This document shows positions 1 through 43,635 of a stretch of 43,635 nt of DNA, one piece after another. The translations under genes were made by a program, and so were the position numbers. This DNA comes from an uncultured Bacteroidaceae bacterium (GTDB taxonomy: Bacteria > Bacteroidota > Bacteroidia > Bacteroidales > Bacteroidaceae): the NCBI GenBank assembly GCA_905234125.1, contig CAJOGQ010000008.1, forward strand, positions 1-43,635. Direction: 5' to 3'. Position 1 is the first letter of the stretch, and every line of letters starts with the position of its first letter. The notes beneath the pieces are model-generated. The model was not told the origin of the DNA and made no database searches. It saw only the letters and a program-made list of their open reading frames with translations.

Positions 1-347
1 AAGGGTGGTTTCTTACCGAGAAACTCGTAGTTTGTTTACGAGAAACTCCCATCCTTATTTTCCACAAAAATGATCAAAACATCAAGCGGGTATTGAGCCA
101 GTAGCTCAAAGGCGCTGAGCCGGTGGCTCTGAAAAAAAATTTTTTTGCAAAACGCCCCAACACCTCACTTTGCGAGAGCTAATCTTCTATAAATAAAAAC
201 TTACAGGAGGTACATGTTTGAGCAACATGTACCTATCATGTACCTAACACCTCACCTCTATGAGATGCATAGTGAGGTGTTAGGTACCCCATCGCCAGCG
301 CTTCTTTCTAATATGTCTTTATCCTTTATTTCATAAGCCTTGACTTC
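1..347. repeat. Non-coding repeat and hairpin region downstream of cydB
   Basis: I see no credible gene here. CGAGAAACTC occurs at 17-26 and again at 39-48, exactly 22 bp apart, and CTCGTA/TACGAG forms an inverted repeat between them. A 22-bp unit starting GAGCCAGTAGCTC begins at 95 and is repeated imperfectly from 117; the same unit family recurs at 15667-15743. Two hairpins follow: arms 208-217/225-234 (AGGTACATGT, 7-nt loop) and arms 240-255/272-287 (16 bp, 16-nt loop). ATGTACCTATC and ATGTACCTAAC at 227-248 are 11 bp apart. The hairpins lie 3' of cydB on the minus strand and could end or stabilise the cyd transcript, but no T-run follows, so that role is inference. Confidence 0.75.
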
Positions 348-1550
348 TCAATATGCTTCGTCCGTTCGGATTTCCTCCTTGTCCAACTTCTTGCTGTCAA
401 TCTTGCGCCAGGCGACGATGATGTAGGCAAGGACGAAGGGGATGAGGAGACTCACATAGGCCATCGTGGTGAGAGTGAACTCGCTGGAACAGGAGTTGGC
501 GATGGTGAGCGAGGACTGGAGGTCGGCTGTGGAGGGATAGTAGGCCGTGTTGTTCCATCCTGCACAGAGGAGGAGGGCAAGGACGGTCAGGACGGTGCCG
601 ATGCCAGTAGGCCAGATTGATTTACTGTTTGACGATTTGCAATTTACATCTTCCTTTTGACATTTTCCATTCAGATATTCCCTGATGATGCCATAGAGGA
701 CGAGCACCACACCAATGAGCAGAAGGACAAGCAAGTACCACATTTCCAGGAAATTGTGGAGATACTTGTAGGGCTCGATGGAGATGATGCCTGTGACGGG
801 ATCGTAGGCATAGCCGTCCTTCAGGAGCAGGTGCACGAGATAGGCCACAAAGAGCACGAGGAAGGCGATGGTGCTGCCCATCAATCGGACATTGGCACGC
901 GAACGGATGTCGGCATCGTTCACATTATTGATAATATAGAGCGTGCCAAGAATGCGTGCGAGGAAGAAGACTGCAAAGCCGAACACGACTACCCAAGGAT
1001 TGAGCAGGGCATCGAGGCCATGAGATGCGTTTGCCCATTGGCTGATGACGGGCAGTTGAGAGTTGAGAGTTGACAGTTGAGAGTTAACATCCACCAAGTT
1101 CTCTTTCGCCACGATGAAGTTGGAGCCTTCGAAGAATGTGGCGACAGCACCACCGAGGAGCACGGGACCGACGATGCCGTTCAGCACCAAGAAGAACTGG
1201 AAGGTCTTGGCACCCAGCAGGTTGCCGAGTTTGTTTTGAAACTCATAACTCACAGCTTGGAGGACGAACGAGAAGAGTATGATCATCCAAAGCCAGTAGG
1301 CACCACCAAAACTGGTGGAGTAGAACAGCGGGAAGGAGGCGAAGAACGCTCCGCCAAAGGTGACGAGCGTGGTGAACGTGAACTCCCATTTGCGTCCCGT
1401 CGAATTGATCACAAGTCTGCGTCCTTCGGCATCATCGCCCAAAGAACCGACCAAGGAATTGGCTCCCTGCACAAAGAGGAGGAAAACCAACAGGGCTCCT
1501 AACAGCGAAACGAGGAACCACCAATATTGTTGAAGAAATTCGTAACTCAT
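348..1550 (-). CDS. cydB: Cytochrome bd ubiquinol oxidase subunit II (CydB)
   Basis: CydB is the second integral-membrane subunit of the bd-type quinol oxidase, which reduces O2 with quinol electrons under low oxygen. The 400-residue protein is strongly hydrophobic with multiple membrane segments from residue 10 onward. It is the downstream gene of the cyd operon, starting 30 bp after cydA, which is the standard order. Two internal stretches look foreign to the family: residues about 155-166 (NSQLSTLNSQL) are encoded by a tandem GTTGAGA/GTTGACA repeat at 1053-1087, and residues about 302-308 (VNCKSSN) by a 20-bp repeat at 628-647 that also occurs at 1565-1584 between cydA and cydB. Both lie where hydrophilic loops are expected, so function is probably kept. 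Identification is firm from context and composition. Confidence 0.95.
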   Translation of the reverse strand: MSYEFLQQYWWFLVSLLGALLVFLLFVQGANSLVGSLGDDAEGRRLVINSTGRKWEFTFTTLVTFGGAFFASFPLFYSTSFGGAYWLWMIILFSFVLQAVSYEFQNKLGNLLGAKTFQFFLVLNGIVGPVLLGGAVATFFEGSNFIVAKENLVDVNSQLSTLNSQLPVISQWANASHGLDALLNPWVVVFGFAVFFLARILGTLYIINNVNDADIRSRANVRLMGSTIAFLVLFVAYLVHLLLKDGYAYDPVTGIISIEPYKYLHNFLEMWYLLVLLLIGVVLVLYGIIREYLNGKCQKEDVNCKSSNSKSIWPTGIGTVLTVLALLLCAGWNNTAYYPSTADLQSSLTIANSCSSEFTLTTMAYVSLLIPFVLAYIIVAWRKIDSKKLDKEEIRTDEAY

Positions 1551-1580
1551 AATGTTATTTACAATTTGACGATTTGCAAT

Positions 1581-3149
1581 TTACGACTGGTACTCTGGTC
1601 CCTTTTTGATTTGCTTCAGCAAGATATTGATTTCCACCGCCAGCATCGTGGTGAAGAGGGCGAGGAAGATGAAGAAGGTGACGATGACGCTCGAAGACTG
1701 CAGGTTGCTGACCGATGCCCACGTGGGCAACATGTCCTGAATCGTCCAAGGCTGACGGCCAAATTCAGCGACTAACCAACCGCTCTCTGAGGCGATGTAA
1801 GCCAATGGAACCATCACAATCGCTGACCAATGGAGCCACTTTGGTGCTGTCGTGATGTCTTTCTTGTAGAGGAAGAAAAGCACCACCATGAAGAAGAGGA
1901 TGAGCAGACACCCAACGCCCACCATCACACGGAAGGCATAGAAGTTGATGGGCACAAAGGGAACGGCCTCGCTCTTGTCGCGAAGGTAGCCATAGCCGAA
2001 ATACTGCATGTTCTCCTGCAACACCTTCAGATGGGCAGAAGCAACGGAACCGTCATCAGAAGAGGCGAACTTAGCTTGCCTATAGCCAGCTAACGCATTG
2101 ATAGCCAGCTTGCCTCGTTCGATTTTTTCGTCGATGGAGAGTTCCTGCGTACCATCTGGTTTTGTGTAGCCGTTCAGGATGTCGTTGATGCCTGCCACAT
2201 AACCATGAGGGTCGTTGGTGGCGAGAATGGACAGAGCGTATGGAACAGCTATCTTCATCGGCGCCTCAGCCTCCTGTTCGTAGTCAGGCTGGGCAAAGGG
2301 ATTGATGAGGGCGATACCCGTCAGGCTCTGGTCTATGCCACCATTGTAGAGGGCTTCCATCGCTGCCAACTTCATGGGTTGCACCTCAGCTACACGAGCT
2401 GCAGACTGATGTCCAGTCAAGGCTGCGCCAATCGAAGCAACCAGTCCCACAATGCCAGCAATCTTCATACTCTCGATGGCTAATTTCTGTTCGCGACCTT
2501 TCAAGAGATACCAACAGCAAACTGCCACCACAAACACGGCGCCGATGATCCAAGCAGAAATGACCGTGTGGCAGAACTTGTCGATGGCGAAAGGCGAGAG
2601 AGCAACTTCAGCGAAGGAAACCATCTCGTTGCGCATCGTATCAGGATTGAACTCGCAACCCACAGGATTCTGCATCCAGGCGTTCGCAACCAAAATCCAC
2701 CATGCTGAGATGGTAGCACCTAAACCCGTGAGCCAGGTCGAAGCCAAGTGGAACCCTGCCGACACTTTCTTCCAGCCGAAGAACATGACAGCCACGAAGG
2801 TGCTCTCCATGAAGAACGCCACGATGCCCTCGACTGCCAACGGCGCACCAAAGATGTCGCCTACAAACCACGAATAGTTCGACCAGTTGGTGCCAAACTC
2901 AAACTCCAGGATGATGCCTGTGGCTACGCCCATAGCGAAGTTCACGCCAAAGAGCTTCTGCCAGAACTTGGCAGCATCCTTCCAGAAGGGCTTGCGAGTG
3001 CGATAGTAGCACGTCTCCACAATGCCCATGATGACCGCCAGACCCAAAGTCAGCGGTACAAACAGCCAGTGATAGATGGCGGTCAAAGCAAACTGCGCCC
3101 TTGACCAATCCACCACGCCGGCATCGATGCTTAATAGGTAATGTGTCAT
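1581..3149 (-). CDS. cydA: Cytochrome bd ubiquinol oxidase subunit I (CydA)
   Basis: Catalytic, haem-carrying subunit of cytochrome bd oxidase in the cytoplasmic membrane. At 522 residues it matches the E. coli protein in length. His27 (in AIYHWLF), His194 (in KFCHTVISAW) and Met409 (in FYAFRVMVG) sit where the E. coli haem ligands His19, His186 and Met393 lie, and the conserved GWLVAEFGRQPW block is at residues 457-468. A long periplasmic stretch at about 250-390 corresponds to the quinol-binding Q-loop. It follows the DUF4492 gene by 44 bp and precedes cydB by 30 bp, so the three genes form one operon. The stop codon lies within a dispersed 20-bp repeat (1565-1584). Confidence 0.97.
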   Translation of the reverse strand: MTHYLLSIDAGVVDWSRAQFALTAIYHWLFVPLTLGLAVIMGIVETCYYRTRKPFWKDAAKFWQKLFGVNFAMGVATGIILEFEFGTNWSNYSWFVGDIFGAPLAVEGIVAFFMESTFVAVMFFGWKKVSAGFHLASTWLTGLGATISAWWILVANAWMQNPVGCEFNPDTMRNEMVSFAEVALSPFAIDKFCHTVISAWIIGAVFVVAVCCWYLLKGREQKLAIESMKIAGIVGLVASIGAALTGHQSAARVAEVQPMKLAAMEALYNGGIDQSLTGIALINPFAQPDYEQEAEAPMKIAVPYALSILATNDPHGYVAGINDILNGYTKPDGTQELSIDEKIERGKLAINALAGYRQAKFASSDDGSVASAHLKVLQENMQYFGYGYLRDKSEAVPFVPINFYAFRVMVGVGCLLILFFMVVLFFLYKKDITTAPKWLHWSAIVMVPLAYIASESGWLVAEFGRQPWTIQDMLPTWASVSNLQSSSVIVTFFIFLALFTTMLAVEINILLKQIKKGPEYQS

Positions 3150-3193
3150 AGATTAATATTTAGGAGTTAAAGAAGTTAGATACGTTAAAGGAG

Positions 3194-3424
3194 TCAAGGA
3201 AGTTTGTTGAGGAGTTGTTCTGCCACAAAATCACTCTCCCTACCCTCCTCTGCATTCTCCTTCAAGAAATTGGGGAAGAAGAACACTTTCAACACCACAA
3301 AGATGATGAACAACTTGATGAGAATGACCGTCCACAACACCTTCCCCAACGTCATGTTGCGGAATCCATCATAATAGAGGTCAAAGACCCTCCACCAAAA
3401 TCCATTCTTCTTCATAGTCGTCAA
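3194..3424 (-). CDS. DUF4492 small membrane protein of the cyd operon
   Basis: A 76-residue protein with one hydrophobic segment (about residues 28-50, LWTVILIKLFIIFVVLKVFFF) flanked by charged ends. Proteins of the DUF4492 family are regularly found just upstream of cydA in Bacteroidetes; this is family and context knowledge, and the molecular role is not established. By analogy with the small CydX/CydH subunits of other bd oxidases it may stabilise the complex, which is inference. It is the first gene after the minus-strand promoter at 3435-3465. Confidence 0.8.
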   Translation of the reverse strand: MTTMKKNGFWWRVFDLYYDGFRNMTLGKVLWTVILIKLFIIFVVLKVFFFPNFLKENAEEGRESDFVAEQLLNKLP

Positions 3425-3434
3425 AGTTTGGGGG

Positions 3435-3465
3435 CAAAGTTAACAAAAAGTGAGAGAAGAACAAA
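3435..3465 (-). promoter_or_regulatory. Promoter of the DUF4492-cydA-cydB operon
   Basis: On the minus strand TAACTTTG (plus-strand CAAAGTTA, 3435-3442) is preceded by TTTG (plus-strand CAAA, 3462-3465) with a 19-bp spacer, a full match to the Bacteroidetes housekeeping promoter. It lies about 10 bp upstream of the DUF4492 start, so the 5' leader is very short. Confidence 0.7.
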
Positions 3466-3505
3466 AAAAATGAGGCAAAAGGGATTACTTTTGGAATCTT
3501 TTGTG

Positions 3506-3513
3506 TACCTTTG
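3506..3513 (+). promoter_or_regulatory. -7 element (TACCTTTG) before the aminotransferase operon
   Basis: TACCTTTG, the Bacteroidetes -7 consensus, stands 40 bp before the start at 3554. No TTTG at the usual 19-20 bp spacing is visible; one lies at 3490-3493, only 12 bp upstream, so the -33 part is uncertain. Confidence 0.5.
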
Positions 3514-3553
3514 CAAGCGTTTTGATACACATATATATAATATGTAGAGAAAA

Positions 3554-4864
3554 ATGAAGACTCCATTAGACTATAACATAGTGACGGAGGCCATCGAGGG
3601 AATGGCATTAGGTGACTTCTCTGAAGCCACGATTCGCGACATCCAGTCGCTGTCGAAGGTGTTGGAGGAGAAGACGGGTCAGATGGTCATTCATCTGGAG
3701 ATGGGTGTGCCAGGTCTGAAGCCCTCTGACATTGCCATGAAGGCTGAGCAGGAGGCTTTGCAGAACGGTTGCGCCACCATCTATCCCCCCAACGGAGGCA
3801 TCCCACGCATCAAGCAGGCGGCATCAAGATTTGTGAAGGCGTTCATCGGTGTGGACATCGACCCGCTCTGCTGCATTCCCACAACAGGTTCGATGCAGGG
3901 AACGTTCGCCACATTCACAGCTTGGCACCACGCGATGCCAGAGAAGGACACGGTGCTGTTCATCCATCCTGGTTTCCCTGTACAGACCACGCAATGTGAT
4001 GTCATTGGACTGAAGCACATCGGGCTGGACATTCACGACTATCGCGGCGAAGCACTTATCAAGAAGTTGGAAGAAATCCTTTCGGCTGGCAATATCTGTG
4101 GCATCGTCTATTCGAACCCCAACAACCCATCGTGGGTATGCTTCAACGACGAGGAACTGAAGGGCATCGCTGGTCTGGCTGACAAGCACGACTGCATCAT
4201 CCTCGAGGATCTGGCTTACTTCGCAATGGACTTCCGCAGAGACCTAAGCCATCCGTTCGAGGCTCCCTATCAGGCCACTGTGGCGCGATATACAGACAAG
4301 TACATTTTGGCCGTATCGGGTTCGAAAGCATTCTCCTACGCAGGTCAGCGCATCGGTGTGGCATGCATTTCGAACACACTCTACCATAGAATCTATCCGA
4401 ATTTGGAGAAGAACTTTGGCGTGGGCGAATTTGGCAATTTCTTCTGCAACCGTCTGATGTACACGCTCTCAAGTGGTACGACCCACAGCGTTCAGCATGC
4501 AATGGCCGCGCTGATGGAAGCTGCTTGCGACGGAAAGTACAACTTCCTGGCAGATGTGAGGGAGTATGGCCGCAGAGCCAAGTACATGAAGGACGTGCTC
4601 CTGGCCAACGGCTTCTATCTCGTCTATGACAATGACCTTGGTGCCCCATTGGCTGACGGTTTCTACTTCACCGTGCAGTACCCAGGCATGAGCGACCTCC
4701 AACTGACCCGCGAGCTGATGTACTACGGCATCGCCGTGTTCCCACTCGACACGATGGGTTCGCTGGAACAAGGCGTGCGCATCTGCACCTCGTTCTTCTC
4801 GAAGGAGCAAGAGCCGATATTCAAGGAGCGCATCGAAGCCTTCCATCAGAATCATACACATTAA
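3554..4864 (+). CDS. PLP-dependent class I/II aminotransferase
   Basis: Fold-type I aminotransferase of 436 residues, probably cytosolic. Family signs: a YSNPNNPSW segment near residue 190 (the substrate-carboxylate/PLP region of class I/II enzymes), a conserved Asp-Leu-Ala-Tyr stretch (LEDLAYFAMD) and the likely Schiff-base Lys in AVSGSKAFSYAGQR near residue 260, followed by the phosphate-binding Arg. It opens a five-gene same-strand cluster with a STAS protein (37 bp downstream), phenylacetate-CoA ligase, an ACT protein and a PHP phosphoesterase. The neighbouring arylacetate-CoA ligase suggests an aromatic amino acid as substrate (amino acid to arylpyruvate to arylacetate), but no residue seen here proves the specificity. 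Confidence 0.88.
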   Translation: MKTPLDYNIVTEAIEGMALGDFSEATIRDIQSLSKVLEEKTGQMVIHLEMGVPGLKPSDIAMKAEQEALQNGCATIYPPNGGIPRIKQAASRFVKAFIGVDIDPLCCIPTTGSMQGTFATFTAWHHAMPEKDTVLFIHPGFPVQTTQCDVIGLKHIGLDIHDYRGEALIKKLEEILSAGNICGIVYSNPNNPSWVCFNDEELKGIAGLADKHDCIILEDLAYFAMDFRRDLSHPFEAPYQATVARYTDKYILAVSGSKAFSYAGQRIGVACISNTLYHRIYPNLEKNFGVGEFGNFFCNRLMYTLSSGTTHSVQHAMAALMEAACDGKYNFLADVREYGRRAKYMKDVLLANGFYLVYDNDLGAPLADGFYFTVQYPGMSDLQLTRELMYYGIAVFPLDTMGSLEQGVRICTSFFSKEQEPIFKERIEAFHQNHTH

Positions 4865-4901
4865 TTAATATAATAATCACACATCTAAAACTTATCACAT
4901 T

Positions 4902-5207
4902 ATGACACTGACAGTTCAAAATTCAGCCGACACCGTTACCGGTTTCATCGAGGGTCGTTTAGACACAGCAGCTGCTGCACAGTTCTCACAGGACATGCAG
5001 CCCATCCTCGAAAATGCAAGTAAGAACATCGTCCTCGACTGCACCAAGATGGAGTTCATCTCCTCATCTGGTCTTCGCCTGTTCCTCAGCATCCGCAAGC
5101 AGGCTATGGCCGATGGTGGCAACGTGACCATCAAGGGCGCAACCCCAGACGTGAAGCAGGTGTTCACCATCACGGGCTTCACCGCTCTCTTCAAGTTTGT
5201 TGACTAA
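4902..5207 (+). CDS. STAS-domain protein (anti-sigma factor antagonist-like)
   Basis: A 101-residue single STAS domain of the SpoIIAA/RsbV type. The signature LDCTKMEFISSSGLRLFL at about residues 45-62 contains the Ser cluster that is phosphorylated by an HPK/anti-sigma kinase in the family; the flanking beta-alpha pattern and length fit. No partner kinase or sigma factor is next to it. Instead it lies between an aminotransferase and paaK, 11 bp before the latter, so it is almost certainly co-transcribed with metabolic genes. Its partner is unknown: it could act in trans on a distant switch-kinase. Confidence 0.88.
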   Translation: MTLTVQNSADTVTGFIEGRLDTAAAAQFSQDMQPILENASKNIVLDCTKMEFISSSGLRLFLSIRKQAMADGGNVTIKGATPDVKQVFTITGFTALFKFVD

Positions 5208-5218
5208 CGTACAGACAA

Positions 5219-6535
5219 ATGGACGATAAATCACCCTATTTTCATCCCCAATACGAGACGCTCTCAACTGAAGACCTGAAAAAGCTTCAGTTAGAGCGTC
5301 TGCAGGCTACGGTGAAGCATTGCATGAACTCACCGTTCTACAAGAAGCGTTTCGAAGAGAACGGACTGAAGCCAGAGGACATCAAGAGCCTCGACGACAT
5401 CCGCAAGATTCCCTTCACCACCAAGCAAGACTTGCGCGACACCTATCCATTCGGCATTGCCAGCGTACCTCTCCGCCAATGTGTGCGCCTGCACTCCTCA
5501 TCAGGCACGACAGGCAATCCGACTGTCATCCTGCACACGCAGAAAGACCTCGAGGAATGGTCAAACCAAGTGGCACGTAACCTATGGATGGTGGGGCTGC
5601 GCTCTGATGACGTGTTCCAGAACTCCTCTGGCTACGGCATGTTCACAGGTGGTCTCGGCTTCCAATACGGAGCAGAGAAACTGGGCATGCTCACTGTGCC
5701 AGCGGCAGCAGGTAACTCCTTGCGTCAGATCAAGTTCATCAAGGATTTCGGCACTACAGCCATCCATGCTGTGCCCAGCTACGTGACCCGTCTCTACGAA
5801 GTGATGCAGCAGGAGGGGGTTGACCCTCGTCGCGACACCCAACTGAAGGTGCTCGTCATTGGTGCAGAGCCTCACAGCGAGGAACAGCGTCAGCGCATCG
5901 AGCAAATGATGGGTGTGAAGGCTTACAATTCGTTCGGCATGAGCGAGATGTGTGGTCCAGGCGTAGGTTTCGAGTGCAAGGAACAGAACGGCCTGCACTT
6001 CTGGGAAGACTACTACATCGTGGAAATCGTCAATCCAGAAACCTTAGAGCCTGTGCCAGAGGGAGAAATCGGCGAACTCGTCCTCACGACCCTCTGCCGT
6101 GAAGCGATGCCACTTCTCCGCTATCGCACCAGAGACTTGACCCGTGTATTGGGACACACTTGTCCTTGTGGACGCAACCACATCCGTCTCGACCGCATGC
6201 GTGGACGCTCTGACGATATGATGGTATTGCGTGGTGTGAACATCTTCCCCATCCAGATTGAGAAGATTCTCATGCAGTTCAAGGAACTCGCCAGCAACTA
6301 CCTCATCACCCTCACCACCGACGAGGACAACGACAACATGACCGTAGAGGTGGAACTCGAAGAGCTCTTCACCGACGACTTCCAGCGCCTCATCTTCTTG
6401 CAGAAGGAGATCAAGCGTCGCTTGAAGGACGAAATCCTCCTCACGCCTCATGTGAAGCTCGTTCCAAAGGGCACTTTGCCCGTCAGCGAAGGCAAGGCTG
6501 TGAGAGTGGTAGATAAGAGAAAAGTGTATCAATAA
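5219..6535 (+). CDS. paaK: Phenylacetate-CoA ligase family protein
   Basis: Adenylate-forming enzyme that activates an arylacetate to its CoA thioester via an acyl-AMP. The 438-residue length is usual for PaaK. The phosphate-binding loop HSSSGTTGNPTV is near residue 92, an adenine-binding FGMSEMCGPG segment near 239, and the hinge/C-terminal domain starts around RYRTRDLTR and RMRGRSDDMMVLRGVNIFP. It is followed 11 bp later by a tandem-ACT protein, a pairing common in Bacteroidetes and archaea where these genes process aryl acids from amino acid fermentation. Whether it runs towards acyl-CoA or, in the ATP-yielding direction, towards free acid cannot be seen. Confidence 0.92.
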   Translation: MDDKSPYFHPQYETLSTEDLKKLQLERLQATVKHCMNSPFYKKRFEENGLKPEDIKSLDDIRKIPFTTKQDLRDTYPFGIASVPLRQCVRLHSSSGTTGNPTVILHTQKDLEEWSNQVARNLWMVGLRSDDVFQNSSGYGMFTGGLGFQYGAEKLGMLTVPAAAGNSLRQIKFIKDFGTTAIHAVPSYVTRLYEVMQQEGVDPRRDTQLKVLVIGAEPHSEEQRQRIEQMMGVKAYNSFGMSEMCGPGVGFECKEQNGLHFWEDYYIVEIVNPETLEPVPEGEIGELVLTTLCREAMPLLRYRTRDLTRVLGHTCPCGRNHIRLDRMRGRSDDMMVLRGVNIFPIQIEKILMQFKELASNYLITLTTDEDNDNMTVEVELEELFTDDFQRLIFLQKEIKRRLKDEILLTPHVKLVPKGTLPVSEGKAVRVVDKRKVYQ

Positions 6536-6546
6536 GAAAGAAAACG

Positions 6547-6966
6547 ATGACTATCAAGCAATTATCCATCTTTATCGAGAATAAGGGAGGCACCCTCATC
6601 AAGGTTCTTGACCTGCTGAGCAAGGCAAATATCCAGATCATTGCCTCGACTGTGGCCGACACGAAGGACTACGGCATTTACCGTGTGCTCACCAATAACC
6701 CGTCACAGGCATACATCATCCTGAAAGAGGCTGGTATCAACGTGCAACTCTCAGATGTGTTCGCACTCAGTATTGACGACCAACCTGGACGCGCAGCCGA
6801 AGTGGTCAAGGAAATCTCTGACGCAGGTGTCAGCATTCTCTATCTCTATTCTTTCCTCTGGAAAGGAAAGGGAGTGCTCGTATTCCGTGCCGAACCGAGC
6901 GAGAAGGCCAAAGAAACTATCATGCTCAACAAACTCGCGTTCCTCACTGAAGCCGATTTTCAGTAA
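6547..6966 (+). CDS. Tandem ACT-domain protein
   Basis: A 139-residue protein made of two ACT domains (about residues 1-70 and 71-139), the second starting at the typical VFALSIDDQPGRAAEVVKEI. ACT domains bind amino acids and modulate enzymes. No enzyme domain is attached, so this is a free regulatory subunit, and its position 11 bp after paaK suggests that it senses an aromatic amino acid for that pathway (inference from context). Confidence 0.88.
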   Translation: MTIKQLSIFIENKGGTLIKVLDLLSKANIQIIASTVADTKDYGIYRVLTNNPSQAYIILKEAGINVQLSDVFALSIDDQPGRAAEVVKEISDAGVSILYLYSFLWKGKGVLVFRAEPSEKAKETIMLNKLAFLTEADFQ

Positions 6967-7026
6967 ATTGGCAAGACAGCTCCTATTCATTGAATCAAGA
7001 AAATCTTGCCAACTGAATCATGTAGC

Positions 7027-7746
7027 ATGATGAAGACTCTGCTCGACGTTCATACTCACACCATCATGTCAGGTCATGCCTTCTGCACCCTCAACGAAAT
7101 GATTGAGGAAGCAAGAAAGCATGACTTGGCACTCTTTGGTGTGACTGAACATGGTCCCGCTCTGCCAGGCTCCTGCCCTTCCATCTATTTTCGCAACATG
7201 CATGTGGTGCCTCGACAATATGGCAACATGCGGCTGTTGATGGGGGCAGAACTGAACATCATCGACTATGAGGGACATGTTGACATCACTGATGAAGAGG
7301 ATCTCGATGCGATGGATCATATCATCGCAGGGCTCCACAAGCTCTGTTACACTAACGGCACTCGCGAGCAGAACACCTCTGCCCTACTCGGTGCTATCGA
7401 GAATCCTCGCATTCACATCATCTCCCATCCTTGCGACGGAACGGCAAAAGACTTCGACCTCGAAGCCGTTGTGTTGGCTTCCAAACGCACAGGCACTCTG
7501 CTCGAACTCAACAGCAGTTCGCTCAACCCTTTGCGCCACAAGCGGCTTGCCCATCAGATGTTTGTCCAGATGCTGAAACGCTGCAAACAACACGATGTGC
7601 CCATCATCTTGGGAAGTGATGCCCACCACACAGCCGGCATTTGCGACTATCGTTATGCACTTCCTCTGTTGGAGGAGACCGACTTCCCTGACGCCCTCAT
7701 TATCAACGACAAACCCCAAGATTTCTTGCAAATCATCGGCAAATAA
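7027..7746 (+). CDS. PHP-domain phosphatase (YcdX-like)
   Basis: Metal-dependent phosphoesterase of the PHP family, about 240 residues. The metal-binding motifs are visible: LDVHTHTIMSGHAF at the N-terminus, TEHGPALPG near residue 43, a HIISHP block in the middle and LGSDAHH near residue 200. ATG at 7027 (or the adjacent ATG at 7030) is preferred over the upstream TTG at 7006 because it places the HTH motif close to the N-terminus, as in the family. It is the last gene of the cluster, 60 bp after the ACT gene, and is followed by a small hairpin with a T-run. The substrate is unknown; YcdX relatives act on phosphorylated small molecules. Confidence 0.87.
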   Translation: MMKTLLDVHTHTIMSGHAFCTLNEMIEEARKHDLALFGVTEHGPALPGSCPSIYFRNMHVVPRQYGNMRLLMGAELNIIDYEGHVDITDEEDLDAMDHIIAGLHKLCYTNGTREQNTSALLGAIENPRIHIISHPCDGTAKDFDLEAVVLASKRTGTLLELNSSSLNPLRHKRLAHQMFVQMLKRCKQHDVPIILGSDAHHTAGICDYRYALPLLEETDFPDALIINDKPQDFLQIIGK

Positions 7747-7765
7747 TGCTCTTAAGCATCTTTTT
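7746..7765 (+). terminator. Weak intrinsic terminator after the PHP gene
   Basis: ATGCT-CTTA-AGCAT (7746-7759) followed by C and TTTTT. The stem is only 5 bp, so it may be inefficient. It overlaps the stop codon of the PHP gene. Confidence 0.5.
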
Positions 7766-7796
7766 CAGCACAAAAAGCAAAAAAAGTGGGGAAAAG

Positions 7797-7828
7797 TTTG
7801 GTCAGTTAGAAAAAAAGGCCTACCTTTG
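7797..7828 (+). promoter_or_regulatory. Promoter of the tRNA-Phe gene
   Basis: TTTG (7797-7800), 20-bp spacer, TACCTTTG (7821-7828): an exact Bacteroidetes housekeeping promoter, ending 31 bp before the mature tRNA 5' end. Confidence 0.75.
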
Positions 7829-7859
7829 CACTCGCTAAGCAAAAACAAGGCAAAAAAAT

Positions 7860-7932
7860 GGTGCCATAGCTCAGTTGGTAGAGCATCGGACTGAAAATCC
7901 GTGTGTCCCCGGTTCGAATCCTGGTGGTACCA
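7860..7932 (+). tRNA. tRNA-Phe (anticodon GAA)
   Basis: Cloverleaf of 73 nt without the CCA end. The acceptor stem GGTGCCA (7860-7866) pairs with TGGTACC (7925-7931), with one G-T. The D arm GCTC...GAGC is present, the anticodon loop CTGAAAA gives anticodon GAA, and the T loop is TTCGAAT. One T-stem position (51-63) reads as C opposite T, a mismatch. The 3' CCA is not encoded. It has its own promoter and an intrinsic terminator 12 nt downstream. Confidence 0.96.
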
Positions 7933-7942
7933 CTACAAAGAC

Positions 7943-7973
7943 TCTTGACAAGAATGTTTGTCAAGGTTTTTTT
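7943..7973 (+). terminator. Intrinsic terminator of tRNA-Phe
   Basis: CTTGACA (7944-7950) pairs with TGTCAAG (7959-7965) around an 8-nt loop and is followed by a run of seven T. Confidence 0.85.
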
Positions 7974-8081
7974 GTATTCCATTCCTTCATTTTGGAGGTC
8001 AGAAAGGGGGATGAAAAAGAAAAAAACATGAAAAGCATAAAAAAGATAGTCGAAAAGTAGAGTGGTTTGAAGAATTATTGC

Positions 8082-8089
8082 TACTTTTG
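8082..8089 (+). promoter_or_regulatory. -7 element of the symporter gene
   Basis: TACTTTTG, a match to TAnnTTTG, 42 bp before the start at 8132. No clear TTTG at -33. Confidence 0.45.
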
Positions 8090-8131
8090 CATCTGTAGCC
8101 TTTATCAACGATTAAAAATTCTATAGGATTC

Positions 8132-10084
8132 ATGGATACACAAATGAGCTTTACAGAGGCGCTTAGTCAAAGCGGACTTGAAGTTATTGACTTTGTCATC
8201 CTCTTGATTTATATCGTCATGTTGGTGAGCCTCGGTGTCATTCTTAGTTATAACCGCGAGAGCAAGACCAAAAGCACTACCGACTATTTCTTGGCCGGCA
8301 ACACCTTGACGTGGTGGGCTGTGGGCGCATCCCTCATTGCCGCCAACATCTCGACTGAGCAGTTTATCGGTATGGCGGGTACAGGTTATGCTGATGGTAT
8401 CGCCATCGCGGCCTACGAAATTATGGCAGCCGTCACGCTGGTCATCATCGGCAAGTTCCTCCTGCCCGTCATGATGTCACGTGGTATCTTCACCGTCCCT
8501 CAGTTCTTCCGACAGCGCTATACCAGCGGTGTGGGACTGGCCTTCTCCATCTTGTGGCTGTTCCTCTACATCTTCGTCAATCTGACCTCTGTGGCCTGGT
8601 TAGGAGCATTGGCATTCGAGCAAGTCATGGGTCTGCAAGGTTTTGAAGTGGAAATCTTTGGCATCACCCTCTCTGTGCGCCTCGTCATCGTATTCCTGCT
8701 GTTCATCATTGCGGGTATCTATTCCATCAACGGTGGAATGACCTCTGTGGCTTGGACGGACGTCGTACAAATCACCTTCATCATTGGTGGCGGTTTGGCC
8801 ACAGCCTATTTTGCTGTGCGAGCCTTGTCTGGGGAGAACGGAACATTTGAAGAGGGGTGCGAGACCCTATACGTAGCCCTACAAAATGCCGATTTCGTGA
8901 AAGATACCCATTTCCATTTGGTCATCCAGAAGAGTCAAAACACATCGGCCTACATGAATGTGCCCGGCATTGCTGCCATTGTGGGCGGATTGTGGCTCAC
9001 CAATCTTTCGTATTGGGCTTTCAACCAATACATCATCCAAAAAGGACTTGCCGCCCAAAGCATTCGAGAGGCACAGAAAGGTGTGATTTTTGCGGCATTC
9101 CTGAAAACCGCCATCCCGTTCATCGTGCTCGTCCCTGGACTTTGTGCCTACTACATCATTCAGAGAGATGAACAACTCACCCTCGAAGGAGTCGACAACG
9201 CCTACGCTTGGCTCATCCACAACGAGATTCCAACAGGCATTAAAGGACTTGCGATTGCGGCGCTGGCAGCATCCATCATCTCATCATTGGGGTCGATGAT
9301 CAACAGTACATCCACCATCTTCACCATCGACATCTATCGAAGACATATCAAACCCGATGCATCAGACAAACGACTCGTTAACGTCGGTCGCATCTCAGCT
9401 TTTGTGGCACTGATCATTGCGCTGATTGCTGCCAATCCATTGCTGGGCGAGATTGACCAAGCCTTCCAATACGTTCAGGAATACTCTGGTTTCATCTATC
9501 CAGGTGTCACCATCGTGGGTGGTATGGGTCTCCTCTGGAAACGAGCTTCCACGCCTGCGGCCATTTGGACAGCCATCCTCACCATCCCATTGGGCGTGAT
9601 AGCCAAGATTCTTCTGCCCAATACGGCTTTCCTGATGCGTGCAGGCTATGTGTTTATCGTCCTGCTCGTCCTCTTTGTCACGATTTCTCTGCTCAGCAGC
9701 AAAAACATCGACCCAAGCCAGAGTGTGCCTGTGGCCTATCGAACCCTCTTGAAGAGATGGGGCTATTCATTAGGAGCCTTTGCCTTCCTTTGTATCGTGG
9801 CTGCCACCGTTGTCACGGCGGGTGCAGGCGCATTGCCACCAGAAGCCACTCCCGACAACAGCACCATCGCTTACCTCAACGACATTGGGTTCCAAGCCTT
9901 CTTCTTCTTTGGCGCACTCGTCGGAGCATGTGCTTTCATACTGCTGTCCAACGCCAATGACAAAAGGCAAGACCACAAGGCATTGCCTATTGATCTCACC
10001 CTTTTCTCCACGACTCGGGGCTACACGATTGGCACCGCCATTATCTGTGCCATCACCATCGCCCTCTACGTGCTCTTGTGGTAA
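8132..10084 (+). CDS. Sodium/solute symporter (SSS family, sugar-type)
   Basis: A 650-residue polytopic inner-membrane protein of the SSS (SLC5) family, which couples Na+ entry to uptake of sugars or related solutes. Family signs: the first helix (FVILLIYIVMLVSLGVIL), DYFLAGNTLTWWAVGASLIAANIS at the unwound second helix, the EQFIGMAGTGYADG segment, and the late SSLGSMINSTSTIFTIDIYR motif near 390, characteristic of the SGLT-like branch. It appears to have about 14-15 helices. It is monocistronic, between tRNA-Phe and a terminator shared with the convergent MaoC gene. Substrate is not readable; SglT-like sugar transporters are the closest resemblance. Confidence 0.9.
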   Translation: MDTQMSFTEALSQSGLEVIDFVILLIYIVMLVSLGVILSYNRESKTKSTTDYFLAGNTLTWWAVGASLIAANISTEQFIGMAGTGYADGIAIAAYEIMAAVTLVIIGKFLLPVMMSRGIFTVPQFFRQRYTSGVGLAFSILWLFLYIFVNLTSVAWLGALAFEQVMGLQGFEVEIFGITLSVRLVIVFLLFIIAGIYSINGGMTSVAWTDVVQITFIIGGGLATAYFAVRALSGENGTFEEGCETLYVALQNADFVKDTHFHLVIQKSQNTSAYMNVPGIAAIVGGLWLTNLSYWAFNQYIIQKGLAAQSIREAQKGVIFAAFLKTAIPFIVLVPGLCAYYIIQRDEQLTLEGVDNAYAWLIHNEIPTGIKGLAIAALAASIISSLGSMINSTSTIFTIDIYRRHIKPDASDKRLVNVGRISAFVALIIALIAANPLLGEIDQAFQYVQEYSGFIYPGVTIVGGMGLLWKRASTPAAIWTAILTIPLGVIAKILLPNTAFLMRAGYVFIVLLVLFVTISLLSSKNIDPSQSVPVAYRTLLKRWGYSLGAFAFLCIVAATVVTAGAGALPPEATPDNSTIAYLNDIGFQAFFFFGALVGACAFILLSNANDKRQDHKALPIDLTLFSTTRGYTIGTAIICAITIALYVLLW

Positions 10085-10104
10085 AAGCTATAGCTATAAA
10101 AAAT

Positions 10105-10132
10105 GAAAGGGAAGTGTTATCGCTTCCCTTTC
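10105..10132. terminator. Terminator between symporter and MaoC gene
   Basis: GAAAGGGAAG (10105-10114) pairs perfectly with CTTCCCTTTC (10123-10132) around TGTTATCG. It lies between convergent genes and may serve both; A-rich and T-rich flanks are present. Confidence 0.75.
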
Positions 10133-10158
10133 ACTTTATTTCTTCCTTGTTTTCTTCC

Positions 10159-10623
10159 TTATTCAAAATAGTACAGGAAGGTGGCCAGACCTTCAAGTGC
10201 CTGCTTCTTCTGGTTCTCGATGTCGAGTCTGAACTTAATCTGCGCCTTACAGATGCCACGAATGTTGGCAATCTCGTGCAGGCTGGCTGTCAGCCGTACA
10301 CGCTGTCCTGCAAGCACAGGCTGTCCGAACTTCATCTGATCCATACCATAGTTGACCAACATCTTCACGTTGTTCACCTGAATCAGCTCCTGCCACAGAT
10401 GAGGGAGGAGCGAAAGCGTTAGGTAACCATGAGCGATGGTCGATTTGTAAGGACTCTCCACTTTGGCGCGTTCAGGATCCACATGAATCCACTGATGGTC
10501 GATAGTCGCATCAGCAAAGAGGTTGATGCGTTCCTGTGAGATTTCGAGCCACTCGCTCGTGCCAATCACTTCGCCCAGATGCGAAGCAAATTCATCGTAC
10601 GAATTGACAATAAGCTTTCCCAT
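10159..10623 (-). CDS. MaoC-like (R)-specific enoyl-acyl hydratase
   Basis: A 154-residue single hot-dog-fold protein of the MaoC/hydratase-2 family. The hydratase-2 motif is clear: FADATIDHQWIHVDPERA at about residues 36-53, with the catalytic Asp/His pair, followed by TIAHGYLTLSLLP at about 63-75. Family members hydrate trans-2-enoyl thioesters to (R)-3-hydroxyacyl forms. It stands alone with its own -7 element, next to rplS, so no pathway context is given. Confidence 0.9.
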   Translation of the reverse strand: MGKLIVNSYDEFASHLGEVIGTSEWLEISQERINLFADATIDHQWIHVDPERAKVESPYKSTIAHGYLTLSLLPHLWQELIQVNNVKMLVNYGMDQMKFGQPVLAGQRVRLTASLHEIANIRGICKAQIKFRLDIENQKKQALEGLATFLYYFE

Positions 10624-10652
10624 ATTCCGTTCTTACTTCTTGATTTTGGGTG

Positions 10653-10660
10653 CAAAGGTA
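10653..10660 (-). promoter_or_regulatory. -7 element of the MaoC-like gene
   Basis: Minus-strand TACCTTTG (plus CAAAGGTA), 30 bp before the start codon. No good -33 element is visible. A GTGAAAA-rich simple repeat follows at 10669-10699. Confidence 0.55.
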
Positions 10661-10766
10661 AGGAAAAAAGTGAAAAGTGAAAAATGAAAAGTGAAAAATC
10701 TAAATTTCCATCGCCCAAATGGCAGGTAAAATAGATTTTTCACTTTCCAATCTTCATCTGAAGAGA

Positions 10767-11147
10767 TTAAGCCTCCCCGTTCTTCTTGCCAGAGAGCTTC
10801 TCCTTGATGCGAGCCTTCTTACCTGTGAGGTTACGCAGATAGTAGAGCTTAGCGCGACGAACCTTACCCACCTTGTTCACCTCAATCGAGTCGATGTTGG
10901 GTGAGTTGAGAGGGAAGATACGCTCCACGCCCACTGTGCCCGACATCTTGCGCACGGTGAAACGCTTCTTTTCCTGATGACCAGCAATCTTGATCACCAC
11001 GCCACGATAGAGCTGAATACGCTCTTTCGTACCTTCGACAATCTTGTAAGCGACTGTTACAGTATCACCTGCCTTGAAATCAGGGAACTGCTTTGGCTCA
11101 GAGGTCTGCATAGCCTCTTCTGCCACTTTAATTAAATCTACTGCCAT
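10767..11147 (-). CDS. rplS: 50S ribosomal protein L19
   Basis: L19 sits at the interface of the 30S and 50S subunits. The 126-residue product shows the family core: [51 protein letters not shown] and [27 protein letters not shown]. Length fits, with a short C-terminal basic tail. It is transcribed alone, unlike the E. coli rpsP-rimM-trmD-rplS operon, from a -7 element at 11276-11283. The leader of about 120 nt could hold an autoregulatory structure. Confidence 0.97.
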
Positions 11148-11283
11148 TTTCTTGGTTGATTTTTGATAATTAAAGAGTTACAGCGAAGCATTCTCCTTTT
11201 CAGAATCATGAAAACCGATGTTCCAAGTCCTTGGGCTCTTTCCCTATCAGACAGCGGCTTCGCCAAAAACGGTTGCAAAGGTA
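11148..11283 (-). promoter_or_regulatory. rplS promoter and possible r-protein leader
   Basis: Minus-strand TACCTTTG lies at 11276-11283. The leader to the rplS start contains several short self-complementary parts: GGCGAAGCC (about 11264), CCAAGGACTTGG (about 11225-11236) and ATTCT...AGAAT (about 11190-11207). Ribosomal-protein mRNAs often carry autogenous leaders, but I did not recognise a named family. Confidence 0.4.
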
Positions 11284-11429
11284 CGAAATAATTAGGTATT
11301 AGGTAGTAAGAATGTGAAACTATTTGCAAAAAAACAACGAAAAAAATGAAGAAACAGAGACTTTTTCACTCCTTAAGCACATTTTTGACCTTCTTGCTTC
11401 AGTTAACGAAGGTTAAATCCGCTCAATTA

Positions 11430-11462
11430 TTTGGATGGAAAGAGAAAAAACATTTACCTTTG
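11430..11462 (+). promoter_or_regulatory. Promoter of the ABC/GntR operon
   Basis: TTTG (11430-11433), 21-bp spacer, TACCTTTG (11455-11462), 42 bp before the ATG at 11504. It is probably repressed by the operon's own GntR protein, as for ytr operons (inference). Confidence 0.65.
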
Positions 11463-11503
11463 CAGTGTCTTACAATCTTAAGACACCTAAACGCATAACA
11501 ATT

Positions 11504-12331
11504 ATGATTGAAGTTCAGAATATTACATTCAGTTACAGAGACAAAAGCAGACCTATTTTTGACAACTTTTGTCTGAAATTGGAGCAGAACAAAGTGTATG
11601 GACTGCTTGGCGAGAATGGAACGGGCAAATCGACCCTACTTTATCTGTTGATGGGATTGTTACGTCCCAACAAGGGAAGAATTATGGTAGATGGTGCCGA
11701 TGTAAGCCGACGTCAACGCTCGACCTTGCAACAAATGTACATCGTGCCAGAAGAGTTCGACCTGCCTCAGATGCAGTTCACCGATTATGTGGAGACTTAT
11801 CGTCCCTTCTACCCCACTTTCAGCAACGACATTCTGCATCGTTGCATGGAGGAATTCCACTTACCTCTTGATGTTCGGATTGACCAACTCTCGATGGGCA
11901 ACAAAAAGAAGGCACTCATGAGTTTTGCCCTTGCCACCAACGTGCGTTACCTTTTAATGGATGAACCCACCAATGGACTTGATGTACCATCGAAGAAGCA
12001 GTTCCGCAAGGTTATTGCCACCACCATGACCGAAGAGCGAACTCTCATCATTGCCACCCACCAGCTACACGATGTGGAGGCTCTCCTCGACCACGTACTC
12101 ATTCTGCAAGACTCACAACTCCTGCTCAATGCCACAGTGACTGACCTCTGCGAAAAATACACCTTCGATGTACGTTCCAACGATGCTCTTACTGACGATG
12201 TGCTCTACACAGAGCGCATTCCACAGGGCAATGCCACTATCTCTCTCCGTCAAGCCGAAGAAGAGGAAACACCTCTCAACCTCGAACTACTGTTCAATGC
12301 TGTAACATCCAAAAACATTCAAGACTTATGA
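11504..12331 (+). CDS. ABC transporter ATP-binding protein
   Basis: A 275-residue ABC ATPase. Walker A is GENGTGKST at residues 36-44, the signature is QLSMGNKKKA, and Walker B is LLMDEPTNGLD, followed by the switch His (ATHQLHD). I chose ATG 11504, not the upstream in-frame ATG at 11435, because MIEVQNITFSY is the usual start of these domains and the -7 element would otherwise lie inside the gene. The stop overlaps the start of the permease (ATGA), which in turn overlaps the GntR gene. The layout resembles the Firmicutes ytr-type modules, which respond to cell-envelope stress or antibiotics; the substrate is unknown. Confidence 0.93.
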   Translation: MIEVQNITFSYRDKSRPIFDNFCLKLEQNKVYGLLGENGTGKSTLLYLLMGLLRPNKGRIMVDGADVSRRQRSTLQQMYIVPEEFDLPQMQFTDYVETYRPFYPTFSNDILHRCMEEFHLPLDVRIDQLSMGNKKKALMSFALATNVRYLLMDEPTNGLDVPSKKQFRKVIATTMTEERTLIIATHQLHDVEALLDHVLILQDSQLLLNATVTDLCEKYTFDVRSNDALTDDVLYTERIPQGNATISLRQAEEEETPLNLELLFNAVTSKNIQDL

Positions 12332-13146
12332 ATACCATTTCCCATATCCTGCAACTGTGGCGTTTCTATTGGCGCACAGAAAAGAAAACCTATCTAAGGA
12401 TTTTCCTCATCATCTTCGCCATCTACCTCGTGAAGACAGCCACCATCGACTTTATCTTCCTACGCACCAACTTTGATGTCTATATCACCTCGCATTACAC
12501 CGTCACGCAATGGATTTACTGGCTAAGCATCTGCATCGTCTTCTCTTATCTTTTCGATGCTATCCATCATAAACAACGAGCCATCGACTTCCTTTGCCTA
12601 CCTGCCAGCAAAGGAGAAAAGTTTCTCGCACGCCTGATTTGGGGATGTGTCGGCATTCCACTCATCGCCACCCTTGCATGCATAGCAGAAGCACTCGTTG
12701 TCACGCTGTTCGTTGGGGCAATGGATATTCTGTCTGGTCATCAGGTCGAATGGAGAAACGTGTTCGACTACTTCTGCGTCAGTCCCACAGGTTACAAGAT
12801 GACTGATTATATCATGGGAATTCTTTCTTTCAAGTGGTATTTCTTCAATATTAGTATCTTTGATGGCATGCTTGCAATGGTTTTCTACACACTCTTCATC
12901 TGGGCAGGTACTGCTTTCCGCCGAGCCGGGTGGGTCTATGCCATCATCGCCGTCTTCGTTGTCACAGCAGTCATCATGCTCATCTATGAAGTAGCAGGAT
13001 TAAAAGATATGCCTTTCATTCATGAAAAGACTTTCAAAAGCTGCATGCTCTATACCTTTGACGCCCTCTCTATCCTCTTCACCTACCTCGCCTACCGTTC
13101 CTTCTGTCGTGCCCAGATTGTCACACACAAATTCGTCACCTTATGA
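12328..13146 (+). CDS. ABC transporter permease-like membrane protein
   Basis: A 272-residue protein with about six hydrophobic segments (for example residues 24-40, 60-75, 105-130 and 195-220), coupled by 4-bp ATGA overlaps to the ATPase before and the GntR regulator after it. It has no recognisable substrate motif. Membership of the ABC-2-like permease group is inferred from topology and position. Confidence 0.82.
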   Translation: MNTISHILQLWRFYWRTEKKTYLRIFLIIFAIYLVKTATIDFIFLRTNFDVYITSHYTVTQWIYWLSICIVFSYLFDAIHHKQRAIDFLCLPASKGEKFLARLIWGCVGIPLIATLACIAEALVVTLFVGAMDILSGHQVEWRNVFDYFCVSPTGYKMTDYIMGILSFKWYFFNISIFDGMLAMVFYTLFIWAGTAFRRAGWVYAIIAVFVVTAVIMLIYEVAGLKDMPFIHEKTFKSCMLYTFDALSILFTYLAYRSFCRAQIVTHKFVTL

Positions 13147-13511
13147 TTTACCAGAACGAGAGAGCCATCTACATGAAGATTGCCGACCGCGTGTGCGACG
13201 ATATCCTCTCTGGCAAGTATCAGGAGGACGAACGGGTGCCCAGCATTCGTGAGCTCGCAGCAGAATATGAGGTGAACACTAACACCGTGCTCCGTACTTT
13301 CGACATTCTCCAGCGTGATGAGATTATATATCAAAAACGAGGCATCGGAGTGTTTGTAGCTCCTGGTGCCCGCCATAAGATTTGTATTGCTCGCAAACGT
13401 GAGTTTCGTCAGCACGAACTTCCTGAGTTTCTCCGCCGTCTCCGACTCTTAGACATGAGCATCGAAGACGTGGTGAAGGCTTGGAATGAAACGAACACTC
13501 CTGAAAACTAA
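13143..13511 (+). CDS. GntR-family transcriptional regulator (YtrA type)
   Basis: A 122-residue regulator: a winged helix-turn-helix of GntR type at residues about 8-75 (IADRVCDDILSGKY, RVPSIRELAAEYEVNTNTVLRTFDILQRDEIIYQKRG split over helix 2, recognition helix and wing) and only a short C-terminal tail of about 45 residues, as in the YtrA subfamily. Being the last gene of the module it most likely represses its own operon. Start ATG overlaps the permease stop. Confidence 0.92.
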   Translation: MIYQNERAIYMKIADRVCDDILSGKYQEDERVPSIRELAAEYEVNTNTVLRTFDILQRDEIIYQKRGIGVFVAPGARHKICIARKREFRQHELPEFLRRLRLLDMSIEDVVKAWNETNTPEN

Positions 13512-13554
13512 CAACGATTGAGCGGGTACGTCTAACGCACCCGCTCAATCGTTG
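13512..13554. terminator. Strong bidirectional terminator hairpin
   Basis: A perfect 16-bp inverted repeat, CAACGATTGAGCGGGT (13512-13527) and its complement (13539-13554), around an 11-nt loop, between the convergent GntR and GH97 genes. No long T-run follows, but stem stability and position support a terminator for both strands. Confidence 0.8.
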
Positions 13555-13565
13555 TAAAGAGTAAC

Positions 13566-15503
13566 TTACTTGTTCACAATCACCAGACCGCCATTCTTGG
13601 GGATGGTCACCGTGATTTGCTTCTTGGCCTTCACCGTCTGCACACTGCCATTCAGCTGAGCATCGTCGCTGTACACCAGCAGTTCTGCACCCTTGCCATA
13701 CAGGCTCAAGTCGATGTTCTTCTTCACAGGCTCATCCTGCGCATTCACACCCACGATGAACCAGTGGTCGCCAGCACGACGGGCAATGATGGCATACTTG
13801 CCTGGATAGCCGTCGATGAATTTCACATCGTCCCAAGTCGTGGGCACATCCTTCATGAAGTCGATAGCCCATGCAGGAGCGTCCGTCAGGTTGTTGGGTG
13901 CCAAAGCGAAATGCTGCACGGCGCTCTGGAAGAGCACGGCCGTTGCGAGGGCATAAACGTCAGAGGTAACACGATGCGTGCCACGCTTGTTGTCTGCGTT
14001 GTAGAACTTGTTGAGGGTCGAACCACCAAAATCCATCGAACCCACCGTATTGCGGATGAACGTGTGGATGGTCGCGTTCATAGCCTCTGCATCACAAGCA
14101 CCCTGTCCAAAGTGGAGGTTCTCCGAGGCGAGCACAGCCTCGCTGGCAGCATAGTTAGGATACATCTTCTCCCAACCACGAGGCAGCGTGCAACCATGGA
14201 AAATCACAAGGATGCCGAAGTCGTTAGCATCAGACAAGATGTCCTCATAGAGCTGCATCATGTTCTGCTTGTCGCCACCAAAGAAATCGACCTTGATGCC
14301 ACGAATGCCGATGCTCTTCATCCAGGCCATTTCAGCGCGACGCTCACGGCTCTTGTCCATCTTGCCGATAGGCGACTGAGGCGCATCGTTCCATGTGCCA
14401 TTAGAGTTGTACCAAAGGAACAGACCCACACCCTTCGACTTGCCATACGCTGCCAGTTCAGCCATCTTCTCATAGCCAATCTGCTTATCCCAAAGGGCAT
14501 CGATAAGCACCGTCTGATAACCCATAGCGGCAGAGAAATCGATGTAACGCTTCTGCTCGTCATAGTTACAACTGGAATCCATACCAATGATCCAGCTCCA
14601 AGAACCCTTGCCATAGATGTACTCCTGCGAAGCCTTGTACTTCTGTTGCACGAGGTCGAAAGGCACGGTAGTCTCCACGATAGGAGCCAAAGTAGTACCC
14701 AACGTGATGGTGCGCCAAGGTGTCTCACAAGGCAGTGCCACAGATGCGGTAGTGGAACCCCAGCCATTGCACTCACCTGCCTGTGGGAAGCCAATCCTAT
14801 AAAGACCACCATCCACATTAAGGAGTCGGCTGGCTACATAACTGCCATCCACACCAGTCTCGCTGATGAGCACCCAACCTTTGTCACCCAAATGGAAAAG
14901 GCAAGGGAAAGAATAACCTTCACCCCAACCGTTCTTGCCCATCGAGTCATCCAACGAATAACTGGTCTCATAACTGGGTGAAGTGCGGGCAAAGCCACCC
15001 ATAGGACGTGACTGAGGACACATGAAAGTAGTCGTACCTTCTGGCAACTTGAATCCACTTGCCTCATTCTCTATCACACATACTTTCGTGTCGCGCTGTG
15101 GCAAGATGCGATAACGATAAGCCACGTCACGATTGCTCACACGGAAGATGACATCCAGCACCTTTTTGCCCTTCTGCTCGAAGCTGCAAACGGCCTCAGT
15201 GGCTTCATAATCGACGTGACTCTTTTTGATGTTACGCAGGTCATAAGATTCCTTCACTGTCGTCACCTCGCAACCCACCAAAGTCAAGTCATTGGTATAG
15301 TTGCCCATGTTGGTGTTGACACCCAGAGGTGAACTGCCAATAAATTCTGTGGTGCCCAGATTGACACGATAGGTGGCGATTCCGTTCTGATCCTCCACCA
15401 CCACTGTCAACTGACCATCAGGACTGCTGAAACTCTTCTCAGTCGCCCAAGCCGACGACCAAACGCTTGCCAGCGCAAGCATGCTCAAGATAATCTTCTT
15501 CAT
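13566..15503 (-). CDS. Glycoside hydrolase family 97 (alpha-glucosidase/alpha-galactosidase)
   Basis: Exported enzyme of 645 residues with a Sec signal peptide (residues 1-20, ending SSAWA). Layout fits GH97: an N-terminal beta-sandwich (about 22-280), a (beta/alpha)8 barrel (about 290-560) and a C-terminal beta domain. GH97 holds inverting alpha-glucosidases (SusB type) and retaining alpha-galactosidases. The segment IRGIKVDFFGGDKQ with Asp406 resembles the position where the retaining subgroup has its Asp nucleophile, so alpha-galactosidase-like retention is the better guess; an alignment is needed. The gene stands alone, not in a PUL with SusC/SusD, with its own promoter at 15582-15612. 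Confidence 0.92.
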   Translation of the reverse strand: MKKIILSMLALASVWSSAWATEKSFSSPDGQLTVVVEDQNGIATYRVNLGTTEFIGSSPLGVNTNMGNYTNDLTLVGCEVTTVKESYDLRNIKKSHVDYEATEAVCSFEQKGKKVLDVIFRVSNRDVAYRYRILPQRDTKVCVIENEASGFKLPEGTTTFMCPQSRPMGGFARTSPSYETSYSLDDSMGKNGWGEGYSFPCLFHLGDKGWVLISETGVDGSYVASRLLNVDGGLYRIGFPQAGECNGWGSTTASVALPCETPWRTITLGTTLAPIVETTVPFDLVQQKYKASQEYIYGKGSWSWIIGMDSSCNYDEQKRYIDFSAAMGYQTVLIDALWDKQIGYEKMAELAAYGKSKGVGLFLWYNSNGTWNDAPQSPIGKMDKSRERRAEMAWMKSIGIRGIKVDFFGGDKQNMMQLYEDILSDANDFGILVIFHGCTLPRGWEKMYPNYAASEAVLASENLHFGQGACDAEAMNATIHTFIRNTVGSMDFGGSTLNKFYNADNKRGTHRVTSDVYALATAVLFQSAVQHFALAPNNLTDAPAWAIDFMKDVPTTWDDVKFIDGYPGKYAIIARRAGDHWFIVGVNAQDEPVKKNIDLSLYGKGAELLVYSDDAQLNGSVQTVKAKKQITVTIPKNGGLVIVNK

Positions 15504-15581
15504 ATACTGTAAAGTTTAGTGTTTAGTTTGCAATGTTGAGAGTTTAATGTTGACAGAATTGCCCATCGCATGGACAGGGTG

Positions 15582-15612
15582 CAAAGTTAAGCATTTTTAG
15601 CGGAATATCCAA
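15582..15612 (-). promoter_or_regulatory. Promoter of the GH97 gene
   Basis: Minus-strand TTG (plus CAA, 15610-15612), 20-bp spacer, TAACTTTG (plus CAAAGTTA, 15582-15589). A degenerate GTTGAGA/GTTGACA stretch lies in the leader at about 15534-15558. Confidence 0.65.
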
Positions 15613-15666
15613 CCTTCCTTGTTGCATTTCTTTTCAAACATGTATCAAATCAACCACAAAGACAAT

Positions 15667-15743
15667 GAGCCGGTACCCCCAAGGCGTTGAGGCGGTAGCT
15701 CGATGGCGTTGAGGCGGTAGCTCGATGGCGTTGAAGCAGAGGC
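15667..15743. repeat. 22-bp tandem repeats (about 3.5 units)
   Basis: Units start at 15667, 15689 and 15711, each beginning GAGSCGGTA and ending GGCGTT; units 2 and 3 are identical, and a half unit follows at 15733. The same unit occurs at 95-138 (GAGCCAGTAGCTC...GGCGCT). GAGCCGGTAGCTC is itself a quasi-palindrome. The array lies between the GH97 promoter and the nrdG terminator, outside genes. Confidence 0.9.
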
Positions 15744-15748
15744 AATAT

Positions 15749-15777
15749 AAAAAAGGCAAGGACGCAATGTCCTTGCC
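15749..15777 (-). terminator. Intrinsic terminator of nrdD-nrdG
   Basis: GGCAAGGAC (15755-15763) pairs with GTCCTTGCC (15769-15777) around 5 nt. On the minus strand the stem is followed by TTTTTT (plus A-run 15749-15754), 18 bp after the nrdG stop. Confidence 0.9.
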
Positions 15778-15794
15778 CTATTCACTTCTTCTGT

Positions 15795-16262
15795 TCACTT
15801 CTTCCAAAAGCGGCTCGTAATGTCTTCCCACGCATCGTTGTGGGTGTTCTTGTAGAGCCGTTGGTTGGTCGTAGGCTTGTTCAGTGGACCAAGGTGCTGG
15901 AGATAAGGACCAATCTTGATGTAGTCGAAGTCATCCTTGTTCACCTCGGGCGAAAGGCGCATTCTGCCACTATACCACGCCACCTTCAGGTGTGGGTATT
16001 CCTCATGGATGTACTGTGCCAATCTGTTGATTCGACGAGGTTCGGCATCGCCACCCATGAAGGAGATGCAGGTGATGTTCTTGCCGTTCTTCTTGACGAA
16101 GTCATCGATGGCATCAGTAGTGAGAGGCATGCCAATGTCCTCCCACAGATAAGAACTGTGGCAACCAGGACAATGGCATGGGCACCCCGATATGTTGATG
16201 GCAAGTGTCACCTCATCGGGTATCTCTTGAAACACGATGTCGCTATTGACGTACTTGAGCAT
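15795..16262 (-). CDS. nrdG: Anaerobic ribonucleotide reductase activating protein
   Basis: Radical-SAM activase that installs the glycyl radical on NrdD. The CX3CX2C iron-sulfur motif is in CPCHCPGC near residue 28, and a SAM-binding ISFMGGDAEP segment follows. I chose ATG 16262 (MLKYVNSD), 7 nt after the nrdD stop, giving 155 residues like E. coli NrdG (154); an upstream in-frame ATG at 16283 would overlap nrdD by 14 nt and add seven residues. It is translationally close to nrdD and followed by a strong terminator. Confidence 0.95.
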   Translation of the reverse strand: MLKYVNSDIVFQEIPDEVTLAINISGCPCHCPGCHSSYLWEDIGMPLTTDAIDDFVKKNGKNITCISFMGGDAEPRRINRLAQYIHEEYPHLKVAWYSGRMRLSPEVNKDDFDYIKIGPYLQHLGPLNKPTTNQRLYKNTHNDAWEDITSRFWKK

Positions 16263-16269
16263 GATGTTC

Positions 16270-18369
16270 TTATGCACTTGCATGTGCGTAGTATCTGCGT
16301 GCAGCCTCTTCCTGACGTGGCTGTGAGAAGTTGCTGACGCGCTTCAGGTAACCAATGATGCGAGTCATGTAGTCGATGTTTTTGCTACCACACTTGGGAC
16401 ACTCGTGCAGATAACGCTTGTCGATGTGACCGCAGTCGTTGCACACAGTGTTTGGAATGTTGAACGTGAAGTAGTTGCAACCTTCCTGTGCAGCCACCTT
16501 CAGAAGCTGGGCGTACTGCTGTTTGGAGAGGTGCTCTTCGAGGTTCATGTGCAGCGCCGAACCACCTGTGAGGTGCTCGATGTAAGGTGCGCCGTGCAGC
16601 TTGAACTTGTCGATGATGGAGAGGCTCTGGTCTTCCACCACGTAGAAGTAAGAGTTGTAGCAGTCGCGTGGCACGAAGTAACCATCTTCACGATCCCACT
16701 TGGCGTGCTTCACACCCACGTTCTCGGCAGGAATCATCTCGCAGTTGAACATCACGTCCTTCGTGCGATACTGCTTGTTGTACTTCTCGATGAGACCCAA
16801 AATGCCCTGCACGAACTTCTTGTACTCATCATTGGGCGTAATCTTCAGACCCATGAACTCTGCGGCCTCCACAAGTCCGTTGATGCCGATGGTCAGATAC
16901 TGACGACCGATGTTGATGTAGCCCGCGTCAAAAAGTGGCAACATGCCATGCTCCTGCAAATCCTTCAGATTCTCGTTGTAAGCGAGCTGTACCTTGTGGC
17001 AGAGGTCAATCACCTTGCCGAGCTCTTCGAGATAGTCCTTGCCGTCGTTCACGGCACGCTGGATGCAACGGTTCAGGTTGATAGTGAGCACAGACTTTGA
17101 ACCAGTGGACACACCACCAGCACCAAGCGTGTAGGAGAAACCGTTGTCCGTAATCTCATTGCGCAGACGGCAGCAAGAAGAGAGCGAGTCGGCGTTGTTG
17201 CTCATGTAGGTGAAGAAAGAGTGTCCTTCGGCATACATCTCTGCTGTGAAGTCGCCCCATTCCTCATCCTTGGGTTCGCCGTTCTCATCGGTCAGGAGCG
17301 CCATCGTCTCCACAGGGAAGGTGAGCAGGGTTCTGGTTCTCTCGCGGTTGAACCACTTCATGAAACGCTTCTGCAACCAAGAAAGGCCGTCCCAGTCCGG
17401 CTTTGAACCATCGGGGAAATAGAACTCGCCAAAGATGGACTGGAAGTAGTAGCGGTCGTAGTAAGCCACATTCCAGAACACAGCCTGATAGTTGCGTGCA
17501 CCTGTGGGCTGATTGAGCGAATAGACAATCTGCTCGAAGTAGTCAGTGATGACCTTATCGATGGTGCGCTTCTTCAGACTCAGGTCGGCCTGCTCGTCAG
17601 CACGCTTCCAATAGTCAGTACCATACTCCTTACCAATAAAGTAGTTCATGTACATGAGGAACTCAGGTGTGGCGCAGGCGCCAGAGAGCATAGAGCTGAC
17701 CATGAACACCATGTTGATGAATCCGCCTGCAAACGACTTCAGGTTAGTGGGAGCAGTCGAGTTGCCACCAATCGATGTGGTGCCACCAATGAGCCAAGGA
17801 TACATAGTGATGGAAGCACAGTAGTTGGCCAATGAGGTCTCGTCGTTCTTGTAGATGTAGTGGTGAGTCAACTTGTCGATATACTCGTCAGCCAATTCCT
17901 TTCCATACATCTTCTTGATGCGGTCAGTCAGCAGACGACGGTTCAGACGGATGAAGTTGGACTTGGGCAACTCGCCGATAAGGGTGGCGATGTTCTTGTG
18001 CTCCACATTAGCATTGGCATCATACTTCGAACCTGTCGCAGCGTTCACACTCTCACAATAGTCACTCAAGAACTGCAACTTCGACAAGGTTTCACGATCC
18101 TCACTGTGTGCCTGACGGTAGAGCATGAATGACTTCGCCACATTGTAGTGCCCCTCCTGCATCAACGCCAACTCCACCTGGTTCTGGATGTCCTCCACCT
18201 TGATGTCATCATGAATGTCCAGACGGCTCAGAATCTTCGAGATGGTAGCCAAGTCCGTTGGTTCGTCCACACTGTCGAACGCCTTCACAATCGCGTTCAT
18301 GATTTTGTCGAGCGAGAATTGGTCTTTTGACCCGTCACGCTTGGTAATGGTAAAATTCTTAATTTCCAT
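16270..18369 (-). CDS. nrdD: Anaerobic ribonucleoside-triphosphate reductase
   Basis: Class III ribonucleotide reductase, reducing NTPs to dNTPs without oxygen. The 699-residue protein has an N-terminal ATP-cone (residues 1-95; ITKRDGSKDQFSLDKIMNAI), the catalytic barrel with a Cys pair in LSSCCRLRNEI, and a C-terminal zinc site (CNDCGH and CPKCGS). Gly673 in RIIGYL near the C-terminus is the expected glycyl-radical residue. It forms an operon with nrdG. A minus-strand -7 element at 18599-18606 gives a leader of about 220 nt that starts with two near-identical hairpins. No copy of the usual NrdR box was recognised. Confidence 0.97.
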   Translation of the reverse strand: MEIKNFTITKRDGSKDQFSLDKIMNAIVKAFDSVDEPTDLATISKILSRLDIHDDIKVEDIQNQVELALMQEGHYNVAKSFMLYRQAHSEDRETLSKLQFLSDYCESVNAATGSKYDANANVEHKNIATLIGELPKSNFIRLNRRLLTDRIKKMYGKELADEYIDKLTHHYIYKNDETSLANYCASITMYPWLIGGTTSIGGNSTAPTNLKSFAGGFINMVFMVSSMLSGACATPEFLMYMNYFIGKEYGTDYWKRADEQADLSLKKRTIDKVITDYFEQIVYSLNQPTGARNYQAVFWNVAYYDRYYFQSIFGEFYFPDGSKPDWDGLSWLQKRFMKWFNRERTRTLLTFPVETMALLTDENGEPKDEEWGDFTAEMYAEGHSFFTYMSNNADSLSSCCRLRNEITDNGFSYTLGAGGVSTGSKSVLTINLNRCIQRAVNDGKDYLEELGKVIDLCHKVQLAYNENLKDLQEHGMLPLFDAGYINIGRQYLTIGINGLVEAAEFMGLKITPNDEYKKFVQGILGLIEKYNKQYRTKDVMFNCEMIPAENVGVKHAKWDREDGYFVPRDCYNSYFYVVEDQSLSIIDKFKLHGAPYIEHLTGGSALHMNLEEHLSKQQYAQLLKVAAQEGCNYFTFNIPNTVCNDCGHIDKRYLHECPKCGSKNIDYMTRIIGYLKRVSNFSQPRQEEAARRYYAHASA

Positions 18370-18504
18370 TTTGTATCGTTATATTTTTAATATATTATAT
18401 ATATGTGTAACATTTTTGGACAACTTTTTGGATTTCTCCCTTCTATATCTTCTCCACTTAATTCTTTATAATTAGCTCATTTATAACAAGTAAGCATTTT
18501 CTAT

Positions 18505-18590
18505 CCGATAAAAAAGTTTCCCGTTTTGGAAAACTTTTTGAAAAACGCTTTGAGAAAAGTTTCCCGTTTTGGTGAACTTTTTCGTTTGCA
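18505..18590 (-). promoter_or_regulatory. Duplicated hairpin element in the nrdDG leader
   Basis: AAAAGTTTCCCGTTTTGG occurs at 18512-18529 and again at 18555-18572, 43 bp apart. Each copy is followed by an AACTTTTT arm, so AAAAAGTT-N-AACTTTTT inverted repeats form with the same loop (CCAAAACGGG in the RNA sense). The element begins just downstream of the -7 box at 18599-18606, so it is in the transcribed leader or overlaps the transcription start. It could be an operator or a pair of RNA hairpins. Confidence 0.7.
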
Positions 18591-18598
18591 AAGATAGG

Positions 18599-18606
18599 AA
18601 AAATAT
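18599..18606 (-). promoter_or_regulatory. -7 element of nrdDG
   Basis: Minus-strand TATCTTTG (plus CAAAGATA) fits TAnnTTTG. It lies about 230 bp before the nrdD start. No TTTG at the usual -33 distance is visible, which would suit an activated promoter. Confidence 0.55.
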
Positions 18607-18772
18607 CTCAATACGGACATCATAAATTGCAAGAAATTTTCAAAAAAATGAAATTTTTCTCTTTTGCCACTCTCTTTCCCTTGCTTTTGTCATTTTACCC
18701 CCTTATTCTTGTTCTTTCTTTCCATCCAGCGAACGTTCCTTTTCCTCTTTTTTGATTTTTGGAAGCGATTTC

Positions 18773-18803
18773 TTGTGAGGAATGTTGAAAAGTCGTACCT
18801 TTG
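18773..18803 (+). promoter_or_regulatory. Promoter of the lemA operon
   Basis: TTG (18773-18775), 20-bp spacer, TACCTTTG (18796-18803), ending 30 bp before the lemA start. Confidence 0.7.
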
Positions 18804-18833
18804 TGGCAGAATTACTAAAAACCCGAAAAAGCC

Positions 18834-19397
18834 ATGATGGAAATTATCTTTGTGGTGGTAGTGGTCATCCTTGCCATCATCGTAGTAAAATGGTACATCA
18901 GTACACAGCGTGAACTGGTAAACCTGGATGAGAAATGTAATAATGCGCTCAGCCAGATTGAGGTGCAGCTCAATTCTCGCTGGGATGCTCTTTTGGCCTT
19001 AGCCAAAGCAACGCAGTCATACGCCAAGCATGAGGGCGAGGTGTTGGTCAACACCATTTCGGCTCGTCGCACGACAGAGGTGAAGACTGCTGCCGACGTG
19101 AATGCCCAGCAAGATGCCTACTCTGAGATGTTGGGGCGTCTGATGGCTGTGAATGAGGCTTATCCAGAACTGAAGGCTTCAGGATTGTATGCCAAGACCA
19201 TGAACAGCATCGACGAGTATGAAGAAGACGTGCGTATGGCTCGTATGATTTATAATGATACGGCTACTCGCATGAACAAATACGTACGTCAGTGGCCTAC
19301 CAGCTTTGTGGCAGGTCAACTTCGTTTCCAAGTGAAGGAATACCTGAAGATTGACAGCAAGGAGAAGAAGGCTATGCCTGATATGTTCACGGAATAA
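18834..19397 (+). CDS. lemA: LemA family protein
   Basis: A 187-residue LemA protein: an N-terminal membrane helix (IIFVVVVVILAIIVVKWYI, residues 4-22) followed by a long helical domain with the family pattern ELVNLDEKCNNALSQIEVQLNSRWD and a terminal FRVKEYL-like segment (LRFQVKEYLKI). LemA proteins are widespread, with a cytoplasmic or extracytoplasmic helical bundle of unknown activity. It is followed 5 bp later by a DUF2207 protein, a recurrent LemA partner. ATG at 18834; a second in-frame ATG follows at 18837. Confidence 0.93.
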   Translation: MMEIIFVVVVVILAIIVVKWYISTQRELVNLDEKCNNALSQIEVQLNSRWDALLALAKATQSYAKHEGEVLVNTISARRTTEVKTAADVNAQQDAYSEMLGRLMAVNEAYPELKASGLYAKTMNSIDEYEEDVRMARMIYNDTATRMNKYVRQWPTSFVAGQLRFQVKEYLKIDSKEKKAMPDMFTE

Positions 19398-19402
19398 AGT
19401 GT

Positions 19403-21367
19403 ATGAGAAAGCTAAGACATATCTTATTATGCCTTTTCTGCGCATGTGCGTTCCTGCCTGCCATTGCCCAGCATGAAATCGATTCGATTTTTTTGCTGGT
19501 CAGGTTGCAGGACGATGGCAGTGCGCGTGTGACGGAACGACGTGATGCCCGCATGAGCGAACAGGGTACGGAGGGCTTCATCACATTCAACAACATGGGT
19601 GACATCGAGGTGACTGACATCGAGGTGAGTGACGATGAACAGGATTCGACCTTTGTGGTGGAAGAGGAATGGGATATAAACCGTAGTCGAGCAGAAAAGA
19701 CGGGTCGTTGCGGCTATCATCACACGGATGAAGGTGTGGAACTCTGTTGGGGTATTGGTCGTGCAGGCAATCGCACGTACTACATCAGATATACGCTCAC
19801 AAACCTCGTGAAGTCTTATGACGACTACGACGGCTTCTGTCATTCGTTCTACGAAGCGGCCAACACGCCAGCGAAATATATCATGATGACCATCAGTCTG
19901 CCAGGTGACTCGCTCACAAAGCAGAACACACGCATCTGGACTTTTGGCTACGATGGTTGGAAAGGCCATGCTGGCGACTTTGTCTTTGCACAAACAGACG
20001 GCCCCGTTCGCAATGGCGATGCCATCATCGCTTTGGTGGAATTTGAAAAGGGTTTGTTGCATCCAGTTGTCAAGAAGGAAGGCACGTTCAAGGAACTGGT
20101 GAAGCGTCCTGCTTTAGCCAATAGCGCATACGATATTGATGTAGCGATGGGCGACACTTTGCAAGGCACCGCACGCAGTTCGCTGATGGGTGGCGAAATG
20201 GGCTCAGGACATCATGATGCCTTCATGATGCCTTCCGCTGATGGTGGTGGAGGATTCAACTGGGGACTCATTAGTGGTTTCCTCGTCATCATTGGACTCA
20301 TCGGTTGGGCGGCCAAAGGACCTGTCATGTCTGACATTGCCTTCAAGAAGCGTCAGAAGAAGAGATTTGCGGCTCTGACAGAGATGATGGATGGCAAGAA
20401 GTGGGAAGAAATACCTTATTGGCGTAAACTCCCCATGGAAGGCAACCTTCTGGATTCCAGTGCGGTATTGGCTGCCGTCAACCAGATACTGCAAGCTTCT
20501 CATAATAACCCCATCAAGGGTATTGAGTTCAGTGTGCAACATCTCTATGAGGCATTCATCCTCCGTATGTTCTACAAGGGGGGCATCACTCTCGACTATG
20601 ATACCGACAAGCACGGCAAGACCCGTCAACTCTTCCGCGTCAAGGAACCCATTTCGCCAGAGAAGCAACCCAAACTTGATGTGACCAAGAACTCCGAGAG
20701 CACATATTTCCTCACCAGTGCTCGTCGTCGAGCAGTCGATTCGCTGTACAAGGGTCTCATGCACGATGATGGTGTCCAATACATGTTGCAAGATTTGCTC
20801 TATAAGGCTTCAGGCATCGATCACCTGCTGCAACCTGACGAGTTGAGAGTCTATATCAAAGAGAACCTTGAGAAATTGCGTCCGATGGCAGATGCTCTCT
20901 ATCACATTGCTGAGAGTCGCAAGGAAGATTCTGCTCTGCGCTCCGACGAGGTACAGGAAGTGGTCGGTTTTGTCCGCTATCTGAAGGACTTCTCCTTGGT
21001 GAGTGAACGTCACATCGAGGAGGTGAACCTCTGGAAAGAATACCTTGTCTTTGCTTCCTTCTATGGCATTGCCGACCAGGTGCGTAAAGACATGAAGAAG
21101 GTGGCACCCGACACCACGAAACTCGACCAGCTCATTCCACCACATCAGGTCATCGAAGACTTCAGACCCATCACGACGGCACTTGCCAGCAGTCTCTATA
21201 TGGTGCGTCAGTATGAGACCCCCGCAGAGCGTGCAAAGCGCCGTTCCTCCTACAGCAGTAGCAACAGCAGTCCTCGCAGCTACTCCAGCAGTAGCGGTAG
21301 CAGTGGGCGTAGCAGTTACTCTGGTGGTGGTGGTCACTCTGGCGGTGGCGGTTCAGGCTTCAGATAA
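19403..21367 (+). CDS. DUF2207 membrane protein
   Basis: A 654-residue protein with a signal peptide (residues 1-22, ending PAIAQ), an extracytoplasmic beta-rich DUF2207 domain (about 25-260), a membrane helix (about 286-304, GLISGFLVIIGLIGWAA) and a cytoplasmic part that ends in a low-complexity Ser/Gly tail (about 610-654) closing GGGGHSGGGGSGFR, a hallmark of the family. DUF2207 proteins are commonly coded next to lemA. The start lies 5 bp after lemA. No enzymatic function is known; a shared envelope role is inferred. Confidence 0.9.
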   Translation: MRKLRHILLCLFCACAFLPAIAQHEIDSIFLLVRLQDDGSARVTERRDARMSEQGTEGFITFNNMGDIEVTDIEVSDDEQDSTFVVEEEWDINRSRAEKTGRCGYHHTDEGVELCWGIGRAGNRTYYIRYTLTNLVKSYDDYDGFCHSFYEAANTPAKYIMMTISLPGDSLTKQNTRIWTFGYDGWKGHAGDFVFAQTDGPVRNGDAIIALVEFEKGLLHPVVKKEGTFKELVKRPALANSAYDIDVAMGDTLQGTARSSLMGGEMGSGHHDAFMMPSADGGGGFNWGLISGFLVIIGLIGWAAKGPVMSDIAFKKRQKKRFAALTEMMDGKKWEEIPYWRKLPMEGNLLDSSAVLAAVNQILQASHNNPIKGIEFSVQHLYEAFILRMFYKGGITLDYDTDKHGKTRQLFRVKEPISPEKQPKLDVTKNSESTYFLTSARRRAVDSLYKGLMHDDGVQYMLQDLLYKASGIDHLLQPDELRVYIKENLEKLRPMADALYHIAESRKEDSALRSDEVQEVVGFVRYLKDFSLVSERHIEEVNLWKEYLVFASFYGIADQVRKDMKKVAPDTTKLDQLIPPHQVIEDFRPITTALASSLYMVRQYETPAERAKRRSSYSSSNSSPRSYSSSSGSSGRSSYSGGGGHSGGGGSGFR

Positions 21368-21412
21368 AATAATTCGCCATTACGAAATAATGTCATCACG
21401 AAAAAATAAAAT

Positions 21413-21973
21413 ATGGAAATACCAATTCCTTCAGGACTCTTCAAAAGCAGTCTCGTTGGCTTGCTGATTCTGGTCGGCGTTTCAGTGGGAATCTTCGTTT
21501 TCACTCCTTCGCTTCCTGATTCGATGGTGCCACTCAGCAACTCAGGCGATGTGATTGCAACCATTGCGGCCACAGCTTGCGGTCTGCTTTGCTGTCCTGG
21601 CATCCTGTGCTTCTTCATTGAGAAGATACGCTTCCCCATGATCATCATCGTCTCCTTCGTCTTGTTGCTCTTCCTTTCAGCCACTTGCATCGACCATGCT
21701 TGGAAGAACCTCAGTTATGCCCTTGCGAAGGACAAGACACCAGAAAAGCATCTTTGTACCATCACCCAAAAAGGAAAAGACGGCAGTTTCGACGAACTCA
21801 CCTTCCGTCTGAAAGATGGCAAAGAAAAAGAATATACCATCGATTGCTCCTCTGAGGCATGCAGGTTCTATGACTATGTGGAAGAGGGCGATGAGTGCGT
21901 GGCCTACATCCTCCAAGGAGGCTTCGGTGTGGATTTCATTATGGATATGCGTGTGAGGTCACGAAAACATTAA
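21413..21973 (+). CDS. Hypothetical membrane protein
   Basis: 186 residues, not recognised. Three hydrophobic segments (about 12-30, 47-67 and 75-95) are followed by a soluble C-terminal domain of about 80 residues with alternating charged beta-strand pattern (LCTITQKGKDGSFDELTFRL). It lies 45 bp after the DUF2207 gene and 10 bp before the RelA/SpoT-domain gene, so co-transcription is likely. Confidence 0.75.
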   Translation: MEIPIPSGLFKSSLVGLLILVGVSVGIFVFTPSLPDSMVPLSNSGDVIATIAATACGLLCCPGILCFFIEKIRFPMIIIVSFVLLLFLSATCIDHAWKNLSYALAKDKTPEKHLCTITQKGKDGSFDELTFRLKDGKEKEYTIDCSSEACRFYDYVEEGDECVAYILQGGFGVDFIMDMRVRSRKH

Positions 21974-21983
21974 AAGAAGAAAA

Positions 21984-23066
21984 ATGGACATACAACTTGA
22001 TCAGCATTGCCAGATGTTGCTGGCACAGTTTAGAGAACGCCTGCCTCTCTTGGAGAGATTGGCAGATCTGGCACATGAGAAACTGTGCCTCGCCCTGCAA
22101 GAAAAGGGCATTTACGTGACTGCTATGGAGTATCGCGTAAAGAAAGAGAAGTCGCTCATCGGCAAACTCGAATTGAAAGGTGGAAAATATCGCGACATAG
22201 GGGATATCACCGATCTTGTGGGAATGCGTGTCATCACTTTCTACACTGACGATGTGGATAAGGTTGCCGCCATCGTGAAAAATATCTTTGACATTGACTG
22301 GAAAGAATCCGTCGATAAGCGTAGGCAACACAGCCTGAACAGTTTCGGCTACAACTCGCTCCATTACATCTGCCGACTTCCACAAGACCAAGTGGATGAC
22401 CCGCGTTTGGCCACCATCCCCTTCGAGATGCAGATGCGCACGGCATTGCAACACGTGTGGTCAACCATCGAGCACGACACAGGCTACAAGAGTAATGTGC
22501 CCATTTTGCCCGAACACCGTCGCCAGTTCAGTCGTCTGGCAGGTATGCTCGAATTGATTGACGACGAATTCAGCCGTCTGCGCAAGGTGCTGGCTGAGCA
22601 TCAGCGTCAGGTGCAAGGACTGGTACAATCGGGTAAGCTTGACGAAGTGCCCCTCTCCGCAGACTCCTTCCGCAGTTATCTTGAACTGAAGCCCTTCGAT
22701 CGTCTGAATCAGCGCATCGCAGCCGTCAATCAGGCAGAGATTGTACCCTCGTCCCTCATGCACTTTCTCCCCCTCATGCAGCATTTCGGCATGACCACCT
22801 TGGGGGATGTCCAGCGCTTCATCGACGACAACAGTAACGATGCCTATCAGTTCGCCCTTTCCCAGATTGCCATCACCGACCTTGACATCCTTTCTGAGAC
22901 TGTCGGCGTGCAGTACCTCTGCTACGTCCATGCCTTGAAAAATGGTGCAGGCTCCGCCGAGATGTGCTACGTTTGCGATATCGTCAATGGCCGTCAGGAA
23001 AGCAACAAAGAAATAGCCCTTCTTCTCCTCAAACAAGGTGCGACGATGCCCTTCATGAATCATTGA
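21984..23066 (+). CDS. RelA/SpoT-domain nucleotide pyrophosphokinase (SAS-like)
   Basis: A 360-residue protein with a RelA/SpoT synthetase domain at about 40-190 and no HD hydrolase, TGS or ACT domain. Motifs: EYRVKKEKSLIGKL (ATP-binding Arg/Lys loop, near 50-63), DITDLVGMRVITFY, a GYNSLHYICRL G-loop variant, and PFEMQMRTALQHVWSTIEHD. The C-terminal 170 residues are helical, without a known domain. Such small alarmone synthetases make (p)ppGpp; some relatives are toxins that pyrophosphorylate tRNA or make (p)ppApp. No antitoxin-like gene overlaps it; its neighbours are envelope proteins. Confidence 0.88.
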   Translation: MDIQLDQHCQMLLAQFRERLPLLERLADLAHEKLCLALQEKGIYVTAMEYRVKKEKSLIGKLELKGGKYRDIGDITDLVGMRVITFYTDDVDKVAAIVKNIFDIDWKESVDKRRQHSLNSFGYNSLHYICRLPQDQVDDPRLATIPFEMQMRTALQHVWSTIEHDTGYKSNVPILPEHRRQFSRLAGMLELIDDEFSRLRKVLAEHQRQVQGLVQSGKLDEVPLSADSFRSYLELKPFDRLNQRIAAVNQAEIVPSSLMHFLPLMQHFGMTTLGDVQRFIDDNSNDAYQFALSQIAITDLDILSETVGVQYLCYVHALKNGAGSAEMCYVCDIVNGRQESNKEIALLLLKQGATMPFMNH

Positions 23067-23107
23067 CAAGATAAAAAAATCCATTCGTTTATGCCCATGG
23101 TGTAATC

Positions 23108-24268
23108 ATGAAAGTAATTGTCATACTGATTTGTGTGTTTACTCCACTCTTGATTCTGTGGCTCACGTATAAGAGTTCATGGCTCCGCAAGGTGGGAAGT
23201 ATTATCATTGCCTATATCATTGGGTGCACTTTGGGACTCACGGGCTTGATTCCTGACACGGAGGAAATGCATGCCTTGCAGACCACCATTGCCTCGGTGG
23301 CCATTCCCCTTGCCATTCCGTTGTTGCTCCTCTCGGCTGACTTGAAGGCATGGGCGCGGCTGGCACCATCATTCATCAAGAGCACCATCTTCGGACTGCT
23401 CGGATGTGCCATTGCCATCACCATCGGCTTCTTGATGTACGGAAAGAGCAATCCCACGCTTTTTGCCCATGTGGGTGGCATGCTCACGGGACTCTACACG
23501 GGTGGAAACGCCAACCTCGCCTCATTGAAGATGGCGTTGGGTGTGGACGATGCAACGTATATCCTTACCTCAGCCTACAGCACCGTGCTGAGTGCTGTCT
23601 ACCTCTTCTTTGTCATCATCTTTGGCAAACGGCTTCTGCGCCTCTTCATGCCCGATTTCAAGGATGACAAGACGATGGAGGACAATACGGTCAAGGTGGA
23701 AAACCATGAAGAAGAACTTTTCCTTGGGCTATTCCGGAAGGACAACCTCAAACATTTGGGCATGAGCCTCCTGCTGACCATCGGCATCATCGCTGTGGGA
23801 GCCGGCATCGCTTACCTGTTCCCTAAGGATGCCTTCCAAAGTGTCTTCATTCTGGGCATCAGCCTGCTCTCCATTCTGGCCTCGCTCAACAAACGTGTGC
23901 GAAGCCTCAAGCGCACCTTCGAAGCTGGCACGTTCTTCATCCTCATTTTCAGCGTGGCTGTGGCATCGCAGGTGAGTCTCAAGACGCTCACAGATGTCAA
24001 TCCAGACATCTTCCTCTTCATCACCGTCGCCACCCTTGGCTCGCTCTTCTTTCATGTCCTGCTGAGTGCCATCTTCCGCATCGACACAGACACCACGCTC
24101 ACCACCAGCATTTCGCTTATCTGTTCACCACCTTTTGCTCCTGTGATGGGCAGTGCTCTAAAGAACAAAGCCGTCATTGGACCAGGCATTGCAGTCGGTC
24201 TCTTCGGTTATGCCATTGGCACCTACATGGGCTTCGGCCTCGCCAAATTGTTGTTGGCCATTGGGTAG
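23108..24268 (+). CDS. DUF819 family membrane protein
   Basis: A 386-residue polytopic protein of the DUF819 (YjcL) family, with about 10-12 helices in two similar halves. Typical segments are GGMLTGLYTGGNANLASLKMALG near 120-142 and the C-terminal STS/SLICSPPFAPVMGSALKNK region. These proteins resemble ion or carboxylate transporters, but no substrate is established. It starts 41 bp after the SAS gene and may be the last gene of that transcription unit or separate. Confidence 0.87.
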   Translation: MKVIVILICVFTPLLILWLTYKSSWLRKVGSIIIAYIIGCTLGLTGLIPDTEEMHALQTTIASVAIPLAIPLLLLSADLKAWARLAPSFIKSTIFGLLGCAIAITIGFLMYGKSNPTLFAHVGGMLTGLYTGGNANLASLKMALGVDDATYILTSAYSTVLSAVYLFFVIIFGKRLLRLFMPDFKDDKTMEDNTVKVENHEEELFLGLFRKDNLKHLGMSLLLTIGIIAVGAGIAYLFPKDAFQSVFILGISLLSILASLNKRVRSLKRTFEAGTFFILIFSVAVASQVSLKTLTDVNPDIFLFITVATLGSLFFHVLLSAIFRIDTDTTLTTSISLICSPPFAPVMGSALKNKAVIGPGIAVGLFGYAIGTYMGFGLAKLLLAIG

Positions 24269-24328
24269 TTTTCCTACTGTCAGTCGCATTTTTCCGTCTG
24301 TAGTTCAATTTCGGTTCATCAGAAGAGA

Positions 24329-24395
24329 TTAGGAAATAGTCCACCAAGATTAGGGATTTCCCTATCATTTCATTGTACAAATAGCCCTACCTTTG
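24329..24395 (+). promoter_or_regulatory. Palindrome-containing promoter region (TAGGGATTTCCCTA)
   Basis: TACCTTTG (24388-24395) is a good -7 element but lacks TTTG at -33. A perfect palindrome TAGGGATTTCCCTA lies at 24351-24364, with GGGATTTC starting 35 bp before the -7 box, and TTAGGAAATAG, a second half-site in inverse orientation, lies about 21 bp further upstream. The same geometry recurs at 25747-25810, which suggests an activator or repressor site. Confidence 0.6.
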
Positions 24396-24463
24396 CCCCG
24401 CTTTTGGACAAAGCGAGTCCACAAATCACTTTTTTCAATCATCTAAAACATTTACATTTTCAA

Positions 24464-24625
24464 ATGAACACATTAAATGACAAATCGCAAGTGGCTCCCA
24501 ACAGGGGATGCTTAGGAAGATGCAACACGCATTAGCGTTGCTGTAATCTTTCGTGTAAGTTGCGTGTTTGCCATTGCCCAAACTGTCGTCTCGGCAGGGA
24601 GGACAGCCACCGATGTGTTCTTTGA
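24464..24625 (+). other. Cys-rich mini-ORF with in-frame TAG (possible leader peptide or broken small gene)
   Basis: ATG 24464 opens a 23-codon ORF ending GCLGRCNTH at TAG (24533-24535), 69 nt after the -7 box. In the same frame the sequence continues RCCNLSCKLRVCHCPNC... to TGA at 24623, with 9 Cys in about 53 codons. GCAACACGCA (24522-24531) can pair with TGCGTGTT (24561-24568) or, through GCAAC, with GTTGC just after the TAG, so two exclusive hairpins overlap the end of the first ORF. It may be a regulatory leader, a small peptide gene, or a pseudogene. Confidence 0.35.
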
Positions 24626-24704
24626 CATTCTGTTACAATCAACCGCTACATGCTGTGGTCAGTTTCGAGATTGTTTCATTATTCACTTATGTAAATGTTT
24701 TAAT

Positions 24705-25070
24705 ATGCAGTACGTAATTCGAATTGAGAATCTGAAGAACGGCGATGAGGCTACCATCGTGGCCTCTGCCCGTTCGAGTGTTGAAACCTTGTGCCCCAAG
24801 ATCAAGATGGCACTCAAACTCCCATACGTAGATCATGCTTGTCACCGATTTGTTGCTCGTGGCTTCACCTATGTGGTGGAGGAGCACATGATTTCTGAAC
24901 CAGAGATTATCTGGGAAAACGACCGAAAGCCTGGTCCCTACCGTTGCAGTGAGAGGATGTCCATCGGGAGAATCTTCACCACTTTGGGTTCCAGCATCAA
25001 GTATTATCAAGATGACGGTTGTGTGGGTAGCTACAACATCCGCTGTACTCTTCTGAAACGTGTGGCTTGA
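24705..25070 (+). CDS. Plasmid pRiA4b ORF-3-like protein
   Basis: A 121-residue protein. The pattern VIRIENLKNGDEA, ALKLPYVDHACHRF, IGRIFTTLGSSIKYYQDDG, IRCTLLKR follows the pRiA4b ORF-3 fold (IS1096 passenger-like family), in which a strand, a GWxxxHLHxF-like turn and a LGDLL...xxYxYDFGD segment are conserved in that order; here the key turns are divergent, so this is a moderate call. I start at ATG 24705; the longer frame back to 24564 runs through the leader region and has no protein-like character. A weak inverted repeat (25062-25091) ends it. Function unknown. Confidence 0.6.
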   Translation: MQYVIRIENLKNGDEATIVASARSSVETLCPKIKMALKLPYVDHACHRFVARGFTYVVEEHMISEPEIIWENDRKPGPYRCSERMSIGRIFTTLGSSIKYYQDDGCVGSYNIRCTLLKRVA

Positions 25071-25091
25071 CACAAGTCGGCATCAAGCCAC
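25062..25091. terminator. Hairpin between convergent genes
   Basis: GTGGCTTGA (25062-25070) pairs with TCAAGCCAC (25083-25091) around a 12-nt loop. It begins at the stop codon of the pRiA4b-like gene and lies 8 bp from the end of the opposing phosphodiesterase gene; there is no T-run. Confidence 0.55.
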
Positions 25092-25098
25092 AACCGTC

Positions 25099-25617
25099 CT
25101 AACGCAGATTGGAGAAGAACGTGGGCGAATCGTCCAGTTCAATCACCTCCAAGTCCTTTATTTCCTGACCATCGATGGTAAACCGCACTAAAGTCCTGAC
25201 CGGCTGGAAGCCCGACCTTCCAGCCGCTCCAGGATTGATGTGCAAGAGATGCAACTGAACATCGTTTTCCACCTTCAGCAGGTGGGAGTGTCCTGAGATG
25301 AAGAGCCGGGGAGGCTTGGCATAGATGGCCTTTCGGATGCTGGCATCATACCGACCCGGATAGCCACCGATATGCTTCATCAGCACCTCCACTTCTTCAC
25401 ATTTCCATCTGTACACCTCTGGAAACCTCAGGCGCATGTCATAATTGTCAATATTTCCATACACAGCACGTAGCGGAGCGATTGCTTCCAGTTTGTCAGC
25501 TACTTCCATCGAACCGATGTCACCAGCATGCCAAATCTCGTCACAATCCTTCAGGTACTTCTCATATCGCGCATCCCAATATCCGTGCGTGTCAGAAAGC
25601 AATCCTATCCTATGCAT
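25099..25617 (-). CDS. Metallophosphoesterase (YfcE/MJ0936-type phosphodiesterase)
   Basis: A 172-residue calcineurin-like phosphoesterase. Metal-ligand motifs in order: LLSDTHG (residues 6-12), WHAGDIG (29-35), VYGNIDNYD (53-61, the GNxD motif), ISGHSHL and HINPGAAG near the C-terminus. Relatives hydrolyse phosphodiester bonds of small substrates. The start at 25617 places the DTH motif near the N-terminus as usual. It diverges from the GIN-like gene across a region that carries two copies of the TAGGG-ATTTCCCTA palindrome. Confidence 0.93.
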   Translation of the reverse strand: MHRIGLLSDTHGYWDARYEKYLKDCDEIWHAGDIGSMEVADKLEAIAPLRAVYGNIDNYDMRLRFPEVYRWKCEEVEVLMKHIGGYPGRYDASIRKAIYAKPPRLFISGHSHLLKVENDVQLHLLHINPGAAGRSGFQPVRTLVRFTIDGQEIKDLEVIELDDSPTFFSNLR

Positions 25618-25668
25618 AATTTTTTTTCTGAATTTTTTATTTTTTTCTTTTCTATATTCCTCCTACGA

Positions 25669-25682
25669 GGGGCATTTCCCTA
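25669..25682. promoter_or_regulatory. Copy of the GGG-ATTTCCCTA palindrome
   Basis: GGGGCATTTCCCTA, 13 bp downstream of a minus-strand TACATTTG (plus CAAATGTA, 25692-25699), which would be the -7 element of the phosphodiesterase gene. It matches the palindrome at 24351-24364 at 11-12 of 14 positions. Confidence 0.5.
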
Positions 25683-25746
25683 CAGCTTAATCAAATGTAA
25701 TTCAATACGTTGCAAAAGGTTTAATTCACCTTCCCTAATTCTGTTA

Positions 25747-25810
25747 TAGGAAATCCCCTACTGTTTGGGGAATTTCATCTTGATTCCCCCCTCAATAGTC
25801 CGTAACTTTG
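25747..25810 (+). promoter_or_regulatory. Palindrome-containing promoter of the GIN-like gene
   Basis: TAACTTTG (25803-25810) is the -7 box, 75 bp before the ATG at 25885. TAGGAAATCCCCTA (25747-25760) and GGGGAATTTC (25767-25776) lie upstream as an inverted pair; GGGAATTTC starts 35 bp before the -7 box, exactly as at 24353. AATAGNCC precedes both -7 boxes as well. Confidence 0.6.
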
Positions 25811-25884
25811 CATCGTCGAAAGATAAAAACAACGACACATTCATAAATACAATATTAATAATAACAATTAAAAACTACACAATT

Positions 25885-26259
25885 ATGAAAAAGATCATCG
25901 CAATCGCTCTCGTAGCAATCAGCGCACTCAGTGCAAACGCAAAGAAGGTTGAAACTACTGCTTTCTCCTCAGTGAAAGTGAACGCACCCGTACATCTCGT
26001 CATTGTTCCCGGCAGAGAATACTCCGTCAACGTGGTGTCTCGCAACCCAGAATTGGCAACAGCCGTATCATGGAAAGTGAAGGACGGCGTGCTTAACCTC
26101 TCAGCCCGCGACCTTGAATCGCTCGAACAGTCAAGAAGCACCGTTGAGGTCATCGTCACCACTCCTAACGCTATCGACTACCAAGTGGGACAAGAAATGA
26201 AGACTGTTGCAAGCAGCAAGCACCGCGTCTTCCCACGTCGTCATCACGGACGTCGCTAA
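25885..26259 (+). CDS. Small exported GIN/DUF2807-like protein
   Basis: 124 residues with a signal peptide (MKKIIAIALVAISALSANA) and then a stretch that resembles the first strands of the GIN (DUF2807) auto-adhesin domain: FSSVKVNAPVHLVIVPGREYSVNVV, LNLSARDL and VEVIVTTP. A complete GIN domain is about twice as long, so this is a short version or half-domain, ending in a basic HRVFPRRHHGRR tail. I use ATG 25885, not the upstream 25765 frame, because of the signal peptide. Its stop overlaps the convergent PH-domain gene by 4 bp. Confidence 0.7.
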   Translation: MKKIIAIALVAISALSANAKKVETTAFSSVKVNAPVHLVIVPGREYSVNVVSRNPELATAVSWKVKDGVLNLSARDLESLEQSRSTVEVIVTTPNAIDYQVGQEMKTVASSKHRVFPRRHHGRR

Positions 26260-26777
26260 ACTTCCTCCTCTGGATTCCGCTCCTTCTTCATGTAAGTAGC
26301 AATGATGTTCCTCACCATGTATGGATTCTGCACAAACTCAACACGATGGAACGTTCCGCCACTACCCACCAGTTCGATAGCCCCCGTCTTTAGAATCCTT
26401 TCGAAGAAGGTCTGATAGAAGTTCACCGTTTCAATTTTGAAGAGTGGTATCTCCGTCATCTTGATGTCGAAGATACCATCTTTTTGTATGAAGCGGTTGT
26501 TGGTGATGGCAAACTCCGTCCGATTGCGGATGAAGTAGCCAAAACCAATCAGTCCAATGCCAATCAGACACACTACCATGCATGCACAGAAGAGAGCCAA
26601 CATGTTGTTGTTGAATCCGTTGTAGTGGGTGTAAGCGATGCAGGCCATCCCAGCCCCACCCATCAGGATGAGCAGAAAGCCCCACGCTGTGTAACGAAAA
26701 TTGTACGACCAATGCAGCCGTCCCTTAAAAACCACCTGTTCCCCAGGTTCCAAAGTCTTTTCAATGAAATTTGCCAT
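26256..26777 (-). CDS. PH-domain membrane protein (bPH2/YdbS-like)
   Basis: 173 residues: an amphipathic start (LEPGEQVVFKGRLHW), two membrane helices (about 32-50 and 58-82) and a bacterial PH-like domain (about 88-165) with the usual TEFAITNNRFIQKDGIF and IPLFKIETVNFYQTFFERIL segments. Members of this DUF304/bPH2 group are membrane-anchored with unknown ligand. It has its own promoter at 26799-26830. Confidence 0.88.
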   Translation of the reverse strand: MANFIEKTLEPGEQVVFKGRLHWSYNFRYTAWGFLLILMGGAGMACIAYTHYNGFNNNMLALFCACMVVCLIGIGLIGFGYFIRNRTEFAITNNRFIQKDGIFDIKMTEIPLFKIETVNFYQTFFERILKTGAIELVGSGGTFHRVEFVQNPYMVRNIIATYMKKERNPEEEV

Positions 26778-26798
26778 GATTGTTCATTTATTAGGCCA

Positions 26799-26830
26799 CA
26801 AAGGTAATGTTTTTCATCGGAATCTCCAAA
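26799..26830 (-). promoter_or_regulatory. Promoter of the PH-domain gene
   Basis: Minus-strand TTTG (plus CAAA, 26827-26830), 20-bp spacer, TACCTTTG (plus CAAAGGTA, 26799-26806), 22 bp before the start codon. Confidence 0.7.
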
Positions 26831-26986
26831 GAAAAACACATTTTTTCATTTTATATTCCCATAAGACAAACCATCGAATTTAGTCAGCGGAAGGGCTCAA
26901 ATGCTATCCGTAGTTATCAAAAAACGGTCTTTTCCTCTATTTTTTCGCGAAAAACATACTATTTTGTTCACAAAATGTTTACAAAA

Positions 26987-27131
26987 GTTGCCTATGCCTC
27001 CTTTACTTCATAAATTTGCATCGGAAAATCAAACCGAAGTGATTTTCTCTCCGAAACCGATAGATTTCTTAAATTCATTTCATATTCATTGGGGCTTCCC
27101 TCTCGTCGTGGTGACGGGAGGGAAGTTTTTT
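26987..27131 (+). ncRNA. Predicted small RNA with own promoter and terminator
   Basis: GTTG (26987-26990), a 20-bp spacer and TAAATTTG (27011-27018) form a promoter; the RNA should start at about 27022. A 5' hairpin follows at once (GAAAATCA 27024-27031 with TGATTTTC 27040-27047, 8-nt loop), then an A/U-rich linker, then a 13-bp terminator stem (27095-27107 with 27113-27125, one G-U) and TTTTTT (27126-27131). There is no ATG in the transcribed part and no gene on this strand nearby: the flanking genes are both on the minus strand. I did not recognise a known RNA family; about 110 nt. Confidence 0.65.
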
Positions 27132-27158
27132 GTGGGCGATCACAGACTGTGTGAGTGA

Positions 27159-29597
27159 TTATTCAATCACGATGCGTTCCAGCACAATACCAGGGTCGAG
27201 CGGACAGAGTGTCAACTGATGCTTTCCTTGTGCAAGGTTAGGCAATGTGAGTGTCTGCTTGTTCATGCGTGTTGTTTCCCATTCAAAGTTTTGGTCGTGC
27301 GACATCTGCACAACGAAACGGCTGGCTTCATTCACATTCATCGTCTGCAATTCCTTGCCATCAAGAAGAATCTTGAGTCGCTGACCACGTCCATCGTTGA
27401 AGGGGAAGTTGGTGGCGAGTATAAGGGTCACAGCAGCATTCTCCTTGGCCTCTGAGGCATTGAAATCAAAGTCAATCGAAGCACCTTCCGTACTCTTCGT
27501 ATAAGGGAAGAGCGCCACACCGGCCTTCCAAATGCCGAGATCGGGCACCACCTGCCACTTCGCCTCTTGGGCATCCTTCTTGCTGACAAACTCGTCAGCC
27601 TCCAGGATGGCGATGACCTTCTTGGGCACAATCACCAGTTCCTCACCAGCCACAGCATCGGCTTCTTCCACACGTTTCACCTGTGGCATCGTGTTCTGTC
27701 TTGGATTGTTCCACGAACGATAGCCTATGTATATCTCATCCATCATGTGGTTCCACTTACCACCTGCAATCTTGTGGTTGTATTCATCACAGAGTTCTGC
27801 CGCACGACGGAAACAGAGCTCTACCTTGTCTGCCCATTCGTTGGCACGCACATCATTCCGCTGAGCATAGTAACCATTCATGGCCACAGCATAATACATA
27901 TTATATAGGTTGCAGAACACGCGCACAGGGTGATAAATCAACTCGTTATACGCATTTCTATTCTGCACAGGCATTAACTCCCTCAGAATTGTGGCTTCAC
28001 GTTCCAACTGATTGTATTGCTCCACATACTCTTTCCATTCGCCACTCATGAGGTCGAAGGTGCGGGCATCCAACTGCTCTGGAGTGCGGCGATGGGCATA
28101 TTTACATTGCAGGTTGAGGATGCGAGCAGCCTCCTTGGCGCACTTCTCTCCAAATTGCTGACGGCAGAAACTCTCCGTATAATCCATCAGGTTCGAAGAA
28201 TTGAATTGTGAAGGATTCCACGCCATCTTGAACCAGAAGTCGATAGGGAACTCCATGGGCTTCAAATCACCCACATTCAGAATCCAAAGCTTGTCAACAC
28301 CGTATGTATAGGTCAGTTGCAACTGTTCCCACATACGCTGTACCTGCGAGATGTTTTGGAATTTTGAGTTGCGGGGCGCACCCACATAATCCACATGGTA
28401 ATAAAGACCATAACCGCCAGGATGACGCTTCGAGAAGGCTCCTGTCCCCTTGTTCCATTCTTGCTCAGGCAACACACGCACATTGCCCCAATTGTCGTCA
28501 CAAAGCAACAGAATCACATCGTCAGGCACGTTCATTCCCTTCTCATAGTATTCCTGCACTTCCTTATAGAGTGCCCACAGCTGAGGGGTTTCCTTTGCGG
28601 GCTTTCCAGTAGCCTCCTCGATGAGTTTGCGCTGATTTGTCACGATACGCTCCAAAAGTGCCACATCGGCATGGTCACCCATAGCCTCATCGCCATCGCC
28701 ACGCATACCGATTGTCACCACATCGTCCGTCTGCTTCATGCGTTCTACACCACCTTTCCAGAACTTATCCAATGTTTCCTGATTCGTGTCGTAGTTCCAG
28801 GCGCCATACTCCTTTCGGTGACTCGTCCATTCCTTGTGGGCACGTGCCAAAGGTTCATGGTGACTCGTTCCCATGCACACACCCATGTCATCAGCCGTCT
28901 GCATGTTCAGGGGGTCATCGGTATAGAAGGCGGCGTCCCACATAGCTGGCCACATATAGTTGCCTTTCAGACGGAGCACCAACTCAAACACTCTTGCATA
29001 GAACTCATGATTATAACCACCATAGTTCTCCTTCACCCAGCCCGTCAGACAGGGAGCCTCATCGTTCAGGAAGATGCCACGATACCTCACAGCAGGCTCG
29101 CCATCAGTAAATATTCCTTTTTTAATATATAGCTGTTCATGCTTTTCCACAGGTACGTCAGCCCAGTCATACCACGGGCTCACACCAATCTGCTGACTCA
29201 GTTCGTAGATGCCATAGATGGTGCCACGCTTGTCACTACCAGCAATCACCAACTGATTTTTCACCGTTGTGATGATGAATTTCTCTGTCTTGCCCTTCAG
29301 TTCCTTGGCATCGATGAGCTTCTTCTTTGCCATCTGGTCGATGACGGCACTCTTTCCTAACGTACCAATCACGATGGGGAAGTCCTTCCTGCCCGTCACC
29401 TTTTCCAAGTCCTTCTTCAGGTTGTCAATGGCGATGTGCACACCCTTCCAGTCCTGCTGGTCATACACGATGTCTCCCTTTTGGGCGGTCAGACACATGG
29501 CGTCGCCCTGAGGTTGGAATAACACAAACTGCTCCACAGCCAGCGCTGAGACGGCAGTACAAATGCTAATTGCAATGCTTAACAATAACTTTTTCAT
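27159..29597 (-). CDS. Glycoside hydrolase family 115 (xylan alpha-glucuronidase)
   Basis: Exported 812-residue enzyme. The signal peptide is MKKLLLSIAISICTAVSALA; ATG 29597 is chosen over the upstream in-frame ATG at 29651 because it gives a clean signal peptide and lies just after a -7 element. The GH115 pattern is present: RYRGIFLNDEAPCLTGW near 190, LKGNYMWPAMWDAAFYTDD, GTSHHEPLARAHKEW, IGMRGDGDEAM, and LCDDNWGNVR near 380. Members remove (4-O-methyl)glucuronic acid from xylan, including from internal residues. The C-terminal part is helical plus a beta-sandwich. No SusC/D genes adjoin, so it acts outside a local PUL. Confidence 0.93.
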   Translation of the reverse strand: MKKLLLSIAISICTAVSALAVEQFVLFQPQGDAMCLTAQKGDIVYDQQDWKGVHIAIDNLKKDLEKVTGRKDFPIVIGTLGKSAVIDQMAKKKLIDAKELKGKTEKFIITTVKNQLVIAGSDKRGTIYGIYELSQQIGVSPWYDWADVPVEKHEQLYIKKGIFTDGEPAVRYRGIFLNDEAPCLTGWVKENYGGYNHEFYARVFELVLRLKGNYMWPAMWDAAFYTDDPLNMQTADDMGVCMGTSHHEPLARAHKEWTSHRKEYGAWNYDTNQETLDKFWKGGVERMKQTDDVVTIGMRGDGDEAMGDHADVALLERIVTNQRKLIEEATGKPAKETPQLWALYKEVQEYYEKGMNVPDDVILLLCDDNWGNVRVLPEQEWNKGTGAFSKRHPGGYGLYYHVDYVGAPRNSKFQNISQVQRMWEQLQLTYTYGVDKLWILNVGDLKPMEFPIDFWFKMAWNPSQFNSSNLMDYTESFCRQQFGEKCAKEAARILNLQCKYAHRRTPEQLDARTFDLMSGEWKEYVEQYNQLEREATILRELMPVQNRNAYNELIYHPVRVFCNLYNMYYAVAMNGYYAQRNDVRANEWADKVELCFRRAAELCDEYNHKIAGGKWNHMMDEIYIGYRSWNNPRQNTMPQVKRVEEADAVAGEELVIVPKKVIAILEADEFVSKKDAQEAKWQVVPDLGIWKAGVALFPYTKSTEGASIDFDFNASEAKENAAVTLILATNFPFNDGRGQRLKILLDGKELQTMNVNEASRFVVQMSHDQNFEWETTRMNKQTLTLPNLAQGKHQLTLCPLDPGIVLERIVIE

Positions 29598-29620
29598 ATC
29601 TGTTGGTTTTGATTTGTCGG

Positions 29621-29628
29621 CAAAGTTA
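29621..29628 (-). promoter_or_regulatory. -7 element of the GH115 gene
   Basis: Minus-strand TAACTTTG (plus CAAAGTTA), 23 bp before ATG 29597. No clear -33 element. Confidence 0.5.
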
Positions 29629-29705
29629 CCACCTTTCCCCCACACCCACATTCTCGCGAGTTACTTCTTTTTGCCCTTATGTAACATTTCCCCTAACCGC
29701 CCCAA

Positions 29706-29843
29706 ATAAAAGGGCTCGTGACCGTCGCCACAAGCCCCTTTAGAGAAAATATGGAGGCACTAGATTCACACCCCGTGCCCCCCAACTAAAAAACAGAGTT
29801 AGTTAATATATACTTATAGGTACTTTTCTTGGTTGCAAAGTTA
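29706..29843 (-). ncRNA. Predicted small structured RNA
   Basis: Between GH115 and the next minus-strand gene (about 490 bp without a gene). Minus-strand TAACTTTG (plus 29836-29843) is followed by about 45 nt, an 8-bp hairpin (plus 29753-29760 with 29775-29782, 14-nt loop), a short U-rich linker, then a 12-bp stem with one bulge (plus 29708-29720 with 29729-29741) and UUUUAUUU. There is no ATG on this strand in the transcript (about 29830 to 29704). The GH115 gene has its own -7 box beyond the terminator. I could not match it to SRP, 6S, tmRNA or RNase P. Confidence 0.5.
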
Positions 29844-30092
29844 AAGAAATAGATTCACATAATCACTACGTGTCGATAAAGAAAACGGAGATTAGAACAA
29901 AAAATGCGGATAAAGGAACTTTTCGGGTATATTTTGCATCTCTTATTGATGTTCTAATTGCAATTTTTCCCTTTCCTCAACTTCACAAACTCATACCTAA
30001 CAAGATACTTTTCACTCACTAATGTTTACAAATCTTTTCCTAATCTTTTATATATCAAAAATTACTGCTTGATTCTAAATCATGGCCGATGG
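29844..30092. other. A/T-rich spacer without recognised features
   Basis: This is the 3' region of the minus-strand gene ending at 30093. I see no gene, no strong hairpin and no repeat that I can name. Confidence 0.5.
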
Positions 30093-30623
30093 TCAGAAAC
30101 CTCCGCCACCGAAGCCGCCGCCTCCGCCGAAGCCTCCAGCTGGCATACCGCCACCGAAGCCACCGCGAGGCATACCACCGCCACGCATCATGTTACCGCC
30201 CATGCCACTCATCATGCTCTGCATGCTCAGACGGCGCACGAACACCTGTGCAGTCTCCACTGGCGTGAGAATCTCGAGGAACTTAGGCAAGAACTCCTTG
30301 TCCACCGCAATCTGAGCCTCGCTGGCCGCGAACTGCTTCTGGATAAGCTCGTTTGCCTCCTCGTCCGTCATTTTCTTCACGTCTATTTTCTCAGCGTTTT
30401 CGCCATCAGGATTCTCTGCCTTGGCACGGGCATTCTGATAGTCCACATAGAGCAACTTGAACTCATCAGCCTTCTCCTTCTTCAGCTTCAGTTGCTTAGC
30501 AAGATTCTCAGCCATGGTGCTGTACATCTGAGCTGAGTTAAACTGGCGATTTCTACCGTTCTGAGCCATCATGGCCACAGAAACAAGCACCATTGCAAGT
30601 GCTGTAATGATAATTTTCTTCAT
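30093..30623 (-). CDS. Exported Gly/Met-rich small protein (Spy/LTXXQ-like)
   Basis: 176 residues: signal peptide (residues 1-20, ending VAMMAQ), a charged helical middle (about 35-130; MAENLAKQLKLKKEKADEF) with a LTPVETAQVFVRR segment resembling the LTxxQ motif of Spy/CpxP-type periplasmic proteins, and a 40-residue low-complexity tail rich in Gly, Met and Phe (FGGGMPAGGFGGGGGFGGG). Spy-like proteins are periplasmic chaperones or metal-stress sensors; the call is tentative because the similarity is short. It is monocistronic. Confidence 0.6.
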   Translation of the reverse strand: MKKIIITALAMVLVSVAMMAQNGRNRQFNSAQMYSTMAENLAKQLKLKKEKADEFKLLYVDYQNARAKAENPDGENAEKIDVKKMTDEEANELIQKQFAASEAQIAVDKEFLPKFLEILTPVETAQVFVRRLSMQSMMSGMGGNMMRGGGMPRGGFGGGMPAGGFGGGGGFGGGGF

Positions 30624-30768
30624 GTTCGTCTTCCTTTCATTAGATAGTTTTGTAATATACGATTTTTTAGGTGTTTACAATGGGTAAGACCACCTCCAAA
30701 GAAAAAGGTTTAATGGGAAAGGGAAAAATTTCATCACCAAGAACATTCTGTGCAGTTATATTGAAGAG

Positions 30769-30832
30769 TTGTCACCTTTTGTGACAGTTTGTCACTCTTG
30801 TCAGCTCGTTTTGTCAGTTGGTATGTTCTTTG
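30769..30832 (+). promoter_or_regulatory. groES control region with TTGTCA repeats
   Basis: TTGTCA occurs at 30769, 30789, 30798 and 30811 (the second and fourth are 22 bp apart), and GTCAC-N5-GTGAC-N5-GTCAC at 30771-30795 forms two overlapping palindromes. The last copy lies in TTGTCAGTTGGTATGTT (30811-30827), which matches TTGTCAGCTGGAAAGTT (42105-42121) upstream of hsp20 at 14 of 17 positions. There is no CIRCE element, and the -7 box (GTTCTTTG, 30825-30832) is poor. Confidence 0.65.
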
Positions 30833-30894
30833 TGGAGGGAGTTGGATGGAAATTCAATTTCATACATTATTAATAAATAAAAACTCAAACGACT

Positions 30895-31167
30895 ATGAAC
30901 ATTCAACCATTGGCAGATAGGGTGCTGGTGCTCCCAAAGCCTGCTGAAGAAAAGACGGTGGGAGGTATCATCATTCCTGACACCGCAAAGGAAAAGCCCC
31001 TGCAGGGCGAAGTTGTTGCTTGTGGCAACGGTACGAAGGACGAGGAAATGGTAGTCAAAGTTGGCGACCAAGTTCTCTATGGTAAGTACTCAGGCACTGA
31101 ACTCGAATATGAAGGTGTGAAGTACCTGATGATGAGACAAAGCGACGTTTTAGCTATTTTGAAATGA
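30895..31167 (+). CDS. groES: Co-chaperonin GroES
   Basis: The 10-kDa lid of the GroEL chamber. The 90-residue product has the family features: [27 protein letters not shown] with the mobile loop at about 17-32, EVVACGNG, and [15 protein letters not shown]. It is followed 44 bp later by groEL. The spacer contains a TTTTACATTTACC-type dispersed repeat (31181-31207). Confidence 0.97.
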
Positions 31168-31199
31168 TTCAAAACGCTAATTTTACATTTACCATTTAA

Positions 31200-32840
<1,641 letters not shown>

Positions 32841-32884
32841 AATTGAAAAGTCCAAAAGACTTCAATTTTCAACTCTTAAATTCT

Positions 32885-32923
32885 AAAAAAGGCTTCAGTA
32901 CAGAACGTATTGGAGCCTTTTTT
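32885..32923 (+). terminator. Intrinsic terminator of groES-groEL
   Basis: AAAAAAGGCT (32885-32894) pairs with AGCCTTTTTT (32914-32923); the stem extends inward through G-T pairs to CAGTAC/GTATTG. The final T-run follows directly. Confidence 0.9.
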
Positions 32924-32932
32924 GTGTTTTCT

Positions 32933-32964
32933 TTTGCTGATTCCAATCATTATGCCTATCTTTG
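32933..32964 (+). promoter_or_regulatory. Promoter of the DUF4861 gene
   Basis: TTTG (32933-32936), 20-bp spacer, TATCTTTG (32957-32964), 25 bp before ATG 32990. Confidence 0.75.
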
Positions 32965-32989
32965 CCCCATCATATTAACTGACTGGCTT

Positions 32990-34228
32990 ATGAAGAAGAC
33001 CTTTATCTTTGTATTGGGAGCGTTGTTCGCACTGATGGCAAACGCTCAGCAGAAAATGACAATCACGGTGTCGAATCCTATCCAGACGGCTCGTGTGGAG
33101 ATGGTGGAAGTGGATGCAGAAGCCATCCAGAAGAAGTTGGGAACTGACCAGCAATGGAAAGTGACGGATGCCAATCATCAGGAGATTCCCTCTCAAGTCA
33201 CCTACGATGGTAAACTCATCTTTCAAGTAGGTGTGGCAGGCAAGGGAAAGTCCACTTATTATGCGGAAGCAGGTCAGCCGCAGCAATATGAGGTGAAAGC
33301 CAAGGGACGTCTCTTCACGGAGCGTCAGGATGAGTTTGGCTGGGAGAACGACAAGGTGGCTTATCGTGTGTATGGTCACGGTGGGGCTGTGGGGTATGAC
33401 CTCTTCAACAAAAGCACTTCAGACTTGATGCTCGACTATTGGTATGCCTCTGAGCAGAATCAGGAGATGCGGTCAGTGAGTAAGCAACTGAGCGAACGAG
33501 GCTATCAGGATTTGGCCGACCAGGTATATAATGCCTTCTGCTACCATATTGACCACGGGAAGGGAATGGACTGCTACACCGTTGGTCCTACCCTCGGAGG
33601 TGGCGCCAATGCCCTTCTGAATAAGGATGGTTCGCTCTTCATGCCACAATGCTACAAGACCTTTGAAATACTGGATAAGGGACCACTCCGTTTCACAGTC
33701 CGTTTCACCTATCCTGAACAGGATTTCAATGGGGAGAAGGTGACGGAAACTCGTATCATCAGCCTCGATGCTGGCAGTCACTTCAATCGTGTCATTGTTT
33801 CCTATCAAGGACTCACAAAGCCTACCCAGATGGTGGCAGGTACCGTCATTCACAAGAGCAATCCTACGGCTTACGTATTGTCTCCCGAGAATGGTTATTT
33901 AGGCTATGAGGACTTGGGCGATGCCTCTGTGTATAATGCTAAATATCGTGATGAACTCGCCAAGCAGATGGGCAAGATTTACATCGGACTTCTCTTCCCC
34001 AACAAGGACATCAGCATGACCTATCAGCAACGTGAGAATGGCATTGCGACAGGACACATCCTTGCCTACTGTCAACTCTCAACTGTCAACTCTCAACTAA
34101 TATATTACTTTGGTTCAGGATGGGACAAGAACCCCTCCACAGAATTCCATTCCCTCACCGATTGGGAGGCACATCTGAGCCAGTCAGCCATGAGTGTGAG
34201 GAACCCTTTGAAGGTTGCGCTACGCTAA
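32990..34228 (+). CDS. DUF4861 family exported protein
   Basis: 412 residues with a signal peptide (MKKTFIFVLGALFALMANA). The rest is beta-rich and matches the pattern of DUF4861 proteins (YEVKAKGRLFTERQDEFGWENDKVAYRVYG; GKGMDCYTVGPTLGGGA; a repeated FNRVIVSYQGL section), which occur with polysaccharide-degradation genes in Bacteroidetes; activity is not known to me. ATG 32990 is used because of the signal peptide and the promoter. Residues about 360-371 (CQLSTVNSQL) are encoded by a GTTGACA/GTTGAGA-type repeat (34068-34099) that also codes for part of CydB. Confidence 0.82.
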   Translation: MKKTFIFVLGALFALMANAQQKMTITVSNPIQTARVEMVEVDAEAIQKKLGTDQQWKVTDANHQEIPSQVTYDGKLIFQVGVAGKGKSTYYAEAGQPQQYEVKAKGRLFTERQDEFGWENDKVAYRVYGHGGAVGYDLFNKSTSDLMLDYWYASEQNQEMRSVSKQLSERGYQDLADQVYNAFCYHIDHGKGMDCYTVGPTLGGGANALLNKDGSLFMPQCYKTFEILDKGPLRFTVRFTYPEQDFNGEKVTETRIISLDAGSHFNRVIVSYQGLTKPTQMVAGTVIHKSNPTAYVLSPENGYLGYEDLGDASVYNAKYRDELAKQMGKIYIGLLFPNKDISMTYQQRENGIATGHILAYCQLSTVNSQLIYYFGSGWDKNPSTEFHSLTDWEAHLSQSAMSVRNPLKVALR

Positions 34229-34250
34229 ATGAAAAACGAGAAATGAGAAA

Positions 34251-34685
34251 ATGATGAAGACCTATATAGACATAGCTGGCTGGCAGGTGGATTTGGAGGC
34301 CAATCTGTCGAAGGCCAGAACCATCATCACCTTGGGCAAGAACTCCGAGGAGGCTTACAACGTGATTGCTTTGGACGAGGAGACAATTGACCTCTTCCAA
34401 TGCCAGTTCACACGCACAGCTGAAGGAAACTGGAAGATTCATAATGGCCAATGGCGCACGGACTGTCCCAAGGGAATCCGTTCACGACTTCAACATGCCT
34501 GCAACTTGTGCATGGGCAGATGTGTGAACACGCATCCTGCACGCCCCACATACGGATGGCGATTACCCCAATGCCCCACCCGACTGAATGGAGTGGAACT
34601 TGGTACAGAAGGAGTGGAACTGCATGATGGCGACCACATCGAGATACAAGGCAGAAAGCAACCAATCATGGTCAGAGTCTTTTAG
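34251..34685 (+). CDS. FHA-like domain protein
   Basis: 144 residues, no signal peptide. The order of elements resembles an FHA phosphothreonine-binding domain: ARTIITLGKNSEEAYNVIALDEETIDLFQCQFT (strand and Gly-Lys-Asn turn), NWKIHNGQW, RLNGVELGTEGVELHDGDHIEI (NG and LxxGDxI turns). The canonical Ser-x-x-His pair after LGR is not clearly conserved, so phosphopeptide binding is uncertain. CNLCMGRC holds three Cys. It follows the DUF4861 gene by 22 bp. ATG at 34251 is adjacent to another at 34254. Confidence 0.6.
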   Translation: MMKTYIDIAGWQVDLEANLSKARTIITLGKNSEEAYNVIALDEETIDLFQCQFTRTAEGNWKIHNGQWRTDCPKGIRSRLQHACNLCMGRCVNTHPARPTYGWRLPQCPTRLNGVELGTEGVELHDGDHIEIQGRKQPIMVRVF

Positions 34686-34688
34686 AAT

Positions 34689-34715
34689 CCTCTTGCCCCT
34701 TGCTCCTTGCCCCTT
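34689..34715. repeat. Dispersed GGAGCAAGG-type repeat
   Basis: CCTCTTGCCCCTTGCTCCTT and its continuation match, in inverse orientation, AGGAGCAAGGAGCAAGAGG at 42759-42777. It abuts the stop codon of the reductase/HAD fusion gene. Confidence 0.7.
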
Positions 34716-36357
34716 ATATCTTCTCAAAGATTTCTTCAGGTTTGTCGATGATGGTCTTCGCTCCTTGTTCCACCAAGAAATCTCTGTCACGGAAGCCCCA
34801 ACTGACAGCAATGCAGGGGAGGTCTGAATTCTTGGCAGTCAACAAGTCCACCTCACTATCGCCAATGTAGATGCACTCCTGCTTCTTGATGGTTTTGCCC
34901 TTCAACTGCGAGAGTTGACGGATGGCCTCGTCCACCATATCAGGAGCAGGTTTCCTCTTCACCGTTGGGGTCTCCCCAATCGCCACATCAATCACATCCG
35001 CAAAGAATGCCTGGTGCAACTCCTTCACAGCAGGGGCAAGTTTGTTGCTCACGATAGCTGTCAGGTAGCCACGTTTCTTGCACTCCCTCAACATCTTCTC
35101 CACCCCTGGATAAGGCGCCGTCTTGTCCATCGCATGCACCACATAATGACTACGGAAGGTCTCAAAGACATGTTCCTTCAACGCCTCATCCGCATCAGGT
35201 TTTGCCTGTGCCACACTCCTGTTCACCAAGTTCCTGATGCCATTACCTAAATAACGACGTGTGTCCTCCTTGGGAATAGGTTCCAATCCACTTTCCCTCA
35301 AGGCGTATGACACACTGTCATGCAGGTCATCCAACGTGTTCATCAAGGTGCCGTCAAGGTCAAAGATAAGTGCAGACCCCTTTCCCGTTTCCCCTAAAGA
35401 GGAAAGGTTGTTACCATGTTCGCTTGTTTTCTCATTGGCTAAGGGTGAGGAGAGGGTCTCTTCCAAGAACCTCAGTTCAGCTTCCAGCATCTCCAATTTC
35501 CTCATCCGATAGCCAGCTTTTCTGGCCTCCTCGATGGGACGGGTGTAGAGATAATCAATCTCCATCGGACGTCCAAAATCAAAGTCGAGTTTCATGCTGG
35601 GAGAGTAGGGAGTCATGTGGATGGTGTTGTAAATCATCTTGTCGGCAAAGGTTTCGTCGATATGCGTCACGCCACAAGCCTGTGCCGCCTCAATCACCTC
35701 CATCATCTGGTCTTTGATGAGTTGCAGGGTGTTTGGGTTCTGCAAAAGGAGGTTCGTCTGCGTGTTGAGTGCCACTGTCATACCATTGAAAGGCATATTC
35801 CACACGGCCTTCTTCCACCGAGCCTCCAAATACTCCACTTCGTTGGCATCCACACCAGCCTCCCGGAAGTCAGCCACCACCTGATTCATCTTCTCCTGAC
35901 TCTTGCACGAGTAGTTGCCGATGTTGATGTAGCCATAGCACTGATGATTCACCTTGCCTGGCTCTGTCTTCGCACTACAAATGAAAGCCAGTCCTGCTGC
36001 CAACTGCACCCCAGGGAACATCTTCTGCACATCCTCCTCCACACCGATGCCGTTCTGAATCAGCACCACCAGCGTGTCCTCCTTCAGCAGAGGTGGCAAC
36101 AAGTCAGGCAACAGGCGGTTGTTCCACGTCTTCAGTCCAACCAACACAACATCACACTTGGGCATGTCACCAGCATTGCCGTATGCATTCACATGCTCCA
36201 GATGAAAGCTCCCATCGCAAGAATCCACCTGCAAACCATGCGCCTTCACCCATTCAAAATCACTATGGGAAAGGAAATGCACATCCTTTCCCGCACGTGC
36301 CAACTTGGCTCCATAATAGCCACCAATGGCACCCATTCCAATCACACCGTATCTCAT
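34714..36357 (-). CDS. Ketopantoate reductase / HAD phosphatase fusion protein
   Basis: 547 residues with two enzymes. Residues 1-304 are a 2-dehydropantoate 2-reductase (PanE/ApbA): nucleotide-binding GMGAIGGYYG at 7-16, IQNGIGVEE near 98, and LEARWKKAVWNMPFNGM with the catalytic Lys near 180-195. Residues about 329-547 are a HAD-type phosphoglycolate phosphatase-like domain: IFDLDGTLMNT with Asp333/Asp335, VSNK in motif II, KRKPAPDM in motif III and GDSEVDLLTAKNS in motif IV. The linker (about 305-328) is Ser/Gly/Asn-rich and looks like translated spacer DNA. PanE makes pantoate for CoA synthesis. Separate genes are normal; the frame is open through the junction. Confidence 0.88.
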   Translation of the reverse strand: MRYGVIGMGAIGGYYGAKLARAGKDVHFLSHSDFEWVKAHGLQVDSCDGSFHLEHVNAYGNAGDMPKCDVVLVGLKTWNNRLLPDLLPPLLKEDTLVVLIQNGIGVEEDVQKMFPGVQLAAGLAFICSAKTEPGKVNHQCYGYINIGNYSCKSQEKMNQVVADFREAGVDANEVEYLEARWKKAVWNMPFNGMTVALNTQTNLLLQNPNTLQLIKDQMMEVIEAAQACGVTHIDETFADKMIYNTIHMTPYSPSMKLDFDFGRPMEIDYLYTRPIEEARKAGYRMRKLEMLEAELRFLEETLSSPLANEKTSEHGNNLSSLGETGKGSALIFDLDGTLMNTLDDLHDSVSYALRESGLEPIPKEDTRRYLGNGIRNLVNRSVAQAKPDADEALKEHVFETFRSHYVVHAMDKTAPYPGVEKMLRECKKRGYLTAIVSNKLAPAVKELHQAFFADVIDVAIGETPTVKRKPAPDMVDEAIRQLSQLKGKTIKKQECIYIGDSEVDLLTAKNSDLPCIAVSWGFRDRDFLVEQGAKTIIDKPEEIFEKI

Positions 36358-36384
36358 GTTTCTTTCTTTTTCTCTAAGAGTCTT

Positions 36385-37206
36385 TCATCCGTTCTGTTCA
36401 GTCGAAGCTTCCCGATACCCTTTGTTGAGGTCGAGCAAGTGGAAGTTGTGTTGCCTCTGTTTCTCTCCTGGGGGGATGGTCATGTAGTCACCGTACTTCT
36501 GCGTGAGGTAGGCATCAGGATGTTCGGCACCAAACACGGTCTTGCCCTCGAAGAGGATGGGAGTGGGTGTGCCTAAGATGGAGCGAGGCATGATGCCTTT
36601 GCGACCGTCATCGTGGTCCACCACCCAGTCTGATGTGTCGAAGTCGTAGGCCTTCTGCATACGCCGCATCTTTTCCTGCACTTCCTCGAGGGTGTAGAAC
36701 TTGCGACACAGGAGGGGAATCCATGAGGAGGGGCCATGTCCGTGTCGATAGGGGTCACGATAGAGGAAGTACTGCACTTTCTTCAGGTAGAAGTAACGGG
36801 CAAAGTGGAGACGCTGAAGGATGGGATTGGAGGTCATTCCGTCCAAGGGGAACACATCGATGTAGATGCCGCCAAGATATTTCAGATGCATGCGCTCGAT
36901 GAGCGTGGTGCTGGCATCCTGCACTTTTGCGAATGGGAGGGGATAGGTCTTGTCCGTCTCATAACTGACCACCTCGAAGGGGGTGGGCATCCATTCGTGG
37001 GCATGTGCCATCAGGAGGTCATAGTCCTTACGAGGCATAGCGATGTCGAGGTCGTCGTCCCAGGGGATGAAACCCTTATGCCGCATGGCTCCCAACAAAG
37101 TGCCGGCTATGATGTAATAGCGCAGCCCATGCTCCTCACACACCTGATGGACAGCCATCAGGATGTCGAGGATGCGGAGTTGGAGAGGACGGATGTCGTA
37201 TTTCAT
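36385..37206 (-). CDS. LicD family phosphotransferase
   Basis: 273 residues. The LicD signature AGTLLGAMRHKGFIPWDDDLDI is at about 33-54, followed by the RKDYDLLM region. LicD proteins transfer phosphocholine or related phospho-alcohol groups from CDP-linked donors onto cell-surface glycans; many relatives belong to the nucleotidyltransferase fold. The adjoining upstream gene is a LicC-like cytidylyltransferase, supplying a plausible donor. A 39-bp spacer made of TAAAATGT-type repeats separates them. Confidence 0.9.
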   Translation of the reverse strand: MKYDIRPLQLRILDILMAVHQVCEEHGLRYYIIAGTLLGAMRHKGFIPWDDDLDIAMPRKDYDLLMAHAHEWMPTPFEVVSYETDKTYPLPFAKVQDASTTLIERMHLKYLGGIYIDVFPLDGMTSNPILQRLHFARYFYLKKVQYFLYRDPYRHGHGPSSWIPLLCRKFYTLEEVQEKMRRMQKAYDFDTSDWVVDHDDGRKGIMPRSILGTPTPILFEGKTVFGAEHPDAYLTQKYGDYMTIPPGEKQRQHNFHLLDLNKGYREASTEQNG

Positions 37207-37262
37207 ACGAAATAATGTAAAATGTAAAATGTTAATTGTAAAATGTTAAATGTTGGATGTAG
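37207..37262. repeat. AAAATGTAAAATG-type dispersed repeat
   Basis: Degenerate TAAAATGT/GTTAAATG units fill the spacer between the licD and cytidylyltransferase genes and run into the 3' end of the latter. A reverse-complement relative is at 31181-31207 between groES and groEL. Confidence 0.65.
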
Positions 37263-37989
37263 CGGTTACATTTGCCATTTTACTTTCAACATCTCTAAAG
37301 TCTTCCACCGTGTCCACTTCCATCGAGTAGAGGTCGGTGGTGTCTTCGATGTAGAACGTGTGGCCTTGGGGAATGAGGCGTTCGAAAGCACGTTCGTAGA
37401 AGATGTTGTCGAGACCTTCCTGCTCAATCATCACCTCCAGTTCCTTGTAGAGGGCTTGGGTGTAGGAGGGTGACATGCGTTCGATGCCGATGGACTCGCC
37501 GATGGCGTCGGCAATGGCACAGGTCTTGCTGATTTCCTTCACACGTCCCTCAGCGTCAGGCACAATCTTCATCTCTTCCTCCCCCAAGGGATGGTTGTTG
37601 AGGGCAAGGATGTCGGCATGCTGGGATGCGAGGAGTCGTCCCACAATCTGGGGGTCGTAGAGGATGTCGCTGTCCAGAAGCAGCATCTCCTGCCCCTCCA
37701 CTTCGGGTCGAGCCAGCCAGAGGGAGTAGATGTTGTTGGTGGAGGCATATCTCTCATTATATATATATGTAATAGAGAGGTCCTTGTAGTGAGTGCCCAA
37801 GAACTCCTCAATCTGCTCGTGCAGATAGCCCGTCACCACCACAAACTCCCTGATGCCGTTCTGGATGAGTCCGTCGAACGAGCGTTGCAGGAAGCATCTG
37901 TCGCCAATCTTCAACAGGCACTTGGGACAGTTGTCGGTGAGTGGACGCAAACGTGAGGCGGTGCCTGCCGCCAGAATCACTGCTTTCAT
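37246..37989 (-). CDS. LicC-like nucleotidyltransferase
   Basis: 247 residues of the sugar-1-phosphate/phosphocholine nucleotidyltransferase fold. MKAVILAAGTASRLRPLTDNCPK is the nucleotide-binding start with the signature Gly-Ala-Arg-Lys region, NERYASTNNIYSL near 76-88 resembles the TNNxxSL motif of LicC phosphocholine cytidylyltransferases, LLLDSDILYDP carries the metal-binding Asp, and YSMEVDTVEDF is near the C-terminus. With LicD next door, a CDP-activated phospho-alcohol is a likely product; the alcohol is unknown. The last residues (about ANVTATSNI) are coded within a dispersed repeat. Confidence 0.85.
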   Translation of the reverse strand: MKAVILAAGTASRLRPLTDNCPKCLLKIGDRCFLQRSFDGLIQNGIREFVVVTGYLHEQIEEFLGTHYKDLSITYIYNERYASTNNIYSLWLARPEVEGQEMLLLDSDILYDPQIVGRLLASQHADILALNNHPLGEEEMKIVPDAEGRVKEISKTCAIADAIGESIGIERMSPSYTQALYKELEVMIEQEGLDNIFYERAFERLIPQGHTFYIEDTTDLYSMEVDTVEDFRDVESKMANVTATSNI

Positions 37990-38011
37990 CGAGGAAGTTG
38001 AGAGTTTAGAG

Positions 38012-39052
38012 TTAAGAGTTTTGGGTGGCTATGCGTTTGATGGTGTCGCACACCACTTGTGTCTGTTCTGGTCTGCCCAGGGTGATACGCAGACAGGACT
38101 CCAAGCCTGGGTCGCCCATGAACTTGATTTTGTACTCCTGTTCAGCCAGAGCCTTCTGAAGGCGCTCCTTGATTTCGATGGGGTATTTGATAAGGATGAA
38201 GTTGGCCACACTCTTATAGACCTTGAAGCCAGGCATGTTGCCCAGTTCCTTCTTGTAGAGCTGGCGTCCCCAATCCATCTGCTCAGCCACCTTGCGGTAG
38301 TGCGCATCGCTGTCGAGAGCTGCCAGAGCCACATCCTCAGAGAAGCGGTTATAGCCCAGGTACTTGTTGACGTAGCTGAGGAACTGGTCGTGTCCCTTGC
38401 CGATGAAGCCGAAGCCGCAACGCAGACCTGGGAGTCCGTAGAACTTAGAGAGCGTGCGTGAGATGATGAGGTTGGAGTATTTGTTCACCAAGGGGGCGAT
38501 GTAGTCCACGTCCGAGGTGATGAAGCTGGCGTATGCCTCATCCACAAGCACCATCGTGTCGGAGGGGATGCTCTCCATGATGCGTCCAATCTCCTCGCTG
38601 CTCAGACTGTTGCCCGTGGGGTTGTTGGGCGATGCCAAGAGCAACATGCGTGGATGCACACGGTTGGTGTAGGCGATGACCTCATCCACGTCGTAGGCGA
38701 AGGTGTCCTCCTGCTCATGCAGGGGATACATCTCGAACACGCCGTCGCATTCGCTCGCCACACGGTTGTAGTACCACCACGAGAACTCAGGAATGAGGAT
38801 TTTCTTGTTGTCGCCCTTGGTCAGGAAGTAGTGGATGGAATTCTTCAGGATGTCCTCACCACCGTAGGCCAACAGCACCTGTTCCTCTGGCACTCCGTAA
38901 ATCTCGCTCAAGCGCACACTAATCACACTCTTCTTCCCCTGGTCATAGATGCGTGTGTAGAAGCACAACGTCTTGGGGTCGAAGTTCTGGATGGCGTCCT
39001 TCACTTTCTGTGAAGGCTCAAAATTAAATTCGTTTCTGTCAAGAAAATTCAT
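38012..39052 (-). CDS. HisC-like class I/II aminotransferase
   Basis: 346 residues of the HisC/CobD branch of class I/II aminotransferases. ASPNNPTGNSLS is the substrate-binding motif near 140, LVDEAYASF the Asp/Tyr PLP contacts near 172, and SRTLSKFYGLPGLRCGFG carries the Schiff-base Lys near 205-210. Its place directly between a glycosyltransferase and a LicC-like cytidylyltransferase (22 bp upstream of it) argues against a histidine pathway role; it may form an amino alcohol phosphate or phosphonate precursor, as HisC/CobD-like enzymes do elsewhere (inference). Confidence 0.87.
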   Translation of the reverse strand: MNFLDRNEFNFEPSQKVKDAIQNFDPKTLCFYTRIYDQGKKSVISVRLSEIYGVPEEQVLLAYGGEDILKNSIHYFLTKGDNKKILIPEFSWWYYNRVASECDGVFEMYPLHEQEDTFAYDVDEVIAYTNRVHPRMLLLASPNNPTGNSLSSEEIGRIMESIPSDTMVLVDEAYASFITSDVDYIAPLVNKYSNLIISRTLSKFYGLPGLRCGFGFIGKGHDQFLSYVNKYLGYNRFSEDVALAALDSDAHYRKVAEQMDWGRQLYKKELGNMPGFKVYKSVANFILIKYPIEIKERLQKALAEQEYKIKFMGDPGLESCLRITLGRPEQTQVVCDTIKRIATQNS

Positions 39053-39058
39053 ATTGTC

Positions 39059-40159
39059 TTACTGTCTAATTTTCACATATATGTCCATCAGCTGTCTGGC
39101 CAAGCGGGTGGGGTCGAAGGTCTCGCTGGCATATTTTCTGGCTCCCTCGATGGTCTGCTGACGCAGTTCCGTATCGGTCAGGAGTTTCACCATCTTGTCG
39201 CAGATGTCTTCAGGGCTGTTGGGGTCGGCCTTCTGAGCCCACGGTCCTCCTGCTTCGGGCAGACTGCTCACATTGCTCGTCACCACAGGACATCCACAGA
39301 GTTGCGCCTCCACCACTGGCAGTCCGAAGCCTTCATAGAACGAGGGGTAGATGAAGAGCTGCGCATTGGTGTAGAGACGTTGCAGCTCGCTGGTGCCCAC
39401 CATCTCTGGCCACACAAACAGGTCGTCCATGCCTCGCTCCGTGATGTATTCCCTCACCTTCTGACGATAGGAACCACCTCCGCCAGCCACCACCAGCTTC
39501 ATCTGCAGGTCCTTCGGCATCAGTTCCATCGCCTTCACCACACCCAGGAGGTTCTTTCTCGAATTGATGCTGCCCACGTAGAGCATGTAGGGTTGTGTGT
39601 CCGACTTCTCGATGGGCTTGTAGTAGATGGGGTTCACAGGCTGATACACCACGGTCACTTTCCTCTCGGGCACATTGTAGAACTCCAGCACATCCCGTTT
39701 CGTGCACTCGCTGATGCAGATGATTTGGTCGGCATGGTTGCAGGCATACTGCCACTTCATGTCGTATATCTTGCGGTCGTGCCAGTGATACATGTCGGGG
39801 AAGGTTCTGAACGCCACATCATGAATCGTCACCACCGATGCGATGCCCGAATGGAAGAGTCCCACAGGCATCTCGTTGCTCAGTCCGTGGAACACCTCGA
39901 TGCCGTCACGCTTCATGTCGTTCACCAACCCATACGTCCTCCAGGCTCCTCCTCTCATCACGCCCTTGGGGGTCACCGTGTGGCAGTTCTTCTTGCCCAG
40001 ATACGGCAACGTCGCCCCATTCAGCCTCATCTTGGGGGTGTAGAGCCAATACTCATTGTCAGGAAACTCAGCTGTCAGGATGTCAATCGTTGTTCGGCTG
40101 TGGTTCCCTAACCCCGTAAAGTTGTTGTAGAGACGCTTGGCGTCGAAACCAATTCGCAT
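39059..40159 (-). CDS. Glycosyltransferase family 4
   Basis: 366-residue GT-B glycosyltransferase. The C-terminal nucleotide-sugar domain shows YVGSINSRKNLLGVVKAMELM and FIYPSFYEGFGLPVVEAQLCGCPVV with the EX7E motif near 285-293. It starts 1 bp after the DUF4254 stop and ends 6 bp before the aminotransferase start. The acceptor and sugar are unknown; context suggests lipopolysaccharide or capsule assembly. Confidence 0.92.
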   Translation of the reverse strand: MRIGFDAKRLYNNFTGLGNHSRTTIDILTAEFPDNEYWLYTPKMRLNGATLPYLGKKNCHTVTPKGVMRGGAWRTYGLVNDMKRDGIEVFHGLSNEMPVGLFHSGIASVVTIHDVAFRTFPDMYHWHDRKIYDMKWQYACNHADQIICISECTKRDVLEFYNVPERKVTVVYQPVNPIYYKPIEKSDTQPYMLYVGSINSRKNLLGVVKAMELMPKDLQMKLVVAGGGGSYRQKVREYITERGMDDLFVWPEMVGTSELQRLYTNAQLFIYPSFYEGFGLPVVEAQLCGCPVVTSNVSSLPEAGGPWAQKADPNSPEDICDKMVKLLTDTELRQQTIEGARKYASETFDPTRLARQLMDIYVKIRQ

Positions 40160-40160
40160 A

Positions 40161-40763
40161 TCACTTCTTATACAACACCGGATTCGTGTCTGGGTCGTTG
40201 TACATTTTCATTTGCTTATAGACCTTCATGTACTTCCTGCCCGCCTCGATGTCCTCAATCAGCTGGTCAATCGCCGTCGAGAGGTCCTTGCGCTGTTCGA
40301 GCAGCACGTCCAGCTTCTTCTGACAGGTCGCCTTGTGTTCAGCCGTTGCGTCAGCACGCTCCACCTGCTCCTTCATGTGGTAAATCTTCAGCGCCAGGAT
40401 GGACAGTCTGTCCACAGCCCATGCAGGGCTCTCCGTGTTGATGGTCGCATCAGCCCTGACAGCCACATCCTTATACTTCGTCCAAAAGTACGAGTCAATC
40501 TTCTCCACCAAATCGGTTCTGTCCTGATTGCTCTTGTCGATGCGACGTTTCAGCACCAGCGCCTCCTTGGGGTCAATCTGAGGGTCACGGATGATGTCCT
40601 CAAAATGCCACTGCACCGTGTCAATCCAATTCTTGGTGTAGAGGTCATGCTCGATTGTTCCCACTTCGTATGGATTGGCTATCGGCTGGTCGATGTTATC
40701 ATGCACATGATAGTCGTCGATGGCCTGCTCAAAAATGGGGTATGCACGTTCCGTAAAAAGCAT
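40161..40763 (-). CDS. DUF4254 domain protein
   Basis: 200 residues of mostly helical, charged sequence; the family DUF4254 is typical of Bacteroidetes and often sits beside glycosyltransferases in LPS-type clusters. I start at ATG 40763 (MLFTERAYPIFEQAIDDYH) rather than at the in-frame ATG 40928, because the longer frame would run through the promoters at 40795-40851. It is the first gene of the six-gene operon. Function unknown. Confidence 0.85.
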   Translation of the reverse strand: MLFTERAYPIFEQAIDDYHVHDNIDQPIANPYEVGTIEHDLYTKNWIDTVQWHFEDIIRDPQIDPKEALVLKRRIDKSNQDRTDLVEKIDSYFWTKYKDVAVRADATINTESPAWAVDRLSILALKIYHMKEQVERADATAEHKATCQKKLDVLLEQRKDLSTAIDQLIEDIEAGRKYMKVYKQMKMYNDPDTNPVLYKK

Positions 40764-40794
40764 AAAATCATCATTTAATGTTAAAAATCGCCAC

Positions 40795-40824
40795 AAATGT
40801 AAAGATTTCTGACGAATTGTACAA
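40795..40824 (-). promoter_or_regulatory. Promoter of the glycan operon
   Basis: Minus-strand TTG (plus CAA, 40822-40824), 19-bp spacer, TACATTTG (plus CAAATGTA, 40795-40802), 32 bp before the DUF4254 start. Confidence 0.65.
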
Positions 40825-40843
40825 CTAAATAATCCAAAAACGC

Positions 40844-40851
40844 TAACTTTG
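40844..40851 (+). promoter_or_regulatory. -7 element of the epimerase gene
   Basis: TAACTTTG, about 100 bp before the epimerase start and 42 bp from the divergent -7 box; the -33 part (TTG at 40817-40819) is 24 bp away, longer than usual. Confidence 0.5.
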
Positions 40852-40951
40852 CCACCAGATTTGACAAAAAAACATAGCCCCAACCTTTCCCAAGCGCATT
40901 GCAGGTTGATTCCGAAGTCGATGCCCAAGTTGAAAGCGGAGGGGCTTTTTC

Positions 40952-42034
40952 ATGAAAAGAAGTATGAAAATACTCGTCACAGGAGCAAGTGGTTTCATTG
41001 GCAGTTTTCTATGCGAAGAAGGACTGAAACGAGGCATGGAGACATGGGCTGGCATGCGGGAACATTCGAGCCGTCGTTGGCTGAAGGACGAACGGCTGCA
41101 TTTCGCCACGCTCGACATGACCAATGCCGAACGTCTGCACACACAACTGGCTGAATACAAGCAGCAGGTGGGCAGATGGGATGTCATCATCCATGCGGCA
41201 GGAGCCACCAAATGTCTGCGGAGAGAAGACTTCGACCTCCACAACTTCCAATGCACCAAGAACCTCGTCGGGACGCTCCAGGCCTTGGACATGCTCCCCC
41301 AGCAGTTCCTCTACATCAGCAGCCTCAGCGTGTTAGGTCCCATCCGAGAAGCCCAGAACGCCGATGGCACCTACAACGACATGCTCTCCTCCGACACCCC
41401 TCAACCCAACACCGCCTACGGAGAAAGCAAGGTGAAGAGCGAACAGTTCCTGAAAGAGTTCGCATCCGAACAGCCACAATCCATTCCTAATTCCTCATTC
41501 CTAATTCCTCATTTCTGCTACACCATCTTCCGTCCCACAGGCGTCTATGGCCCTCGTGAGAAGGACTACTTCATCATGGCGAAGTCCATCAAGCAGCACA
41601 TCGATTTCGGGGCAGGATTCCAGAAGCAAGTGCTGACGTTCATCTATGTCAGAGACCTCGTCAGTGCCGTCTTCTCAGCCATTGGCAAGGCCGACGTGGC
41701 CAACGGCAAAACCTATCTCGTCAGCGACGGCAGAAACTACTCCAGCCGTGCCTTCAGCGACCTGATTCAGAAGGAGTTGGGCGTCAAGCACGTGTTCCAT
41801 TTCACGGCTCCCCTGTGGCTGCTCAAAGTCATCTGCACCCTCTCCGAAATCGCCTCCCGACTCACCCATCAGGCCAGCACCCTCAATGTCGACAAATATC
41901 GCATCATGCGGCAACGCAACTGGCAATGCGACATCAGCCCCCTGCGCCAAGACCTCGGCTACGAACCCCAATGGCCACTCGAACGGGGCGTGCGTGCGTG
42001 CGTGAGTTGGTACAAGGAAAACAAATGGCTGTGA
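40952..42034 (+). CDS. NAD-dependent epimerase/dehydratase (extended SDR)
   Basis: 360 residues. The Rossmann motif TGASGFIG is at about 10-17 and the catalytic YxxxK is in NTAYGESKVKSE near 152-163, with a preceding SSLSVLGP Ser region. Family members interconvert or dehydrate nucleotide sugars or related substrates. It diverges from the glycan operon, which suggests a shared pathway. Residues about 178-187 (IPNSSFLIPH) are encoded by a 14-bp perfect tandem repeat CATTCCTAATTCCT (41482-41509), a family of insert that looks foreign to the fold. ATG 40952 or 40964 (MKILVTG) could be the start. Confidence 0.9.
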   Translation: MKRSMKILVTGASGFIGSFLCEEGLKRGMETWAGMREHSSRRWLKDERLHFATLDMTNAERLHTQLAEYKQQVGRWDVIIHAAGATKCLRREDFDLHNFQCTKNLVGTLQALDMLPQQFLYISSLSVLGPIREAQNADGTYNDMLSSDTPQPNTAYGESKVKSEQFLKEFASEQPQSIPNSSFLIPHFCYTIFRPTGVYGPREKDYFIMAKSIKQHIDFGAGFQKQVLTFIYVRDLVSAVFSAIGKADVANGKTYLVSDGRNYSSRAFSDLIQKELGVKHVFHFTAPLWLLKVICTLSEIASRLTHQASTLNVDKYRIMRQRNWQCDISPLRQDLGYEPQWPLERGVRACVSWYKENKWL

Positions 42035-42035
42035 T

Positions 42036-42069
42036 AGTTGAGAGTTGACAGTTGAGAGTTGACAGTTGA
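42036..42069. repeat. GTTGAGA/GTTGACA heptamer repeat
   Basis: Alternating GTTGAGA and GTTGACA after the epimerase stop. Nearly the same 30-bp sequence occurs inside cydB (1053-1087) and, reverse-complemented, inside the DUF4861 gene (34068-34099). Confidence 0.9.
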
Positions 42070-42082
42070 TGGGTAGGACAAA

Positions 42083-42121
42083 AAGTCAGTAGGTTGTCAG
42101 TAGGTTGTCAGCTGGAAAGTT
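42083..42121 (+). promoter_or_regulatory. hsp20 control region: 11-bp GTCAG repeats
   Basis: AAGTCAGTAGG (42083), TTGTCAGTAGG (42094) and TTGTCAGCTGG (42105) are exactly 11 bp apart. The last runs on as TTGTCAGCTGGAAAGTT, which matches the groES upstream element at 30811-30827 at 14 of 17 positions. No TAnnTTTG box follows within the expected distance, so another mode of promoter recognition is likely. Confidence 0.65.
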
Positions 42122-42307
42122 TAAGGGAGATTAAATGCCCTGGGCGAAGGTTTAACAGAGTATAAAAGCATTGACAAAGTGGCAGTTAGGCATCACAGTT
42201 GCCTGAATAGTAGGCAGAGCACGGAAAGCTCAGAGACATCCTCTCGAAGGCCAACCAAGCTCCAAAATAGAATATGTTTAACTAAAATAACTAAGGAGGA
42301 CAAAACT

Positions 42308-42751
42308 ATGATGCCTACAGTTTATTCAACACGCAACCAGGGATGGATTCCCTCTCTGTTCAACGATTTCTTCGACGACAACTGGATGCCAACCATCAAA
42401 TATCAGGGCACTACACCAGCCATCAACGTATCGGAAAACAAGACTGAGTACAAGGTCGAAGTGGCCGCTCCAGGCATGACCAAGGACGACTTCAAGATTC
42501 AGCTGACCAACGATGGCGACATTGTCATCAGCATGGAGAAGAAGAACGAAAACAAAGAAGGTGGCGACAAGAAGACCTACCTCCGCAGGGAGTTCAGCTA
42601 CAGCAAGTTCGAACAGCGCTTCTCACTCCCAGACAACGTAGAGAAGACCAAGATTGCCGCCAACATGGCCGACGGAGTCCTGACCATCGACATCCCCAAG
42701 AAGTCCGAGGAAGAGAAGGCCAAAGAGACGCTGAACATCGAAATCAAATAA
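42308..42751 (+). CDS. Small heat-shock protein Hsp20
   Basis: A 147-residue alpha-crystallin-type holdase. The alpha-crystallin domain spans about 30-140: PAINVSENKTEYKVEVAAPGMTKDDFKIQL, EFSYSKFEQRFSLPDNV and the closing MADGVLTIDIPK, followed by a short I-x-I-like tail (LNIEIK). The start ATG 42308 (next to ATG 42311) is 8 nt after AAGGAGG, an unusually strong Shine-Dalgarno for this phylum; the upstream frame to 42179 is rejected. A long leader of about 180 nt separates it from the GTCAG repeats. A strong terminator follows. Confidence 0.95.
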   Translation: MMPTVYSTRNQGWIPSLFNDFFDDNWMPTIKYQGTTPAINVSENKTEYKVEVAAPGMTKDDFKIQLTNDGDIVISMEKKNENKEGGDKKTYLRREFSYSKFEQRFSLPDNVEKTKIAANMADGVLTIDIPKKSEEEKAKETLNIEIK

Positions 42752-42758
42752 GATTCAT

Positions 42759-42777
42759 AGGAGCAAGGAGCAAGAGG
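42759..42777. repeat. GGAGCAAGG dispersed repeat
   Basis: AGGAGCAAGGAGCAAGAGG; inverse copy at 34689-34715. Confidence 0.65.
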
Positions 42778-42792
42778 TTACCTTGCCCACAC

Positions 42793-42831
42793 AAAAAAGG
42801 AAGGCTGCACACTGCAACCTTCCCTTTTTTT
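42793..42831 (+). terminator. Intrinsic terminator of hsp20
   Basis: GGAAGG (42799-42804) pairs with CCTTCC (42818-42823), with an inner TGCA/TGCA pair, followed by TTTTTTT (42825-42831). Confidence 0.9.
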
Positions 42832-42844
42832 GTTTAGCTTCGTA

Positions 42845-43042
42845 GTACCTCTGATGTACCTCCGATGCATCTCCGATGTACCTCTGAATTATGTACGATA
42901 CATCTTCGTTTGTTGTTCGGTTGTTATCCATTTATATATCGAACAACAATTGGATAACAAACGGACAACAATTGGACAACAACTGGAAAAGAATGGGAGG
43001 CAACCTTACGGTAACCTCAGGGTACTCTTAGGGCACTTATGA
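42845..43042. repeat. Degenerate 11-bp phased repeat array (about 18 units)
   Basis: Cutting the sequence every 11 bp from 42845 aligns related units: GTACCTCTGAT, GTACCTCCGAT, GCATCTCCGAT, GTACCTCTGAA (42845-42888); then TGTTGTTCGGT-type; then CAACAATTGGA, TAACAAACGGA, CAACAATTGGA, CAACAACTGGA (42944-42987); then GGCAACCTTAC, GGTAACCTCAG, GGTACTCTTAG, GGCACTTATGA (42999-43042). Three sub-families keep one phase for almost 200 bp. The TTGTT part is inverse to the AACAA part. No gene is seen here. Confidence 0.85.
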
Positions 43043-43239
43043 AGCGATGGAATGTGCTTTTATACGAACACAAATCTCTCAAATCTGCACGAATGATCCG
43101 TGTCAATGTGTGTTATTGGCTGCACTAAACGCTCTAAGTTGGGAGAGGAAAGAAAGAGAACTTTTGAGACGATTGAGTGCGCAAATCAATGGTGTAAGGT
43201 GTGCTTTTTTGTATCTTGATGGAAAAAATCCTCTAAAAG
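43043..43239. other. Spacer without a convincing gene
   Basis: An open frame from 43047 exists but lacks protein-like composition and runs through the downstream promoter. The start has ACGAACACAAATCTCTCAAA and GCACGAATGATCCGTG stretches of the kind of short degenerate ACGAAT repeats found between Bacteroidetes genes. Nothing else is recognised. Confidence 0.5.
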
Positions 43240-43271
43240 TTTGCGTGTTCCATTTTTATTCACTTACTTTG
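43240..43271 (+). promoter_or_regulatory. Promoter of the MNT gene
   Basis: TTTG (43240-43243), 20-bp spacer, TTACTTTG (43264-43271; one mismatch to TAnnTTTG), 22 bp before ATG 43294. Confidence 0.6.
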
Positions 43272-43293
43272 CCAACAAGAAAAGATTATCCGT

Positions 43294-43593
43294 ATGAGCA
43301 CCAAGACAATGACAAAGATGATAGCTGAGTATTTCAAGACACAGCCCGTCTTGAAAGCATGGCTGTTTGGCTCCTATTCAAGAGGTGAGGAAAAGCCAGA
43401 CAGCGATGTGGACATACTGGTTGAATATGACCGTTCGCAAAGAATTGGTCTGTTCAAAATATCGGCAATGCATCTGGCCTTAGAGAAAATGTTAGGAAGG
43501 AATGTGGATTTGGTGGATGAGGAGACGCTTTTCCCGTGGGTAAGCAACTATGTGAACAAAGAAAAGGAACTGATCTATGAGAGAGCCTCTTAG
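43294..43593 (+). CDS. Minimal nucleotidyltransferase (MNT), MntA-like
   Basis: 99 residues of the MNT nucleotidyltransferase fold. The signature GSYSRGEEKPDSDVDILVEY (GSX10DXD, residues about 26-45) is intact, with a third acidic residue in NVDLVDEE near 73. In MNT-HEPN pairs the MNT protein transfers AMP to a Tyr of the HEPN toxin and so neutralises it. Here a second reading frame starts inside the end of this gene (43577), as in such pairs. ATG 43294 is the start nearest the promoter; a later ATG at 43309 is possible. Confidence 0.85.
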   Translation: MSTKTMTKMIAEYFKTQPVLKAWLFGSYSRGEEKPDSDVDILVEYDRSQRIGLFKISAMHLALEKMLGRNVDLVDEETLFPWVSNYVNKEKELIYERAS

Positions 43594-43635
43594 AGACAAA
43601 AGCAGGCTTCTTCACATACAAGATGCCATTAAAAC
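43577..43635 (+). CDS. Start of a HEPN-domain partner (DUF86-like), cut by window end
   Basis: ATG 43577 overlaps the MNT gene by 17 bp in another frame and stays open to the window end, giving MREPLRDKSRLLHIQDAIK. This resembles the N-terminus of DUF86/HEPN proteins (an RDxxRLxHIxxAI pattern). The catalytic R-x4-6-H motif would lie beyond the edge, so the call rests on the overlap and these 19 residues. Confidence 0.65.
   Translation, partial: MREPLRDKSRLLHIQDAIK

What the first reader, a model, noticed from the sequence alone, without database searches (positions are those of the whole stretch)
42845..43042. About 18 consecutive 11-bp units in one phase, built from three unrelated sequence families
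Seen directly: a fixed 11-bp cut from 42845 aligns GTACCTCYGAT units, then TTGTT-type units, then CAACAATTGGA units, then GGTAACCTYAG units, for almost 200 bp. Ordinary tandem repeats have one unit sequence; here the unit changes but the period does not. 11 bp is near one helical turn, so related bases face the same side of the helix. The array sits between an hsp20 terminator and an MNT-HEPN pair. Inference: an architectural-protein binding array, or the product of an unusual repeat-generating process that keeps length but not sequence.
Basis: partly seen in the sequence, partly recalled or inferred. Interest (0 to 1): 0.72.

Follow-up and report, generated by a model that had tools for sequence, protein, structure and literature searches.

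The report
Spreading mirror-image arrays of 11-base repeats
A 200-base stretch next to a heat-shock gene is one copy of a scattered mirror-image array of 11-base repeats that also sits just in front of an uncharacterised gene, suggesting a repeat and a protein that evolve together in gut and rumen bacteria.

Summary
The array is real: lag-11 identity 0.61 against 0.254±0.032 in shuffles, 0 of 2000 reaching it. It is not three unrelated families. It is one graded unit family in two opposed arms (42836-42932, 42938-43034) meeting at a 5-bp centre.

It belongs to a dispersed family. The 5-bp centre recurs in 39 of 49 unique arrays. Unit spelling is genome-specific. Orthologous arrays differ by 11-bp indels in the core. 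Array-only copies 93-94% identical to a gene-linked array, in different surroundings, occur in this genome and in a relative.

One gene is tied to it: a basic ~243-aa protein distantly related to DUF6266. In one genus 12 of 13 gene copies have an array upstream, and gene and arrays co-occur across genomes.

Leaders of DUF6266 genes found by Pfam alone carry lag-11 arrays in 21 of 41 cases, against 0 of 39 downstream controls, with widely differing units.

Best reading: a REP/RAYT-like repeat-protein pair with an unrelated protein. Binding and mobilisation by the protein are inferred.

The parts
42836..42932 (+). left arm: nine 11-bp units reading towards the centre, outer ACCTCYGAT-type grading into TTGTYCGRT-type
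   Evidence: unit table against the arm consensus; lag-11 test
42933..42937 (.). 5-bp centre (TATAT) of the dyad
   Evidence: the same 5-bp spacing in 39 of 49 unique arrays
42938..43034 (-). right arm: the same units in reverse complement (ATCGAACAA, CAATTGGATAA ... grading to GGGAGGC, GGTAACC); outermost units fit the consensus poorly
   Evidence: inverted repeat
42910..42971 (.). inner inverted repeat, arms 42910-42933 and 42948-42971, 24 nt, 88% complementary
   Evidence: folds
42308..42748 (+). hsp20 gene upstream (context only; PF00011)
   Evidence: Pfam; 17 relatives' loci lack the array
43294..43590 (+). nucleotidyltransferase gene downstream (context only; PF01909)
   Evidence: Pfam

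Best explanation
The array is one 'solo' copy of a dispersed palindromic element about 200-300 bp long: two arms of 11-bp units pointing at a 5-bp centre. The element is paired with a gene for a basic ~243-aa protein, a divergent relative of DUF6266, and the gene-linked copy usually lies between a promoter-like box and the gene's start codon. Most likely it works like a REP/RAYT pair built on an unrelated protein. SHOWN: anatomy; near-identical array-only copies of a gene-linked leader at other sites of the same genome; co-occurrence with the gene; genome-specific dialect shared by gene-linked and solo arrays; gain and loss of 11-bp units. INFERRED: the protein binds the arrays about one site per helical turn, controls its own gene through the leader copy, and helps arrays to be copied or kept alike. 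Units would expand and contract by slippage in 11-bp steps, mostly in whichever arm is still pure, so the period is kept while the sequence drifts outward from the centre.
For: Centre spacing is 5 bp in 39 of 49 unique arrays, and 74 of 85 with spacers 0-12 allowed (some of those loci were fetched with an N5 pattern). Polarity: 0 of 81 rows have inverted units upstream; the opposite layout was found twice against 70. Gene link: 12 of 13 gene copies found by protein search in 45 genomes of the genus have a lag-11 array upstream. In 27 loci scored, the array centre lies 95-223 bp before the gene in 24, and no downstream region scores above 7. The gene or a piece of it is in 14 of the 119 stretches fetched by array pattern alone. 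Co-occurrence: 10 of 12 array-rich genomes have the gene or a fragment, against 1 of 33 others, Fisher p 2e-7. Box TAnnTTTG 40-230 bp before the centre and reading towards the gene in 21 of 26 gene-linked arrays; inward boxes at 10 of 96 solo edges, outward boxes at 26 of 148. Dialect: Hamming distance 1.07 within against 2.52 between genomes, 0 of 2000 permutations; without the array-richest genome 1.67 against 2.54, 2 of 2000. Array-only copies: C7 leader to C30, 283 bp at 94%, no gene found on C30:1-12000; G018 C40 leader to C10, 227 bp at 93%, ending 5 bases before the ATG. Promoter-array-gene cassettes in different flanks: L179/L189 and L173/L177. Unit-step differences. Protein pI 8.8-9.6. 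DUF6266 leaders 21 of 41 against 0 of 39 downstream and 5 of 300 ordinary leaders of this genome.
Against: No transposase, nuclease or DNA-binding domain was recognised in the protein. The AlphaFold model is poor (mean pLDDT 54) and Foldseek gave no match at E<=0.001. One full gene copy (G033:C24) has no array. G031 and G032 have arrays but no gene was found. 20 of 41 DUF6266 leaders show no lag-11 array, 9 of them among the 14 from outside the window's family, and only 6 of the 21 positive leaders have a TAnnTTTG box upstream. The exact-centre pattern is found in 12 of 399 genomes: 4 carry the gene (G006 9 copies, G471 3, G033 2, G023 1), 8 have a single match without the gene; the reversed control matches in 3. 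No exact empty site or target duplication was obtained. Copy number is low.
Confidence: 0.5

Rival explanations
1. Operator or architectural arrays: one helical turn per unit, bound cooperatively by the linked protein or by another factor. Solo arrays are regulatory or nucleoid sites kept by selection, and spread is rare and incidental.
For: Helical-turn period; usual 5-bp centre; leader position of the gene-linked copy; a solo array kept at one site in five species; dialect matching.
Against: Arrays, solo and gene-linked taken together, show no clear promoter preference: of the 38 with both neighbours called by a simple ORF finder, 11 lie between convergent and 14 between divergent genes. Array-only copies 93-94% identical in new contexts indicate spread.
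Confidence: 0.25
2. RNA-level element: the leader transcript folds into a long hairpin with about one A-form turn (11 bp) per unit and acts as an attenuator or RNase/protein target.
For: Most gene-linked arrays lie between a promoter-like box and the gene; strong fold z-scores for the window copy.
Against: No clear G-U excess: 98 G-T against 83 C-A mismatches on the transcribed strand of 26 leaders, 201 against 178 in 74 arrays, with a within-locus polarity p of 0.057. No Rfam family in the 10 sources scanned. 63% of arm positions pair in gene-linked arrays.
Confidence: 0.1
3. Neutral minisatellite: slipped-strand duplication of 11-bp units plus template switching makes quasi-palindromes, with no trans factor.
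For: One arm is usually purer (lag-11 0.86 against 0.65); 11-bp gaps sit in the core arms; this genome also carries 7/14-bp and 22-bp arrays; similarity between solo arrays of one genome could partly reflect shared units.
Against: Usual centre and polarity, position-dependent unit types, genome-wide dialect, and linkage to one gene family in many genomes.
Confidence: 0.12

Closest known systems
REP/BIME elements with RAYT (REP-associated tyrosine transposase) genes (PMC2817692; abstract and outline seen)
   Same: Dispersed extragenic palindromes; a cognate gene that carries the repeat beside it; gene presence correlates with repeat abundance; repeat and gene appear to co-evolve.
   Different: The protein has no transposase match (DUF6266-like); the array is only 5' of the gene; the repeat is a ~200-bp array of 11-bp units; the unit sequence changes while the period stays; copy number is low.
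BrickBuilt MITE of Porphyromonas gingivalis (PMC4596501; abstract and passages seen)
   Same: Intergenic, multicopy element of a Bacteroidetes species holding a tandem array that grows and shrinks by whole units.
   Different: Unit of 23 nt, with leader and tail ends; no cognate gene described in the passages seen. Here the unit is 11 bp, in two inverted arms, with a cognate gene.
parC of plasmid R1 with ParR (PMC9426499; passages seen: ParR of R1 needs at least two 11-bp repeats; a cited title gives ten direct repeats flanking the promoter)
   Same: 11-bp iterated sites beside the gene they may regulate.
   Different: Direct rather than inverted repeats, on a plasmid, with ParM/ParR; the linked protein here matches neither in Pfam.
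DUF6266 (PF19781), family of unknown function
   Same: A distant homologue of the linked protein (L286) is a DUF6266 member, and about half of the DUF6266 leaders tested carry 11-bp arrays.
   Different: The core group itself has no PF19781 match; 0 papers in the held library mention DUF6266.

Membership tests
REP/RAYT | cognate protein is a Y1/HUH tyrosine transposase | tested here: not met
   No Pfam match of that kind in three homologues or in the 11 members of A1; none in NCBIfam, and only weak unknown-function matches in PHROGs.
REP/RAYT | gene flanked by two repeats in inverted orientation | tested here: not met
   Array 5' only; downstream scores 0-7 in 27 loci (two of them the same locus), null of 300 random windows: 95th percentile 6, 99th 9, maximum 29.
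REP/RAYT | gene presence correlates with repeat abundance | tested here: met
   10 of 12 array-rich against 1 of 33 other genomes; the cut at 3 pattern hits was chosen after seeing the counts, and two of the ten count through fragments.
REP/RAYT | usually more than 100 copies per genome (abstract of PMC2817692) | tested here: not met
   21 pattern matches in this genome, at six array loci plus two lone matches; at most 53 matches in a relative, several per array.
BrickBuilt MITE | 23-nt tandem unit | tested here: not met
   11-bp units in two inverted arms.
BrickBuilt MITE | intergenic, multicopy, whole-unit expansion | tested here: met
   a few arrays overlap called ORFs.
parC/ParR centromere | directly repeated sites | tested here: not met
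   Arms are inverted about a centre.
parC/ParR centromere | linked ribbon-helix-helix ParR and ParM | tested here: inconclusive
   No such match in the linked protein, but the model is poor and neighbours were not scanned.
DUF6266 (PF19781) | match above the curated cut-off | tested here: inconclusive
   Core proteins: no match. Homologue L286 (G551), found by the core profile at 9.9e-8, matches PF19781 at 34.1 bits, cut-off 23.4.
known RNA family (Rfam 15) | match at gathering score | tested here: not met
   Only two tRNAs in 10 sources, 87,459 bases.

The most novel reading that the evidence does not exclude
A protein superfamily of Bacteroidota (DUF6266 and its divergent branch) is coupled to tandem arrays in which the period of about one helical turn is conserved but the base sequence is free. 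Each genome has its own dialect, set or read by the protein, and the array is copied from the gene's leader to new intergenic sites. That would be a repeat-protein system defined by geometry instead of sequence.
Probability: 0.4. Interest if true: 0.88.

Novelty: new variant of a known kind. Interest (0 to 1): 0.74.

Why it matters
It gives an unnamed protein family a concrete handle, the array in front of its own gene, and makes an old question testable: what maintains dispersed palindromic repeats where no RAYT-type transposase is involved. If the protein reads helical-turn geometry while the unit sequence drifts, it would be an unusual case of DNA recognition and of concerted evolution inside bacterial genomes.

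Tried and rejected
Three unrelated repeat families: rejected, one unit in two orientations. hsp20-linked function: not supported, the 17 relatives' hsp20 loci printed have no array; the script stopped there, so the remaining loci were not examined. RNA hairpin with wobble pairs: no clear G-U excess, no Rfam match. A phage or plasmid origin: no tblastn match of the protein (one homologue, L173) in the phage and plasmid collections and none confirmed in viral contigs; 17 viral contigs match the 3-unit pattern, the class-B scan selected none of them, and they were not read further. A wide taxonomic spread of the array itself: many matches outside Bacteroidales are non-palindromic 11-bp repeats, several inside coding sequence, so they do not show that the element is widespread. 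Structure: one AF2 job, low confidence, two Foldseek searches without a match at E<=0.001. Exact empty site: not obtained. Lag-10 arrays in DUF6266 leaders: 3 of 41, too few to claim. First promoter-box count (20 of 26 against 4 of 96) missed boxes nearer than 90 bp to the centre; recounted.

Full report
OBSERVATION. The 11-bp phase at 42845-43042 is real and far beyond chance (lag-11 identity 0.61; shuffles 0.254±0.032; 0 of 2000). It is the highest lag-11 place in the 43.6-kb window. The sequence is also an imperfect palindrome that folds better than all 200 shuffles. Re-read from its centre (42933-42937, TATAT), the left arm and the reverse complement of the right arm follow the same unit, grading from TTGTYCGRT near the centre to ACCTCCGAT further out; the outermost right-arm units fit poorly.

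A DISPERSED FAMILY. A DNA search of 45 genomes of the genus found similar places in this genome and in relatives; all 16 regions then fetched, chosen for that similarity, contain lag-11 arrays. In this genome the two-unit pattern gives 21 matches against 1 for the reversed control: six array loci (contigs C7, C8, C19, C21, C29, C30) and two lone matches (C17, C75); a seventh array lies on C18. Scanning all loci held at that time gave 70 arrays made of a left chain and an inverted right chain, duplicates included, and 2 of the opposite polarity. Of 49 unique ones, 39 have exactly 5 bp at the centre and 5 have 7. A later scan allowing spacers 0-12 gave 74 of 85, but some of those loci had been fetched with a 5-bp-spacer pattern, so 39 of 49 is the fairer figure. 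Over 148 arms the consensus keeps the same 11-bp phase to 11 units from the centre. The strict centre pattern itself is rare: 12 of 399 genomes of the family, none in this genome; four of the 12 carry the gene described below and hold 15 of the 23 matches, eight have one match and no gene found.

BEHAVIOUR. In an orthologous solo array of five species the gaps in the core are 11 bp; in the outer units they are 22 and 33, and one of 96 in L190 is not a multiple of 11; gaps of other lengths lie in the flanks. One arm is usually purer than the other (lag-11 0.86 against 0.65). Unit spelling is a genome dialect: Hamming distance 1.07 within against 2.52 between genomes, 0 of 2000 permutations, all 74 arrays used. 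One same-locus pair was included there; without it 1.08 against 2.54, and without the array-richest genome as well 1.67 against 2.54, 2 of 2000. Genome labels of loci were assigned by me from contig names and lengths. In this genome a 283-bp segment holding the array in front of one gene copy (contig C7) recurs at 94% identity on C30, where no gene was found within the 12 kb read; the 5-bp centre differs between the two. In G018 a 227-bp copy at 93% ends 5 bases before the start codon. In G006 several solo arrays on different contigs are 80-91% alike over 155-205 bp, part of which may reflect shared units. The upstream flank of the five-species array was found in further genomes; 11 of those loci were read and none has the array there, but the other flank could not be matched.

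THE LINKED GENE. Among neighbours of arrays one protein recurs. Searched in 45 genomes of the genus it gives 14 matches, 13 gene copies, in 9 genomes. Twelve of the 13 have a lag-11 array just upstream; G033:C24 does not. In 27 loci scored (L059 and L142 are the same locus) 24 have an upstream palindromic array with a 5-bp centre, 95-223 bp before the match start. The three without are L264 (that G033 copy), L156 and L069 (gene fragments); L262, a 33%-identical homologue, scored only 11. The null of 300 random windows has 95th percentile 6, 99th 9 and one value of 29. No downstream region scored above 7. Genomes with three or more array-pattern hits (12) have the gene or a fragment in 10; the other 33 have it in 1 (Fisher p 2e-7). 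The threshold of three was set after seeing the counts, G035 and G037 count through fragments, and the fragment search covered only part of the genus. A Bacteroidota -7 box (TAnnTTTG, motif recalled) lies 40-230 bp before the centre, reading towards the gene, in 21 of 26 gene-linked arrays; inward boxes are at 10 of 96 edges of solo arrays and outward boxes at 26 of 148 edges. Some 'solo' arrays with a box (L063, L227) are in G037, where L063 ends inside the gene. The gene-linked array is thus probably a transcribed leader and most solo arrays are not. Cassettes of promoter, array and gene occur in different flanks in related species (L179/L189, L173/L177).

THE PROTEIN. The core proteins have no match in NCBIfam or in the PDB sequences and none above a curated cut-off in Pfam; the PHROGs matches are weak (E 0.13 and 0.38). 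They are basic (pI 8.8-9.6). The AF2 model is weak (pLDDT 54). Profile search of 399 genomes of the family found relatives, fragments included, in 19, and in a sample of 395 genomes of the phylum only in the window's own genome. One relative, L286, is a DUF6266 protein by Pfam, so the group looks like a divergent branch of that superfamily; this rests mainly on that bridge and on alignment A2.

THE GENERAL TEST. DUF6266 genes were then collected by Pfam model alone, without regard to arrays. Of 41 leaders long enough to test, 21 have a lag-11 array above the maximum of 40 shuffles over lags 5-30; 0 of 39 downstream regions do. In a repeat, lag 22 (12 leaders) is the only other lag that stands out, lags 9 and 10 reaching 3 each. 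Of 300 ordinary gene leaders of this genome, judged against 20 shuffles, 5 show lag 11; matched leaders of the other genomes were not tested. Sixteen of the 21 are among the 27 leaders from the window's own family and 5 among the 14 from elsewhere in the phylum, so the effect is strongest near home and the leaders are not all independent. The unit varies widely from leader to leader; some related copies share similar units. Eight of the 21 are palindromic beyond 25 shuffles, and 6 have a TAnnTTTG box upstream. Distant homologues of the core protein (L262, L280, L281, L290, L291) also have lag-11 leaders (32-41 of 44, not shuffle-tested) with other units.

MECHANISM. I take the most likely picture to be a repeat-protein pair that behaves like REP/RAYT: the protein recognises the array, its own leader included, and arrays are copied to intergenic sites and kept alike within a genome, while slippage in 11-bp steps remodels the pure arm. 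Shown: anatomy, near-identical copies at new sites, co-occurrence, dialect, unit steps. Inferred: binding, autoregulation, and any role of the protein in copying. A purely regulatory or architectural array is the main rival and the two are not exclusive. No clear RNA-level signal was found (98 G-T against 83 C-A).

KNOWN KINDS. It works like REP/RAYT in coupling and co-variation but fails membership (no transposase match, array on one side only, low copy number). BrickBuilt shares the intergenic multicopy tandem design but has a 23-nt unit. R1 parC shares 11-bp sites but they are direct repeats. Searches of the held open-access library returned no paper describing this element in the listings seen; no paper there mentions DUF6266. 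Subscription literature was not searched.

CHECK. On going back over the calls I recounted the promoter boxes, the gap lengths and the dialect test.

Noticed in passing
L035:4261-4353, L036:4369-4503, L041:19826-19973; window 15683-15734: A second dispersed family of 22-bp arrays (unit like GCGTTGAGCCGGTAGCTCAAAG) in non-coding regions of the same genome.
   Followed up: partly
window 1054-1089, 34068-34098, 37214-37261, 41482-41513, 42032-42069: Tandem heptamers with periods 7/14/21; lag 7 is the commonest period in ordinary leaders of this genome (32 of 300).
   Followed up: no
L097, L100, L105, L155, L165 (array positions): 11-bp repeats TTGTYCGGTAC antisense to the linker of proteins that look like Fic or AlbA_2-type families (my reading, no family search); they translate to an 11-residue repeat such as YRTSTEQVPNK, in records labelled Bacteroidetes, Deltaproteobacteria and others.
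   Followed up: partly
L091, L102, L106, L134, L150: Palindromic arrays of a similar unit but with a 7-bp centre in MAGs labelled Bacteroidetes (5 of 49 unique arrays), several flanked by AAGCTCAT-like sequence; possibly a sister family.
   Followed up: no
L053:280-435 (G000:C29): This genome's own DUF6266 gene (C29:596-1159, one stop inside) has a leader array of a different unit, ATACCAACTCT, and a solo palindromic array lies downstream at C29:1870-2057.
   Followed up: partly
window 43058-43096 and 43176-43285: Further dispersed repeats between the array and the nucleotidyltransferase gene, matching several places in this genome and relatives.
   Followed up: no
G037:C43:3-80, G037:C54:3-80: The linked gene is cut at contig ends in G037, as expected if near-identical copies broke the assembly, so gene counts in draft genomes are lower bounds.
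   Followed up: no
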